Origin: Bacillota bacterium
GTDB taxonomy: Bacteria; Sysuimicrobiota; Sysuimicrobiia; Sysuimicrobiales; Segetimicrobiaceae
Length of the DNA: 56,953 nt
Direction of reading: 5' to 3'
Assembly (NCBI GenBank): GCA_021324255.1
Contig: JAJPJL010000124.1
Coordinates: 1-56,953, forward strand
A program made the position numbers and the translations under genes. Positions 1-56,953 of this stretch are shown in pieces. Numbering within the stretch: position 1 is the stretch's first letter; every line of letters starts with the position of its first letter. The notes beneath the pieces were generated by a model that saw only the letters and a list, made by a program, of their open reading frames with translations, made no database searches and was not told the origin of the DNA.

Positions 1-688
1 CTTCAATGGGGCCGCCGTTTCTCAACGGCGGAAACAGGCACTCCGCCCACACAAGCTGCGGATGAAGATCCCTTCAATGGGGCCGCCGTTTCTCAACGGC
101 GGAAACCCTGGGACGCGGATGCGGCCATTGGCCGGGTGCGCCCTTCAATGGGGCCGCCGTTTCTCAACGGCGGAAACTTGGGTAGCCGGCACACCGCAGG
201 ATTTGTCGCATGATCCTTCAATGGGGCCGCCGTTTCTCAACGGCGGAAACACCGCCGTCAACGCTGCGATCACTGCCGTCAGTTCCACCTTCAATGGGGC
301 CGCCGTTTCTCAACGGCGGAAACTGCACGCTCGCACCATTGACGGCGGTCGATCCACTCCTTCAATGGGGCCGCCGTTTCTCAACGGCGGAAACCTCCCT
401 CGTCACAACGCGCCTGGGCGGCATATCGGCCCACCTTCAATGGGGCCGCCGTTTCTCAACGGCGGAAACACGACGCGTCGGTGTCGCTCGTAGCCAAGCA
501 TGACCTCCCTTCAATGGGGCCGCCGTTTCTCAACGGCGGAAACCTCAATGATTTTGTCGGCCCCGCCGGCCTCAAGGAACCTTCAATGGGGCCGCCGTTT
601 CTCAACGGCGGAAACGGCCAAATACCGGCGTGCGTTCATTGTCAACAACGGCCCTTCAATGGGGCCGCCGTTTCTCAACGGCGGAAAC
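1..688 (-). CRISPR. CRISPR array, type I-G (10 repeats, 9 spacers; continues past the left edge)
   Basis: Ten copies of a 36-bp repeat are visible, starting at 1 (missing its first base at the window edge), 71, 142, 215, 288, 359, 434, 508, 580 and 653. All appear identical. Spacers are 35-39 bp and all different. On the + strand each repeat begins CCTTCAATGGGG and ends GGCGGAAAC; read on the minus strand it begins GTTTC and ends ATTGAAGG, the usual polarity of I-G/I-U repeats. The core CCGCCGTT-TCTC-AACGGCGG makes a perfect 8-bp stem, the expected substrate for the Cas6 part of Csb2. Transcription on the minus strand is inferred from this polarity and from the cas2-side leader. The repeat at 653 is therefore the leader-proximal, newest end. 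I see no match of any spacer elsewhere in this window. Confidence 0.98.
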
Positions 689-919
689 AGCGCTGCACGG
701 AACCCCGCATTGGGTAAGGGTTGCCGGGCGTTATTGCGAGCACCGGTATCACCTGGAGATCCCGTGCTCGGGTTTGGACACACACTGCAAACAATCCGCC
801 GCACTCAACCTGCGCGCCCGGGCTGCGAGCGGTGCCCAGAGAGCGACCGATCACCGAACCGCTCGCGGTACCCCACGCGTCTATTCTGTTGTCAAAGTGC
901 AGCAACTTTCCCCTTTTCC
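689..919 (-). promoter_or_regulatory. Putative CRISPR leader
   Basis: This is the 231-bp stretch between the cas2 stop and the first (leader-proximal) repeat, with no convincing gene. The part next to cas2 (about 870-945) is clearly richer in A+T than its surroundings, as leaders usually are. A TTGACA hexamer lies on the minus strand at 895-890, but there is no good -10 at the right distance, so the array promoter is unproven. No degenerate repeat copy is seen here. Confidence 0.6.
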
Positions 920-1222
920 TTACACTATCTTGTAGCGCTTGGGGGCCGCAAGCGGCCGGCTGCCAAGACTGCGAATCCTCCTGGAAGCCCGTCCACGGGC
1001 AGCACCGAGATCGATGATATGAACCCAGTCTTCTGGGAGTTTCACCACCTTGGTTAAGGCCTCCTCCATAAGGAGCTGTTCTGAGGATGACAGGTTGCAG
1101 ACAAACACCGAGTATTGCAGAGGGTCTCCGTATCCAAGCATCGTCTCATGCGTCTTATGGAGCCTCCTCGGCTCGCGAACATCGTAGCATACCACGAGCC
1201 TGCGACGCTGCGTGTCGATCAT
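920..1222 (-). CDS. cas2: CRISPR-associated endoribonuclease/integration factor Cas2
   Basis: 100-residue protein of normal Cas2 length (85-110). It has a ferredoxin-like first strand ending LVVCYDV, with the conserved metal-binding aspartate at D14. Cas2 dimers bridge two Cas1 dimers to form the spacer-integration complex; nuclease activity is not needed for that role. Its ATG overlaps the stop of the upstream cas4-cas1 gene (ATGA), so the two are translationally coupled and probably made in a fixed ratio. It is the last cas gene before the leader and array. Confidence 0.96.
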   Translation of the reverse strand: MIDTQRRRLVVCYDVREPRRLHKTHETMLGYGDPLQYSVFVCNLSSSEQLLMEEALTKVVKLPEDWVHIIDLGAARGRASRRIRSLGSRPLAAPKRYKIV

Positions 1223-2886
1223 CGGGTGATAAATGGTTGGTAGCCCTTCAGCTCCCCGGCTACCACGCGCGCTAACAGCCGCGCCTGCACTTCCAGGACA
1301 CGCCGGTAACTGATGGAGTAACCAAACAATGGATGCGTGATGAGCGTCTCCATCCTCGCCTCATACGCCTCGACGACCCGCCGCCTCGCCTGATCTTTGA
1401 GGGCCCATGCCGGCCCCCGCCGGACAAAGTCGCCGGCACCAATCATGTCGTTGTTGATCACCGTGAGCACGGTAGAATCGCCAACCAACGGTCGAAACTC
1501 CTCGGCGAGGTCGAGCGCCAGCGAGGGTCGACCATAATGGACCTGATGAAAGAAACCGATGTACGGATCGAGGCTCGCCGCGATCGTGGCCGCCACGCAG
1601 TCCTTGAGCAACAAGGCGTACAGGAAAGACAACAGCGCGTTGACAGGGTCCTTCGGAGGACGGCGGTTGCGCTCCTGAAAGTCAAAGGCGAGGTCAGACC
1701 GCAACATTCCCTGAAACTGCGAGAAGTAGACACGGGCCGCCGTGCCCTCAACGCCCAGGAGGCTTTGCACCGTTTCCACCCGGCGCGCGCTCCGGGTCAG
1801 CCGCGCCAGTTCGTTCACCGCCGGCTGCGGCGAACCACGATGGTTCCGGCGCAGCAACGTGCGCTGGTTTCGGATCTTGCCCCAGACGAATGCCTGGGCC
1901 AGCGCAAGTGCCTGTTTAGCGTCTCCGGCGAGACGATACTGTGCCATCCGAAGCAGCACGTTGCGCTGGTTGGGGCCGGACGTCACCGCTGTGAGCCATC
2001 CGCCGTACGTAAAGTGCAGGAGCAAAGCGCCCCGCGCGATCAGGCTGCGAATCGCCTGCGCGCTCATCTGCACATTGCCGACCAATGCCACGTGCGAAAC
2101 ATCGATGAGCCGAACGTGCGCTTCGGGCTCATCCCGCGTGCGGACGATCAGGCGCTCACCTTGCTTCCCCACCGTGGCGCCCTGACTGACCACGTAAAGC
2201 GGGCCCGCCTCATCGCGCGCCGGGATGAGACGGCGAACCTGCTCGGTCTCGACTCCGCGCAGGAGATTCACCTCATCGGGCAGGCAAATGCCCACGAGCG
2301 AACAGCGGGGGCACTTCGGGCTGTCTATCAGCGGCGGAGGAGGTATCGGCTGAGTCGCCGCCTCACGGAGTCTCCGCAAGGCCTCCAGCGACTTGGTGAC
2401 CAGCACGTCGTCGAACTGTACGGAAAAGCGCTGCTTGGTCGCAGCATAGTAAACATAGCCGTCGTCGCAAGCGTAGCCGTTCTCCCTGAGGATGAGCGCT
2501 TGCACACAGAGTTGCACGAGGTCCGGTTCCCAGGGTCCCTCGCGGCCCGGCGCCCCTTTCTTGTAGTCCACGGGGACCACGCACCCCCCTTCTCCTTCGA
2601 GAAGGTCTATGCGCGCGATCAATCCGAGATTTGGAGCCGACAGCAGCACGCCTCGGGCCGCGACCCGATCCTCCGGTTCCAGCTCCGCCGCCTCCGGCAA
2701 TGGCCCGCCCTCCCGGTCCACCCGCCGGTGAACGACGGATCCCTCGAGCGTGTCGACGCTATGCGCGAATTCTCCCTGTATCCACTCGAGATAGAACAGG
2801 CGGGGGCAGTAGACGAACTCGTTGACCATCCGGGCAGGAACGAGTTCAGGTAGCTGGGCCGCTTGTGTGACGTTAGAAGTCGTCAT
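1219..2886 (-). CDS. cas4-cas1: Cas4-Cas1 fusion, CRISPR spacer acquisition
   Basis: 555-residue fusion. Residues about 15-205 are a Cas4 RecB-like nuclease: the four iron-sulfur cysteines are C27, C192, C195 and C201, with nuclease residues D94 (ARIDLL) and D107/K109 (VPVDYKK). Residues about 228-555 are Cas1 integrase, with likely metal ligands E380 (GVEGTAARVY), H447 (GFFH) and D459/E463 in DLAEEFRP. Cas4 selects and trims PAM-containing prespacers and Cas1 integrates them with Cas2. A fused cas4-cas1 is a hallmark of type I-G (I-U) loci and of some other subtypes. The gene starts 81 bp downstream of the HEPN gene and overlaps cas2 at its 3' end. All catalytic residues are present, so the module looks active. 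Confidence 0.97.
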   Translation of the reverse strand: MTTSNVTQAAQLPELVPARMVNEFVYCPRLFYLEWIQGEFAHSVDTLEGSVVHRRVDREGGPLPEAAELEPEDRVAARGVLLSAPNLGLIARIDLLEGEGGCVVPVDYKKGAPGREGPWEPDLVQLCVQALILRENGYACDDGYVYYAATKQRFSVQFDDVLVTKSLEALRRLREAATQPIPPPPLIDSPKCPRCSLVGICLPDEVNLLRGVETEQVRRLIPARDEAGPLYVVSQGATVGKQGERLIVRTRDEPEAHVRLIDVSHVALVGNVQMSAQAIRSLIARGALLLHFTYGGWLTAVTSGPNQRNVLLRMAQYRLAGDAKQALALAQAFVWGKIRNQRTLLRRNHRGSPQPAVNELARLTRSARRVETVQSLLGVEGTAARVYFSQFQGMLRSDLAFDFQERNRRPPKDPVNALLSFLYALLLKDCVAATIAASLDPYIGFFHQVHYGRPSLALDLAEEFRPLVGDSTVLTVINNDMIGAGDFVRRGPAWALKDQARRRVVEAYEARMETLITHPLFGYSISYRRVLEVQARLLARVVAGELKGYQPFITR

Positions 2887-2967
2887 GTGGAGCCCTTCGC
2901 GTTGGCACGCCCACTGCGAAGCCGGCCCCTGCCCGATCTCGCGCGTGGACTGCGCTGTTCCCCCATC

Positions 2968-3381
2968 TCAGGGGCGCACCTCCTGGGGTAATCGGGCAAG
3001 AACAGCCTCGTACACGTCGCGGGCGAGGGCAAGTGCCTGAGCGGTTTCCTCCGGCGACGGTTCGACCGCCTCGCCAGGATACCGAAACCGCCAGGCGTAA
3101 TCGGTCAGGACGGCCGCACGTCGCAGGAGATCCGTGAGCTCTGGTACCACCTCTACGACGGCACGGCCCAGTTCTCCGATGTTGTGTGTCTTACCGAATA
3201 TGCGCCTGCGCCACGTGAGAAAGCCTTTGAGCGCCTTCTCCGCGGCTTGCTGGCAGTGGAACACCGCATCACCGCGAAGTGGCGGGTCGGCGCCGTTAAG
3301 CACGGCGCCCGCGCGCAAATCGCCGTACGCTCTGATCAGCCAACCGCGCGTCTCGGCGACGAACTCGGGGTCAAGCGGCAT
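2968..3381 (-). CDS. HEPN-domain protein, probable toxin of an MNT-HEPN toxin-antitoxin pair
   Basis: 137-residue HEPN (PF05168-like) protein. The family signature HCQQAAEKALKGFL is at 42-55, followed by an R-x5-H RNase-type motif, R60 to H66 (RIFGKTH). The start is the ATG at 3381 because it overlaps the end of the nucleotidyltransferase gene by 11 bases, the usual arrangement for these pairs; a longer upstream extension in this frame only shadows that gene. HEPN toxins cleave RNA; in the HepT/MntA systems the partner silences the toxin by AMPylation. The pair lies inside the cas gene set, on the same strand, 81 bp before cas4-cas1. Toxicity is inferred from the family and the motif; some members of this HEPN branch may only bind. 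Confidence 0.85.
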   Translation of the reverse strand: MPLDPEFVAETRGWLIRAYGDLRAGAVLNGADPPLRGDAVFHCQQAAEKALKGFLTWRRRIFGKTHNIGELGRAVVEVVPELTDLLRRAAVLTDYAWRFRYPGEAVEPSPEETAQALALARDVYEAVLARLPQEVRP

Positions 3382-3727
3382 GGAGCAGTTTCCCCTCCCG
3401 CAGTACGGTGGCCGGCAGCGAGGACGGCACGCGGCTGCGTCGGTCGAACGCACTTCGGGACCAGACAACAACATCCGCGGCCACGCCAACGCCCCAGAGC
3501 ACCTCGTAGGCGAGCCGGCCGCCTCGCCGCTGCAGCGGTGCGTCGTCAGGCACCACCACGAGCAGGTCATAGTCGCTGTCGGGCCCCGCATCGCCGCGGG
3601 CCGCTGAGCCGAACAAGTAGATCCGTTCCGGCTGATACGCTTGGATGAGGCGACGCACAACTTCGGCCAACGCCGGCTCACGGCCCAGGATGTCGGTTTC
3701 AGCGTTCGTTTCGCGCTCGGTCGTCAT
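3371..3727 (-). CDS. Minimal nucleotidyltransferase (MNT), probable antitoxin
   Basis: 118-residue protein of the DNA polymerase beta superfamily. The nucleotidyltransferase signature is G40-S41 followed by D52-x-D54 (GSAARGD...SDYDLLV), so both metal-binding aspartates are kept. Known MntA antitoxins transfer AMP to their HEPN toxin partner. Upstream is about 45 bp to the remains of a PIN gene on the other strand; downstream it overlaps the HEPN gene by 11 bases, so the two form one operon. The C-terminal third (VVVWSRSAFDRRSR onward) resembles MNT proteins of the KNTase-like group. Confidence in the domain is high; the antitoxin role is inferred from the pairing. Confidence 0.9.
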   Translation of the reverse strand: MTTERETNAETDILGREPALAEVVRRLIQAYQPERIYLFGSAARGDAGPDSDYDLLVVVPDDAPLQRRGGRLAYEVLWGVGVAADVVVWSRSAFDRRSRVPSSLPATVLREGKLLHAA

Positions 3728-3772
3728 GGCTGACTATGCGCTGCGCATCCCGCTACGAGTTCGCAGCCGCGT

Positions 3773-4196
3773 GTGCAGGATGGGGCAGATATGTGCACGC
3801 GCACGGTCCTCATCCACGCCGAACGCGCGCGCCTGACTCCGGCTGGACTGATCACCGAGTTGATGGCGCCGCAGCGCGACGTCGACCTCAGCGTCTCCGT
3901 CATGAGCGCAGGTGAGCTGTTCCACGGATGTTGCGCGCCGACACGTTGTCGCGGCGAGCACGTCGGGGAGAGTTGGTCGAGACCGTGCTCGCCGCGGTAC
4001 CGGTCGTCCCCACCACACTCCCAGTCGCGCGCACTTTCCGCGAGATCGATGCCCGCCTGAGCGCAGCGGGACAGCGAGTCCCCACGTCGGATCTTCTCAT
4101 TGCGTCCGCTGCCCTCTTCCGGGCGAGGGAAATCATCACAGCCAACACGCGCCACTTTGATCGCGTACGGAGCTGGGCGTGCACGGGCTTAAGTAA
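3773..4196 (+). pseudogene. Frameshifted PIN-domain (VapC-like) toxin remnant
   Basis: Pieces of one PIN protein lie in three successive frames. Frame 2 from 3773 gives TVLIHAERARLTPAGL...SVMSAGELFHG. After a shift near 3927-3930 (one base apparently lost in the codons for HGVLRAD) frame 1 continues RADTLSRRARRGELV...VPTSDLLIASAALFRA...ITANTRHFDRV. A second shift near 4162-4167 moves into frame 3, giving ELGVHGLK and a TAA at 4194-4196. The conserved Glu of SAGEL and Asp of TSDLLIA remain, but the usual first catalytic Asp (LLDTSVLI in intact proteins) is not seen. No antitoxin gene is visible upstream. It faces csb2 tail to tail. Confidence 0.8.
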
Positions 4197-4243
4197 ACCT
4201 CCGTCCTCTTCTGCCACGAGCCGCCGCCGGTCTTCCACGTTCT

Positions 4244-6010
4244 TCACCGCTCTGCTGGCAGGAACAGCCCCATCCCAAAATGGGAGTTTCGACCGAGCGC
4301 GATCGGGCCGCGGACCGGCGCGTCGAACTCGAGCTCGAAGCCGTAGGTGCCGAGCCCGGGGAAACAGCCAGGCTTCGCACGCCGCAGGATGCGAAACGCG
4401 GCCCAGGAGCGGTCCATCGGCTCCACCTTCCGTGGCGCGGGGAGCCCGCGGCACTCCAGCTCCTGCACGACTTGGTCCGGCGGCGCGTCCCGCAAACCTC
4501 CACCCCTACGCTTGGGATGCCGGACCGGGAGGAACGGGGTGTGGGACCGGAACCGCCGAGCGGGGCCCGAGAACGGGTCCCGGTCCGCACGGCGCAACCG
4601 GATCGCGGCGCCGAGGAGCGGAGGGAAGGTCGTCGCGAGGACGAGCGACCGCTCCACGGCACCCAGTCCCTCCGGGCACCAGACGGCGAAAGTGTCGATC
4701 TCGCGCTCCGCACTCGCCGCGACGAGGAAGTGAACGTGACGGTGGTCGTCCTCGATCCTACCTCCGGCCGGGCTTCTGCCACTCAGCCGGGGTGGGATCG
4801 CGTGCGCGCCGAGGCGCCGGCCAGCCACGCCGAGCAGGCGCCGGCGGAAGATCTCGCACACGGTGATCGCGTCCGCCAGCCGAGGCGGCACCGCAGACTC
4901 GAGGGAAAAGGTGAGGAGCGTTTCGCGCAGCATCGCCATCCGGGGCTCGCGCCGCTCTCGGTCAGCCCACTCGACGCTCTCTAGCCGCATCCGGCACTCG
5001 GTCCCAGGGCCCACGAGCGGTCTCGGCGGAGCGAGAAGATGAGGGATCGCGCTCGTCGGAGTCGGTGACGGGAATCGAATAATCATACGCTCGCCCCTTC
5101 CGTCCAGGTCGTCGTCCGCTAGCGAGACCGTCGCGTCCGGCGGCAGGCCGTGACACGCCCGCGCTACGAGATCGCGAAGTTCCGGTTGTGGGCGCAGCGC
5201 CATGCGCGTTCCCGCCTCCGGCCGATACGGATTCGAGACAGCGGGCCGGAGGACACCTTCTAGCCGATGAATGACCCCCTTCGCTGCGGGTTGTCTCGCC
5301 GGCGGCAGGACCCGCGGAGGAGTCGCGCGCACATACTGCACCCAGCATGATCCAGGTGGGGCCGGCATCGCTTTCAGAAGCCCGTCGGCCGTGGAAACCT
5401 CGAGTTCCGCTCGGGAAACTGTCGGCTGCGGAACGAGGAGCCGAACCATGACCCGCTCGCCCCCGGCGGTGCCGAGCTCGGCCTCCCTCGGCACCGCCAA
5501 CGTGTCCTCCGAACGCGGCGCCGGCAGATCGCCCAAAATGCGCCACGCGCACACCGACACGCTTTGGCCCAGGTATGGCATCGAGTTCAACAGCGTACCC
5601 AGCAACGACCGCTCGTCTGCCGGGAGGTCCACCCCCGGCCAGGCGACGCACAGCTCCCGGTCGGTCGAGACCGCCAGGAGCGTGTGACCGTTCTCGCTCC
5701 GCTCGGTGGCGTCGGGCGCGTCATCGAACTCGAGCTGGGGCATCCACTGCGCGTACACGATTTCGGTCACCGGGGGGAGCCGGTACCGCGGTAGCGCGGT
5801 GGCCAACCTCTGCACGAGCGCCACGGTCGCCTCCACGAGGGCGTTGTCGCCGGCACGGTACGCCGTGGCCACGAGCGCCCGGGCAATCCGCCACGGCGAG
5901 GGCGGCCACTCGACGTTCGCCACATGCTCGCGCCGCGAACGGAACCAGGGCGTGGCCGCGTAGCGCCCGAAGGGGAACCGTGCGCCCAAAACGAGGTCGG
6001 TGCGCGTCAC
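4244..6010 (-). CDS. csb2: Type I-G Cascade subunit Csb2 (Cas5-Cas6 fusion, GSU0054 family)
   Basis: 588-residue protein. The N-terminus (LGARFPFGRYAATPW..., then VEWPPSPWRIARALVA) is typical of Csb2, and the C-terminus ends in a glycine-rich RAMP segment, ALGRNSHFGMGLFLP. In type I-G this single protein supplies both the Cas5 role (holding the crRNA 5' handle) and Cas6 (cutting the repeat hairpin). The start ATG overlaps the csb1 stop (ATGA). It is the last gene of the effector block; downstream the continuity of the cas operon is broken by a 516-bp stretch holding the PIN remnant. Subdomain borders cannot be set from sequence alone. Confidence 0.93.
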   Translation of the reverse strand: MTRTDLVLGARFPFGRYAATPWFRSRREHVANVEWPPSPWRIARALVATAYRAGDNALVEATVALVQRLATALPRYRLPPVTEIVYAQWMPQLEFDDAPDATERSENGHTLLAVSTDRELCVAWPGVDLPADERSLLGTLLNSMPYLGQSVSVCAWRILGDLPAPRSEDTLAVPREAELGTAGGERVMVRLLVPQPTVSRAELEVSTADGLLKAMPAPPGSCWVQYVRATPPRVLPPARQPAAKGVIHRLEGVLRPAVSNPYRPEAGTRMALRPQPELRDLVARACHGLPPDATVSLADDDLDGRGERMIIRFPSPTPTSAIPHLLAPPRPLVGPGTECRMRLESVEWADRERREPRMAMLRETLLTFSLESAVPPRLADAITVCEIFRRRLLGVAGRRLGAHAIPPRLSGRSPAGGRIEDDHRHVHFLVAASAEREIDTFAVWCPEGLGAVERSLVLATTFPPLLGAAIRLRRADRDPFSGPARRFRSHTPFLPVRHPKRRGGGLRDAPPDQVVQELECRGLPAPRKVEPMDRSWAAFRILRRAKPGCFPGLGTYGFELEFDAPVRGPIALGRNSHFGMGLFLPAER

Positions 6011-7056
6011 GTCCTATCCGCCTCCGCGCGACTCCGGCTCTTCTTCCTGGCGTTGTCCGCGTGGTAGCGTACGATCAAAGGCTCCGCGCGCTCTCGCCCA
6101 GTCGCTTCTCTACACCGGCGCTGGCACTCGGCCAGGAGTTCCGCGAGCGTCGGCAAGGTCCAGCCCTGGGGCAGGCGTACCGCCGGCTCTCCCCTAGGCA
6201 CCAGAACACAGCGGCTACGGCGCCGCGGCCATGCGTCCACCAGTTCCCGGATCATCAAGACCGCTGTGGCGATGAGCGCGCGGTTGGCGTTATCCGGAAG
6301 ACCGTACGAGCGCAACAGCGCCAAGTCGAGGAGAATCGGTGCGACGATCCGCTCGGCGCTGACCTCTGCCGTATAGTGCGGCACCTCGCCCAGGACGGTC
6401 TCGCCCTCGGCGCCGGCCTGTCCGACACCAACTTCGCTCGGATGGTCGGCCGTCTTCTGCCCGCCCACCTGGACGCTCTGCATCTGTACGCCTAGCGCGT
6501 CGATCCTCGCGCTGAGCGCGCGGCTCAGCCGCGCCCGACCGCCCCAGATTCCAGCGAACCAACAGCCGTGGAGGAGCGTAAGGGGGTCGTGCTCCCACAC
6601 CGCCTGGTCGAGCTTGCGGACGTAGGGGGGTTGGGCGTCGGCGAGCCGCTCCTCCAACCGCTCCTGGAAACTCTTCGTCCCGTTTTTGCCCTTACCGTCC
6701 AGTACAGTGCCGTTCATGATGGCGTGGGCGCCCAGGCGGTGCGCCGCCATGCGGCTCGAGGTGTAGTAACCTTCCTTCGCGTCGATGACCTTGACCCAGG
6801 GAAGCGCGGCCACGGAGTCCTTCGGGACGCACTCGGCCTCGTCCCACACCGTGAGCTCGAGCTGGTTGGCCAGGGACGCCACCGAGTCCACGACCGCGGC
6901 CAGACGTCCGTCCGGCGCGTCGTAGAAAGAAGGCCCGGTGTTGGCGAACGTCGTGAGCTGGATCGTGGGCGGCCCTAAGGGCTCCAGCGCGACTTCCAGA
7001 GCCAGATAGCGGTCCTTGAGGAGATGATCGAGAGCCCGGGCGACGTCAGTGCTCAT
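6007..7056 (-). CDS. csb1: Type I-G Cascade backbone subunit Csb1 (Cas7 family, GSU0053)
   Basis: 349-residue Cas7-type RAMP protein that would coat the crRNA as the repeated backbone of the interference complex. Family features include the early LQLTTFANTGPSFYDAP-like segment, SSRMAAHRLGAHAIMNGTVLDG near residues 100-120, and a mid-protein SERIVAPILLDLALLRSYGL. The gene overlaps csx17 upstream by 11 bases and csb2 downstream by 4, so effector subunits are translated from one message. The C-terminal tail is rich in Arg/Lys (NARKKSRSRAEAD). Length is in the normal range for Csb1. Confidence 0.94.
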   Translation of the reverse strand: MSTDVARALDHLLKDRYLALEVALEPLGPPTIQLTTFANTGPSFYDAPDGRLAAVVDSVASLANQLELTVWDEAECVPKDSVAALPWVKVIDAKEGYYTSSRMAAHRLGAHAIMNGTVLDGKGKNGTKSFQERLEERLADAQPPYVRKLDQAVWEHDPLTLLHGCWFAGIWGGRARLSRALSARIDALGVQMQSVQVGGQKTADHPSEVGVGQAGAEGETVLGEVPHYTAEVSAERIVAPILLDLALLRSYGLPDNANRALIATAVLMIRELVDAWPRRRSRCVLVPRGEPAVRLPQGWTLPTLAELLAECQRRCREATGRERAEPLIVRYHADNARKKSRSRAEADRT

Positions 7057-9241
7057 GGGAAGCCTCCTCGAAAAGCTCAGGGGGTGTGATGCACACCATG
7101 CGAGTCAGGCCTGCTCTATCCTGTTTATCGAACGGGAGGAGGACTGCCAGGGCGAGGCGCGGTCCGCCCCCAGGCAGGGGTGCACCGACAGGCGGAGCGG
7201 GCAGGAGGTCAAGCCCTCGGCGCCGGAGCTCGCGGTCGGCGAACACTCGCGCACCATCGTACCGGCCTGTGAGGAGCAACGAGGCGAGCCTCTGGGCGCG
7301 CTCCAGCCAAGCCTGGCTCTCCCCCGCCTGAACCTCATCTTGCTGCGCCGCGAGGATCAAACGGGCGGCATCGGCTCCAATGACGACCCAGTTTCGGTCG
7401 TTCACGGCAGCTCCCCCCGCCTCCCCGGCCGCTGTCCGGCCTTCCGGCGACTCCACAACGCCCTCGTGGCTGTCGGCGCTCGACGCCTCGCCCGTCTCCG
7501 GCAGGGAGATCCCGGCCAGCGCCTGAGCGAGGAGCCCGAGCCGACGCTCGCCTTCGCGGCCCAAGGCGCCGGAGAGCAAAAACGCGACGTCGGCGGCGCG
7601 CACGGCTCCGCGCCGCTGCAGCGGCCCCCCCGTTGCGCCACGTCGCACGGCCAGCAGCACCAGGCGTACCAGCGCCTCCACAGGCTCGCCGACCCGATCA
7701 AGGTCAGGCCGGGAGCCGTCCGGATCCAGGAACCAGCGGCCGGCCTCCTCGCGCTGCGGCAGCGCGGTGGATCGCAGGAGGCTCGTCTCGTTTCTCATCA
7801 TTCCCGTGACCAGGGCCCTCGCGAGCCGGAATTCCGGAGATCGGTCGTTGGCCAATCTGAACCACGCTGACGAGAGGTAAGGAGCTCGGACTTCGGGAAC
7901 GGATTCGCGAGTAGCTCGAGCCGCAGGAGCCTGGAAAACCACGAGCGCCGTCAGTACCTCCTGCACCTCCCGGTCACGCCCGAGCCGGCGTCCGGTCGGG
8001 CCGGCACGCTCCACACCAAGAGCGGCGAGGGCCTCCTCGAGCCCGCGCCGAGCCACCTTCAACGACGCCGGCTCAAGATCGGGATCCACCCTCCGCTCGA
8101 CCTGGCGAAGAAACGGCACCACCTCCTCCAGGGCGCGCCGGGCCGTCTCCTGTCCGTGCGCCCAGATTGTCCCTCGATGCACGGCGGACCGGTAACGTGG
8201 GTCACTGCCGGGGACGAAGGCGAACCGGACCAGCCTGTCGAACCCGAGACCCCACGCTGCCTGGGCTGCCTGCGCGAGAACCGCATCCAGGCTGTCGCGC
8301 GCCACCCCTCGGTTCGTCCGGAGGCGCATGGTCGCGAGCAGGTGGCGAAACACGCGGGTAGTACAGGGCATGCTCCAGAGGGGTGCAAGTAGCTCGAACG
8401 TGCCTTCCGGATCCTTCCGAAGCTCCGGCCCTCCGCTAGGGCCCACGCCGATCGACCGCGCCTGCACCATCAGGGGAAAGGCGGTTTGCACCATAGCGCC
8501 GACCTCCGCGCGCCGCGTGGGACTTCCACGAAAGGCGCGGAGACCTTCCAAAACCAAGAGGATATCCCAGGCGCTTGTACGGGCCTTCTGCTTAGTCGCC
8601 TCGACATCTGCGGCGGAGAGACCCGGCCCCGTCGCGCGGCCCGATTGGTATGCCCCAAGCACCTTGTTGACCACGGAAGTCTTCTTCCACACCGCAAGGT
8701 CGAGGGGCTCGTCGCGCACCAGCGCGGCAAGCACTTCCGGCAACCCGCCGCGACGGAGATTCGACCGGCGGAGAGTCTGGAGGGCATCCCGCTCCGCCTT
8801 CTCGACCTCGCTACGGCCGAAGCCGCCCCCTTGCCCTAGTAGCGGGTTGTTTTCCTTGTCGCTCACCTCCTGGCCCCGCCGCCCGCGCCGATCGTCCGCC
8901 TCGAGGCTGCGCGGCACGGCGCAGGCGTCAAACCAGTCGAGCTCGGCCTCGTGCGCGCTGTTTCGCAGTTCGGCGAACTCCTTATTCCTCTGCTTCCCGC
9001 GCCACGGTGTCCGCACGAGCACGATAAGCGGAGATCGCGGGTCTAGAACTTTCTCTGCGATGTGCTCGCAGAGAGCACCAAAGTCCCCGCACCCGAGGTT
9101 CAGGATGCCGTCTTCGTCCCACCACGCGCGCACAGCCTGGTCCATCTTCCCGGCCAGGAAAAAGAACCCGAGACCGCGGAGGTAAGCGTCCAGGCTGCTG
9201 GCGTTGCAACCCGGAAGGCGGTGGGTGACGAGGCTCTTCAT
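7046..9241 (-). CDS. csx17: Type I-G large subunit Csx17 (Cas8g / Cas8u2)
   Basis: 731-residue Csx17 family protein, the Cas8-like large subunit that recognises the PAM and recruits Cas3 in type I-G. The start matches the family: a short leader followed by HRLPGCNASSLDAYLRGLGFF and then the DEDGILNLGCGDFGAL segment. No catalytic motif is expected or seen. Its ATG overlaps the end of cas3 by 4 bases and its 3' end overlaps csb1 by 11. The gene order cas3-cas8g-cas7-cas5/6-cas4/1-cas2 is exactly that of type I-G. The central part is low in recognisable motifs, so assignment rests on the N-terminus and the context. Confidence 0.93.
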   Translation of the reverse strand: MKSLVTHRLPGCNASSLDAYLRGLGFFFLAGKMDQAVRAWWDEDGILNLGCGDFGALCEHIAEKVLDPRSPLIVLVRTPWRGKQRNKEFAELRNSAHEAELDWFDACAVPRSLEADDRRGRRGQEVSDKENNPLLGQGGGFGRSEVEKAERDALQTLRRSNLRRGGLPEVLAALVRDEPLDLAVWKKTSVVNKVLGAYQSGRATGPGLSAADVEATKQKARTSAWDILLVLEGLRAFRGSPTRRAEVGAMVQTAFPLMVQARSIGVGPSGGPELRKDPEGTFELLAPLWSMPCTTRVFRHLLATMRLRTNRGVARDSLDAVLAQAAQAAWGLGFDRLVRFAFVPGSDPRYRSAVHRGTIWAHGQETARRALEEVVPFLRQVERRVDPDLEPASLKVARRGLEEALAALGVERAGPTGRRLGRDREVQEVLTALVVFQAPAARATRESVPEVRAPYLSSAWFRLANDRSPEFRLARALVTGMMRNETSLLRSTALPQREEAGRWFLDPDGSRPDLDRVGEPVEALVRLVLLAVRRGATGGPLQRRGAVRAADVAFLLSGALGREGERRLGLLAQALAGISLPETGEASSADSHEGVVESPEGRTAAGEAGGAAVNDRNWVVIGADAARLILAAQQDEVQAGESQAWLERAQRLASLLLTGRYDGARVFADRELRRRGLDLLPAPPVGAPLPGGGPRLALAVLLPFDKQDRAGLTRMVCITPPELFEEASHEH

Positions 9242-11646
9242 TTCTTACGCTCCTCAGCGCTCGCCCGCTGGTCCGCGACTCGCAGAATCGCCTCCAGGTA
9301 CGCAAGCCGGAAGGGGCCGAAACGATCCCGGAGGTCAAGAACTCGATCCACCCAGCTGGACTCGTTCAAACTGCCGATCCGCATTAGCGACAGGTCCACA
9401 CGGAGGGGTCCGAACCGCTGGCCGTCGAGAGTCACCCCCGGCACGGCGTCCCCCTCGCGAACGCCCAAGCACACAGCAACGGCCGGATCGGCGTCGTCGG
9501 GAAGGACGCGCGGCGTGAGTCGGAACTTCCCGTGGTGCGCTCCGGCGAGGTACGCCGCGAGGTCCACGTCACGCGACCCACCGTGCTTCTCCATGATACA
9601 GAGCGCGGAGAGGACTTCGTGCCGGAAGGCAAACGGAGGCCGCCAGTGCTCGCGGCCGGGTCCTTTTGCGTACACCCGACTGTCGGGCGGACGTTCGCCG
9701 GCCCAACGGGCAAGGCGGTTCTGGAACTCCGGATGCGCCTTGCCTACGTCGTGGGCACTAGCCGCCAGGCGCAGGGCGGCCACCCAGGCTGGGTCGAGCT
9801 CCACCCGGCCGAGAATCGCTTCGAGTTGCGCCAACACGTGCTCCGTGTGCTCCTCAAGGGTGATCCACCGGCCCGGCAAGACGCTCTCGCGGTCCTCCGC
9901 ATCATCGTCTGGGGCTTCCCCACCAGCCGTGCCCACGGGGTTGACATGAATGCCCTTCCGGCCCGTCCACCCGCGCACGGCGTCATAACCTCCCGCGTCC
10001 GCCCGCACGAGCAACACGTCGCCGGGCACGATGGAAGCCTCGCTCCTCGCAGGTTCCCAACGACGGCGCGCGTAGCTCCAGCGCCAGGGCGCAAGGGCGA
10101 CCAGGGTTTTCTTCTCCCAGACCGGCACAGGACATACTTCCGCTCGATCCGGGATGGGCTCGTCCGGACTCGGGCCTTGCTCCGGGAAGTCACGCCACGC
10201 CACCCCAACGTCCAGATCTTCGCGCACGCGGACGAAGCGTCCCACGTCGGGATCGTCGCCATCCAGCGTGGGGTCGGTATCGAAGAGGTCCAGGAGATCG
10301 GGCGCGCGGAGGACCAGCGAGACGGGCCGCGACCCGAGGAGCATCCGGACACTTCGTTGGTCCGCGAGCAGCCTCATGATGTCCGCCGGCGCGAAGGACC
10401 TGCCCTCCAGGGCAGCGAGAGCCCTTCGTGCGCTGCGGAGCGACTCCGGATCGTACGGTCGAGCGAACTCCTCGAGGCGCTTGTCCCCAGGGTCGAGCCA
10501 CACGAGCCGCGCCGGCGTGCGGTTCCGCTTCCCGGTCCGATTGAGTCTCCCCGCACGCTGAACGATGCTGACCCATGGAGCGAGATCCGTGACGAGGGCA
10601 CCCGCGTCGAGGTCGAGCCCCGCCTCCACCACTTGCGTCGAGACGACGACCCGGCCACCGGGGGCCGGCGGCTGGTCGAGTTGCCTGACAAGCCGCTCCC
10701 GGTCGGCCGGCCGGAACCGGGAGTGCAGAAGCAGAAGGTCAATCTCCTTTGGGGCGGCCGCCCGGATCTCCTGGTACAGCTCTAGCGCCCGGCCCACCGT
10801 ATTGGCGAGGACGAGGGTAAACCTGGGTGCGTCCTGCACCTCAGCCAACGCCCCGTGCTCCCGCAGAACCACCCGGGCCACGGCCGCTGCGTTCCCCGGA
10901 TCGATCTTCTCCCGCACCACTGTCTTGGGGGCGCGCAGCCGTTGTCCCAGCGGCCCCCGATGGTCGGCCGAGCTGAGGCATGCGTAGGCAGCGTTGCCGA
11001 TGGACAGATGGTCCACGGTCTCAAGCCATGAAGGCTCAAGGGTCGCCGACATCCATACCGTCCGGACCGGTACCGCAACGCCGAAGCGTTGCCGCAGGCC
11101 CTGGAGCTGGCAGCTCGTCGCCACTGCGGCGTCCATGAGCTGGATCTCGTCGAAGACCCAAAGGCAGTCGCAGTTCAGGAGCCCGAAGTCGATGGGCCAC
11201 CTTGAGCGCCCACATCCGAAGCCACGGTTCAGCGCGCGGGAAAGAAGCATGTCGATAGTGCCGACGAGCACGGCCTCCGCCGCCGGATCCAAAACCCACG
11301 AGTCGTCTGCCATACCGCCCATCACAGGATAGACTCGGACCGGCCGCTCCAGGACCCCCGCAGACACGAGCCGGCCGAGCGCCTCGCGGACTCGTGCGAG
11401 CGTCTGCTCGACCAGGACCCGCATCGGGAGGGCGAGAACGAGACGGCGCGGGATATCCCTTCGCTGGGCTGCATCCGTCCGGAACCGCCGCCACAACCAG
11501 TCGAGCAACACCGCCTCTGTCTTTCCGGAGCCGGTGGGCGCGACGATTACCGACGCTGGCTGCGGCCGCAACGCAAGATCGCGTTGCCAGGGATAGGGGG
11601 CGTAGCCCGTAGCCGAGCGAAAGATGTTGTCGAACTCATCGACCAC
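9238..11646 (-). CDS. cas3: CRISPR helicase-nuclease Cas3 (helicase first, HD at the C-terminus)
   Basis: 802-residue protein. The SF2 helicase comes first: Walker A APTGSGK (36-42), Walker B variant DEIQ (166-169), SAT (200-202), then VVSTQVVEAGLDLD and QRAGRLNRTG. The HD nuclease is at the C-terminus, with SAHDVGK near residue 630, further histidines in FRHEV and GAHHGKF, and a late Asp in VADQ. This swapped helicase-HD order is characteristic of type I-G (I-U). The start is the GTG at 11646, with a Shine-Dalgarno GGAGG 7 bases upstream. It is the first gene of the cas operon; only 75 bp separate it from the rmuC stop, so it may be read through from rmuC or have a promoter in that gap. All key motifs are intact. 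Confidence 0.96.
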   Translation of the reverse strand: MVDEFDNIFRSATGYAPYPWQRDLALRPQPASVIVAPTGSGKTEAVLLDWLWRRFRTDAAQRRDIPRRLVLALPMRVLVEQTLARVREALGRLVSAGVLERPVRVYPVMGGMADDSWVLDPAAEAVLVGTIDMLLSRALNRGFGCGRSRWPIDFGLLNCDCLWVFDEIQLMDAAVATSCQLQGLRQRFGVAVPVRTVWMSATLEPSWLETVDHLSIGNAAYACLSSADHRGPLGQRLRAPKTVVREKIDPGNAAAVARVVLREHGALAEVQDAPRFTLVLANTVGRALELYQEIRAAAPKEIDLLLLHSRFRPADRERLVRQLDQPPAPGGRVVVSTQVVEAGLDLDAGALVTDLAPWVSIVQRAGRLNRTGKRNRTPARLVWLDPGDKRLEEFARPYDPESLRSARRALAALEGRSFAPADIMRLLADQRSVRMLLGSRPVSLVLRAPDLLDLFDTDPTLDGDDPDVGRFVRVREDLDVGVAWRDFPEQGPSPDEPIPDRAEVCPVPVWEKKTLVALAPWRWSYARRRWEPARSEASIVPGDVLLVRADAGGYDAVRGWTGRKGIHVNPVGTAGGEAPDDDAEDRESVLPGRWITLEEHTEHVLAQLEAILGRVELDPAWVAALRLAASAHDVGKAHPEFQNRLARWAGERPPDSRVYAKGPGREHWRPPFAFRHEVLSALCIMEKHGGSRDVDLAAYLAGAHHGKFRLTPRVLPDDADPAVAVCLGVREGDAVPGVTLDGQRFGPLRVDLSLMRIGSLNESSWVDRVLDLRDRFGPFRLAYLEAILRVADQRASAEERKK

Positions 11647-11721
11647 CCTACCACCTCCAGAGGGGATCGATCCGAGCCAAGATCGTGTGAGCGCATGAGG
11701 CTTCGGACTGGATAGAATCTG

Positions 11722-13140
11722 CTACCGCCCCTCCGCCTCCGGCCCGCGCTCGTCCGTGGCCGCGGCCAGAGCCCGCGGCGCCTCATCCACCGGCTCGAGC
11801 GACAGGATTTCCTCGCCGGCGGCCGCACCCAACTCCTGGAAACGACGGGCGGCTGTGAGCACCCGTGTCTCCAGCGAGTTCACCGTCTTGTTGTAGGCAG
11901 TGACGGCCCGGCCGAGCGAGGTCCCCACGTCAGCGAAGTGCTCAGCCAGCGTCCGCAGACGTTCGTAGAGTTGACGGCCCAAGTTGCTGGTCCCCTTCGC
12001 GTTTTCGGCAATCTGCTCCTGGCGCCAGCCGAACGCTACCGCGCGCATGAGCGCGACCAGCGTCGTGGGCGTCGCGACGACGACCCGGCGCGACAGTCCA
12101 TCCTCGATCAGAGTCGGATCGACTTCGACCGCGGCCTGCAAGAACGCCTCGCCGGGGATGAACATCACGACGAACTCCGGGGTGTTGGGAAACTGGTCCC
12201 AATACGCCTTGACCCCGAGGGCGTTCAGATGTGTACGCACCTGCTGCGCGTGGTGCACCAGAGCGGCGCGCTGCTCGTCTTCCGAGGGAGCCGCCAGGGC
12301 GTCGAGGTAGGCCTCGAGCGGGACCTTGGCGTCTACTACGACCTGCCGGCCCACCGGCAGGTGCACGATCAGATCCGGACGCAGGCGGGCGTTCTCGGAG
12401 GCGACGGTCTTCTGCTCCGTGAAGTCACAGTGGTCCACGAGACCCGCGAGTTCCACCACCCGCCGGAGCGTCAACTCCCCCCAGCGGCCGCGGACACGGG
12501 GATTGCGCAAAGCAGTAACGAGGTTCGCAGTCTCCTTTTGCAGCCGCTGTTCCGTCGAGGTCAGTTCCTTGAGCTGCGCACTGAGGTTGCCATAGTCCTG
12601 ATCCCGTTTGCTCTCCAACTGCCGGATCTGGTCATCGTACCGCGTCAGCGCGTCGTGCAGCGGCCTGACAAGACTCTGGATGGCCTGTTGACGCCGGTCG
12701 ATGTCGCCGCGGGCCTCGGCAAGTATAGCTTCCAGCGACTGCTTCGCCAGGTCGAGGAAACTCTGGTTGTTCGCCAGCAAGGCGTCTGCGCTCAGGGCTT
12801 TGAAGGTATCGGCGAAGCGGTTACCCGCTTCGTCCAACAGCCTCCGCTGCTCCTCCGCGGCCTGCTGCATCACCTGCATGCGGGTACGGGCTTCCGTGGC
12901 GGCCTGCCGCTCTTGCTGCAAGGTCCTATCGAGATCCGCCAACTCCCTGTCTCTTTGCTCGGTCTGCCGGCGGAGTTCGGCGACGAGCTGCTCGGCGGCC
13001 TGGGCCCTGGCTCTCTCGCCCGCGATTTCGCCCAGGGCGCGAGTGCGGCAAATAAGCGTGGCCGCGAGCCACGCGAGCAACGCGCCCACCACGAACCCGA
13101 CCGCGAGCGAGAGAAGCTCCGGCACCGCCCGTCCCCCCAT
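11722..13140 (-). CDS. rmuC: DNA recombination protein RmuC
   Basis: 472-residue RmuC family protein. An N-terminal membrane anchor (LLSLAVGFVVGALLAWLAA, about 9-27) is followed by a long coiled coil (about 35-110) and the conserved nuclease-like domain with the family block GRWGELTLRRVVELAGL and VVDAKVPLEAYLDAL (the D-x-K pair fits a PD-(D/E)XK fold). RmuC limits recombination between inverted repeats and has been linked to defence against foreign DNA. It lies directly upstream of cas3 on the same strand. The tail after about residue 440 is variable and rich in Ala/Glu. Confidence 0.95.
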   Translation of the reverse strand: MGGRAVPELLSLAVGFVVGALLAWLAATLICRTRALGEIAGERARAQAAEQLVAELRRQTEQRDRELADLDRTLQQERQAATEARTRMQVMQQAAEEQRRLLDEAGNRFADTFKALSADALLANNQSFLDLAKQSLEAILAEARGDIDRRQQAIQSLVRPLHDALTRYDDQIRQLESKRDQDYGNLSAQLKELTSTEQRLQKETANLVTALRNPRVRGRWGELTLRRVVELAGLVDHCDFTEQKTVASENARLRPDLIVHLPVGRQVVVDAKVPLEAYLDALAAPSEDEQRAALVHHAQQVRTHLNALGVKAYWDQFPNTPEFVVMFIPGEAFLQAAVEVDPTLIEDGLSRRVVVATPTTLVALMRAVAFGWRQEQIAENAKGTSNLGRQLYERLRTLAEHFADVGTSLGRAVTAYNKTVNSLETRVLTAARRFQELGAAAGEEILSLEPVDEAPRALAAATDERGPEAEGR

Positions 13141-13445
13141 GCGTGCGGATCGTGCTTCCCGAGTTAACTGTTATAATTGCCCACGGTGCCGGATTGTTAG
13201 ACAGCCGGTTCGATGACAAGCGACCGAACTATCGCCTCCTGCGAGCACAAGAAACAGGATCAGGCCCATACCGGCGAATCAACGATCGGTACCGCGTATG
13301 CTCTCGGTGGGCTGCTCGGTCAACTGGCGTGGGACCCTTACCATACGAGGCGACGATGACCACTCGCTTCGGATTGTCTGGATGCATCATGCAGCTGCGG
13401 GCGTTGGAGCACGACAGGCTGGCGCATCGCGGGGGTCAAAAACGT
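13141..13445. other. Gap between rmuC and tRNA-Gln
   Basis: 305 bp without a convincing gene. Just after the tRNA 3' end the minus strand reads ACGTTTTTG (13444-13436), a short T run that may help end the tRNA transcript, but it has no separate hairpin. Near the rmuC start, 13165-13185 is A+T-rich with GTTAAC and TTATAATT and could hold a promoter on either strand; no matching -35 is clear. Nothing else is seen. Confidence 0.5.
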
Positions 13446-13519
13446 TGGCTGGGGGAGGAGGATTCGAACCCCCGCTAACGGGTCCAGAGCCCGTCGTCCT
13501 ACCGCTAGACGATCCCCCA
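13446..13519 (-). tRNA. tRNA-Gln (anticodon CUG), CCA encoded
   Basis: A full cloverleaf is seen on the minus strand: acceptor TGGGGGA/TCCCCCA, D stem GTCT/GGAC, anticodon stem ACGGG/CCCGT with loop CTCTGGA (anticodon CTG, reads CAG), T stem GGGGG/CCTCC with loop TTCGAAT, discriminator G and an encoded CCA. The gene has its own consensus promoter just upstream and follows gltX on the same strand. Bacteria without GlnRS charge this tRNA with Glu through a non-discriminating GluRS and then amidate it with GatCAB; the gltX neighbourhood fits that route but does not prove it. Confidence 0.97.
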
Positions 13520-13542
13520 ACAGGATTCCGCGCGGCGTCCTC

Positions 13543-13572
13543 ATTATACGGGGGTCCCGAGAACAGTGTCAA
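13543..13572 (-). promoter_or_regulatory. Consensus sigma-70 promoter for tRNA-Gln
   Basis: On the minus strand there is a perfect -35 TTGACA (13572-13567), an 18-bp spacer and a perfect -10 TATAAT (13548-13543). Expected transcription start is about 13535, some 15 bases before the mature tRNA 5' end at 13519. It lies just after the gltX stop, so tRNA-Gln can be made independently of gltX. Confidence 0.88.
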
Positions 13573-13605
13573 CGCAAGCGGGCGGCCGGCGCGCGCGGCG
13601 CGCGC

Positions 13606-15099
13606 CTATGCCGGGGGCGCGCTCGACGCGCGCAGCGACCGGACGCAGGACGCCGCGCCCCTGAGCCTCGCGACAGCGCGCTCTCGGCCCAACACCTCGA
13701 TCAGCTCGAACAACCCCGGACCGATGTGCTGCGCGGTGACCGCGTACCGAAGCGGCCGGGCGGCGGCCTTGAACGTGAGGGGCGGTACCGCCGCGTGGAT
13801 CGCCTGCTCGACGGCGTCCCGGCTGAACTCCGGCGCGCTCGCCAGGGCCTCGGCGACGCGGTCGAGGAGTCCCAACACCTCGTCGCTATCCAGGTACTTG
13901 CGCACCTCCGCGTCCTCGTACGTCAGGTCGTCCGTGAAGAAGAACGCGCCGTAGGTCTGCACGTCCTCGGGAAGCCGCAGCCGGTCGCCCATGATGCCGA
14001 CCACCCGGGCCACATAAGCCCGCCGCGCCGGGCCGGGCGCGCCGTCCAGCACGCCCTGCTTCGCCAGATACCGCGCGACCAGGTCGACGACGCGGTCGGG
14101 ATCGCGGCGGTACGTCTCCTGCATGTACACGCCGTTCATCCAGCGGAGCTTCTGAACGTCGAAGACCGCCCCGCTCTTTCCCATCTCCTCGATGCGAAAC
14201 CGATCCACGAGCTCGGCAACCGTGAACAGCTCGCGCCCGTCCTCCGGGTACCATCCCATGAGGGCGAAGAAGTTCACCAACGCTTCCGGCAGGTAGCCCT
14301 GCGCCGCATAGTCGCGCACCGCCGTGTCGCCGTGGCGCTTGCTGAGCTTTTTCCGGTCCACGCCGAGGAGCACCGGGAGGTGCGCGACCTGGGGCTGCTC
14401 CCACGCAAACGCCTCATACATGAGAAACTGCCGCGGCGTGTTGGACAGGTGCTCCGACCCACGGACGATATGCGTGATTTGCATGCCGTGGTCGTCGACG
14501 ACGTTGGCGAAATTGTACAGCGGCGTCCCGTCCGAGCGCACGATGATGAAGTCGTCCAGATCGGCCGGATCGAACTCGACGCGGCCGAGGACGAGGTCCT
14601 CGACGACGATCACGGGATGCTCCGCCGGCACCCGGAAGCGGAGCGCGGGCCGGCGTCTCGCTCCCTCCATGCGCGCGCGGTCCGCCGCGGAGAAGTCGCG
14701 GCACCGGCCGGAGTAGCGGTACGGGCGCCGCTCCGCGGCGGCGCGCGCCCGCTCCGCGTCCAGCTCCTCCTGCGTGCAGTAGCAAGGGTACGCCGCGGAC
14801 CGCTCGACGAGCGCCTGCGCGTGCTCGCGGTACAGCTCGCCCCGCTCGGTCTGCCGGTACGGGCCGAACGGCCCGCCGACATCCGGCCCTTCGTCCCAGT
14901 CCACGTGGAGCCAGCGGAGATCCTCGAGGATCGACGTCTCGTAGGCCTCGGTGGAGCGGCTGCGGTCGGTGTCCTCGATGCGGAGGACGAAGTCCCCGCG
15001 GGAATGACGCGCGAAGAGCCAGTTGAAAAAGGCCATCCAGGCGCCGCCGACGTGGAGGAACCCCGAGGGACTGGGAGCGTAACGGGTGCGCACAGCCAT
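13606..15099 (-). CDS. gltX: Glutamyl-tRNA synthetase
   Basis: Class I synthetase of 497 residues from the ATG at 15099 (MAVRTRYAPSPSG). The longer reading from 15135 adds 12 residues lying before the conserved N-terminus and is unlikely. HIGH-type motif HVGG at 16-19, the RIEDTDRSRS block, a Cys cluster PCYC...GRC typical of the zinc-binding insert, and KMSKS-type KLSKRHG. The segment DEGPDVGGPFGPYRQTER resembles the Thermus form from memory. It charges tRNA-Glu and, if non-discriminating, also tRNA-Gln; tRNA-Gln follows 87 bp downstream. The C-terminal anticodon-binding part is somewhat degenerate in its last 30 residues. Confidence 0.96.
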   Translation of the reverse strand: MAVRTRYAPSPSGFLHVGGAWMAFFNWLFARHSRGDFVLRIEDTDRSRSTEAYETSILEDLRWLHVDWDEGPDVGGPFGPYRQTERGELYREHAQALVERSAAYPCYCTQEELDAERARAAAERRPYRYSGRCRDFSAADRARMEGARRRPALRFRVPAEHPVIVVEDLVLGRVEFDPADLDDFIIVRSDGTPLYNFANVVDDHGMQITHIVRGSEHLSNTPRQFLMYEAFAWEQPQVAHLPVLLGVDRKKLSKRHGDTAVRDYAAQGYLPEALVNFFALMGWYPEDGRELFTVAELVDRFRIEEMGKSGAVFDVQKLRWMNGVYMQETYRRDPDRVVDLVARYLAKQGVLDGAPGPARRAYVARVVGIMGDRLRLPEDVQTYGAFFFTDDLTYEDAEVRKYLDSDEVLGLLDRVAEALASAPEFSRDAVEQAIHAAVPPLTFKAAARPLRYAVTAQHIGPGLFELIEVLGRERAVARLRGAASCVRSLRASSAPPA

Positions 15100-15180
15100 A
15101 CGGGGAGCGTAGCACACGGCCCCGCGGCGGGGCAAACACGCGGCGCCGGCACTCCACGCCGCGCGCCGTGCCCGCCGGCA

Positions 15181-15200
15181 CGAGCGGGGCTCCCCGCTCG
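15181..15200 (-). terminator. GC-rich hairpin downstream of the PRPP synthetase-like gene
   Basis: Perfect inverted repeat CGAGCGGGG-CT-CCCCGCTCG, starting 11 bp past the stop at 15212. It could stop transcription or slow the polymerase, but no T run follows, so a classic intrinsic terminator is not shown. A second small palindrome (GCCCCG-CGG-CGGGGC) lies at about 15121-15136, just before gltX. Confidence 0.4.
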
Positions 15201-15211
15201 CCGGGGACGGC

Positions 15212-16135
15212 TCAGCTCATGAGCGTGCTGATCGAGGCGTTGAGGTGAACGCTGCGCATCGCGCGCGCCAGGAGCGGTGCGCCGGAGAGGACGCGCACCT
15301 TGTCGAGCCGCTTCTGCGGCGGGATGGGCACGCTGTTGGTCAACACGATCTCGCGCACATCATCCCGGCACACGGCGTCGATCGCCCCCTCGACGAGCAC
15401 GCCGTGCGTCGCGCAGACATACGCTTCCGGGCGCGCGCCCTGTTCGCGGATCGCATCCAGGGCCGCGCACATGCGGTCCGGCGTGTCCACGATGCGGTCG
15501 ACAAGCACCGGTACCCGGCCCGCCACGTCGCCCACGACCTGCGCGTGGAGGTCGGTGCCGTGGAGCTGCCCGCGCTGAAACACGACCGCGAGCGGCAGGT
15601 GGAGCCGTTCGGCCAGCCGGTACGCGGTCTTGACGGCGCTGTCGTCGGGCGCCACGACCACCGCGTCCGAGAGGTCCCGCGTGCCGAGGTAGTTCGCGAA
15701 CAACGGGAGCGCGCGCAGGTGGTCCACGGGAATCTTAAAGAAGCCCTCGATCTGGTCGGCGTCCAGGTCCAGCGCCAGGACCCGATCGACGCCCGCGCTC
15801 TGCAGCAGGTCGGCCACCAGCCTGCCGGTGATCGGCGAGCGGGGCGCGGTCCGCTTGTCCTGCCGCGCGTATCCGTAGTACGGGAGCACCGCCGTGATCC
15901 GGCCGGCCGACGCGCGGCTCAGGGCGTCCACCATCACGAGGAGTTCCATGAGGTTCTCGTTGACCGGGGGACACGTCGGCTGAATCACGAACGCGTCGAC
16001 CCCGCGCACGCTCTCCTCGTACCGCGCGTAGATCTCTCCGTCCTCGAACCGCCGAATGGTGACGCGCCCGAGCGGCAGTTCCAGCTCGGCCGCCACTTCT
16101 TCGCCGAGCGGCCGGTTGGCGGTGCCGCAAAACAC
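15212..16135 (-). CDS. PRPP synthetase homologue with altered active-site residues
   Basis: 307 residues from a GTG start at 16135, the best fit to the family N-terminus (VFCGTANRPLGEEV); a GGAGG lies 11 bases upstream, and earlier codons overlap spoVS. Overall the fold is clearly ribose-phosphate pyrophosphokinase: RRFEDGEIYA, NENLMELLVMVDAL, VLPYYGYARQDKR, QIEGFFKIPVDHL. Three catalytic sites differ. The usual DLHA is DLDA (His lost), the flexible-loop KRR is QRG, and the PRPP loop, normally like DDMIDTGGT, reads DRIVDTPDRM. It may therefore be inactive, regulatory, or have changed substrate, like the PRPP synthetase-associated proteins of animals. It follows spoVS by 64 bp on the same strand. 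Confidence 0.85.
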   Translation of the reverse strand: MFCGTANRPLGEEVAAELELPLGRVTIRRFEDGEIYARYEESVRGVDAFVIQPTCPPVNENLMELLVMVDALSRASAGRITAVLPYYGYARQDKRTAPRSPITGRLVADLLQSAGVDRVLALDLDADQIEGFFKIPVDHLRALPLFANYLGTRDLSDAVVVAPDDSAVKTAYRLAERLHLPLAVVFQRGQLHGTDLHAQVVGDVAGRVPVLVDRIVDTPDRMCAALDAIREQGARPEAYVCATHGVLVEGAIDAVCRDDVREIVLTNSVPIPPQKRLDKVRVLSGAPLLARAMRSVHLNASISTLMS

Positions 16136-16199
16136 CTTGATCTCGGCCTCCGAGAGATGGCGGTCCGACGGCCGGTCGTTCTCGAGGCCGCGCTCGGGG

Positions 16200-16463
16200 T
16201 CAGCGTGCCTGGACCAGGAAACGAATGGCGGTCCGCTCTTCACCTTCGATCTCCACTTTGGTGAACGCCGGGATCGCGATGAGATCGATGCCGTTCGGGG
16301 CGACAAACCCGCGCGTAATGGCGATGGCCTTGATAGCCTGATTCACCGCACCGGCGCCGACAGCCTGAAGCTCGACCGATCCCTTCTCTCGCAGCACCGC
16401 AGCCAACGCGCCCGCGACGGCCTTTGGCTTTGAGTCGGCCGAGACTTTCAGGACCTCCCCCAT
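16200..16463 (-). CDS. spoVS: Stage V sporulation protein S (SpoVS)
   Basis: 87 residues, almost exactly the length of known SpoVS (86). Nearly the whole sequence matches the family: EVLKVSADSKPKAVAGALA, VELQAVGAGAVNQAIKAIAI, ARGFVAPNG-like TRGFVAPNGIDL and the IAIPAFTKVEIEGEERTAI end. SpoVS is an Alba-like nucleic-acid-binding protein needed for spore coat assembly in Bacillus, but it also occurs in non-sporulating Thermus, Deinococcus and deep lineages, so its presence does not prove sporulation. It is the first gene before the PRPP synthetase-like gene. Upstream (16490-16540) there is a TATGAT and an AGGAGTT...GGAAT pair that loosely resembles a SigH promoter. Confidence 0.97.
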   Translation of the reverse strand: MGEVLKVSADSKPKAVAGALAAVLREKGSVELQAVGAGAVNQAIKAIAITRGFVAPNGIDLIAIPAFTKVEIEGEERTAIRFLVQAR

Positions 16464-16557
16464 GCGGCCCGGCTCCTTCGCTCGCGGCCCACGGCCGTTC
16501 GCGCGCCCCTATTCCATCATACGGCGGGGAACTCCTTCAGGTGCCGCGCGGCGCGCG

Positions 16558-17307
16558 TCAACGAGGCGCCGCGCGGAGCAGGGTCCGCAGGCGGATCCCG
16601 TACACGATCGCCATGAAGTGGGGGATCGCAAGCTGACGGCCGAAGCGCCGCGGCTCCCGCACGAGACGGTAGCACCACTCGAGCCCCAACGTCTGCCAGA
16701 GGCGCGGCGCCCGCCGGGCCCGCCCCGTCCACACGTCGAGCGCGCCGCCGATCCCCATGGCGATCGGCACGCCGAGCGCGTCGAGGTGGCGGGCGAGCCA
16801 ACGCTCCTGCCGGGGCGCGCCCAGCCCCGCGAGGAGCAGCGTCGGCCCGGCCTCGCGAATCGCGCCCAGCACCACCCGGTCGGCGTCCGCCGCAAAATAT
16901 CCGTCGCGCGTGCCCACGACGTCGATGCCGGGATACCACGCACGGAGGCGATCGGCCGCGCCCGCGGCGACGCCCGGCCGGCCGCCGAGCAGGAACACCC
17001 GCCACCGCCGGCGCGCCGCCTCGAGGCAGAGCCGCGCCGCCAGGTCGATGCCCGGGACGCGCGACGGGAGCGGCCGTCCGAGTTGCCGCGAGCCCCAGAC
17101 CACGCCCACCCCGTCCGCGACCACGAGGGCCGCGCGCGCGAGCACGTCGCGGACGTCGTCATCGTGGCGCGCGCGCATGACCATCTCCACGTTGGCCGTG
17201 ATGATCAGGTGCGGCCCCCCGGCGGCGGCGAGCTCGACGGCCCGTGCGACCGCGCCGTCGAGATCGACGGGGTCGAAGCCGACACCGAGCACGTCCGTCC
17301 GGTTCAA
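16558..17307 (-). CDS. WecG/TagA/CpsF family glycosyltransferase (N-acetylmannosaminyltransferase-like)
   Basis: 249 residues of the GT26 family. Family blocks: VLGVGFDPVDLDGAV, HLIITANVEMVMRAR (the TxNxE/T motif), VVADGVGVVWGSRQLG with the catalytic-type Asp, LLGGRPGVAAGAADRL, and LGAPRQERWLARH near 165. Start is a TTG at 17307, overlapping the csaB stop as TTGA. These enzymes add N-acetylmannosamine or a related sugar to a lipid-linked sugar and commit it to teichoic-acid-like or secondary cell wall polymers. Its coupling to csaB and the DUF5693 gene makes a cell-wall glycopolymer role likely. Confidence 0.92.
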   Translation of the reverse strand: MNRTDVLGVGFDPVDLDGAVARAVELAAAGGPHLIITANVEMVMRARHDDDVRDVLARAALVVADGVGVVWGSRQLGRPLPSRVPGIDLAARLCLEAARRRWRVFLLGGRPGVAAGAADRLRAWYPGIDVVGTRDGYFAADADRVVLGAIREAGPTLLLAGLGAPRQERWLARHLDALGVPIAMGIGGALDVWTGRARRAPRLWQTLGLEWCYRLVREPRRFGRQLAIPHFMAIVYGIRLRTLLRAAPR

Positions 17308-18380
17308 GCGAGGAGCGCCACCTCGGCGGCCGGCGCGAGCCCGGCGCGCTCTCGGAGCTGTCCCGCCGCGGCGCGGAGCCGTGCGCGGACGGCGTCGCGG
17401 TCGTTGAACACCGCTTCGATCGCCGCCGCCAGCCCGTCCGCGCGCACCGATTCGGCGTCGGGCGGTGCGGGTTGGCCCAGCTCGTCGGCCAGGGCCACGA
17501 TCTTGGGATCGTAGGCGACCGGCACGATGGGGACGCCCTGCCCGGCGGCAAACACGAGCGCGTGGAGCCGCATGCCGACCATGAGGTCGAGCGTGCCGAT
17601 GAGCGCCAGCATCTCCCTGGGCCCGAAGCGCTCCCGCACGACGACCGCGCCGTCGCGCAGTTCGTCCGCGGCCTGTTCGGCGACCGCGGCGTCGTGCGGC
17701 CGGTGCATCGGCAACAGCACCCACTGCGCGCCAAGCCGCGCGCCCACGGTCTTGGCCGCGGCCACCGCCGCGCGGATCGCCGCCCCCGATCCCCACGCGC
17801 GGAGGGCAAGGCCAAACGCCGGCCGCGACCCCCACCGCGAGCGCACCGCGGCCGCCGCGGGCGACCACTCGGGGTCGAGGAGCCACGACGGATCGGCGCT
17901 GACCACGATCGGCGGCCGGCGCACCCCGAGCGCGGCGAGGACGGCCTTCGACGTGCGGTCCCGGAGCGTGACGAGATCGACGCGGTTCAGCACGTGCGCG
18001 ACGCCGGCGCGGACGGCCCGCCGGAGCGGGATCTCGACGCCCTGCGCGTGGACCGCCGTTCGGCCCGCGAGACGCCGGCCGAGACCCAGCACGCCGAGGT
18101 AGTACCAGGGACTCCGCCAGCTCGTGGCGTCCTGGAACAGGCTGCCGCCGCCGCAGAGCAACAGATCGGCGCCGCGGAGCGCGGCGGCGACCCGGCCGGG
18201 TGCCCCCCGCGCCACGGCGCGGACGCCATGGGTGCGCGCGGTGACGGCGGGATTCGCCGAGAGCACGGTGATCTCGGCATCCGGGCGCCGGTGCCGCAGG
18301 GCCTGCACGGTTCCGGCGAGCACCGCCTCGTCCCCCAGGTTGTCGTATCCGTAGTAGCCGGCGATGACGATCCGGCTCAT
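17304..18380 (-). CDS. csaB: Polysaccharide pyruvyl transferase CsaB
   Basis: 358 residues from the ATG at 18380 (MSRIVIAGYYGYDNLGDEAVL). The N-terminal GYYGYDNLGDEA and the later LLCGGGSLFQDATSWRSPWYYL and LVGMRLHALVFAAG blocks are diagnostic. CsaB adds pyruvate ketals to secondary cell wall polysaccharide, creating the ligand for SLH domains that anchor S-layer proteins. It overlaps the DUF5693 gene (ATGA) upstream and the wecG/tagA-like gene (TTGA) downstream, so the three act together. In-frame codons before 18380 overlap the upstream gene and are excluded. Confidence 0.95.
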   Translation of the reverse strand: MSRIVIAGYYGYDNLGDEAVLAGTVQALRHRRPDAEITVLSANPAVTARTHGVRAVARGAPGRVAAALRGADLLLCGGGSLFQDATSWRSPWYYLGVLGLGRRLAGRTAVHAQGVEIPLRRAVRAGVAHVLNRVDLVTLRDRTSKAVLAALGVRRPPIVVSADPSWLLDPEWSPAAAAVRSRWGSRPAFGLALRAWGSGAAIRAAVAAAKTVGARLGAQWVLLPMHRPHDAAVAEQAADELRDGAVVVRERFGPREMLALIGTLDLMVGMRLHALVFAAGQGVPIVPVAYDPKIVALADELGQPAPPDAESVRADGLAAAIEAVFNDRDAVRARLRAAAGQLRERAGLAPAAEVALLA

Positions 18381-20461
18381 GCCATGCGCGATGACCCGGG
18401 AGAGGCGCGGGGGACGCCGCCCTCGACGCTCGGCCCCCACCACCTGCGGGTCCACCACAGGAGCGCGACGAGGATGCCGCCGAGCGCCGAACCGATCGCC
18501 AGCGCGTACAGCGTGCGCATGAACGCGTAGACGAGGGGCGTGTGAATGTGCGAAAAGGAGTTGACGAGCCCGACCTGTCCGACCGCACCCACCATCGCCG
18601 CGGGCAGCACCCAGCGGCGCAGGCCGGCGGCCGCGAGCGCGAACGCCAGCACCATGAATGGGTCGCCGACGAGGTATTCCTTCGTCCGGGGCCGGGCGAT
18701 CAGCACGCGTTGCAGCACGATACGGCTCTTGAGCTCGAGCCCGCCAAGGGCGGGCAGTCCCGCGTTGCCCGTCCGGCCCAGGGCGAAGACCACACCGGTG
18801 CCGATGAGGATGAGCGCGATGCCGTACCCCAACAGGAGGGGCTGGCGGAGCCACGCGCGCAGCCGCGGCCACAGGGCGCCCTCAGGCGCGCCGCCCGCGG
18901 CAAGCAGCAGCCCGAGGACGACCACGGGGACGATGTGGGCCAGCTTGACCCCGAGAAACTCGCGCACTTCCATCATGAAGTCCCATTCGCTCAGCAGCGC
19001 GCCCATGACCAGCGCGCCGACGACGCTCACGAGGGACACCGTCCACAGCCCGGCCACGCCGCACGCGAACGCCCTCAGGCCGGACCGCACCGGCCCCGCC
19101 GCGGCGGCGGGCGCGCGGGCCCGGCGCGTGCCGGGCACGATCCACATCATCCCGAGCGTCGGGAACGCCAGGGCGGCGAGAAACGCGAGCAGCTCGCGCC
19201 ACAGCGTCACGTGGTGCAGCGCGAGGACGGCCACCGTCACGAGCGTGCCGGCGGCCACCGCGAGATGGAGCCCGGCGGTCGGGATCGGGCGCACGAGGAC
19301 GCCCCATACCTCGGCCGTGGTGATCGCCGTGACCGAGAGCGTGCCGAGCGCGGCGAGGCCAAACAGCGGCGCGGGCGTGGCCAGGACCGGCAACGGCACC
19401 GCCTTGCCGAGCTTGAAGCCGGCCTGTGTCAGCTCGTCGGCGATCGACTGCACGTAGTCCAGGTTGGTCTGCATCTCGTCAACGCCGGCGGCCGTGGAGA
19501 GAAACGGCCGGACGTACAGGATCCGCACGTTGCGCTCCCGGGCCGCGAGCACGAACTTGTCGCGCGCGTCCGCCGGCGTCGACGTCGCCAGCTCCTGGGG
19601 CGTCATGCTGAACACGCGAATCATCCGGGGGGCGACCAGCTGCGTCAGACCGTCTTCGCCCTTCTGCTTGCGCGTCGCCGTGAACGCTTCGATGCGCCCG
19701 AACGTAAAGCCGGACTGCTTGATCTCCGCGGCCACATCGGGGATCAGCGCGTCGTAGCCGAGCACCTGGTCGCGGTCGAAGATCAGCGTAAAGGCCTGCC
19801 CCGCGTCCCGCAGATCGGAGAAAAACCCGTCGAGCCCCCCGGGGGCCACATAATGGAAGTTCAACACGCGGAGTTCCGCGGCGAGTTCGTGCTCGTGCAG
19901 CGCCTGAATCGCGCCGGGGGGCACCCCGAGCGAGGCGTCCTCAACCTCCTGGCCCCGCGCGGCGATCTCGAGCACGGGTCCGCTGCCCTCGCGCAGCACG
20001 GCGTGGTCGGCCCCCAGCTGATCGGCGAACCCGCGCTGGACCAGTCGCAGGACGGCCGGATCGCCGAGGACGTACGTGCTGTTGGGATGGATCCGCCCTT
20101 GGCGCGCCAGGTCCAGCAACGGTCCCCCGACCGCGCCGGTGCGGACCGCATTCAGCACGTCGGTCCCGGTCATGTAGGAGATCATCCCGCGATCCGCGAG
20201 ACGCCGGAGCGACGCGGCGTACAGCGCGACGCCGCGGACGCCTCGCTCGTGTAACGCGCTGTAGAGCGTGCCGAGGTCCACACCGTCGCGCCGCGCCAGC
20301 GTCGCCCAGTCGTCGCCGTCGGCGGTGATCTCCACGGTGTGGTAGGCCCGCTCGACCTGGTACCGCAGCGCCAGGATGACAAAGGACGCGCCGATGCCGA
20401 GCACCGCGCAGACGGCGAGCGCGGTGTACCGCCGGAACATCGCTCGAACCAACGCGGTCAC
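18377..20461 (-). CDS. DUF5693 family membrane protein
   Basis: 694 residues. One N-terminal membrane segment (about 11-32) is followed by a large soluble part (about 35-350) with repeated sequence about TGTDVLNAVRTGAVGGPLLDLARQG, then at least eight hydrophobic segments from about 370 to 690. Proteins of this build are found next to csaB and wecG/tagA in many deep Firmicutes-like and Deinococcus-like genomes; the function is not known. The context suggests export, assembly or recognition of the pyruvylated wall polymer. Its ATG is 92 bp downstream of the DUF2993 gene and its stop overlaps csaB. Confidence 0.85.
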   Translation of the reverse strand: MTALVRAMFRRYTALAVCAVLGIGASFVILALRYQVERAYHTVEITADGDDWATLARRDGVDLGTLYSALHERGVRGVALYAASLRRLADRGMISYMTGTDVLNAVRTGAVGGPLLDLARQGRIHPNSTYVLGDPAVLRLVQRGFADQLGADHAVLREGSGPVLEIAARGQEVEDASLGVPPGAIQALHEHELAAELRVLNFHYVAPGGLDGFFSDLRDAGQAFTLIFDRDQVLGYDALIPDVAAEIKQSGFTFGRIEAFTATRKQKGEDGLTQLVAPRMIRVFSMTPQELATSTPADARDKFVLAARERNVRILYVRPFLSTAAGVDEMQTNLDYVQSIADELTQAGFKLGKAVPLPVLATPAPLFGLAALGTLSVTAITTAEVWGVLVRPIPTAGLHLAVAAGTLVTVAVLALHHVTLWRELLAFLAALAFPTLGMMWIVPGTRRARAPAAAAGPVRSGLRAFACGVAGLWTVSLVSVVGALVMGALLSEWDFMMEVREFLGVKLAHIVPVVVLGLLLAAGGAPEGALWPRLRAWLRQPLLLGYGIALILIGTGVVFALGRTGNAGLPALGGLELKSRIVLQRVLIARPRTKEYLVGDPFMVLAFALAAAGLRRWVLPAAMVGAVGQVGLVNSFSHIHTPLVYAFMRTLYALAIGSALGGILVALLWWTRRWWGPSVEGGVPRASPGSSRMA

Positions 20462-20553
20462 GGTGCCATCCGCGCCGCCGGCGCCGCGGAGTCCCTCGGC
20501 GCGCCGGCCGTCTCTCCGGTTCCGCTCCGCACGACTTCCCCCTCCGGGATCAC

Positions 20554-21297
20554 CTACGAATCACCGGCCGCCGCATCCACGATCAGCTCGCCGCCAGCCA
20601 CGGTCACGCCGGTGAGATGCAGCCCGAACGGCAGCACGCCCACGTCCAGCACGGGGTTGAGGGGCCTGAGCAGGCGGCGGACCATCGGCGCCGGCACCGG
20701 CACACCCGCGACGGTCATGTGATCGAGCACGAGATCGACGGTCCGCGATCCTCGCAGGACGAGCCGCCCGTCGCCGGCGGCGTGCACGGGAAGCCCGAGA
20801 ACGGCGATCGTGCCGGCGACGTGCAGGCGCCCGGGCTCAAGGCTCACGCGGGCGTCCCGGAGTTGCGGCTGCGCGTCCAGCAGGTCCTGGAGCGCGTCCT
20901 CGGACACGACGATGCGCGCGACGGCGGAACCGAGGCGGCGGATGGTGATGTCGCGCCCCGCGTAGAGGGCCGCCGCGTCGATCTGCACGCGGTCCAGGGT
21001 CGCATCGAGCGAGCGGACGCGCAGCGAGCCCACGCGGAGGTTCTGCGCGGCCACGGTGAGCGCGTCCATGCGCCCGGCCCAGAGCGCGGGCGGCCACGCG
21101 GTGACGTGGACCCGAACGCGCTCCGCGCCGAGCGTGCGAGCGAGCGCCATGTCCAGCGCCGCGGCCGCGATGGCGGGACCACCCGCGCTCGCCCCGATGG
21201 CCAGGGTCAGCACCGCAACGAGCGCCCACCACGCGCGGGAGACGCGGGCGCGCCGCCGGGGGTGCGCGGGCGCCGCGGCCGCTTCCCCGTGAGGCAT
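20554..21297 (-). CDS. DUF2993 (LmeA-like) exported protein
   Basis: About 247 residues from the ATG at 21297; another ATG at 21327 adds ten residues. An N-terminal Arg-rich stretch followed by a membrane segment (ALVAVLTLAIGASAGGPAIAAAAL) suggests an anchored or secreted protein. The rest matches the DUF2993 pattern: ITAWPPALWAG-like VHVTAWPPALWAGRMDALTV, then alternating beta strands (LRVGSLRVRSLDATLD, VSEDALQDLLDA), ending LHLTGVTVAGGELIVDA. The mycobacterial relative LmeA is a periplasmic mannosyltransferase helper that binds lipids. The specific role here is unknown. It follows prfB closely (38 bp to the nearer start). Confidence 0.82.
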   Translation of the reverse strand: MPHGEAAAAPAHPRRRARVSRAWWALVAVLTLAIGASAGGPAIAAAALDMALARTLGAERVRVHVTAWPPALWAGRMDALTVAAQNLRVGSLRVRSLDATLDRVQIDAAALYAGRDITIRRLGSAVARIVVSEDALQDLLDAQPQLRDARVSLEPGRLHVAGTIAVLGLPVHAAGDGRLVLRGSRTVDLVLDHMTVAGVPVPAPMVRRLLRPLNPVLDVGVLPFGLHLTGVTVAGGELIVDAAAGDS

Positions 21298-21335
21298 CCC
21301 GGTCCGGGACGCGTCCCCCGCAGGCATCCGCCGCC

Positions 21336-22500
21336 CTAGGGCCGCGCCGGCGGCGGGTCCCCGCCGCGCTCGGACGCGGCGGCGCCCACCTCGTCCGTCC
21401 CGGGGGACGGGCGGCGCGTGCGCAGGTACGCGTCGATGAACGGGTCCAGGGCGCCGTCGAGCACGGCCTGCGTGTTCCCGGTCTCCACGCCCGTCCGGTG
21501 ATCCTTGACCAGCGTATACGGGTGCAGCACGTACGATCGCAGCTGGTTCCCCCACGCCGCGTCGCGGTGCTCGCCGCGGATCGCGGACAGCCGCTGCTGC
21601 TGCTCCTCCTGGCTGCGTTCGAACAGCCGGGCCTGGAGCAGCTTCATGGCCGTGAGCTTGTTTGCGTGCTGAGAGCGCTCGTTCTGGCACTGCACCACGA
21701 TGCCCGTGGGCAGGTGCGTGATCCGCACCGCGGTCTCGACCTTGTTCACGTTTTGTCCCCCGGCGCCGCCGGACCGGTACGTGTCCACGCGCAGCTCGTC
21801 GTCCCGGATCTGCACCTCGGTCGGCTCGACTTCCGGGATCACGTCCACGAGCGCGAACGACGTGTGGCGCCGGTGCGCCGCGTCGAACGGCGACAGCCGT
21901 ACGAGACGGTGGACGCCGCGCTCCCCCCGAAGGTAGCCGTACGCGCTGGGGCCCGAGATGATGACCGTGGCGCTCTTGAGCCCGGCTTCTTCGCCGGGCG
22001 ACCTGTCGACGATCTCCGTCCGGTATCCGTGGGTCTCGGCCCACCGCAGGTACATGCGCAGCAGCATCTCGGACCAGTCCTGCGACTCGGTCCCGCCTGC
22101 GCCCGCATGCACGGAGAGAATGGCGTTGCTCGCGTCGTGCTCGCCCGAGAGCAGGGTGGCCAGCTCGACCCGGTCGAGCCGGCCGGCCACGGTCCCGAGC
22201 TCGCGTTCCACGTCGGCGAGGATGGCCGCGTCGTCGCCGGCGGCCAAGTCCACGAGTTCGCGCAGGTCGCGGACTTCGCGGTCGAGCCCGTTTAGCTCGT
22301 CGATGCGGGCGCGGAGCGCGGCGACATCCTGGGAGACGCGCCGCGCCGCGTCTTGATCGTCCCAGAAGCCCGGTTGCTGCATCTGCCGCTCGAGCGCGGC
22401 GAGGCGGGTGCGCTGGCGGGGAAGGTCAAAGATGCCTCCCGATACCTGCGAGGCGCTCCTGGTAGGTCTCGAGCGTGTGCTTGAGTTCCTCGACCGTCAC
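21336..22500 (-). CDS. prfB: Peptide chain release factor 2, made by programmed +1 frameshifting
   Basis: The gene is in two frames. A GTG at 22500 (GGGGG about 8 bases upstream) opens 24 codons ([24 protein letters not shown]) ending at TGA (22428-22426). A +1 shift at CTT-TGA-C enters the main frame, [22 protein letters not shown]. The full product is about 387 residues. RF2 features are the SPF stop-codon anticodon motif ([17 protein letters not shown]), which reads UGA/UAA, and GGQ in [11 protein letters not shown] for peptide release. Because the internal stop is UGA, the product controls its own synthesis. A good promoter lies at 22583-22610. The C-terminal tail after residue about 360 is Pro/Gly-rich and variable. 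Confidence 0.96.
22425..22440 (-). promoter_or_regulatory. prfB programmed +1 frameshift site
   Basis: Minus strand reads GGGAGG-CAT-CTT-TGA-C. The Shine-Dalgarno-like GGGAGG sits three bases before the CTT slippage codon, the same spacing as in the E. coli site (AGGGGG-UAU-CUU-UGA-C). The in-frame UGA is at 22428-22426. When RF2 is scarce the ribosome slips +1 onto UUU and reads on. Confidence 0.95.
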
Positions 22501-22582
22501 TACCCAAACCCCCACGTGATCACGTGTCCTGCGCGGGCTGCCCGCCCCCGGAGCCGCCTCGTTCCCGCGCGCACAGCAACTC

Positions 22583-22610
22583 ATTATAGCACTCACCACG
22601 GCGAAAGCAA
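22583..22610 (-). promoter_or_regulatory. prfB: Probable sigma-70 promoter for prfB
   Basis: Minus strand -35 TTGCTT (22610-22605), 16-bp spacer, -10 TATAAT (22588-22583) preceded by TGC, an extended -10. The start of transcription would be near 22576, giving a leader of about 75 bases before the GTG of prfB. It overlaps the last codons of the Lnt gene. Confidence 0.75.
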
Positions 22611-24716
22611 AAAACCGAGCGCGATGATCCCGACGCCGTGGGCGAGGGCCAGCGCCGGGATCTGGGCCCACCTCGTCCGGATGGCGCCGAACGCGAGCCC
22701 GGCGCAGCCGCTCCAGATCATGGCCTCCGCGCCGCGCGGGGACGCGGCCAGCATGCCCAGCACCGCCGACCACGCGACCGCCAGCCGCCAATTTCGCCAG
22801 GCCGCGGCGGCCTCGTAGACGAGGCCGCGGAGCCACCACTCAAAGGTCAGGCCGACCACGACGATCTGCACCGCGCCGCCGGCCCACCAGCCTCCGCGCG
22901 GCGCAACGAGCGCGACCCGCAGCCCCTGCGCCGCAAACGCCTCGACCACGATGCCCGCGATGCAACCCACCACGGCCAGCGCGACGGCCGCGGCCGGCAC
23001 GAACCCGGCCAGTCGCAGCCCCACGCCGTACCGCGACCGGCCCGCGGTGAGGAGCGCCGTTGCGGCCAGCGCCGCCAACACGGGCACCGGCAAGGGGACG
23101 CCCCAGACGGCGACGTCGGAGGTCGGCGCCTCCCCGAACGCCCACGCCGCGCCGGCAAGGGCTCCGAGCGGGGCCGCGGACACCAGCAGCAGGCGTGCGA
23201 ATCCCGCATCGGCCGCCGACATCGCAGGGCGCCGGCGACGAACGAGCACCAGCCCGAGCGCGGCGAGCGCGCCCCACGGGAGGTAGTCCCCGTACCGGGC
23301 GTACGGCGTCAACGCGGTCCTCGGTGTGACCGGCCACACGATCGCCCCGCGCGCGCCGAGCGGCAGGCGGGCGAGGACGCGGCCGCGGGGATCGATGATT
23401 TCGCTGATGCCGCTGTTGGCGGCGCGGAGCAGGTAGCGCCGCTGCTCGATCGCCCGAAACACCGCCGCGGCGGCGTGCTGCTCCGGCGCCGCGGGACCGG
23501 AGAACCACGCGTCGTTGGTGACGACCGCCAGCAGGCCGGCGCCCTCGAGCGCGGCGCGGCGCGTGAGCTCGGGAAAGACGCTCTCGAAGCAGATCGCGAC
23601 CCCGACGGGGCCGTACGGCGTGCGCAGCGGCATGACGGCGCGGCCCGCGCGCTCCCCGAACTCGGCGAACGGCACCAGGCGCACCTTGTCGTACCGCCCG
23701 AGGAGCGCGCCGGATGGTGAGAACGCAAACGCCGAATCGGTGAGGCCGCCCTCGAGGTTCGTCGCGATGAGGGCGACCGCGCGGCTCCGTGCGAGATGGC
23801 CGATCTCGGCGCGCGCCGCCGGATCGCCGGCGATGTCGCCGGGGAACGCCGTTTCGGGCCACACCACGAGCCGCGCCCCGCGCGCGGCGGCCGCGGACAC
23901 GAGCGAGCGGAGCACGCCCCACGCCGCGCCGCCGTCGCGTCGTGCGCCTGCCCACCGCACGGGCTCGTCCGGCTGGACGACGGCCGCCACGAGCGCCCGG
24001 CCCGCTCCCGGGGCAGGCGCATGCAGCACCGTCCAGCCCCAGGCGAGCGCGGCCGCGACGAGGCCGCCGGCCACGAGCGGGCCGATCCTGGCGCCGCGCC
24101 CGCTCAGCGCTTCCGCGATCGACGCGTTGCCGAGCACGACGATGAAGCTCACGCCCCAGATCCCCGCCACCGAGGCGATCTGCGCGGCGGCGAGGAGGCG
24201 GTGTTGCGACTCGCCCGCGAGCGCCCAGGGGAACCCGAGCGGGCCGTGGCTCCGGAGAAACTCAACCGCCACCCAGGCGAGTGGGAGCCAGGCCGCGCCA
24301 ACGGCGCCCCCGCACTCGCGCCGCGCCCACGCCGCGAGGCCCAGGGCGATGGCCGGAAAGACGGCGAGGAACGCGGCCGCCAGCAGCCACACCGGGGCGC
24401 CGAACGCGACGAGCCACCACAGCACGCCCCCGAACGCGACGAGGCCCCACGCATAGCCAAGGCGCACGCACACCGCGGGGGGGTGGGCCGCGGCGGCCAC
24501 GCCGAGCGGGACGAGCGCCACCCACGCCAGCCACCCGACGTCGTAGGGAGGAAACGCGACGGCGTAGGCCGCCCCGGAGACGAGCGCGGCAAGGAGCCAG
24601 GGCGCGGACACGCCGAGGCGCGCGGCAGCGACCCCGCCGGGGCGGTGCCGCGGGGTTCGGTGGGATGGATCCGGGGTGGGAGTGGTCGGGGCCGCCGGGC
24701 TACTCGCCCCGGCCAT
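22593..24716 (-). CDS. lnt: Apolipoprotein N-acyltransferase Lnt fused to a CPBP-like membrane domain
   Basis: 707 residues, about 200 longer than usual Lnt. Residues about 35-495 are Lnt: several membrane segments, then a nitrilase-fold domain whose catalytic triad is present, Glu in [10 protein letters not shown], Lys in [16 protein letters not shown] and Cys in [12 protein letters not shown]. Lnt adds the third acyl chain to lipoproteins, at the outer face of the inner membrane. Residues about 520-707 add six or so more membrane segments that look like a CPBP (CAAX/Abi) protease. Its EExxxR motif is EWWLRG (near 626), and the first histidine motif is missing, so it is probably not a protease. 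The ATG at 24716 overlaps secA by 17 bases; a later start is possible. Confidence 0.88.
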
Positions 24717-27378
24717 GGCACTTCTTGTACTTCTTCCCGCTGCCGCACGGGCACGGGTCGTTGCGGCCGACCTTCGGCGCGCGCACCTGCGTCGCCGTAC
24801 CGCCGCCCCCGGCCGCCGCCGCGGCCGGCCGCCGGCCGTCCCCGGTGTCCGGGCCGCTCTCGTGGGTCACGCGATACCCGGTCCGCCCGGCGGCGCCGCG
24901 CACAGCCGGCGCCACCGCTTCGGCCGGCGCCGCCTGCTGTACCTGCACCATGTAGAGGAAGCGCACCGTCTCCTCTTGCACGTCCGACTTGAGCTGTTCG
25001 AACAGGGCGTAGCCTTCCTTTTGATATTCGATGAGGGGATTCGCCTGACCGTATGCGCGGAGGCCGATGCCCTCACGGAGCGCATCCATCACGTACAGGT
25101 GGTCGATCCACTTCCGGTCCAGGGTCTGGAGCAGGATGATGCGCTCGAGCTCGCGCATCGTCTCGGGTCCGACGAGCCGCTCCTTCGCCTCGTACGCGGC
25201 GAACGCCGCGGCCAGCAGGCGCTCCTCCACGGCGGCGGCGTCCGCGCCGCGCAACTGCTCCGCGCTGAGATCCGCGGGCAACGGGACGGTCTGCCCGAGC
25301 TCCTGCAGGAGCCCCTCGAGGTCCCACTCCTCCGGCCGCACCTCGCTCGAGCAGAAGCCCGCCACGACGCCGGCCACGAGCTGTTCGATGAAATCGACGA
25401 TGTTGTCGCGCAGGTTCTCGCCGAGCAGCACTTTGCGCCGCTCCCCGTAGATCACCCGCCGCTGGACGTTCATCACGTCGTCGTACTCCAGCACGTGCTT
25501 CCGCACGTCGAAGTGGTACGACTCCACCTTCTTCTGCGCGTTCTCGATCTGCCGGGTGACGAGCCCGTGCTCGATGGGCACATCGTCTTCGATTCCCAGC
25601 CGTTCCATGATCCCGGCGATCCGTTCGCCGGCGAACAGCCGCATCAGCTCGTCGTCGAGCGCGACGTAGAAGCGCGAGGACCCGGGATCGCCCTGCCGCC
25701 CCGCGCGGCCGCGCAGCTGATTGTCGATGCGCCGCGCCTCATGGCGCTCCGTCCCGATGATGTGCAGGCCGCCCAGCGCCCGCACCCGTTCGGCGCCCCC
25801 GGGGTCCGGGGGATTGCCGCCCAACAGGATATCGACGCCGCGGCCGGCCATGTTGGTCGCGATGGTCACGGCGCCCGGCCGGCCCGCCTGGGCGATGATC
25901 TCGGCCTCCCGCTCGTGGTACTTGGCGTTGAGCACCTGGTGCGGGACGCCCCGCCGCCGGAGCAGCGCGGCGAGCGCCTCGCTCTTCTCGATCGACCGCG
26001 TCCCCACCAACACCGGCCGGCCCTTCTCGTGCAACTCGGCGATCTCATCCGCGACCGCCTTGTACTTGGCCTTTTCGTGCTTGTACACGAGGTCCGGCGT
26101 GTCGATCCGGATCATCGGCCGGTGCGTGGGGATCACGATCACCGGAAGGTTGTAGATCTGCGTGAGCTCGGCTTCCTCCGTCTTCGCCGTGCCGGTCATC
26201 CCCGCCAGCTTGTCGTACATGCGGAAGTAGTTCTGGAACGTAATCGTGGCGAGGGTCTGCGTCTCCTTCTCGATCTTGACGCCTTCCTTGGCCTCGATCG
26301 CCTGGTGCAGCCCGTCGCTGTACCGCCGCCCGAACATCAGCCGGCCCGTGAACTCGTCGACGATGATCACCTGGCCGTCCTTGACCACGTACTCGACGTC
26401 CCGGTGAAACAGGGTGTGGGCCCGCAGGGCTTGCTGCGCATGGTGCATCAGCTCGATGTGTTGCGGGTCCGTGAGGTTGTCGATCCCCAGCGCCCGTTCG
26501 AGCTTCGTCACCCCCTCCTCGGTGAGGGTCGCGGTCTTCAGCTTCTCGTCGACGCGGTAATCCTGCTCGGCCACCAGGCGCGGCAGCAACCGCGCGAATT
26601 GGTAATAGAGCTCGGTCGACTGCTCCACCTGACCGGAAATGATGAGCGGGGTCCGGGCCTCGTCGATGAGGATGAAGTCGACCTCGTCCACGATCGCGTA
26701 GCGCAGCTCCCGCTGGACGAGATCGTCGCGGCGGATGACCATGTTATCGCGCAGGTAGTCGAACCCGAACTCGTTGTTCGTCCCGTAGGTGACGTCGGCC
26801 AGGTACGCCTCTCGGCGGTGCACCGGCCGGAAGTGCACGAGCCGCTCGTCGCCGTGGGGCGTCGGGTCGCGATAGGCGGGATCGTAAATGCCCGCAAATT
26901 CGTGGGTGATCACCCCGACGCTGATCCCCAAGAGGTGATAGACCGGTCCCATCCACCCTGCCCCGACCCGGGACAGGTAGTCGTTCGGGGTGACGAGGTG
27001 CCCGCCGCGCCCTTCGAGCGCGTTGAGGGCGAGCGGCAGCGTGGCGACGAGCGTCTTGCCCTCGCCGGTCTTCATCTCCGCGATCTTGCCGCTGAACAGC
27101 ACCGCGCCGCCGATCAATTGCACGTCGTGGTGGCGCTGCCCGAGCGTGCGCTTGGCGGCCTCGCGGACCAGCGCGAAGGTCTCCGGCATCACGTCGTCGA
27201 GCGGTTCGCCGCCGTGGACGCGCTCCCGAAGCTCGTCCATCTTGCCGCGCAGCGCGTCGGTGGACAGTCCCTCGATCTCGGGCTCGAGCTCGTTCACCTG
27301 CCGGACGAGAGTGTCCCGCAGGTGCTTCACCGTGCGCTCGCTGCTGTCGCCCAGCAGCTGTTGGAACAGCTTGAGCAT
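24700..27378 (-). CDS. secA: Protein translocase ATPase SecA
   Basis: 892 residues, normal for SecA. Walker A MKTGEGKT at 102-109, the DEAD-type block [20 protein letters not shown] near 220, the preprotein-binding domain after it, [13 protein letters not shown] and [18 protein letters not shown] of the second motor half, the helical scaffold with [15 protein letters not shown], and a C-terminal zinc tail [14 protein letters not shown] that binds SecB or ribosomes. An Ala/Gly-rich linker (about 845-865) precedes the tail. It drives protein export through SecYEG. lnt follows with a short overlap, pairing export with lipoprotein maturation. Confidence 0.99.
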
Positions 27379-27562
27379 GCGTCAGTCGCTCCTGAGGTGG
27401 CCCGCGGCGGTTCTCATCGGGATGGGCCGGTCCCGGCCGGCGCGGTCGCGTCGGATGCGCCGTGTTCCCGATGCCGGACTACTTGAACGCGCGTCACAGC
27501 CTGGCCGTTATGCAAACGTATGCACGACTCCGGCACCGTGTAGTCTAACGCGATCCACGCTC

Positions 27563-27568
27563 ATTATA
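27563..27568 (-). promoter_or_regulatory. Candidate -10 element upstream of secA
   Basis: Minus strand TATAAT, about 180 bases before the secA ATG, in a 286-bp gap (27379-27664) that otherwise shows no gene. No good -35 is found at 16-18 bp, so this is tentative. The inverted pair TGCATACG/CGTTTGCATA at about 27509-27526 (minus strand) is the only other structure noted in the gap. Confidence 0.4.
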
Positions 27569-27664
27569 GTCCTCCATGTCCAACAACAGGGAATGCGCGG
27601 CCGCGCCGCGGCCCGCGCGGCGGCCGGGTCGGGCGACGCGGCTCGAGCCGCCGGGGCGTCCCGC

Positions 27665-28321
27665 CTACGGCGCGCCGAGCGCGAGCACCGTCCGATTGAC
27701 GGCGTCGAGCGCGGCGTGGACCATCGCCTCCCGCGGCTCGCCGCGCACCACCGCGGACCCGCTGAGCGTCTGCTCCTCGGGGCCAAGCCACGAGACGACG
27801 AGGAGCGCGATCTGATGCGACGCCGCCTGCACGACCGTCGCCGCCTGGACCAGAAACAGCTGGTCGGCCCGCAGGTACGTCTCGACCGCGCGCAGGGTGG
27901 CCTGTCCGACCAGCTCCAGCAGCCGTGAGGCCGCGCTCGGGCCCGCCGCCGCCCCTTCGTAGACCAACCCGTCGTGTTCGAGCTGCACCCTGACCTCCGC
28001 GGACGAGCGCAACCGGGAGACCGTCAGGCCCACAAACTTCAGGCGCGCGCGGGCGGGCGCAGCAGGCGCCGACTCGGGCTGCCCCGGCCTGAGCCCCGCC
28101 ACGCGAACCTGCGCGGGTTCCAGGCTGATGCCGAACTGCGACGCCAGGGCGGCCACCACGTCGGCCACGATGACCTTCGGGCTGCGTTCCGCCGACGCCA
28201 GCACGTGCACACGTGCGACGCTCCCATCCTCCCCGAGATCGATGCGCACGGCCGACACGCCCTTGAGGCGACGGACCGCCGCTTCGGCCTCGTGCGCCAG
28301 GGATCGTCCCGCCTGGTTCAT
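27665..28321 (-). CDS. Conserved hypothetical protein, two-part alpha/beta
   Basis: 218 residues, function not recognised. The N-terminal part (about 5-65: VRRLKGVSAVRIDLGEDGSVARVHVLA) reads like a small alpha/beta domain of the kind seen in heavy-metal or Asp23-like folds. A low-complexity Ala/Pro linker (about 78-92) leads to a second domain (about 93-218) with LKFVGLTVSRLRSSAEVRVQLEHDG and a late RGEPREAMVHAALDAVNRTVLAL. There is no signal peptide. Codon use and G+C match the neighbours, and the pattern of conserved hydrophobic positions supports a real gene. It stands alone between secA and the solute-binding protein. Confidence 0.65.
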   Translation of the reverse strand: MNQAGRSLAHEAEAAVRRLKGVSAVRIDLGEDGSVARVHVLASAERSPKVIVADVVAALASQFGISLEPAQVRVAGLRPGQPESAPAAPARARLKFVGLTVSRLRSSAEVRVQLEHDGLVYEGAAAGPSAASRLLELVGQATLRAVETYLRADQLFLVQAATVVQAASHQIALLVVSWLGPEEQTLSGSAVVRGEPREAMVHAALDAVNRTVLALGAP

Positions 28322-28401
28322 CGCCGCCCCCCTCGCTCGCCCGTCGTCACGCGCCGTACAGGTTCCGTTCCCGGTGCGACCCTTCCTGTCCGCGGACGGC
28401 C

Positions 28402-29271
28402 CTACAGATGCCAGCGGGCGCGCAGCGTCGCGAGTCCGCCGTCGCGATCGAGCTCCCGGAGCGCCGCGGCGACGAACGCGGCAAGGTCGGGCGCGGTTGC
28501 GGGCACGTCGATGACGAACGGGACCCGTTCGCCCACGCCGGCGGTCACGTGCAGGCCCGGGTGAGCCGCGGCAAAATCCAGCGCGAGCGGCGCATCGGTC
28601 ACAGCCGCCTGGGCACGTCCCGTTGCCACCGCCGCGAGCGCTTGTGCGGGCAGGTCCGTCACCTCCACGTTCGCTCCCGCACTCCGCGCGACGTCAAGGG
28701 CGCCGCCGGCCGCAGGGACGGCGACGCGGAGGCCGCGAAGCTGGCCGGCGGCCGTAATCGCGGCGCGGGCCGGCGACAGGATCGCCTGCGACGACACGTA
28801 GTACGGGGTGGAGACGGCTCCCGGGATCAGGCCCGGGCCGAGGGCCCCGGCGGCCGCGTCCGCGTCCGAGGGGATCCCGGCGCCTTTGAGGACCGCAATC
28901 GGCGTGTCGATCACGCGCAGCCGCGCGCCCAACGACTCCGCGAGGAGTGTCGCCAGCTCGACGTCGAACCCGGCCGGAGTGCCGTTCTGCCGGTACGCCA
29001 TCGGCGGATACGACAGGTCCGCGGCGACGCGAAGCAACCGTGTGTGCCGGATCCGCTCGACCGACGGGCCGCGCGCCGCGACGTGGGGCGGCGCCGGCAT
29101 GGGAGGAACCTGCCCCGTCCGAGCCGCGCACGCGCTCACCACGACCGCGGCGGCAAGCACCACCCCGTACCGGATGGCATCGCTCGCCCGCGTCCCTCCG
29201 CTCACCCGCCGCCGCCCCCGCTCCGACGACCGCGGCCAGCATCGGCGCGCGCCGTTGTCGTCCCCCGTCAT
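28402..29271 (-). CDS. Family 3 extracellular solute-binding lipoprotein
   Basis: 289 residues from the ATG at 29271; a start nearer to the signal peptide is possible. The signal YGVVLAAAVVVSACAA ends in a lipobox-like cysteine, so it is probably a lipoprotein. The mature part matches SBP_bac_3 proteins: RLLRVAADLSYPPMAYRQNGTPAGFDVELATLLAESLG, then LRGLRVAVPAAGGA, QAAVTDAPLALDFAA and a final LRELDRDGGLATLRARWHL. Such proteins bind amino acids or similar polar molecules for ABC uptake. No transporter genes are next to it, so the ligand and partner are unknown. It is transcribed away from the gene at 29380. Confidence 0.85.
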   Translation of the reverse strand: MTGDDNGARRCWPRSSERGRRRVSGGTRASDAIRYGVVLAAAVVVSACAARTGQVPPMPAPPHVAARGPSVERIRHTRLLRVAADLSYPPMAYRQNGTPAGFDVELATLLAESLGARLRVIDTPIAVLKGAGIPSDADAAAGALGPGLIPGAVSTPYYVSSQAILSPARAAITAAGQLRGLRVAVPAAGGALDVARSAGANVEVTDLPAQALAAVATGRAQAAVTDAPLALDFAAAHPGLHVTAGVGERVPFVIDVPATAPDLAAFVAAALRELDRDGGLATLRARWHL

Positions 29272-29379
29272 CGTTCTACCCTTCTCCGCCGCCGGGCGGA
29301 CCGCCCGGTTCGGGACCACCGCGGCCGGAGGGACCGCCGTCGCGCCCGACGAACGTCACCGCCGGAGGTGAGCTGCTCC

Positions 29380-30051
29380 ATGACTCAGACCCATCCGGCA
29401 CTGCGGCGCGGGGCGATGCGGATCGTCATGGTCGTCCTCTGCGTCGCGGCGCTCACGCGCGCGGGCGCCGCCGCCCAGCCGTCGTATCCCTTATACTACG
29501 ACTTTCAGATTCCGCTCGCCTTGCCGGGGTTCTCGGTGACCGACACGGCGACGCAGACGCCGGCGCTCGGAGGGGTGATCCCGCCGTCGGGTACGGTGAA
29601 CTCCGACGACAAGGTCCAGACCTTCTACACCGGGACCTTCGCCGGCGGCACGCTCGGCGGCCTCACCGTCAGGGGCGGTCAGTTTCGGTATGGCACCGGC
29701 GCGAGCAAGTCCGCTGGCGGCGGCAAGTTTTCCCTGACCACCGACGCGGGTACCGTGACGGGCGACATCCTGATGACGACGGACGGGAATCGCACGACGC
29801 TGCTCTTTTTTGGCACGTACCTCGGCACCCGGATCGAGTTCGCCCTCGCGGCCCAGGGCGGCATGGAGATCGGCGGGCCCGGGTATACCGCGACGGGCCT
29901 GGCCCAGACGGGCTTTGCCTCTCATGAAGCCTACATGGCCGCCGTGCAAAAGGCTGTCGCCTCGGGCTCCGCGACATCGCGGCAGCAGGTCATCGCCGCC
30001 GCCGACACAAACGCGCGCCTCGTCAAGAGCTACCAGGATCGCGGACACTAG
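29380..30051 (+). CDS. Secreted hypothetical protein
   Basis: 223 residues. A strong Shine-Dalgarno GGAGGTG precedes the ATG at 29380. An N-terminal signal (RIVMVVLCVAALTRAGAAAQ) with an AxA cleavage site indicates export. The mature region is rich in Gly, Thr and beta-strand patterns (FTGTFAGGTLGGLTVRGGQFRYG, KFSLTTDAGTVTGDILMTTDG), followed by a short helical tail. No known domain is recognised. The stop TAG lies inside the CTAG that begins the first copy of the ~216-bp repeat element, so the element directly abuts the gene. Confidence 0.75.
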   Translation: MTQTHPALRRGAMRIVMVVLCVAALTRAGAAAQPSYPLYYDFQIPLALPGFSVTDTATQTPALGGVIPPSGTVNSDDKVQTFYTGTFAGGTLGGLTVRGGQFRYGTGASKSAGGGKFSLTTDAGTVTGDILMTTDGNRTTLLFFGTYLGTRIEFALAAQGGMEIGGPGYTATGLAQTGFASHEAYMAAVQKAVASGSATSRQQVIAAADTNARLVKSYQDRGH

Positions 30052-30264
30052 CGCAGCATCTTTGATGCTTGACGAGGGTAAATGGGCCGGCCGGATCTGC
30101 TCGGAGCGGGCGTTCGACGCCCGCGGTATGCACGTGGGCCTCGGCATTTTCGATTGCGCGGCGGACAAGGCGACAACCTGGAATCGGGCAGGCGTCGGTC
30201 TGCGGAGCGAAGAGTAGGTCCGGCCGGCTCGAACCCTTGCCGGAGTTGGGCAATGACGTGTTAG
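30048..30264. repeat. Dispersed ~216-bp structured element, copy 1
   Basis: 217 bp that align end to end with 44046-44261, about 85-90% identical outside a more variable patch near 30124-30165. The ends can pair (CTAGCGC with GTGTTAG). Inside are hairpins AGCATC-TTT-GATGCT, GCGGGCGT-TCG-ACGCCCGC, CCTG-GAAT-CGGG and TCCGGC...GCCGGA. The left CTAG carries the stop of the upstream + gene; the right end is 21 bp before the stop of the convergent glycosyltransferase gene. The family is not recognised. It could be a MITE-like element, a structured RNA, or a two-way terminator. Confidence 0.85.
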
Positions 30265-30285
30265 CGCGTCGCTTCCCGTGACGGC

Positions 30286-31449
30286 CTAGACGCCTAGGTG
30301 CCGGAGGACGTGCCCGAGCACGCGATCGGCGTCGAAGTATTCAGCCGCCAGCTCGCGCGCGGCCCGGGCATGCAGCGCGTAGTCCGCGGTGATCCGGGCG
30401 AAGCTCTCCACGATCTCGTCCATGGTGCGGAACGCAAACAACCCGCGCCCGACCGGCACGGCGGCGCCAAACCCGGTGTCCTGGGTCACGACCGGCCGCC
30501 CGGCGGCCAGGTAGCACGCGCTGCGGTCGCTGAACCACCCACTTCGCAGCCGGATATTCTGGTCCTTGGCGACCGTAAACTCGCCGCGGGACCGGCGGAC
30601 GTAGTCCCGGTACGGATCCAGGTCGTTGGACAGCGCCAGCGCGTCCCGCACGCGCCAGCCACTTCCCTCGAGCAGGCGCACGGCGTCCGGGTCCCCGCAG
30701 GCGAGCGTCAGCTCCAGCGGAACCGGCACCCGGCGCGGGAGGTCGATGAACTTCATGAACTCGACGTGCTTGCTCCACCGGTAGACTTCCCCCCGCCACT
30801 CGATGTCGTTGGACTGCCTCCAACTGGCGACCGTGGTAAACGGCGCGTCGTCCGGGGGCGGCCCGGCGGCCCACCAGTCGAGGATCACCGGCGGGCGCGT
30901 CGGGATCCAGGCAAACCGCTCCACGGGCACGCCGCAGTCGGCCGCGCCGAGGTTCTCGGCGTACGTGAAATGGTGCGTGTGCGCGCCGAGAAACGCGATC
31001 GCCGCGGCATCGCCCTTGGCGACCTCGATCTGGCTGCGCACTGGGTCGGTCTCGAGGTAGACCCGCACGGGCACGCGCAGGTAGTCCTCGCCGAGCAGCG
31101 TCGCGCCCGACAGATTGAGCAGCGCGTCGGCGCGCGCCAGGACGCGGTGGAGTTGGCGCTCGTCGAGCCCGTAGGCGCGCCGCCCCTGGGAGGCCGCGCG
31201 AAATACCCAGCGGTCTCCGAGATCGCACCGTGCCATCAAGCGGCTGAGATAGGCGACGGTGTAGCTCGGGTCGTCCGTCACGGCGTTGCGCTCGGCATCG
31301 TACGGCCAGGCGCCGGTATCTTCCACGTAGGTGACGTCGCAGCCGCACCGCTGGAAGCCGTGGAGGTAGTGCAGGGTCTGCCACGCGACGCCCGCGAACG
31401 GCAGCCGCCCCGCGATACCCAGGACCACCAGGGTGGGACGACCGGTCAT
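30286..31449 (-). CDS. Glycosyltransferase-like protein (CgeB/DUF3880-like)
   Basis: 387 residues from the ATG at 31449, which overlaps the stop of the ABC exporter gene (ATGA). The N-terminal VVLGIAGRLPFAGVAWQTLHYLHGFQRCGCDVTYVED has the sugar-donor-fold look of GT-B enzymes. The C-terminal half has WFSDRSACYLAAGRPVVTQDTGFGAAVPVGRGLFAF, a block shared with CgeB-like glycosyltransferases. Substrate unknown. Its tight coupling to an ABC exporter suggests the product of the pair is a glycolipid or other exported glycan. It is convergent with the secreted protein gene across the repeat element. Confidence 0.75.
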   Translation of the reverse strand: MTGRPTLVVLGIAGRLPFAGVAWQTLHYLHGFQRCGCDVTYVEDTGAWPYDAERNAVTDDPSYTVAYLSRLMARCDLGDRWVFRAASQGRRAYGLDERQLHRVLARADALLNLSGATLLGEDYLRVPVRVYLETDPVRSQIEVAKGDAAAIAFLGAHTHHFTYAENLGAADCGVPVERFAWIPTRPPVILDWWAAGPPPDDAPFTTVASWRQSNDIEWRGEVYRWSKHVEFMKFIDLPRRVPVPLELTLACGDPDAVRLLEGSGWRVRDALALSNDLDPYRDYVRRSRGEFTVAKDQNIRLRSGWFSDRSACYLAAGRPVVTQDTGFGAAVPVGRGLFAFRTMDEIVESFARITADYALHARAARELAAEYFDADRVLGHVLRHLGV

Positions 31450-33275
31450 GAATCGCCGGCCCCGTCGGGCATCCCGGAGCCCGCGAGCGCCGCCATCGGG
31501 CCCGCGAACACGGCCTGCTGCCGGCACAGCCGGGCGTACAAGCCGTTGCGCGCCAGCAGTTCCGCGTGCTTGCCCTGCTCGACGATCCGCCCGCCGTCGA
31601 CCACCAAGATGCGATCGGCCCGCTGGACCGTGGAGAGCCGGTGGGCCAGCACAAACGTGGTCCGGCCGCGCGCCAGCCGCTCCAGCGCGGCGAGAAGCGC
31701 GGCTTCCGTCAGCGCGTCCACCTGGGAGGTCGGCTCGTCCAGGATCAGGATCGGCGCATCCTTCAGGAAGGCGCGGGCGATCGAGAGGCGCTGCTTCTCA
31801 CCCCCGGAGAGCGTCGCGCCCTTCTCGCCGACGATCGTGTCGTACCCCTCCGGCAGGCGGCGGATAAAACCGTCGGCGCTCGCCGCCTCGGAGGCGGCAA
31901 CGATCTCCTCCCGCGTTGCATCGGGCCGGCCGTACGCGATGTTCTCCCACACCGTGATCGGAAAGATGAACGGCTCCTGCAGCACGAGCGCAATCTGTTG
32001 CCGCAGCGAGCGCACCCGGAGCCGCGCCAGGTCGTGGCCGTCGAGGGTGATGCGGCCGGACCACGGATCGTGGAAGCGCACGAGCAGGTTGGCCAGCGTG
32101 GTTTTGCCGGCGCCGGTGGGTCCGACGATCGCGATCATCTCGCCCGGCTGCGCCTCAAAGGACACGCCGTGCAACACGGGCCGGTCCGGCTGATAGCCGA
32201 ACGTCACATCCTCGTAGCGGATATGGCCGCGGACCCGGCCGGCAAGCGTATCGGGGCCGTCCCGCACTTCAGGGGCCGTGTCCAGCAACTCCAGGACGCG
32301 TTCCGCGGCCGCGCTCGCGGACTGGACGGTCGATGTCGTGGAGGTGCCGGCCTGGAGCGGGACGTAGAGGGCCGCGAGATACGAGAGAAACACGAGCAAC
32401 GTCCCCACCGTGGCCCGGCCGTGGAGCACGTCCATGCCGCCGACCCACATGATGCCGGCGGTACCCATCGCCGTCACCAGCCCGACGAGCAGGCTGAACC
32501 GCGCGTCGGCTTGCGTGGCGCGCACGTACGCGGACGCCGTGTCCCGCGCGTAGGCGCGAAATCGCGCGTACTCCATCTCCTCGCGCGTAAAGGCCTGCAC
32601 CGCCGCGATCGCGCTGAGCGTCTGCTCGACGACGGACATCATCCGCCCCTCCAGGTCGCGCCGCCGCCGGTGCCGGGTCCGCATCGACTCGCCGCAGACC
32701 CGGATCGTGAGCGCGAGGAGGGGGGCCACGACGAGCGACAGCGCGGTCATGCGCGGTTCGAGTTGCCACATGACCGCGAACATCGCGACGAGGGTGGCGC
32801 CGGAGCGAAGCAGCGGGTGCAACGCGCCGTTGAGCAGCGCCTGCACGCAGTACGAATCCACCGTGACGCGCGAAATGGAGTCGCCGACCGGGCGCCTGCG
32901 GTGGAACGTCAGCGACAGTCGCTGCAGGTGCAGGAAAAGATCCGCACCGAGGTCGTAGACCATACGTTGTCCGAGACGCACCGCCGCGGTGGTCTCCAGC
33001 ATCGAGGCCACCGCGCCGGCCGCGACGATGAGCACCGTCGCGACGCACACCCACACGAGTAGCCCGCCCGCCCCCGACGTCCCCGGAAGGGCTGCCGCCG
33101 CACCGTGCAGCCATCCCGGCAACGGACGCCGCTCCAGCACCTGATCCACTAAGAGCTTCGTTGGCCACGGGCGCAACACGTCCATGGCGATGGTGACGAC
33201 CATCACGCCGAGGACGCCGAGCGCTTCGCGCCAGTGGGGCCGGAGGTAGCGAAAGAGGCGAAACTGTGTTCTCAT
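31446..33275 (-). CDS. ABC exporter, fused membrane and ATPase domains (MsbA/MDR type)
   Basis: 609 residues. Residues 1-320 form a six-segment ABC type 1 membrane domain. The ATPase follows: Walker A GPTGAGKTT near 386, Q-loop LVLQEPFIF, signature LSGGEKQRLSIARAF, Walker B ILILDEPTS and the H-loop LAHRLST. Such half-size exporters work as dimers and move lipids, drugs or peptides outward. The 3' end overlaps the glycosyltransferase gene, pointing to export of a glycosylated compound. The divergent gap upstream (33276-33617) must hold its promoter. Confidence 0.95.
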   Translation of the reverse strand: MRTQFRLFRYLRPHWREALGVLGVMVVTIAMDVLRPWPTKLLVDQVLERRPLPGWLHGAAAALPGTSGAGGLLVWVCVATVLIVAAGAVASMLETTAAVRLGQRMVYDLGADLFLHLQRLSLTFHRRRPVGDSISRVTVDSYCVQALLNGALHPLLRSGATLVAMFAVMWQLEPRMTALSLVVAPLLALTIRVCGESMRTRHRRRRDLEGRMMSVVEQTLSAIAAVQAFTREEMEYARFRAYARDTASAYVRATQADARFSLLVGLVTAMGTAGIMWVGGMDVLHGRATVGTLLVFLSYLAALYVPLQAGTSTTSTVQSASAAAERVLELLDTAPEVRDGPDTLAGRVRGHIRYEDVTFGYQPDRPVLHGVSFEAQPGEMIAIVGPTGAGKTTLANLLVRFHDPWSGRITLDGHDLARLRVRSLRQQIALVLQEPFIFPITVWENIAYGRPDATREEIVAASEAASADGFIRRLPEGYDTIVGEKGATLSGGEKQRLSIARAFLKDAPILILDEPTSQVDALTEAALLAALERLARGRTTFVLAHRLSTVQRADRILVVDGGRIVEQGKHAELLARNGLYARLCRQQAVFAGPMAALAGSGMPDGAGDS

Positions 33276-33617
33276 GATGCGGCGTCGCCATGCATACTAC
33301 GCATATTTACCCAGACTCCGCGGGCGTCCCGGCGCACGGTCGAGCCATCCGGCGAGAACACTCCGGGTGTCCGCCAACGTACGGGATAGACGCCCGCAAT
33401 CTGCCGGAAAGGCGCGGTGAAGATTTGAACGAGATGTTCGAGGGTATGACACAAATAGATCGTGCGTCTCCGACGCCGGGTGGTGCGGCGCGAGTCCCTG
33501 CGCGCCGTCACGACACGGATGCCACGACTCTGAACGGCCCGTGGATCCAGGGCGGCCCTCGCCGGTCGTCCCACCTACTCGGACGCGCGCGCCGCATCCA
33601 CGCGATGATCTGGACAC
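33276..33617. other. Divergent intergenic region, 342 bp
   Basis: Lies between the ABC exporter (minus) and the hydrolase-glycosyltransferase gene (plus). It must carry both promoters, but I find no hexamer pair of good quality on either strand. The most A+T-rich part is 33290-33312 (ATACTACGCATATTTAC). GAAC-GAGAT-GTTC at about 33428-33440 is a short inverted repeat. No RNA gene or ORF of coding quality is seen. Confidence 0.5.
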
Positions 33618-36191
33618 ATGAACGAGATTAACACGCCGACAGCCCTGCACGGCGGCGCCGGGCGGCCCCTTGCCGCGCTCGCGCCGCGCCCCCGGGTCGC
33701 CGGAAAGTTGCTGTACGCCGGCGATCGTCCGTTGTGGATCAGAGGCGTCACATACGGGCCGTTTCGACCGCGGGAAGACGGCACCGAGTATCCCGCGCCC
33801 CACGTGGTCGACGCGGACCTTGACCGGATGGCGGCCTACGGGTTCAACGTCGTCCGCACGTACACGGTTCCCCCGTTGTGGCTCCTCGACGCCGCGCAGC
33901 AGCGCGGCCTCCGGGTGCTGATCGGGTTGCCGTGGGAGCAGCACATCGCGTTTTTGGACGACCCCGGCCGCGCCCGCGACATCATTACGGCCGCGCGGGC
34001 CGGCGTGCGGCGGTGCGCCGGGCACCCGGCCGTGCTGTGCTACGCGGCGGGGAACGAGATTCCCGCCTCCATCGTGCGGTGGCACGGCGCGCCCGCGATC
34101 CAGCGCTTCATCGGGCGCCTCTATGACGCCGTCAAGGCTGAGGATCCGGCGAGCCTCGTCACCTACGTGAACTACCCGACCACGGAGTACCTCGATCTTC
34201 CGTTTCTCGATCTCGCCTGCTTCAACGTCTACCTGGAATCGCAGACCCGGTTCGAGGCGTACGTGGCCCGGTTGCAGCACATCGCCGGCGACCGGCCGCT
34301 CGTCCTCGCCGAGCTCGGGTGCGACACGGGGACCCACGGGCCGGGCGGATACACGATGACGGCGGAGCAGGTTCGCGCGGCGTTCGCGGCCGGCTGCGCG
34401 GGCGTCTGCGTCTTCGCGTGGACAGACGAATGGCATCGCGGCGGGTACGACATCGAGGAGTGGACGTTTGGCCTGACCGATCGCGACCGGGCGCCCAAGC
34501 CGGGGATGACGGCCGTGTGCCGCGCCGTGGCCACGGCACCGTTTCCGAGCGACGTTCGGTGGCCGCGCATCTCCGTGATCGTGTGCAGCCGCAACGGCGT
34601 GCGAACCATCCGCGAGTGCCTGAAGGGTATCCAACGCCTCGACTATCCGGACTACGAGGCCATCGTCGTCGACGACGGGTCGATCGATGGGACCGGGGCC
34701 ATCGCCCGGAGCTACGGGTTCAAGACCATCAACACCGGCGGCGCCGGGCTCAGCGCCGCGCGCAACGCCGGGCTGGCCGAGGCCACCGGGGACATCGTCG
34801 CCTACCTCGACGACGACGCCAGCCCCGAGCCGCATTGGCTCCGCTATCTCGCGCTGGCGTTTGCGCGAACTCCGCACGCGGTGATGGGCGGGCCGAACCG
34901 CCCGCCGGCCGGTCCCGATCAGACGCCGGACCGGATCGCCGAGTGTCTGGCGCACGCGCCGGGGACCCCGACGCACGTGATGCTCACGGACGACGAAGCG
35001 GAACATGTTCCCGGTTGCAACATGGCGTTCCGGCGGACCGCGCTGGAGGCGATCCGCGGGTTCGACCCGCAGTTCCGGGTCGCCGGCGACGACGTGGACG
35101 TCGGCTGGCGCATTCAGGGGGCCGGCGGCACCATCGGCTTTTGCCCCACCGCGCTGGTCTGGCATCGCCGCCGGAACACGCTCGCGGCCTATTGGAAGCA
35201 GCAAGTTGGCTACGGCCGTTCCGAGGCGCTCCTCGAGCAGAAGTGGCCGGAGAAATACAACTCGGCCGGCCACCTGACGTGGCGCGGCCGGGTGTACGAG
35301 GCCGGCGCGGCCTTGCACCGGGGGCGCATCTACCACGGCACGTGGGGGCTCGCGCCGTATCAGTCGGTATACGCGGCCCCGTTTCATCCGCTGTGGTCCC
35401 TTCCCTCGATCCCCGAGTGGTATCTGGTCGTCGCGGCGCTGGCCGGGCTGGCGCTGCTCAGCGCCTGGTGGCCGCCGCTTCGCGCGGCCATTCCGCTGCT
35501 CGGGCTGTCGGTCGGCGCGCTCGTGTACCATGCGGCGATGGGCGCCGGCCGGTCGCCGGCGTGCCGGCAGATGCGGGATCCCGTGGAGCGCGCGCGGCGG
35601 TACGCCGTCATGCTCATGATCCACCTGCTCCATCCCGCGGCGCGGCTCTACGGCCGGCTGCAGAACGGCCTGACACCCTGGCGGGCGCACAAGGTGGCGG
35701 GCTTCAGCGCGCCGTGGCCGCGTCGCTCGGCGATCTGGAGCGAGACATGGCAGTCCACGGTGGCGTGGCTGGAGACGATCGAGCACGACCTCCGGGCCGA
35801 AGGCGCGGTGGTCTTTCGGGGGGGCGACTTCGACGACTGGGACCTCGAGGTCCGCGGCGGCGCGCTCGGCGGGATGCGTCTCCGGATGGCGATCGAAGAG
35901 CACGGCGGCGGCCGGCAGCGCGTGCTGCTGCGCTCCTGGCCCCGGTTCTCGGCGTGGGGACTCCTCGCCTTTGCCGTTTCCGCGACGCTGGCCATGGGCG
36001 CCTGGGGAGACACCGCGTGGGGCCCGGGGCTGGCGCTCGGCGCGGTCGCGGCCGCGCTGGGGGTGCGGATCGCACGCGATATGAGCGCGGCGACCGCGGC
36101 GTTCCTCCGCGTGGTCACACACCTGCGGGGGGCGATCGTGCTCGGGATGGAGTTGCTCCCGTGGAGATCGGTACGGACGGCCGAATGGTAG
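33618..36191 (+). CDS. Glycoside hydrolase-like domain fused to GT2 glycosyltransferase, membrane-attached
   Basis: 857 residues in three parts. Residues about 30-305 form a TIM-barrel like GH2/GH5 enzymes: IRGVTYGPFRP, GFNVVRTYTVPP, acid/base-type GNEIP near 145 and nucleophile-type LAELGC near 230. Residues about 313-560 are a GT2 transferase: SVIVCSRNGVRTIRECL, VDDGSIDGTG, DLDD-like YLDDDASPEP, GCNMAFRR, and ED-like GDDVDVGWR (the base region). Residues about 595-640 and 775-815 are hydrophobic and probably membrane-embedded. The fusion suggests an enzyme that trims and builds a surface polysaccharide or glycolipid. There is only a weak ribosome site before the ATG. A cytoplasmic position of the TIM barrel would be unusual for a hydrolase, so it may act as a transglycosylase or binder. 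Confidence 0.85.
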   Translation: MNEINTPTALHGGAGRPLAALAPRPRVAGKLLYAGDRPLWIRGVTYGPFRPREDGTEYPAPHVVDADLDRMAAYGFNVVRTYTVPPLWLLDAAQQRGLRVLIGLPWEQHIAFLDDPGRARDIITAARAGVRRCAGHPAVLCYAAGNEIPASIVRWHGAPAIQRFIGRLYDAVKAEDPASLVTYVNYPTTEYLDLPFLDLACFNVYLESQTRFEAYVARLQHIAGDRPLVLAELGCDTGTHGPGGYTMTAEQVRAAFAAGCAGVCVFAWTDEWHRGGYDIEEWTFGLTDRDRAPKPGMTAVCRAVATAPFPSDVRWPRISVIVCSRNGVRTIRECLKGIQRLDYPDYEAIVVDDGSIDGTGAIARSYGFKTINTGGAGLSAARNAGLAEATGDIVAYLDDDASPEPHWLRYLALAFARTPHAVMGGPNRPPAGPDQTPDRIAECLAHAPGTPTHVMLTDDEAEHVPGCNMAFRRTALEAIRGFDPQFRVAGDDVDVGWRIQGAGGTIGFCPTALVWHRRRNTLAAYWKQQVGYGRSEALLEQKWPEKYNSAGHLTWRGRVYEAGAALHRGRIYHGTWGLAPYQSVYAAPFHPLWSLPSIPEWYLVVAALAGLALLSAWWPPLRAAIPLLGLSVGALVYHAAMGAGRSPACRQMRDPVERARRYAVMLMIHLLHPAARLYGRLQNGLTPWRAHKVAGFSAPWPRRSAIWSETWQSTVAWLETIEHDLRAEGAVVFRGGDFDDWDLEVRGGALGGMRLRMAIEEHGGGRQRVLLRSWPRFSAWGLLAFAVSATLAMGAWGDTAWGPGLALGAVAAALGVRIARDMSAATAAFLRVVTHLRGAIVLGMELLPWRSVRTAEW

Positions 36192-36287
36192 CAGATCCCC
36201 GGCCCGTGCGCTGATTCATCGGGTCACTGAGCCCTAGCGTTTCCCAAGCCGTTGACGCGCCGGGCCTCGTCCGGCCGGGCGGCCTGT

Positions 36288-36296
36288 GGTATGATA
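36288..36296 (+). promoter_or_regulatory. Candidate extended -10 promoter
   Basis: TGG-TATGAT (36288-36296) fits an extended -10 (TGnTATAAT). The start of transcription would be near 36303, about 58 bases before the ATG at 36361. No -35 is seen at the proper distance; TTGACG at 36253 is too far away. Confidence 0.5.
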
Positions 36297-36360
36297 CGCG
36301 CGGATGGCGGCCGGCACAGCGCCGAGGCGCGGCGCGCGTAGCCGCCTCTGAGGATCGAGC

Positions 36361-37452
36361 ATGAACCTACGCAGCATCTTGTGGACGGTCATCTGTGGCA
36401 CGGTCGCCGCGATCGGGCCCGGGTCCGCGTCCTCGGCATCGCCTCCCACGATCGCGGTCACGATGCCGGTCGGGGGTGTCGTCAACGTCCCGGCCTCGGG
36501 CGTCACGCTGGCCGAGGTGGCCCCGGCAGGCGTGGCGGGCGCGTGGGCGGACGGCGATCACGTGACGGTGTGGGGGATGCAGCAGGGCACGGCGACCCTC
36601 TTGCTCACCTCTCCCGATGGGATCGAGGCTCGCCCTGTTCAGGTGACCGCGCCGGGCTCGGCGCAGGGACTGTTCGACCAGGGGTCGTGCGCCGTGCCGC
36701 TCGGAGCGGCGGCGACGAGCGCGTCCGTCGCCAACGCGACCGCGACGGAAGCCTATGGAACGCCGAACCACACTGTCACGTGGTCGCCCGGCGAGTGGCG
36801 GGCCTTTTGGGACTTCGCCGGTAGCGGGACGGCCAGCCTGACCGCCGCCGACAGTCTCAGCACGCCGCTTGCGATGGTGGGGGTCCCGAACCGTCCCGGG
36901 GTGGCCATGAGTTGGGACCGGTGGAAGCTCACCGCAAATCAGAGCGTCGGCGCGCTCGCCTACCAGATGCCGCTCGGGTCCGGCATGATGATGGAGGTCG
37001 GCGATACCACCCTGGGGCCGATCGGCGAAGCGACCGTGGCGGCGGGCGACGTTTCGGCATCCAGCGTCGCCCTGCTCTCCCCGACGGGGCAGGTGGTGAC
37101 CGGGGCGCAGACCAGCCTGGCCCTTGGGCCGTTTGGCGTCGGGTACGCCCTCGGACCGGCCGGGGGCGCCCCATCGGTCCAGTACCATGCGGGACCGCTT
37201 ACACTGTCCGCCGCGAACTGGCCCGGCGAGGGACCGAGCGTCGGCCTCAACTTCTGGTTCCGAAACGGTACGACCGTGCAAGGCAGCTGGGGCCAGCAGA
37301 CCGGGTGGAACGCGCAGGTCCAGATGCCGCTCGGCCCGGGCACCGCGCCGCGGCCTTCGAACAACGCGGCGGCGTTGACCGGGGTGGTGCTCCCCGATTG
37401 GAGTGTCTGCGGAAGCGGCGGCGCGCCGGTCCTGACATCTCGTCCGCAGTAG
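36361..37452 (+). CDS. Secreted hypothetical protein with a BIG2/pilus-N-like start
   Basis: 363 residues. A signal peptide (SILWTVICGTVAAIGPGSASSASP) precedes a segment VVNVPASGVTLAEVAPAGVAGAWADGDHVTVWGMQQGTATLLL. That segment looks like the small domain at the N-terminus of type II/IV secretin-related and BIG2 proteins (order: P-x-G ... G-x-G-T-x-L). The rest, about 120-363, is rich in beta strands and Gly/Ser/Thr, with repeats of ...SLALGPFGVGYALGPAGGAP... No enzyme motif is visible. Ribosome site GAGGA 7 bases before the ATG. It stands alone between a + strand gene and the convergent dppB. Confidence 0.65.
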   Translation: MNLRSILWTVICGTVAAIGPGSASSASPPTIAVTMPVGGVVNVPASGVTLAEVAPAGVAGAWADGDHVTVWGMQQGTATLLLTSPDGIEARPVQVTAPGSAQGLFDQGSCAVPLGAAATSASVANATATEAYGTPNHTVTWSPGEWRAFWDFAGSGTASLTAADSLSTPLAMVGVPNRPGVAMSWDRWKLTANQSVGALAYQMPLGSGMMMEVGDTTLGPIGEATVAAGDVSASSVALLSPTGQVVTGAQTSLALGPFGVGYALGPAGGAPSVQYHAGPLTLSAANWPGEGPSVGLNFWFRNGTTVQGSWGQQTGWNAQVQMPLGPGTAPRPSNNAAALTGVVLPDWSVCGSGGAPVLTSRPQ

Positions 37453-37571
37453 CCGCGCTCGCGCCGGTCCGCGCATCCCCACGTGACCCGGCCACGATCG
37501 AGGCGCTGATCTTCCCAACGGGGGGGCGCGTGAATTGAAGTCGCCACGGCACCGGACGCGCCGCGCCGGGG

Positions 37572-38525
37572 CTAGTCGTACTGGATGCGCGGGTCGGCCC
37601 ACCCGTACAGGACGTCCGCCAGCAGGTTGCCGAGAACCGTCAGCACGCCGACGATGACGACGATACCGAGCAAGACCGGATAGTCGCGGCTGCCCGCCGC
37701 GTCCCAGAACAGCAGGCCCATGCCCGGGTAGTTGAAGACCGTCTCGATGATCACGGCGCCGCTGAAGAGGATCGGCAGCGACAGGCCGACGAGCGTGATC
37801 AGCGGCAGCAGCGCATTCTTGAAGGCGTGCCGGACGAGCAGCCGCCCCCGGGACACGCCTTTGGCTTCCGCGGTGCGGATGTAGTCCTGGACCAGCGCCT
37901 CGATCATCGACGACCGAACGTATCGGCTCCAGCCGGCCACCGTCAAGAGGACGAGCGTGGCCACCGGAAGCACGAGGTGCACCGCACGCGCGCCGAGGCT
38001 TGGATGCGCGTCCGTGGGATTGGTGATGCCGCCCGCCGGCAGCCAGCCCGTCTTGTAGGCGAAGATCGAGACCAGGATGATCCCAAGCCAGAAGCTCGGC
38101 ATCGAATAGAGGAAGTACACGGCGCCGGTCAGCACGTGATCCAACCACGAATTGCGGTGCGTCGCCTGGTAGATGCCCACGGCGATCGCGATCAGGTGCG
38201 AGATGGCGATCGCCGTGACGACCAAGGTCAGCGTGCGCGGCAGGTTCGTGATGATGAGCCGCAAGACGGTCTCGTGGTAGGTGTAGGCGTAGCCGAAGTC
38301 GCCCCGCAGCAGGTGCCCCAACCAGATCAGGTATTGAACGCCGAGCGGCTTGTCGAGTCCCAGCGCGTGGTTGATCTGCGCGACGAGCTCGGGCGTCGCT
38401 TGATCCCCGAGCATGGCGGTCGCCGGTCCGCCGGGCACGATGTGGATGAGCACGAAGCTGAGGAACGTCAAGAGCAACAACGTCGGGGTCGCCTCGACGG
38501 CGCGCCGGAGGACCAGCCGGGTCAC
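37572..38525 (-). CDS. dppB: Peptide/nickel-type ABC transporter permease (DppB family)
   Basis: 317 residues from the GTG at 38525, chosen because GGAGG lies 10 bases upstream and it starts just before the first membrane segment (EATPTLLLLTFLSFVLIHIVPG). Family signs are HIVPGGPATAMLG, GVQYLIWLGHLLRGDFGYAY, six membrane spans and the EAA loop YIRTAEAKGVSRGRLLVRHAFKNALLPL that contacts the ATPase. It is 92 bp downstream of dppC. It would transport peptides or similar small molecules. No ATPase genes (dppD/dppF) are next to the set. Confidence 0.93.
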   Translation of the reverse strand: MTRLVLRRAVEATPTLLLLTFLSFVLIHIVPGGPATAMLGDQATPELVAQINHALGLDKPLGVQYLIWLGHLLRGDFGYAYTYHETVLRLIITNLPRTLTLVVTAIAISHLIAIAVGIYQATHRNSWLDHVLTGAVYFLYSMPSFWLGIILVSIFAYKTGWLPAGGITNPTDAHPSLGARAVHLVLPVATLVLLTVAGWSRYVRSSMIEALVQDYIRTAEAKGVSRGRLLVRHAFKNALLPLITLVGLSLPILFSGAVIIETVFNYPGMGLLFWDAAGSRDYPVLLGIVVIVGVLTVLGNLLADVLYGWADPRIQYD

Positions 38526-38617
38526 GCGACGGAAACCTCCCCCGGCTCCCCGGCCGGCGCGCGCGGGGACGACTCGCGGAGGGAGGCTGGGCCAGCCGGC
38601 ATGCCTCGGCGGTCCAC

Positions 38618-39520
38618 CTACAGATCCCGGCGCAGGCGCGTGTCGAACGCCTCCCGCAGCGCATCGCCGAGAAAATTCACCGAGACGATCGCGATGAGCA
38701 GCGCCACGCCCGGCGGGTACACGAGCCACCAGGCATTCTGCGGGAGATAGGACATCGACGTGGCCAGCATGGCGCCCCAGTTGGGCGCCGGCGGCGGCAG
38801 CCCCAGACCGAGGAAGCTCAGGGCCGCCACCAGGAGCACGGCGTCCGCGATCCCAAACGTCGCGGTCACGACGATCGTTCCGACGGCGTTAGGCAGCAGG
38901 TGCCGGAGCGCGACCCGGAGCCGCGAGGCGCCGGCCGCCACCGACGCCTCGACGTACGTGCGCTCCCGGAGCGAGAGCACCTCGGCGCGCACGAGCCGGC
39001 TCACGGGGTGCCACGCGACGAACCCGATCAACACGACGAGCAGCGCCGCGCTCGGCTTGAAGACGGAGTTGACGAACAGCAGCAGAAACAGCCCGGGGAC
39101 GGCGCGTAGGAGGTCCACCACGCGCATCATGACGGTATCGGCCCACCGGCCGCCGTACCCCGCCGCGAGCCCGTACGCGATGCCGATGACCAGCGACGTC
39201 ATGGCCGCGGCGAACCCGACCTCCAGGGAGAGCTGCCCGCCCACCATGAGGCGGCTCAGCACGTCGCGCCCGAGTTCATCGGTCCCGAGCGGATGGGCGG
39301 CCGACGGCGGCCGCAGCGTGTGCAGGATGTCGACGGCGGTCGGGGCGGTCTGGTACACGGGCGGGCCGAGGAAGCACAGGCCGGCGATGAACCCCAGCCC
39401 TGCCGCCCCGGCCCACGTGAGCGGATGGCGGCGGAGGGTTTTCCAGTTGCGGGCGTAGCGGCCCTCGGCCGGCGCCGCCCTGAGCGCCACGCGTCCGGTT
39501 GCCGCGCGCTCGGCGCTCAC
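38618..39520 (-). CDS. dppC: Peptide/nickel-type ABC transporter permease (DppC family)
   Basis: 300 residues. The N-terminal cytoplasmic stretch with RYARNWKTLRRHPLTWAGA leads into the first membrane span. The family blocks HPLGTDELGRDVLSRLMVGGQLSLEVG and the EAA loop YVEASVAAGASRLRVALRHLLPNAVGTIVV are complete. A further LGLGLPPPAPNWGAML is typical of DppC. It starts 9 bp after the dppA stop, so it is translated from the same message. It pairs with DppB to form the channel. Confidence 0.94.
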   Translation of the reverse strand: MSAERAATGRVALRAAPAEGRYARNWKTLRRHPLTWAGAAGLGFIAGLCFLGPPVYQTAPTAVDILHTLRPPSAAHPLGTDELGRDVLSRLMVGGQLSLEVGFAAAMTSLVIGIAYGLAAGYGGRWADTVMMRVVDLLRAVPGLFLLLFVNSVFKPSAALLVVLIGFVAWHPVSRLVRAEVLSLRERTYVEASVAAGASRLRVALRHLLPNAVGTIVVTATFGIADAVLLVAALSFLGLGLPPPAPNWGAMLATSMSYLPQNAWWLVYPPGVALLIAIVSVNFLGDALREAFDTRLRRDL

Positions 39521-39529
39521 CGCCGCGTC

Positions 39530-41275
39530 TCAGTGGCTGCGCCACCAGTACTGCGGCAGGATCTGCCCCGTGAAATCGTTGCGCGTCTCGATCACGCCGT
39601 GCACGTCCTTCTCCACCTCGTAGAGGCCGAACTGGCGCGGCATCCAGATCTGGGGCAGCACCTTCGCCACGTACTCTTCGTAGGCGTTCATCGCGGCCTG
39701 CGCCGCGGCCGGCGTCGGATGCGGGGCCAGCGTGGCGTCGATCAGGCGGTCCAGCTTCGGGTCGGAGAACTCGTAGAAATTGTACGCGGCCCCGGTCTTG
39801 TAGATGCCGTCGCCTGTCGGATAGCTCGCGCCCCAGACCCAGCAGATCCCGCCCTGGATCTGCCACTGGTCGGCATCGCTTCGCAGGTGCATGCCGACCA
39901 TCTGGGCGAACGTTCTCGGCTGCAACTGGACGGCGATGCCTTCCTTGGCCCAGTCGCTCTGAATGAGCTGCACCATCGCCTCGATCGTCGTGTTCCCGCT
40001 GACGTACTGCATCGTGAACTTCAACTGCTGCCCCCGCGCGTTCGTCATGACCCCGTCCTTCATGGACCAGCCGTGCTCCGCGAGCACGCGCCGGCCGCCC
40101 GCCGGATCGAACGGATACGGCGGGGTCCGCAGCTTGGGGTCGAGGAACGTCGGCGGAATCAGCGGGACCGGCCCGCTGCCGATGACGCCCTGACCGTGGT
40201 ACAGGGTGTCGATGATGTCGCGCTGGTCGATGCCCATCGCCATCGCCTGGCGCACGGGCAACTGCCGGAGGAGCGGCCCGACTTGCGGGTTGATGAAGTT
40301 GAGATACAGCCGGCAATACCCGTAGCTCGTGCTCGTGAAGAACGTGTAGTTCGGGAGCTGATTCCGCGTCTCGTAGTCCGTGGGCGGCAGATAGCCGACC
40401 TGAACCGCGCCGGTTCTGAGGGCTCCCACCTCCGCGGCGTCCGACGTCTGGTACGCGTAGATGAACCTGTCGAGATACGGCTTGTGGCCGCTGTACGGGG
40501 GGTTCGGCACGAAGGACCATGATTGCTTATCGACCGCCGACTCCATCCTCCACGGCCCGTCGACCACCGTGAAGAACGATACGTTGTTCCCATTCTTGGT
40601 GACGTAGGCCAGCTCCGCGGCGGGATCGTTGGGGTACTTGTTCCAGTCGTGCGCCGGGAGCGGCCGGAACTGTGACAGCCCATCGTACTCGAACCAGAGC
40701 TGGTTGACCGGGTGTGTGAGGGTGACGGTAAACTCGGTCGGAGTAACCACCGTGACGGCCTTGACGAAGTCGGGGATGCCCCCGAAGCCCGCCTGGGCGT
40801 ACGGCCACGGCCGCGGCGCCGACTTCGCGCTCGCCGCCTGGATCAGGTGCCAGGTGAAGAGCACGTCGTCCGCGGTGACCGGCTTCCCGTCCGACCAGTG
40901 CCACTTGGGATCCATACGCACGGTGTAGACCGTGCCGTCCCGGTTCCAGGAAATGGCGCTCGCAACGCTGTGGCTGTAGTCGATCTTGCCGTCCGGGCCG
41001 ACCCAGAACAGCGGTTGGTACATCATGGTGTTGGCAAGGCTGTCCACCACGGTGTTGTACGCGGCCGGCCGCAGAGGCATGTACCAGTTGATGTCCTGCG
41101 GGCCCACGGCGTACACGACGGTACCGCCGGTCTGCGGGGCCGCCTGGGCCCCGGCGAGCGTCCCGGCGCCGTACGCGACGGGCAGGAGTGCCGTAAGCGC
41201 CGCGACAGCATACCATAGAAGCCCGCGCACAGCGGGCAATCCGTTCACGTGACCCCGCACGGTGGGCGTGCTCAT
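39530..41275 (-). CDS. dppA: Extracellular solute-binding protein, family 5 (DppA/OppA)
   Basis: 581 residues. Signal peptide GLLWYAVAALTALLPVAYGAGTLAGAQA is followed by GGTVVYAVGPQDINWYMPL. Family 5 features: YTVRMDPKWHWSDGKPVTADDVLFTWHLI near 115-145, the RQAMAMGIDQRDIIDTLYHGQG region, and a late PQIWMPRQFGLYEVEKDVHG. Strong ribosome site GGAGGTGAACGG before the ATG. It is the first gene of the dppABC set and supplies ligand specificity, which cannot be named from the sequence (peptide, sugar or metal are possible). A perfect 8-bp palindrome lies upstream at 41431-41450. Confidence 0.94.
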   Translation of the reverse strand: MSTPTVRGHVNGLPAVRGLLWYAVAALTALLPVAYGAGTLAGAQAAPQTGGTVVYAVGPQDINWYMPLRPAAYNTVVDSLANTMMYQPLFWVGPDGKIDYSHSVASAISWNRDGTVYTVRMDPKWHWSDGKPVTADDVLFTWHLIQAASAKSAPRPWPYAQAGFGGIPDFVKAVTVVTPTEFTVTLTHPVNQLWFEYDGLSQFRPLPAHDWNKYPNDPAAELAYVTKNGNNVSFFTVVDGPWRMESAVDKQSWSFVPNPPYSGHKPYLDRFIYAYQTSDAAEVGALRTGAVQVGYLPPTDYETRNQLPNYTFFTSTSYGYCRLYLNFINPQVGPLLRQLPVRQAMAMGIDQRDIIDTLYHGQGVIGSGPVPLIPPTFLDPKLRTPPYPFDPAGGRRVLAEHGWSMKDGVMTNARGQQLKFTMQYVSGNTTIEAMVQLIQSDWAKEGIAVQLQPRTFAQMVGMHLRSDADQWQIQGGICWVWGASYPTGDGIYKTGAAYNFYEFSDPKLDRLIDATLAPHPTPAAAQAAMNAYEEYVAKVLPQIWMPRQFGLYEVEKDVHGVIETRNDFTGQILPQYWWRSH

Positions 41276-41430
41276 CCGTTCACCTCCATGCGCGCCGGCG
41301 TCGTCCTGTGGCTCTCATGGTTCCCCGTGGGCCGCCGCCTCCCCTCGCCCGGCGTATCGCCCCCCGTCACGCGCTTCGTGCGCCGCCATGGCCCGGGCGG
41401 CCACGGTCGACGTGTGACGTCAGTACCGTG

Positions 41431-41450
41431 ACCGGCCGTGTCCGGCCGGT
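41431..41450. promoter_or_regulatory. Palindrome upstream of dppA
   Basis: ACCGGCCG-TGTC-CGGCCGGT, a perfect 8-bp inverted repeat about 160 bp upstream of dppA and 68 bp beyond the convergent-side end of the racemase gene. It could be an operator or a terminator-like hairpin for the racemase transcript; there is no T run. The 242-bp gap (41276-41517) otherwise shows no gene. Confidence 0.35.
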
Positions 41451-41517
41451 CGCGGCCCAATCCATCATCGTGTGGTTGCTCGTGCCGTGAGTTGCTCGGG
41501 ATGCCGGAATCGCGGCA

Positions 41518-42522
41518 TTAACGCAGCAGGAAGCCCTCGCCCACCGGGTCGTCGGCATCCAGCACAAACGTATGAAAGCCGGTGAGAAACGCCTGGCCCG
41601 TCACCTCCGGGACGACCGCCGGCACGGCGGCGACCGTGGTCGCCTCGACGAGACGCCCGGTAAACCGCGTCCGGGCCAGGCTCTCGTTCACAAACGGCCG
41701 GCCGAGCGCAAGGCGCCCCGATGCCCAGTGCGCGGCCATGAGCGCCGACGTGCACGTGCCGCACGGCGACCGGTCCACTTCGCGATCGGCAAACACGGTG
41801 AGGCTCGTCTGATCCGCGCCGGGATGCGCCGGCGGCCAGTAGGTGACCACCCCGTAGAGCCCCCGGATGTCCGGCGCAGCCGGATGCGCCACATCGGCCG
41901 CCGCTTCGGTCGCGGACCGGATGGCCGTGCTCGCGTCCACGAGGCCGCGCAGCGGACCGGGCGAATCGCCGAGGCCGGCGGCCTGCGCATCGACGAGCGC
42001 GTAAAAGGCTCCGCCCCACGCCACCGTCACCGGCACCGCGCCGAGGTCAGGCACCCGCACGGAGACCGGCGGCAGCGCGAAACTCGGAACGTTGCGCATC
42101 GTGACGTCCCGCACCCGGCCGCCGGCGACGCGCGCCCGCGCCCGGACGAGGCCCGCCGGCGTGTCGAAGGCCAGGTGCGTCTCCGGCGTCTGCGCCGGAA
42201 CGTGTCCCGTCTCGATCAGGACCGTCGTCAGCCCGATGATGCCGTGCCCGCACATGGTGCTGTAGCCCTCGTTGTGCATGAACAGGACACCGTAGTCCGC
42301 CTCGGCCGTGACCGGCGGCGTCAGGATGCAGCCGTACATGTCCTGATGCCCCCGGGGCTCCCACATGAGGAGCCGGCGGACGGCATCGAGCCGCTCGCTC
42401 ATGTAGCGGCGCCGCTCGAGCATCGTCGGACCCTGAACGGTCGGGATGCCCCCCATGACGACGCGCAACGGCTCGCCGGCGGCGTGGCAATCGATCGTCT
42501 GGACCAGTCGCGCGTACCCCAT
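41518..42522 (-). CDS. Proline racemase / 4-hydroxyproline epimerase family enzyme
   Basis: 334 residues from the ATG at 42522 (MGYARLVQTIDCHAAGEPLR), the conserved family start; the longer reading only shadows other sequence. Both catalytic cysteines of true racemases/epimerases are present: C91 in STMCGHGIIG and C254 in DRSPCGTCTSA. The dehydratase branch has Thr in place of the second Cys, so this is a racemase or epimerase. Substrate, proline or trans-4-hydroxyproline, cannot be told from sequence alone. It is divergent from the HTH gene at 42598. It may feed amino acids brought in by the neighbouring transporter, but that link is weak. Confidence 0.92.
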   Translation of the reverse strand: MGYARLVQTIDCHAAGEPLRVVMGGIPTVQGPTMLERRRYMSERLDAVRRLLMWEPRGHQDMYGCILTPPVTAEADYGVLFMHNEGYSTMCGHGIIGLTTVLIETGHVPAQTPETHLAFDTPAGLVRARARVAGGRVRDVTMRNVPSFALPPVSVRVPDLGAVPVTVAWGGAFYALVDAQAAGLGDSPGPLRGLVDASTAIRSATEAAADVAHPAAPDIRGLYGVVTYWPPAHPGADQTSLTVFADREVDRSPCGTCTSALMAAHWASGRLALGRPFVNESLARTRFTGRLVEATTVAAVPAVVPEVTGQAFLTGFHTFVLDADDPVGEGFLLR

Positions 42523-42597
42523 GACGGTGAAGTTCGCCGGGCCCGGCCGCTCCTCCCGGGCAGGGAGTCGGGCGCCGGACCGCCAACACAGCAGGCC

Positions 42598-42966
42598 ATG
42601 AACCGGAAGTTCTTGACGCCCGATGAGGTCGCAACCCACCTGCGCGTATCGGCCGAGGTGATCCGGCGCCTGCTCCGCCGGCGCGAGCTGCCGGCCATCC
42701 GCGTCGGCCGCGCGTGGCGCGTCGAGGAAGACGAGCTGCGCCGCTGGATCAGCCGCCGGCTCGTCGGGGTGACGCGCGCACACACGGGCGGGCCCTGTCT
42801 GTGCGGCTGCGGGAACGCGACGGCGACGCCACGGGCGCGCTTCTTGCCCGGGCACGACGGGAAGCTGATTCACCGATTGATGGCGGATCGGGGGCTCACG
42901 TTCGACGCGGCGCGCGAGGCGGTGCGCCGCCTGCACCGGCCCCGCGTGCAGGAGCGGCTCTTCTAA
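42598..42966 (+). CDS. Excisionase-type helix-turn-helix protein with a CxCGCG tail
   Basis: 122 residues. Residues 3-57 are an excisionase/MerR-like DNA-binding domain: FLTPDEVATHLRVSAEVIRRLLRRRELPAIRVGRAWRVEEDELRRW. The tail has a compact Cys cluster PCLCGCG and then RARFLPGHDGKLIHRLMADRG, a module also found in other bacterial and phage proteins of unknown role that looks like a small metal-binding or nucleic-acid-binding unit. The start is the ATG at 42598-42600, divergent from the racemase by 75 bp, so it may control that gene. The stop TAA opens a three-copy tandem repeat. Confidence 0.82.
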   Translation: MNRKFLTPDEVATHLRVSAEVIRRLLRRRELPAIRVGRAWRVEEDELRRWISRRLVGVTRAHTGGPCLCGCGNATATPRARFLPGHDGKLIHRLMADRGLTFDAAREAVRRLHRPRVQERLF

Positions 42967-42991
42967 CCGCGTCTAACCGCGTCTAACCGCG
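42962..42991. repeat. 10-bp tandem repeat, three copies, with a stop in every frame
   Basis: Three perfect copies of TCTAACCGCG at 42962, 42972 and 42982. Because 10 is not a multiple of three, the TAA in each copy falls in a different frame (42964, 42974 and 42984). The first TAA is the real stop of the HTH gene. The stretch thus blocks readthrough in all + frames. It may also be a binding site for one of the two flanking regulators. Confidence 0.9.
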
Positions 42992-43114
42992 GGCGAATTG
43001 CACTTTCAGGAGGAGCAGGGTATCCTCTGGATAGGCACGGCGGCCGCGGCGACGCGACCGCCGCGGGGACCCCGGGGAAGGAGGGTGTCGCGACGGCCTC
43101 GCGGCGCTGATCGA

Positions 43115-43693
43115 ATGGAGAAGCGGTACGTCGTCGACCTGCGGCGGGCCTTCGGAAAGCGCGTACAGGAGGCCCGGCACGCCGCGCGCCTGAGCCAGGC
43201 GCAACTGGCGCGCCAGCTCGGCCTGCGCAGCGGCGTCGCGGTCGGAGACTGGGAGCGCGGCAAGGCCCTCCCGAAGTTCGAGACGTTCCTCCGGTTGTGC
43301 GAGGCGCTCAACCAGCCCCCGGCGTATTTCATCGAAGGCTATCGGGACCGCCCGCAAAAGGATCCCGCCCAAATGCTCCAGCAGAGCCTGGACGCGATCG
43401 AGCACCGCGGCGCGCAGCGCCACCTGGAGCTGCTGCACCGCCTGGAACACCTGCCCGTGGAGATCGGCCGCAGCATCGCGCCGGAGGAGCTCCGCGCGGC
43501 GCTCGAACGGATGCGGTTCGAGGACGCCGCGCCGGTCGCGGAGGCGCGGCTTCGGGCCGCCCTCGGCCACCGCCGCGGCGGCGGCGGCGAGGACGCCGAA
43601 CGCGCGGCCGCGCGCGAGGCGTTGCGCCAGGGGTGGGACGCCGCGCGCGAGGCGTTGCGGGAGTGGCTGCAACAACGCGGCAAGATCGTGTGA
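43115..43693 (+). CDS. XRE-family helix-turn-helix regulator
   Basis: 192 residues from the ATG at 43115 (MEKRYVVDLRRAFGKRV). Residues about 8-65 are an XRE/Cro HTH domain: RVQEARHAARLSQAQLARQLGLRSGVAVGDWERGKALPKFETFLRLCEALN. The rest is helical and rich in Arg/Ala/Glu, perhaps for dimerisation. No clear ribosome site precedes this ATG; a GTG at 43085 is too close to GGAGG to be better. Its stop overlaps the next gene, a gamma-glutamylcyclotransferase-like gene. A small inverted repeat TATCC-TCT-GGATA at 43020-43032 upstream could be its own operator. Confidence 0.83.
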   Translation: MEKRYVVDLRRAFGKRVQEARHAARLSQAQLARQLGLRSGVAVGDWERGKALPKFETFLRLCEALNQPPAYFIEGYRDRPQKDPAQMLQQSLDAIEHRGAQRHLELLHRLEHLPVEIGRSIAPEELRAALERMRFEDAAPVAEARLRAALGHRRGGGGEDAERAAAREALRQGWDAAREALREWLQQRGKIV

Positions 43694-44049
43694 CCCCGCC
43701 GCGGGTGTTCGTGTACGGCACGCTGCAAGACGAGGCACTGGTCGTGCGCCTGATCGGGCGCCGGCTACCCTGGCAGCCCGCGGTGCTCCCCGATCACGAA
43801 CGGCGGCTGGATGCCGCGATCGGGTACCCCGTGATCCACCCGGCGCCGGGCGCGCGCGTCCACGGGCGGGTGCTGGACGGGGTGGACGCGGCCGCCCTCG
43901 CCGCGTTCGACGCCTACGAGGGCGGCGAGTACCGCCGTCAGGTCGTGTGGGTCGAGACCGAGGGCGGCGCGGTGGACGCGTATGTCTACGTGCCGGTGCG
44001 GGACGGAGCTGGGGCGGCGCGGGCCCGAGATGCGGGCGGGCGCGCCTAG
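43690..44049 (+). CDS. Gamma-glutamylcyclotransferase-like (AIG2 family) protein
   Basis: 119 residues from a GTG at 43690 that overlaps the XRE gene stop (GTGA). The family N-terminal VFVYGTLQDEALV holds the YGxL substrate loop. The segment ARVHGRVLDGVDAAALAAFDAYEGGEYRR contains the catalytic-type Glu (YEGGEY). These proteins make 5-oxoproline from gamma-glutamyl peptides, though many bacterial members have unknown substrates. The stop TAG is part of the CTAG that begins repeat copy 2. Confidence 0.85.
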   Translation: MTPPRVFVYGTLQDEALVVRLIGRRLPWQPAVLPDHERRLDAAIGYPVIHPAPGARVHGRVLDGVDAAALAAFDAYEGGEYRRQVVWVETEGGAVDAYVYVPVRDGAGAARARDAGGRA

Positions 44050-44261
44050 TGCAGCATCTCTGATGTTGGACGAGGGTAGATGGTCGGCCGGATCTGCTCG
44101 GAGCGGGCGTTCGACGCCCGCGGGCGCGCGCGCGTCCCTCCGCCCTTCCGATTGCACGGGGACAAAGCGACAACCCGGAATCGGGTAGGCGTCGATCCGC
44201 GGAGCGAAGGGCAGGTCCGGCCGGCTCGAACCCTGGCCGGAGTTGGGCAATGACGCGCTAG
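44046..44261. repeat. Dispersed ~216-bp structured element, copy 2
   Basis: 216 bp matching copy 1 (30048-30264) end to end. End stem CTAGTGC/GCGCTAG; three of its seven pairs change relative to copy 1 but stay paired (wobble or Watson-Crick). Internal hairpins: GCATC-TCT-GATGT, GCGGGCGT-TCG-ACGCCCGC, ACCCG-GAAT-CGGGT, TCCGGCC...GGCCGGA. Both CTAG ends provide stop codons: TAG of the cyclotransferase gene (+) and TAG of the aminotransferase gene (minus). Seen only twice in this window. Confidence 0.87.
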
Positions 44262-45463
44262 GTGGCGCGCCGTGGATAACGCTCCAGCGCCCCGCGCATC
44301 CGCTCGAGAGCTTCGGTAATCGCCTCCACCGAATTCGCGTAGCTCAGCCGCAAGAACCCCTGGCCGTGGGCACCGAAGGCGGTGCCGGCCAGCACCGCCA
44401 CTCCCGCCTCCCGGAGCAGGTAGTCCTGCAGCCGCGCGGCGTCGGCGTCCACGCCCTTCGTGCTCGGAAACGCGTAGAATGCGCCGAGCGGCTCCCGGCA
44501 CGCCACGCCCGGAAGGGCGTTGAGCCCTTGCACGATCACGTCGCGCCGCCGGCGAAACTCCCGCACCATGCGGTCCACGCAGTCCTGCGGCCCGCGCAGC
44601 GCGGCGATCCCGGCGATCTGCGTGAATGCCGCGGTGCACGAGTTGGAGTTCACCATCAGCTGCGTGACCCGGGCGGCGAGGTCCGGCCGCATCACGCCGT
44701 AGCCGAGCCGCCACCCCGTCATCGCGTACGTCTTGCTGAAGCCGTCGAGAATCACGGTCTGCGGCTGCATGCCGGGCAGGGACGCCGGGCTCTCGAACGT
44801 GCCCTCGTAGAGGATGCGGCCGTAGATCTCGTCGGACAGCACCGTGATCGGCCGGCCCCGCACCATCTCCGCGATCGCCTCCAGGTCGCCCCGGGCCAGC
44901 ACGCCCGCCGTGGGGTTGTGCGGCGAGTTGAGGACGACGAGGCGCGTCCGCGGCGACAGCAGCCGGCGGAGATCCTCGGGATCGGCGCGAAACGCCCGGT
45001 CTTCCCGCAGGACCCACGGGACCGCCCGGGCGCCGGCGAACCGCGCCACCGACTCGTAGATCGGAAAGCCCGGATCGGGATAGATGACCTCGTCCCCCGG
45101 GTCGATCAAGGCAAGCGTCACGAAAAAGATCACCGGCTTGCCGCCCGGCGTGATGACGACGTGCTCCGGGGTCACGTCGATGGCGCGCGTGCGGGCGACG
45201 TACTCGGCGATCGCCGCGCGCGCTTCCGGCAACCCGGCCGCGGGCGTATAGTGCGTGAAGCCGTCGCGCAGCGCCCGGATCCCGGCCTCCTTGATGTGCT
45301 CCGGGGTGTCGAAATCGGGCTCGCCGATCTCCAGGTGGATGATGGACCGGCCCTGCGCCTCGAGCGCCCGGGCCCGCGCGAGCACCTCGAACGCGGTCTC
45401 CGTGCCGAGCCGGCCCATGCGATCGGCCAGGTGCAACGCGGGCGCGGCCGGATGGACGCTCAT
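44258..45463 (-). CDS. Class I/II (AspC-like) aminotransferase
   Basis: 401 residues, fold type I PLP enzyme. The family start YLRIGEPDF-like IIHLEIGEPDFDTPEHIKEA, the PLP-ring region PGGKPVIFFV, the NPHNPTAG-type block NSPHNPTAG, Asp-Tyr in VLSDEIYG, the PLP lysine in DGFSKTYAMTGWRLGY and the C-terminal Arg in FLRLSYANS are all present. It transfers amino groups between amino acids and oxoacids; the specific substrate is not known. Its 3' end lies in the terminal CTAG of repeat copy 2. ahcY lies 22 bp upstream on the same strand, so the two are probably one operon. Confidence 0.93.
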   Translation of the reverse strand: MSVHPAAPALHLADRMGRLGTETAFEVLARARALEAQGRSIIHLEIGEPDFDTPEHIKEAGIRALRDGFTHYTPAAGLPEARAAIAEYVARTRAIDVTPEHVVITPGGKPVIFFVTLALIDPGDEVIYPDPGFPIYESVARFAGARAVPWVLREDRAFRADPEDLRRLLSPRTRLVVLNSPHNPTAGVLARGDLEAIAEMVRGRPITVLSDEIYGRILYEGTFESPASLPGMQPQTVILDGFSKTYAMTGWRLGYGVMRPDLAARVTQLMVNSNSCTAAFTQIAGIAALRGPQDCVDRMVREFRRRRDVIVQGLNALPGVACREPLGAFYAFPSTKGVDADAARLQDYLLREAGVAVLAGTAFGAHGQGFLRLSYANSVEAITEALERMRGALERYPRRAT

Positions 45464-45485
45464 CGCCGCCTCCCAGCCGTGCGGC

Positions 45486-46742
45486 TCATGTGCCCTCTTC
45501 CCACGAGCTGAGATAGCGGAGCTGCTCCGGCGTGAGGGCGTCGATCGTCACGCCCGACGCCGCGAGCTTGAGGCTCGCGACCTGACGGTCGATCGCGGAC
45601 GGGACCGTGTGGACCGCGGGCGCGAGTTGTTCGCCTTCGCGCGCGAGGTATTCCATCACGAGCGCCTGGTTGGCAAAGCTCATGTCCATGACGGCCGCGG
45701 GATGCCCCTCGGCGGCCGCCAGGTTGAGGAGCCGGCCCTCGGCCAGCACATAGACGCGGCGGCCGTCGCGCAGGCGGAACTCCTCCACGCCGGGGCGCAC
45801 GGTCCGCCGCTCGTCCGCGAGGTCGGCCAGCGCCGGCAGGTCGATCTCCACGTCGAAGTGCCCCGAGTTCGCGACGACCGCGCGATCCTTCATGGCCTCG
45901 AAGTGTTCCCGCCGTACGACCGACGTGTTCCCGGTGACCGTTACGACCACGTCGGACACCCGGACCGCGTCCGCCATCGGCATGACGCGATAGCCGTCCA
46001 TGAGCGCCTCCAGCGCCCGCGTCGGATCCACCTCGGTCACGATGACGTGCGCGCCCAGTCCGTGCGCGCGCATCGCGAGGCCCCGCCCGCAGTTCCCGTA
46101 GCCGGCGACCGTCATCGTGCGTCCCGCCAGCAGCAGGTTGGTCGCGCGGATCAAGCCGTCCAGCGTGGACTGACCGGTGCCGTAGCGGTTGTCAAAGAGG
46201 TGCTTCGTCAGCGCATCGTTGACGGCCACGATGGGGTATCGCAGGACGCCGGCCTGGGCCATGCTGCGCAACCGGATGACGCCGGTCGTGGTTTCCTCGC
46301 TGCCCCCGCGAACGCCGCCGAGCAGCTCGGTGCGATCGTGGTGGATCGTGGACACGAGGTCCGCGCCGTCGTCCATCGTGAGGTGCGGCTTCGTGTCGAG
46401 CACTTGATGGATGTGGCGGTAGTAGGTCTCACGATCCTCGCCCCGCCGCGCGAAGACCGGCAGGTGCCACTCCGCGACGAGCGCCGCCGCCACGTCGTCC
46501 TGAGTGGACAGCGGATTGCTGGCGCACAGCGCGACCTGCGCGCCCCCGTCCCGGAGCGTGCGCATGAGATTCGCCGTTTCGGTGGTGACGTGCAGGCAGG
46601 CCGCGATTCTCACGCCCGCGAGCGGCTTCTCGCGCGTAAATCGCTCCCGGATTGCCCGCAGCACCGGCATCTCCCCGTCGGCCCAGCTGATCCGATCCCA
46701 GCCGGACGAAGCGAGGCCTACGTCCCGGACGTCGCCGTTCAC
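45486..46742 (-). CDS. ahcY: Adenosylhomocysteinase (SahH), archaeal/Thermotoga type
   Basis: 418 residues from the GTG at 46742, which has GGGAGG six bases upstream. The NAD-binding motif [10 protein letters not shown], the substrate region [31 protein letters not shown] and [12 protein letters not shown] are all clear. The C-terminus ends [13 protein letters not shown], as in archaeal and Thermotoga enzymes, and lacks the KPxHYRY end of the common bacterial and animal form. SahH splits S-adenosylhomocysteine into adenosine and homocysteine (or the inosine analogue in some archaea), keeping methylation going. It is divergent from the protease gene at 46916. Confidence 0.95.
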
Positions 46743-46915
46743 CACACACCTCCCAGCGGCCCGACGCTTGCCTTCGACGGGGGCATAGCGGCCCCTGCCG
46801 CCGCGGGGCGCGGCGCGGAGGCCGGCGCTGAAATACGTTCCGCGGCGGCGAGCGTTTTCGCTACACAACATAGATGCCGGCGCCGCCGGCGATGAAGGGA
46901 TGGTCGACTGAGACG

Positions 46916-47968
46916 ATGGACAGCGTACATCTGGTCGCGATCAACGGTCTCGGCGCGGACCGGGCGGCCGCGGACGGCGCGCCGAGGTCCGGGACCGACG
47001 AGATCGAGGCGTTGGACGCCTACTCCCGCGCCGTCGCGGGCGCGGTGGAGCGGCTCGGGCCCTCGGTGGTCAGTCTGGCTGTGGCGCGTCCCGCGCCCGA
47101 ACGGTTTCGACGCCGGGGGTTGCGTGAGCTCCGCGGGGGAGGCAGCGGCGTCATCATCGCGCCCGACGGGTACGTCCTCACCAACAGCCACGTCGTGCAC
47201 GGGGCGACGCACGTCGACGTGCACCTGTCCGATGGGCGCACGCTGTCGTCGGAGGTGGTGGGGGACGATCCGCCCACCGACCTCGCGGTCGTGCGGGTAC
47301 CCGAGGGAAGTCTCCCCGCGGCAACGCTCGGGGATTCGTCCCGGCTCCGCGTGGGTCAGCTCGTCATCACGATGGGAAGCCCCTTGGGGTTTCAGGCGAC
47401 GGTGACCGCGGGGGTCGTCAGCGCGCTCGGACGGACGCTTCGCGCCGAAAGCGGCCGCCTCATCGAAAACGTGATCCAAACCGACGCGGCGCTCAACCCC
47501 GGCAACTCCGGGGGACCGCTCGCCGACGCGCGAGGCCTCGTCGTCGGCATCAACACCGCGGTGATCGCCGGGTCGCAAGGGCTGTGCTTCGCGATCCCCG
47601 TGAACACGGCGACCTGGGTGGCGTCGCAGGTGATCCGGCAGGGCCGGGTGCAGCGGGCCTACCTCGGCGTCACGGCGCAGACCGTGACGCTGGACCGGCG
47701 CATCGCCGTCGCGTCCCGGGTCGCGGCGGCCACCGCGGTGCGGGTGATGGAGGTGCAGCCGGGGAGCGCCGCGGCGGCCGCGGGCCTGCGGCCGGGCGAC
47801 CTCATCGTGGGCGCCGACGGCCGTCCCGTGGCGACGCTCGACGACCTGCTGGCGGCCGTGGGCGGGCACGCGGTGGGCACGAGGCTCACGCTGGACGTGC
47901 TCCGAGGCGACGGCCGGCACGCGATACCGGCGTATCCCGTGGAGATGCCGGCGGAGCGCCCGGGGTAG
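46916..47968 (+). CDS. HtrA/DegP-like trypsin-fold serine protease with PDZ domain, no signal peptide
   Basis: 350 residues from the ATG at 46916; a start at 46874 would add 14 residues. The catalytic triad is complete: H92 ([10 protein letters not shown]), D122 ([10 protein letters not shown]) and S198 (NPGNSGGPL). A C-terminal PDZ domain (about 245-335) has [10 protein letters not shown]... and [26 protein letters not shown]. The normal HtrA family has a signal or membrane anchor; here residues 1-50 are polar ([20 protein letters not shown]), so the protein is probably cytoplasmic, or exported by another route. It is divergent from ahcY. Confidence 0.9.
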
Positions 47969-48015
47969 ATCTCCCGGGGTTGTTAAGGAACCGTGACCGA
48001 GTTCACACGCGCCTA

Positions 48016-48024
48016 TGCTACAAT
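48016..48024 (+). promoter_or_regulatory. Candidate extended -10 promoter
   Basis: TG-C-TACAAT (48016-48024) matches an extended -10 (five of six in the hexamer). The start of transcription would be near 48031, 25 bases before the ATG at 48056. No good -35 is at the usual distance. Confidence 0.5.
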
Positions 48025-48055
48025 CACGCGCGATTTCGATCACGGAGGTGCGTGC

Positions 48056-48682
48056 ATGCATCGCGAAGGACACCGCATCCGGCGCGCCGCGGGCGCGGCG
48101 GCGCTCGCCGGCGCGATCTCAGCGCTGGCGCTCGGCGCCTTCATCGGACTCGGCCGGGCGCAGGCCGTCACCACGCTCGCGGGGACGATCGCGTCCTCCT
48201 CGTCCGGGACGATCGTCCTGACCACGCCGGGCGGCGCGAGGACCGTCAGGACCACGACGGCCACGAACTTCATCCGCCGCAGCCCGGCGAGCCTCGCCGA
48301 CATCAAGCCGCGTGACTTCATCGGCGTGGACGCGACAAAGAGCGCGAACGGGGAGCTGAGCGCCGTCTCGATCAACATCTTCCCCCCGGCCTGGGAGGGC
48401 AAGATCCGCGAGGGGCAGTGGCTCATGACCTCCGGCGACACGATGACGAACGCCGTCGTGGCCAGCTACGTCACCGGCGTGTCGGGCAGGATCTTGACGA
48501 TGACTCACCAGGGCAGCACGTGGAAGATCACGGTGCCGCCCTCGACGTCGATCCACCGGCTCACGCCGATCACGATCGCCGCGCTGCGGCCGCAGATGCA
48601 CGCGATGGTGCGGGGTAAGGCCAACGCCGACGGCAGCGTCACGGCGACCTCGGTGTCGGTGGACGCGGGCCCCATGCCGTAG
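48056..48682 (+). CDS. Exported protein, DUF5666-like
   Basis: 208 residues from the ATG at 48056 (GGAGGTG 6 bases upstream); an earlier ATG at 47993 has no such site and runs over the promoter. An N-terminal signal (AGAAALAGAISALALGAFIGLGRAQA) is followed by a beta-rich module in two parts, each like LAGTIASSSSGTIVLTTPGG...TTTATNFIRR and VSGRILTMTHQGSTWKITVPPSTSIHRL. This pattern fits DUF5666/OB-fold-like secreted proteins. No enzyme motif is seen, and the role is unknown. Confidence 0.7.
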   Translation: MHREGHRIRRAAGAAALAGAISALALGAFIGLGRAQAVTTLAGTIASSSSGTIVLTTPGGARTVRTTTATNFIRRSPASLADIKPRDFIGVDATKSANGELSAVSINIFPPAWEGKIREGQWLMTSGDTMTNAVVASYVTGVSGRILTMTHQGSTWKITVPPSTSIHRLTPITIAALRPQMHAMVRGKANADGSVTATSVSVDAGPMP

Positions 48683-48731
48683 GTTCCACCGCGGAGGAGG
48701 CGGGAACGGCCGCCGAGAAGCGGATAGGGTG

Positions 48732-48755
48732 CACGGCCCGCCCCGGCGGGCCGTG
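48732..48755. terminator. Strong GC hairpin between the DUF5666-like gene and the dipeptidase gene
   Basis: Perfect 10-bp stem CACGGCCCGC/GCGGGCCGTG with a 4-base loop, extendable outward by GGGT...ACCC with a one-base bulge. It lies 50 bp past the upstream stop and 23 bp before the next start. It could be a terminator without a U tract, or a structure that holds down readthrough into the dipeptidase gene. Confidence 0.4.
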
Positions 48756-48778
48756 ACCCTGCTCCAGGAGGCCGCACC

Positions 48779-49972
48779 ATGCCCCGCACGCGCACGGCCG
48801 GCTTGACCCCGGACGAAGCCAAACGCCTGCATCGCGAAGCCCTCGTCATCGACACCCAGCAGCCGCCGATCACGACGGGCGCGCTGTTCACGCCCCGCAT
48901 GAAGCAGGCGCTCGAGGAGGCCGTGCGCAAAGGCGCGACGGGGCGCGACGAGGTGTCGCCGCGGATGGCGGCGATGACGGCGGACGAACTCATGACGTCG
49001 TCCGAGGCCAGGGCGCAGTACCTGGGGCTGTGGGACCGTTCCGGGGTAACGGTCGCGTGCGGCACATTTTCAGGATCCCACCGCTATACCGGCGCGTTCG
49101 AGCGCGCCAACGAACTGATCAGCCGCGCGTACGGGATCGTCCATGCGCTCGGCGGCAAGGTCGAGATCTGCAGGAGCGCCGACGACATCGAGCGCGTGCA
49201 CCGCCAGGACAGACGTGGCGTCGTCATCGACTTCCAAAATACGACGCCGTTCGGGGACGAGCTGGACCGCATCCAGCACTTCCACAATCTCGGCCTGCGC
49301 ATGGTACAGCTGACCTACAACCTCCGCAACCTCGTGGGGGACGGCTGCACCGAGACCACCCAGGGGGGCCTGTCGTACTTCGGGCGCGAGGTCGTCCGGC
49401 GGCTGAACGAGGCGCGCATTCTCGTGGACGTCAGCCACTGCAGCGAGCAGGTGGGCTGGGATGCGCTCAAGATCTCGACGGCGCCGGTGATCGTCTCCCA
49501 CTCGTCGAGCAAGGCCGTGTGCTACCACGACCGCGGGAAGACGGACGAGCTGGCCAAGGCCATCGCCGACCGCGGCGGCTATTTCGGCGTGGTGGTGATC
49601 CCCGGCTTCATCTCCGACAAACCCGAGGTGCCGCTGGACACGTTCGCGGAGCACGTGGCGCACCTCGTCGACGTGTGCGGCATCGATCACGTCGGCATCG
49701 GCACGGACAAGATGGGCCCCGGACCGGGCACGGAATCCCTCGTCGAGTATCCCGACACGTTGCCGCGGCACGGCTCGGGAACGTTTGACTGGGCGGGCTT
49801 CCGCCTCAAGGAACACCGGCTGCTCGGCGACCACGTCTTGCGCGGCTACGAAAGCTTCGGCGACTGGCCCAACCTGACGGTCGCGCTGGCCAAGCGCGGC
49901 TTCAACGAGGAAGAACTGCGGAAGCTCCTGGGCCTCAACTACCTGAGAGTCTTCCGGGATGTCTGCGGGTGA
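48779..49972 (+). CDS. Membrane dipeptidase (peptidase M19 family)
   Basis: 397 residues. Family blocks: VIDTQQPPITT at the N-terminus in place of the typical DGHxD (the usual histidine and aspartate are missing here), VVIDFQNTTPFGDELDRIQHFHNLGLRMVQLTYN, LVDVSHCSEQVGWDAL, PVIVSHSSSKAVCYHDRGKTDE and HVGIGTDKMGPGPG. This fits renal-dipeptidase-like zinc enzymes that split dipeptides; related bacterial genes act on pyrroloquinoline- or D-amino-acid-like substrates. GGAGG lies 8 bases before the ATG. Convergent with doxX. The altered N-terminal metal-ligand region raises the chance of a changed metal site. Confidence 0.88.
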   Translation: MPRTRTAGLTPDEAKRLHREALVIDTQQPPITTGALFTPRMKQALEEAVRKGATGRDEVSPRMAAMTADELMTSSEARAQYLGLWDRSGVTVACGTFSGSHRYTGAFERANELISRAYGIVHALGGKVEICRSADDIERVHRQDRRGVVIDFQNTTPFGDELDRIQHFHNLGLRMVQLTYNLRNLVGDGCTETTQGGLSYFGREVVRRLNEARILVDVSHCSEQVGWDALKISTAPVIVSHSSSKAVCYHDRGKTDELAKAIADRGGYFGVVVIPGFISDKPEVPLDTFAEHVAHLVDVCGIDHVGIGTDKMGPGPGTESLVEYPDTLPRHGSGTFDWAGFRLKEHRLLGDHVLRGYESFGDWPNLTVALAKRGFNEEELRKLLGLNYLRVFRDVCG

Positions 49973-49980
49973 CGCTCCGC

Positions 49981-50008
49981 CGGGGCCCCCGCGTATCGCG
50001 GCGCCCCG
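49981..50008. terminator. Hairpin between convergent genes, possible two-way terminator
   Basis: CGGGGC-(3)-CGCG-TAT-CGCG-(2)-GCCCCG between the dipeptidase stop (49972) and the doxX stop (50034). G+C-rich with no T run on either side, so intrinsic termination is uncertain. Confidence 0.35.
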
Positions 50009-50033
50009 CCGGGGGAAGGATCCCGCGAGGCGC

Positions 50034-50447
50034 CTACCGCCGCTCGGCCCGGGCGGCCGGCGTCCGCCCCGGTGAGGTGAGCGCGAGGACACCGCAAAGC
50101 ACGGCGAGGATGAGCGGCATCTCCCAGCCGCCGCGCGTCCAGTAGTACCCGCGCGCGAGATTCACCGTAACCCCGGCCACGACCATCTCGATCCCGATCA
50201 ACGCCGCCGCAACCGGGACGAGGACGCCGAGCAGCAGGCACACGCCGCCGAGGAACTCGACCAGCGTCACCGCCCACGCCCACCCCACGCCGGGGACAAA
50301 CCCCATGCGATGCAGCTGCGCGGCAAACTGCGGCACCCGCGGGTCCGCGAGTGCCGCCGCCAGCTTCGGCCATCCGTGGGTGATGAAGATCACCCCGACC
50401 AGCATCCGCACGACGGCGAGACCCCGCCGTTGCTTCTCGGCGTGCAT
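50034..50447 (-). CDS. DoxX family membrane protein
   Basis: 137 residues with four membrane segments, a size typical of DoxX proteins. The first carries RMLVGVIFITHGWPKL; then AVTLVEFLGGVCLLLGVLVPVAAALIGIEMVVAGV covers two, and GGWEMPLILAVLCGVLAL the last. These proteins are linked to thiosulfate oxidation in some archaea and to redox stress in mycobacteria, but most have unknown function. It is 60 bp downstream of rpoD and may be read through from it. Confidence 0.85.
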   Translation of the reverse strand: MHAEKQRRGLAVVRMLVGVIFITHGWPKLAAALADPRVPQFAAQLHRMGFVPGVGWAWAVTLVEFLGGVCLLLGVLVPVAAALIGIEMVVAGVTVNLARGYYWTRGGWEMPLILAVLCGVLALTSPGRTPAARAERR

Positions 50448-50507
50448 GGATGGACACCCTCGGGCATCCGGCCCCCCGCGCCGGAGGACTGACGGCTCGC
50501 GACCGCG

Positions 50508-51653
50508 TTACTCGATGAAATCCTTGAGGCGCTTGCTGCGGCTCGGATGCCGCAGCTTCCGGAGCGCCTTGGCCTCGATCTGCCTGATGCGTTCGCGCGT
50601 CACGCCGAACTCCCGCCCGACCTCCTCCAGCGTGCGCGGGCGCCCGTCGTCCAGCCCAAAGCGCAGCCGGAGCACCTTTCGCTCCCGGGGCGTGAGCGTT
50701 TCCAGCACGCCCTCGAGCTGCTCCTTGAGCATGGTAAACGACGCGGCCTCCGCGGGGGCCAGCGCGTCCTGGTCCTCGATGAAGTCGCCGAGGTGACTGT
50801 CCTCTTCCTCGCCGATCGGCGTCTCCAGGGAGATCGGTTCCTGCGCGATCTTGATGATCTCCCGGACCCGCTCCGTGGGCATCTTCATGATGTGGCCGAT
50901 CTCCTCGGGCGTCGGCTCCCGGCCGAGTTCCTGGAGGAGCTGCCGCGACACCCGGATCAGCTTGTTGATCGTCTCCACCATGTGGACCGGAATCCGGATC
51001 GTCCGCGCCTGATCGGCGAGGGCGCGCGTGATCGCCTGCCGGATCCACCACGTGGCGTACGTGCTGAACTTGTAGCCTTTGCGCCAATCGAACTTCTCGA
51101 CCGCGCGAATCAACCCGAGGTTGCCTTCCTGGATCAAGTCCAGGAACAGCATCCCGCGGCCCACGTACTTCTTGGCAATGCTGACCACGAGCCGCAGGTT
51201 GGCCTCGATCAGCCTGCGCTTGGCCTCCTCGTCCCCCCGCTCCATCCGCTTCGCGAGCTTGATCTCGTCCGCGGAGTTGAGGAGCGGCACCTTGCCGATT
51301 TCCTTGAGGTACATCCGGACGGGGTCGTCGATGCTGACCCCTTCGAGCGGCTCGAGCTCGACCGGCTCCGCCTCGTCCTCGTCGTCGCTCTTCTTCTCGG
51401 CGTCCTTCGGGTCGTCCACGACCTTGATTTCGAGATCCACGAGCATCCCGTAGATCCGGTCGTACTCGTCGAGGTTGTTCTCCACCTCGGGCACGGCCTG
51501 GATCTCGTCGTAGGTGACGTACCCGCGCTGTCGCCCCTGCTCCACGAGCTGGCGCAGCTCCGCCGGCAGCGTGGCAATCGCGCGCTCGGCCTCGAGCTTC
51601 CGCTTCGAAGCGTCGGCGTCCGTTGTGACCTGTGCTCTCCGTGTCCTAGACAC
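50508..51653 (-). CDS. rpoD: Primary sigma factor RpoD (sigma-70)
   Basis: 381 residues, short for RpoD. The N-terminal region 1.1 (about 20-105) is acidic with [19 protein letters not shown]. Region 1.2 [17 protein letters not shown], region 2 [57 protein letters not shown] (promoter -10 melting), region 3, and region 4 with the [36 protein letters not shown] (-35 recognition) are all complete. It overlaps dnaG by 8 bases as in the macromolecular synthesis operon. The -10/-35 boxes seen at 13543-13572 and 22583-22610 fit recognition by this factor. Confidence 0.98.
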
Positions 51654-53499
51654 TTACCTTCAACTCCCTGAGTCGTTCCTTTTCAGTCCGGGCCTTGAGC
51701 AATTCCGCGGCAAGACCGTCGCGCCGCGCATCGTCGCCCGCCCGCACCGCCTCGCCGTGGGCGTCCATCAATTGCGCGATGCGCTCTTCGAGATCGCAAA
51801 GCCTAATCTTTTGTACGCAGCCGCCGGCCACCTTGTGCATATCGCCCCGCACCGGCGGTTCGGCAATCAAAAATCGGCTCAGGAGCGAGATCGCCGTCTC
51901 CTCCCGCAGCCGCTCGCGCAACGCCCCCGCATCTTCCTCGGCGGCCTCCGGCCCGAGGAGCGCCGCCGCGAGGACCCGGCACCCGGGATCCCGGAACATC
52001 TCCGCCGTTACCGCGCGCCGCATCGGCGCGCGGAGGCCCGGCTCCGCCACGAGCAGGTGCACCAACAACTGCTCCGCGGCGGTGCGGCCGCTGGACTCCG
52101 GGATCGGCGTCGCGGCCGCCGGCCTGGCCGGCCGCCGCCCGTGATCGCGCGTTCCCAGGCGCCGCAGTTCCCCCCGGATCGCGTCCTCTCGGACCCCCAG
52201 CCGCTCCGCCAGTACCCGGACACACTCCGCCTGGCGGACCGGATGGGCCATCATATTGATTAACTGACTCATTTCGTCAACAATTCCAACCTTTCCTTCA
52301 ACGGTCCGCGCGTCGTGCCGCCTCATGGCGACCTCGAGCCGGTACTCGAAGATCGGTAGCGCGGCGGCCAGGACCGATCGAAACCGCTCCGGTCCCTGGG
52401 TCCTGAGGAACGAGTCGGGGTCGACCCCCGGGGGCAGAACCGCCACGCGCACGGGCAATTCCGCCTGCCCGAACAGCGACACCGGCATCGTGAACGCGTC
52501 TTGGGCCGTACCGATCTCGCGGCCGGCTTCATTGAAGACGCCGATGCCCCGGGTCGCCGCGTCGGCGCCCGCGGCGTCCGCGTCGTACACGAGCGTCACC
52601 CGCGACGCGAACCGCTTGAGCAGCAGCACCTGATCAAGCGTCAGCGCCGTGCCCAGGGACGCCACCGCCCCCTCGATCCCGAACTGATGGCACATCAGCG
52701 CATCGATGTAGCCCTCGACCACTACGGCGCCGCCGGACTCCCGGATCGGAGCGCGGGCCACGTCCAGCGCATAGAGCGTTTTCCCCTTTACGAACAGCGG
52801 TGTCTCCCGCGAGTTCAGGTATTTGGGCGCCGTGTCATCGAGCGCCCGGCCGCCGAACGCTACCGGACGCCCCTGGAGGTCGCGGATCGGAAAGACGATC
52901 CGGTCGCGGAACGTATCGTAGTAACCGTCGCCGCCCTGCCGGCCCGTGGCCAACCCCGCCTGCTCGAGCGCCGCCGGCTCGAACCCGCGGGCCCGGAGCG
53001 CGCGGAGCAGATGATCCCATCCCGGCGGCGCGTAGCCCACCCCGAACCGCTCGATTGTGTCCGGGGTGATGCCGCGCCCGGCGAGGTAGTCACGGCCCCT
53101 CCGCCCGGCGTCCGCGGCAAGCTGAGCGCGGAAGAACGCCGCCGCCTCGCCCACGGCCCGGAGCAGCCGCTCCCGGTCTCCCGCGCGCCGCTCGGGCTCG
53201 GCGCCCTCGTCCAGCCGAATACCGGCGCGCTCGGCCAGCTCTCTGCGCGCCTCCGCGAAGGGCACCCCGCCGGTCCGCATGACGAAGTCGAACACATCCC
53301 CGCCGGCGTGGCACCCGAAACAGTAGAAGAAGCCCCGCTCCGGATTGACCGTAAACGACGGGGTCTTTTCGGAGTGAAACGGGCACAGGCCTTTGTAGTT
53401 GCGGCCGGCCCGCCGCAAGGTCACGTGCGCGGACACGACCTCCAGGATGCCGACCCTGCTGCGAATCTCGTCTGTGACGTCCCTCGAGCGCCCGGCCAT
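51646..53499 (-). CDS. dnaG: DNA primase DnaG
   Basis: 617 residues. The zinc-binding domain is C39-x2-H42 and C60-x2-C63 (CPFH...CFGC). The Toprim domain follows with [16 protein letters not shown] and [14 protein letters not shown], the latter binding the metal. The C-terminal helicase-binding part is less conserved. DnaG makes RNA primers for replication. Its end overlaps rpoD by 8 bases, so rpoD translation is coupled to it. The terminator at 53522-53552 separates it from the liv genes upstream, so it must have its own promoter within that short gap or inside the liv region. Confidence 0.97.
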
Positions 53500-53521
53500 C
53501 CCGCCAACCCTTTCGCGTCCG

Positions 53522-53552
53522 CGAAAAAGAGCCTTATCGCAACCGATAAGGC
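53522..53552 (-). terminator. Intrinsic terminator after livF
   Basis: Minus strand GCCTTATCG-GTTG-CGATAAGGC (9-bp perfect stem, 53552-53531) followed directly by TCTTTTTCGC. Classic rho-independent shape. It ends the liv operon message before dnaG. Confidence 0.85.
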
Positions 53553-53605
53553 CCCCGACCCGCCGATGCCTCTTTATTCTCCGCGCCGGGACGGTGATCC
53601 TCTCA

Positions 53606-54346
53606 TCAGGCCGTCTTCATCTCGCCGAGGTACGCCCGGCGAATCATCTCGTTCTCGCGGAGGCTCTGCGCCGTCCCCGAAAGGACGACCTGGCCGGTCT
53701 GCAGCACGTAGCCCCGGTGCGCGATGGACAGGGCCATGTTCGCGTTCTGCTCCACGACGAAGATGGTGGTGCCCTGCCGGTTGATCTGCTGGATGATGTC
53801 GAAGACCTGCTCCACAAAGGCCGGGCTCAGGCCCATGGACGGCTCATCCATGCACAAGAGCGCCGGCCGCGCCATGAGGGCGCGGCCCATCGCCACCATC
53901 TGCTGCTCCCCGCCGGAGAGCGTGCCGGCGAGCTGGTGCCGCCGCTCCTTCACCCGGGGAAACATGTCGAAGACGCGCTCCAGATCCGCGCTGATCCCGG
54001 CGTGGTCGGAGCGCGTAAACGCCCCCATCTCGAGGTTCTCGTACACGGTCATGCGGGGAAACAGCCGGCGCGCCTCCGGGACGGGCGCGATCCCCCGGCG
54101 GACCCGCTCGGCCGTGGACACCCCGTTGATCACGACGCCGCGGTACCGCACGGTGCCCCGTGTCGGGCGCACGATCCCCAGCACCGTCTTCATCGTCGTC
54201 GATTTGCCCGAGGCGTTCCCGCCAAGGAGGCAGACGATCTCGCCCGCGAAGATCTCGTAGCACACCTGCTTGAGCACGTGGAGGCCGCCGTAGTGCGTGT
54301 CGACGTCCCTAAATTCCAGCAGCGGCTGTCCGGCCGAGGTAGGCAC
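53606..54346 (-). CDS. livF: Branched-chain amino-acid ABC transporter ATPase LivF
   Basis: 246 residues of the usual LivF size. Walker A is GGNASGKST (G-x4-GKS). The signature LSGGEQQMVAMGRALMARPALLCMDEPSMGLSP, and the H-loop VVEQNANMALSIAHRGYVL with its typical LivF tail, are clear. The start at 54346 overlaps the livM-livG fusion by 38 bases, fitting translational coupling. It pairs with the LivG ATPase to power uptake of leucine, isoleucine, valine or related compounds. Confidence 0.95.
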   Translation of the reverse strand: MPTSAGQPLLEFRDVDTHYGGLHVLKQVCYEIFAGEIVCLLGGNASGKSTTMKTVLGIVRPTRGTVRYRGVVINGVSTAERVRRGIAPVPEARRLFPRMTVYENLEMGAFTRSDHAGISADLERVFDMFPRVKERRHQLAGTLSGGEQQMVAMGRALMARPALLCMDEPSMGLSPAFVEQVFDIIQQINRQGTTIFVVEQNANMALSIAHRGYVLQTGQVVLSGTAQSLRENEMIRRAYLGEMKTA

Positions 54347-56378
54347 GGATGACCTCCGGGTTCGCCTGGACGTCGCGGGCCAGCCCCTCGGCGATCTTCT
54401 CGCCGTAGTCCAGCACGAAGACGCGGTCCGTGATGTCGTTCACGACGTTGAGCTTGTGTTCGATCATCAACACGGTCAGGCCCATCTCCCGCAGGCTCCG
54501 CACCTGGTCCGCGAGCTCCAGCGTCTCCGCCGGGTTCATGCCGGCCGTGGGCTCGTCGAGGAGCAGGAGCCGGGGGCGCGCCGCAAGCGCGCGCGCGATC
54601 TCGAGCCGGCGGCGGTTGGCGTAGGACAGGCTGCTCGCGAGATGGTTCACCCGAGGCACGAGCCGGTTGCCGAACACCGCGAGGATCTCCATGGCGCGCT
54701 CCCGGGCCTCCCGCTCTTCGCGGCGCGTGAGCGGCGTGCGCAGCACGGCCCCGACCGCGCCCGTGTGCAGCCGCGCGTGCATCCCGACGAGCACGTTTTC
54801 GAGCACGGTCATGTCGTTGAACAATCGCAGCGTCTGAAACGTCCGGGCGATCCCCCGCTCTACGACCGCGTGGGAGGGAAGCCCGGTGATGTCCTCGCCC
54901 ATGAACCGCACCGTGCCGCCGTCCGGGCGGTCCAGCCCGGTGACCACGTTGAAGAACGTCGTCTTGCCCGACCCGTTGGGTCCGATCAGCCCGACGATCT
55001 CATGGGGATCGATCCGGACGTCCACGTCCTTGATCGCCGTGATGCCCCCGAATCGCTTGACGAGCCCGCGCGTCTCGAGCATCGGCGTTCCGGAGGCGGC
55101 CTCCTCCCGGCGGACGGCGCTCAGCGACGCGCCGATGCCGCCCCGCGTCGGGTGCGCCGCCTGCTCCGCCAGCGACAGCGCGGCGACGGTTCGGGTCGCC
55201 GGCAGGAGCCCCTGCCGGCGGAAGAGCATCATCAAGACGAGGATCACGCCGAAGATCAGCTCGATCGATTGCACGAGGTCGACCTGCTGGAGCCCGGGGC
55301 TGTTGACCAGCCGCCCCAGCGCGTGCACCCACTGCGTCAGGTCCTCGAGGAACCACGACTGCAGGAGCTGCAGCAGGAGCGCGCCGACGACCACGCCGGC
55401 GGGGTTGCCGGTCCCGCCGAGCACGATCATCACGAGCACCATCACGGAGACCGGGAACATGAACATCTCGGGCGTCGCGGTCTGCAGCTTGGCCACGTAG
55501 TAGGTGCCCGTCGCGCCGGCGAACGCCGCGCCGACCGCGAACGCCAGCAGCTTGAGGCGGGTGCGGTTGACGCCCATGGCCCCCGCGGCAATCTCGTCCG
55601 CGCGGATCGCCATCCAGGCCCGGCCGATGCGCGAGTCCTTGAGCCGGTAGCTGACGAACAGCAGCACCGCGATCATGGCGACGCCGACGTAGTAAAACGG
55701 CGTCGCGTTCACACCGAACCGGTAGCCGAAGATCTGCGGGGAGATCACGCCGTTGAGCCCCATCGCGCCGTTCGTGAGCGACGGGGTGTTGCGCACGACG
55801 ATGGGAACGATCTCGCCGAACCCGAGCGTCACAATCGCGAGATAGTCCCCCCGGAGCCGCAGCGTCGGCGCGCCAAACAGGATGCCGAACAACGCCGCGA
55901 TGAGCGCCGCGCCGGGGAGCATCAACCAGAACGAGACGTGCATCTGCACGACGTCGGGCACGCCGTCGACGTGGAAACGGCTCACCAGCCCCAGCCACTG
56001 GAACGGCTGCCACGCGGCGTTCCACAACGGATGGACCTGGCCCGAGGCAAAGATCCCGTACGAGTACGCCCCGATGGCGAAGAACGCGGCGTATCCCAGG
56101 TCGAGGAGGCCCGCAAAACCGACGACGATGTTGAGGCCGAGCGCGAGGATGGCAAACGAGCCCGCGTTGGCCGCGGCGTCGACATCGCCGCCGTTGCGGT
56201 CGATCACCGGGAACAGCAGGACGGCCGCGGCCAGCGCGGTGAGCGCCACCGGCCGGCGCGCCGCCTCCGGGATCCAGCGCACGGAGGCCGCCGCCGCGCC
56301 GGCCCACGGGCGCGCCCGGGGCGCCGGGAGCGGCTCGGCGCTCGCTGCGGCGGCGGGCGTGGGCGAGACGTCGGCCAT
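54309..56378 (-). CDS. livMG: LivM permease fused to LivG ATPase
   Basis: 689 residues. Residues about 20-400 are a LivM-type permease with many membrane spans and the block SRIGRAWMAIRADEIAAGAMGVNRTRLKLLAFAVGAAFAG (an EAA-like loop). Residues about 435-689 are the LivG ATPase: Walker A GPNGSGKTT near 465, LASSLSYANRRRLEIARALAARPRLLLLDEPTAGMNP and the H-loop MIEHKLNVV. In most bacteria these are two genes. The fusion is followed by livF and preceded by livH, so the transporter is complete apart from the binding protein. The N-terminal 20 residues are Ala/Pro-rich. Confidence 0.96.
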   Translation of the reverse strand: MADVSPTPAAAASAEPLPAPRARPWAGAAAASVRWIPEAARRPVALTALAAAVLLFPVIDRNGGDVDAAANAGSFAILALGLNIVVGFAGLLDLGYAAFFAIGAYSYGIFASGQVHPLWNAAWQPFQWLGLVSRFHVDGVPDVVQMHVSFWLMLPGAALIAALFGILFGAPTLRLRGDYLAIVTLGFGEIVPIVVRNTPSLTNGAMGLNGVISPQIFGYRFGVNATPFYYVGVAMIAVLLFVSYRLKDSRIGRAWMAIRADEIAAGAMGVNRTRLKLLAFAVGAAFAGATGTYYVAKLQTATPEMFMFPVSVMVLVMIVLGGTGNPAGVVVGALLLQLLQSWFLEDLTQWVHALGRLVNSPGLQQVDLVQSIELIFGVILVLMMLFRRQGLLPATRTVAALSLAEQAAHPTRGGIGASLSAVRREEAASGTPMLETRGLVKRFGGITAIKDVDVRIDPHEIVGLIGPNGSGKTTFFNVVTGLDRPDGGTVRFMGEDITGLPSHAVVERGIARTFQTLRLFNDMTVLENVLVGMHARLHTGAVGAVLRTPLTRREEREARERAMEILAVFGNRLVPRVNHLASSLSYANRRRLEIARALAARPRLLLLDEPTAGMNPAETLELADQVRSLREMGLTVLMIEHKLNVVNDITDRVFVLDYGEKIAEGLARDVQANPEVIRAYLGRTAAAGI

Positions 56379-56383
56379 GCGCG

Positions 56384-56953
56384 TCAGGACTTCTGCGGCG
56401 CGGACAAGCCGAAGAGACCCGACGGCCGCAGGACGAGCACGACGATCAGGATGGAAAAGATGATGACGTCGGTCCAGCGCACGGCGAGCACCTGCCCTCC
56501 CACCGACTCGATGAGACCGATCACGAGCCCCCCGATCATCGCGCCGGGGATGTTACCGATGCCGCCGAGCACCGCCGCGGTAAACGCGCGCAAGCCGGCC
56601 GTGTACCCGATGATGAAGCTCGTGTAATTGTAGTACAGGCCGAAGACCAGGCCGGCCGCTCCCGCGAGCGCGGAGCCGACGAAGAATGTCAGCATGACGA
56701 TGTGGTCGACCTCGATGCCCATCATCCGGGCGGCTTCCTGGTCCTGAGCGGTCGCGCGCATCGCCTTGCCGAGCTTGGTCCGCCGGACGAAGACGTGCAG
56801 CGTCCCCATGAGCACGAGCGACACCCCCCACAGGAGCACCTCGCGGAGCCGGAGCACGGCCCCGCCGACGCTCCATGCCACGGCGGGCATGGGGTTCGGG
56901 TAGTTGAGCGCCGCGGCGCCCATGGTCAGCAGGACGATGTTGTACAGGATGTA
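56384..56953 (-). CDS. livH: Branched-chain amino-acid ABC permease LivH (cut by the window edge)
   Basis: The last 188 codons are visible; the reading frame stays open to the end of the window (reading YILYNIVLLTMGAAALNYPNP), so the true start lies beyond 56953. Family blocks: TKLGKAMRATAQDQEAARMMGIEVD (EAA loop), GYTAGLRAFTAAVLGGIGNIPGAMIGG and a final VVLVLRPSGLFG. It forms the channel with LivM. Its stop is only 5 bp before the fused livM-livG gene. Confidence 0.94.
   Translation of the reverse strand, partial: YILYNIVLLTMGAAALNYPNPMPAVAWSVGGAVLRLREVLLWGVSLVLMGTLHVFVRRTKLGKAMRATAQDQEAARMMGIEVDHIVMLTFFVGSALAGAAGLVFGLYYNYTSFIIGYTAGLRAFTAAVLGGIGNIPGAMIGGLVIGLIESVGGQVLAVRWTDVIIFSILIVVLVLRPSGLFGLSAPQKS

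Follow-up and report, generated by a model that had tools for sequence, protein, structure and literature searches.

The question raised by this locus is what kind of sequence would occur twice, as a segment of about 216 bp, between genes arranged tail to tail in the window, a term used here for the whole 56,953-nucleotide stretch of DNA that was analysed. The earlier note proposed a small mobile element, a structured RNA family or a two-way terminator, and favored a structure maintained by selection. The two copies, described here as resembling a miniature transposable element (MITE), and their parts are as follows.

30048..30264, + strand: copy 1 of the MITE-like element, 217 bp, running from CTAG to TTAG (family by BLAST; covariance-model E 4.5e-57)
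30048..30099, + strand: left terminal inverted repeat of copy 1, imperfect, about 52 bp
30106..30124, + strand: internal hairpin GCGGGCGTTCGACGCCCGC of copy 1, the most conserved part of the family
30213..30264, - strand: right terminal inverted repeat of copy 1, imperfect
44046..44261, + strand: copy 2 of the MITE-like element, 216 bp, running from CTAG to CTAG (covariance-model E 2.7e-50)
44046..44097, + strand: left terminal inverted repeat of copy 2
44103..44121, + strand: internal conserved hairpin of copy 2
44210..44261, - strand: right terminal inverted repeat of copy 2

As the earlier note had stated, the two copies align over their full length, with 187 of 218 columns identical and three gaps. 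The terminal stem differs at three pairs and stays paired in both copies (CTAGCGC/GTGTTAG in copy 1, CTAGTGC/GCGCTAG in copy 2), but the description of these ends as covarying does not hold, since every change is a one-sided wobble, from G-C to G.U or from C-G to U.G, and is thus not compensatory. For the internal stems, 17 of 75 pairs are changed between copy 1 and copy 2, and ten of these remain paired, one of them through a double change. When the same substitutions are placed at random, 47% of the changed pairs stay paired on average (P = 0.10), and the internal changes, which had been read as mostly stem-preserving, are therefore not beyond chance. The fold of copy 1 is nevertheless a stable one, with z = -4.8 on the + strand and z = -3.3 on the - strand.

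The ends of the copies had also been read as doubling as stop codons. This is the case for both ends of copy 2, where TAG at 44047-44049 terminates a GGACT-domain gene and CTA at 44258-44260 is the stop codon of an aminotransferase gene (44258-45463, - strand), and for the left end of copy 1, where the upstream + strand ORF terminates in TAG at 30049-30051. It is not the case for the right end of copy 1, as the gene on that side stops further on, at 30286.

The two copies belong to a larger family. In the genome that contains the window (G000; 3.74 Mb, 142 contigs), BLAST recovers 13 long copies of about 166-254 bp, most of them 86-90% identical to copy 1, as well as many shorter pieces, which excludes the possibility that no further copies exist in the genome. 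Some 20 further matching places are found by BLAST in a sister species of the same genus (G001), with no match in a third congener (G002) or in the remaining genomes of the family, and a single 27-base match in one genome of the order (G032) was taken as chance. The search of the genome and its relatives with a covariance model, which the earlier note had recommended, was made with a model built from eleven copies. At E<=1 it gave 38 matches in G000 and 60 in G001, counts that include second-strand matches of the most palindromic copies. The same model gave no match in G002 at this cut-off, and nothing at E<=0.01 in 41 of the 43 genomes of the order. Plasmid and phage collections searched by distant BLAST, and genome-contig and viral-contig collections scanned for exact patterns, contained no match, and no Rfam family was matched at the gathering cut-off or at E<=1. 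As far as tested, the family is confined to one genus of uncultured bacteria. The impression that no known family matches is thus borne out for Rfam, the plasmid and phage collections and the exact-pattern scans, but the kind of element is well known, and what is described here is a previously unlisted family of an already known kind.

In 68 copies, similarity starts and stops sharply at CTAG; the left end is exactly CTAG in 33 of them, and most of the others are one or two changes off. Copies range from 47 to 334 bp and contain no protein-coding gene. Each end is one arm of an imperfect inverted repeat, about 52 bp long and about 70% identical to the other arm. When the left-end consensus is aligned with the right-end consensus in reverse, the scores for the two species are 49.6 and 57.1 (shuffle maxima 37.9 and 35.5). 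The inner parts of the repeats, GGCCGGCCGGATCTG and CAGGTCCGGCCGG, form a long stem. Both ends are kept across copies and the middle is variable, giving rise to minis of 47-57 bp, versions of 67-91 bp, the common 217-bp form, and versions of 259-334 bp that contain additional hairpins or a module of 22-23 bp, CTGGCTCACGCCGTAGGC. This module recurs within copies L010, L014, L029 and L041 of G000 and G001. When read by eye, L010 has the module at two places, as direct repeats, and L014 has it once with everything between absent, as expected from recombination between the direct repeats of a copy of the L010 type. In the longer copies of G001 (L036, L096, L220 and others) an extra insert contains a hairpin like GGTCTCGGCCCTCATGAATCCAATCCAACGAGGGCCTCGACC, after which some have a CCTCCGGCGGCTTGGGCCGCC hairpin. 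Across 21 aligned copies, the internal hairpin GCGGGCGTTCGACGCCCGC is altered only once, in one copy.

One copy in G000 (C101:6325-7600, corresponding to L015 1501-2777) is interrupted by an IS110-family transposase gene (DEDD_Tnp_IS110, Transposase_20). The gene breaks the copy at the base of the conserved internal hairpin (CTCGG / GGAGCGGGCG), which is also the position of the 22-23 bp module in other copies; G001 is without IS110 at the matching place.

Evidence for mobility comes from four orthologous pairs of filled and empty sites. In the first pair, a copy on contig C13 of G001 corresponds to a bare CTAG in G000, with flanks that otherwise align closely, and in this CTAG the stop codons of two convergent genes overlap. 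For the second, G000 C101:14646-14862 is filled, G001 C111 has a bare CTAG, and the site in G002 is also empty. The third consists of a filled site at G001 C96:19167-19384 and a G000 site on C43 that reads GCGCTAAGCC, which is TTAG on the gene's strand (CTAA/TTAG). In the fourth, G001 C96:33016-33234 is filled and the G000 site is empty, intergenic and without CTAG. Each end of a filled site has the tetramer or a version that differs from it by one base, and the first three empty sites have one CTAG or TTAG, so that the target-site duplication typical of MITEs appears as one tetramer when empty and two when filled. The suggestion of a small mobile element is upheld by these sites, in addition to the many copies, sharp ends and inverted repeats. 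It would also be conceivable that ordinary intergenic segments were duplicated by recombination along with flanking DNA, as the 86-90% identity of the G000 copies might indicate. However, copies in unrelated contexts lose their similarity abruptly at the CTAG on either side, and presence and absence at orthologous sites are precise; the plain duplicated-segment reading is thus refuted, and retains next to no probability.

The length of the duplication is less obvious, as two- and four-base duplications look identical in single filled/empty pairs. In the 28 copies in which both ends contain TA, the left and right tetramers have the same last base in 24 (P=0.024) and are identical throughout in 16 (P=0.022), with first-base agreement not beyond chance (P=0.12), and the comparison leans weakly towards a duplication of four bases, YTAR, rather than of TA. 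By themselves, the filled/empty pairs cannot distinguish duplication of TA from the insertion of a unit that carries CTAG as its own terminus, and in this respect they are compatible with REP/BIME-like palindromes moved by a REP-associated Y1 (HUH) transposase, which would insert 3' of a TAG-like tetranucleotide without duplication. REP units are 20-40 nt long and tied to Y1 transposases, and REP/BIME palindromes are sometimes struck by IS110-type insertion sequences. The family shares with them its numerous, mostly extragenic palindromes, a conserved GGTAG near the inner stem, and one copy interrupted by an IS110-family gene. The unit here is 217 bp, however, bounded on each side by CTAG and a long terminal inverted repeat, and double-ended terminal inverted repeats together with last-base agreement fit a DDE element better than a REP-like one, which is decidedly unlikely.

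When coding frames are called by a GC-by-codon-position test, a copy end is the in-frame stop of a neighbouring gene in 43 of the 68 copies, 29 times with the left end and 14 times with the right end, a bias (P=0.03) that may reflect a degree of strand preference. Outside the copies, 22 of 69 CTAG sites (32%) in 318 kb of host sequence are in-frame stops, in comparison with 33 of 978 (3.4%) for GTAG/CTAC, 2.8% for ATAG/CTAT, and 8 of 64 (12.5%) for CTAA/TTAG. On these counts, an enzyme that prefers CTAG, together with the loss of within-gene insertions, can account for most of the siting, and the enzyme would not have to recognise stop codons as such.

The window itself has 20 CTAG tetramers, of which ten lie within the CRISPR-Cas region (4981-10782); they are scarce elsewhere, and the region is possibly foreign DNA. 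Type I-G CRISPR-Cas genes are found at 4244-11646, namely cas3g, csx17/cas8g, csb1/cas7g and csb2, the csx17 match being just below its cut-off. A CRISPR array at the window's left edge (1-713) has at least 10 repeats, CTTCAATGGGGCCGCCGTTTCTCAACGGCGGAAAC, with a spacing of 71-75 bp.

The position between convergent genes that was described for both window copies is correct for these two but does not extend to the family, in which 27 of the 68 copies lie between tandem genes, 18 between convergent genes and 4 between divergent genes, the remaining copies not being assigned. Copies are accordingly not always found in convergent gaps. These numbers bear on the possibility that the element is a two-way terminator between convergent genes, multiplied by duplication. 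Such a role would suit the two window copies and the other convergent cases, but not the tandem and divergent ones, nor the precise empty sites at CTAG, and a scan of copy 1 and its flanks for intrinsic terminators found no GC stem followed by a T-run. A terminator function of this type is very unlikely.

A further possibility is that the element represents a transcribed, structured RNA, such as the 3' UTR regulators or processing sites proposed for ERIC or NEMIS, that spread and was kept for its + strand fold. In 63 of 68 copies the + strand has the lower MFE (mean z -3.20, vs -2.55 for the - strand), and the left end adjoins a gene stop twice as often as the right. For the first alignment (A1), the covariation score is 0.163 versus 0.135 for shuffles, with 0 of 500 shuffles exceeding it, and pair counts beat all shuffles on three of five measures, but the measure of pairs with double change is not extreme (29/500), and related sequences are known to surpass shuffle controls of this type. 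The RNAalifold consensus and pair counts give a modest covariation signal, which related copies alone could produce without selection. One clear compensatory switch, from C-G to G-C in the inner stem, is common to the G001 subfamily.

Transitions at Watson-Crick pairs provide a more direct comparison, as without RNA selection they would give G.U, which is kept, and A.C, which is broken, equally. In G000, 17 transitions are wobble-preserving and 10 are breaking (P=0.25), and in G001 the counts are 28 and 25 (P=0.78); double changes that kept or lost pairing number 0:2 and 4:4, respectively. The claim of a selected structure or structured RNA family is thus not sustained, as there is no significant excess of pair-keeping change, and versions of 47-91 bp without the central fold persist. 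Nor does any Rfam family match, even at E<=1. Divergence at paired and unpaired positions is 0.058 vs 0.076 in one set and 0.089 vs 0.139 in the other, a difference that leaves room for a weak constraint on pairing, though these positions include the end sequences that a transposase must recognise. Judged from these substitutions, individual copies appear to decay without detectable selection on pairing. It is possible that the element, once transcribed, influences the adjacent mRNA at its 3' end, but a family maintained as a structured RNA is quite unlikely.

Among known systems, the nearest are MITEPsy1 and the MITEs of the IS630 type. Correia elements occur with and without an internal segment, and the variants found here are alike in this regard. 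Insertion sequences of the IS630 / Tc1-mariner group and their MITEs (RUP, Correia/NEMIS) duplicate TA, and TA is present at the ends here; no sequence relation to them was found, however, the centre here is longer and more structured, and G000 and G001 have no cognate gene with matching ends. The preference of IS630 for TA within 5'-CTAG-3' (Tenzen and Ohtsubo 1991) is cited by title in the reference list of PMC2170065.

In the case of MITEPsy1 of Pseudomonas syringae, PMC3189936 describes a 100-bp element, thought to derive from ISPsy2 (possibly IS5), that inserts at CTAG or YTAA with duplication of four bases, and for which transposition has been observed. The family described here is similarly short and gene-less, with terminal inverted repeats and insertion at CTAG, the duplication leaning weakly to four bases, but differs from what is given there for MITEPsy1 in its end sequence, in its size, and in the 18-bp repeats and known likely parent IS of the latter. 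Seating at stop codons is not described for MITEPsy1 in the relevant passages of PMC3189936. For bacterial MITEs in general, PMC2229807 reports mostly 5'-TA-3' termini, a stem formed by the 5' end and 3' end, and stable transcripts, with roles for ERIC and NEMIS RNAs in mRNA stability or processing, and an effect of ERIC on mRNA that depends on its orientation relative to the gene. ERIC, or IRU (127 bp, enterobacteria), is likewise depicted there as an intergenic palindrome that has TA at its termini and folds stably as RNA. No relation to ERIC was found in Rfam or by sequence, however, and the orientation bias here is weak (29 vs 14).

The enzyme that would move the element was sought in G000 and G001, both draft, incomplete assemblies, and no autonomous element with matching ends was found in them. 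Each genome has one DDE_3 (IS630-type) gene, with no convincing matching ends in the flanks of either, and PF13586 (IS5-type) was found in neither. When three genomes were scanned with a sequence model of the ends, 64 and 119 end matches were obtained, and 14 loci with solitary or wide-spaced ends, when read, were just truncated, longer or mini copies.

Taken together, the family is, with a probability of roughly 85%, one of non-autonomous MITEs. The sequence comparisons show a multi-copy, gene-less element with sharp ends and long imperfect repeats, present or absent at orthologous sites, with CTAG, or sometimes TTAG, at the empty site and at both ends of the filled one, and it is filed as a MITE because of the features shared with known bacterial MITEs, the enzyme class being left open. 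A DDE-type transposase acting in trans would cut at the ends, and the element would be pasted into CTAG-like (YTAR) sites, duplicating TA or all four bases. Insertions inside genes would be lost, and survivors would sit exactly at stop codons, because CTAG is scarce and about one third of CTAGs are stops. A duplicated CTAG would return TAG to the gene on either side, likely rendering the insertion nearly neutral. The stable fold would follow from the inverted repeats and the internal hairpin.

Several observations fit a MITE less well. The repeats, at about 70% identity, are less alike than in MITEs that moved recently; conservation is higher in the internal hairpin than at the ends, which is not expected of a plain MITE; and one of the four empty sites (opposite C96:33016) is without CTAG in the other species. 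The failure to find an autonomous partner and the left-end bias (P=0.03) also count against it, as do the two window sites, which are flipped in the sister species. Contig C89 of G001 is collinear with both window loci, and between the same gene ends it has 47 bp at the site of copy 1 and 57 bp at the site of copy 2. Both sequences are mini versions of the element in the orientation opposite to that of the window copies, scoring 38/36 and 58/24 against the left/right end consensus on the reversed strand (shuffle maxima 25). Elsewhere, orthologous counterparts in the same orientation are also present (L029/L038, L025/L036 and L015/L043, and, by eye, L004/L225). Simple inheritance does not explain the opposite orientation at the two window sites; flipped occupancy could arise via repeated insertion into the same scarce CTAG, or via conversion or inversion of an old copy. 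An element locked to stops would be one way to view this, with overlapping tail-to-tail stops acting as a refuge, sites being re-occupied or flipped, and the hairpin needed for mobilisation by an undescribed transposase or RNA-guided enzyme, but this scenario is unlikely.

The family also holds a caution, in that a good fold and a matching pair of copies can mimic a selected RNA without a significant excess of pair-keeping change. As a MITE family, it would represent a parasite with a target tetranucleotide that frequently serves as a stop codon, such that it lands where it is least harmful and the stop is regenerated on both sides.
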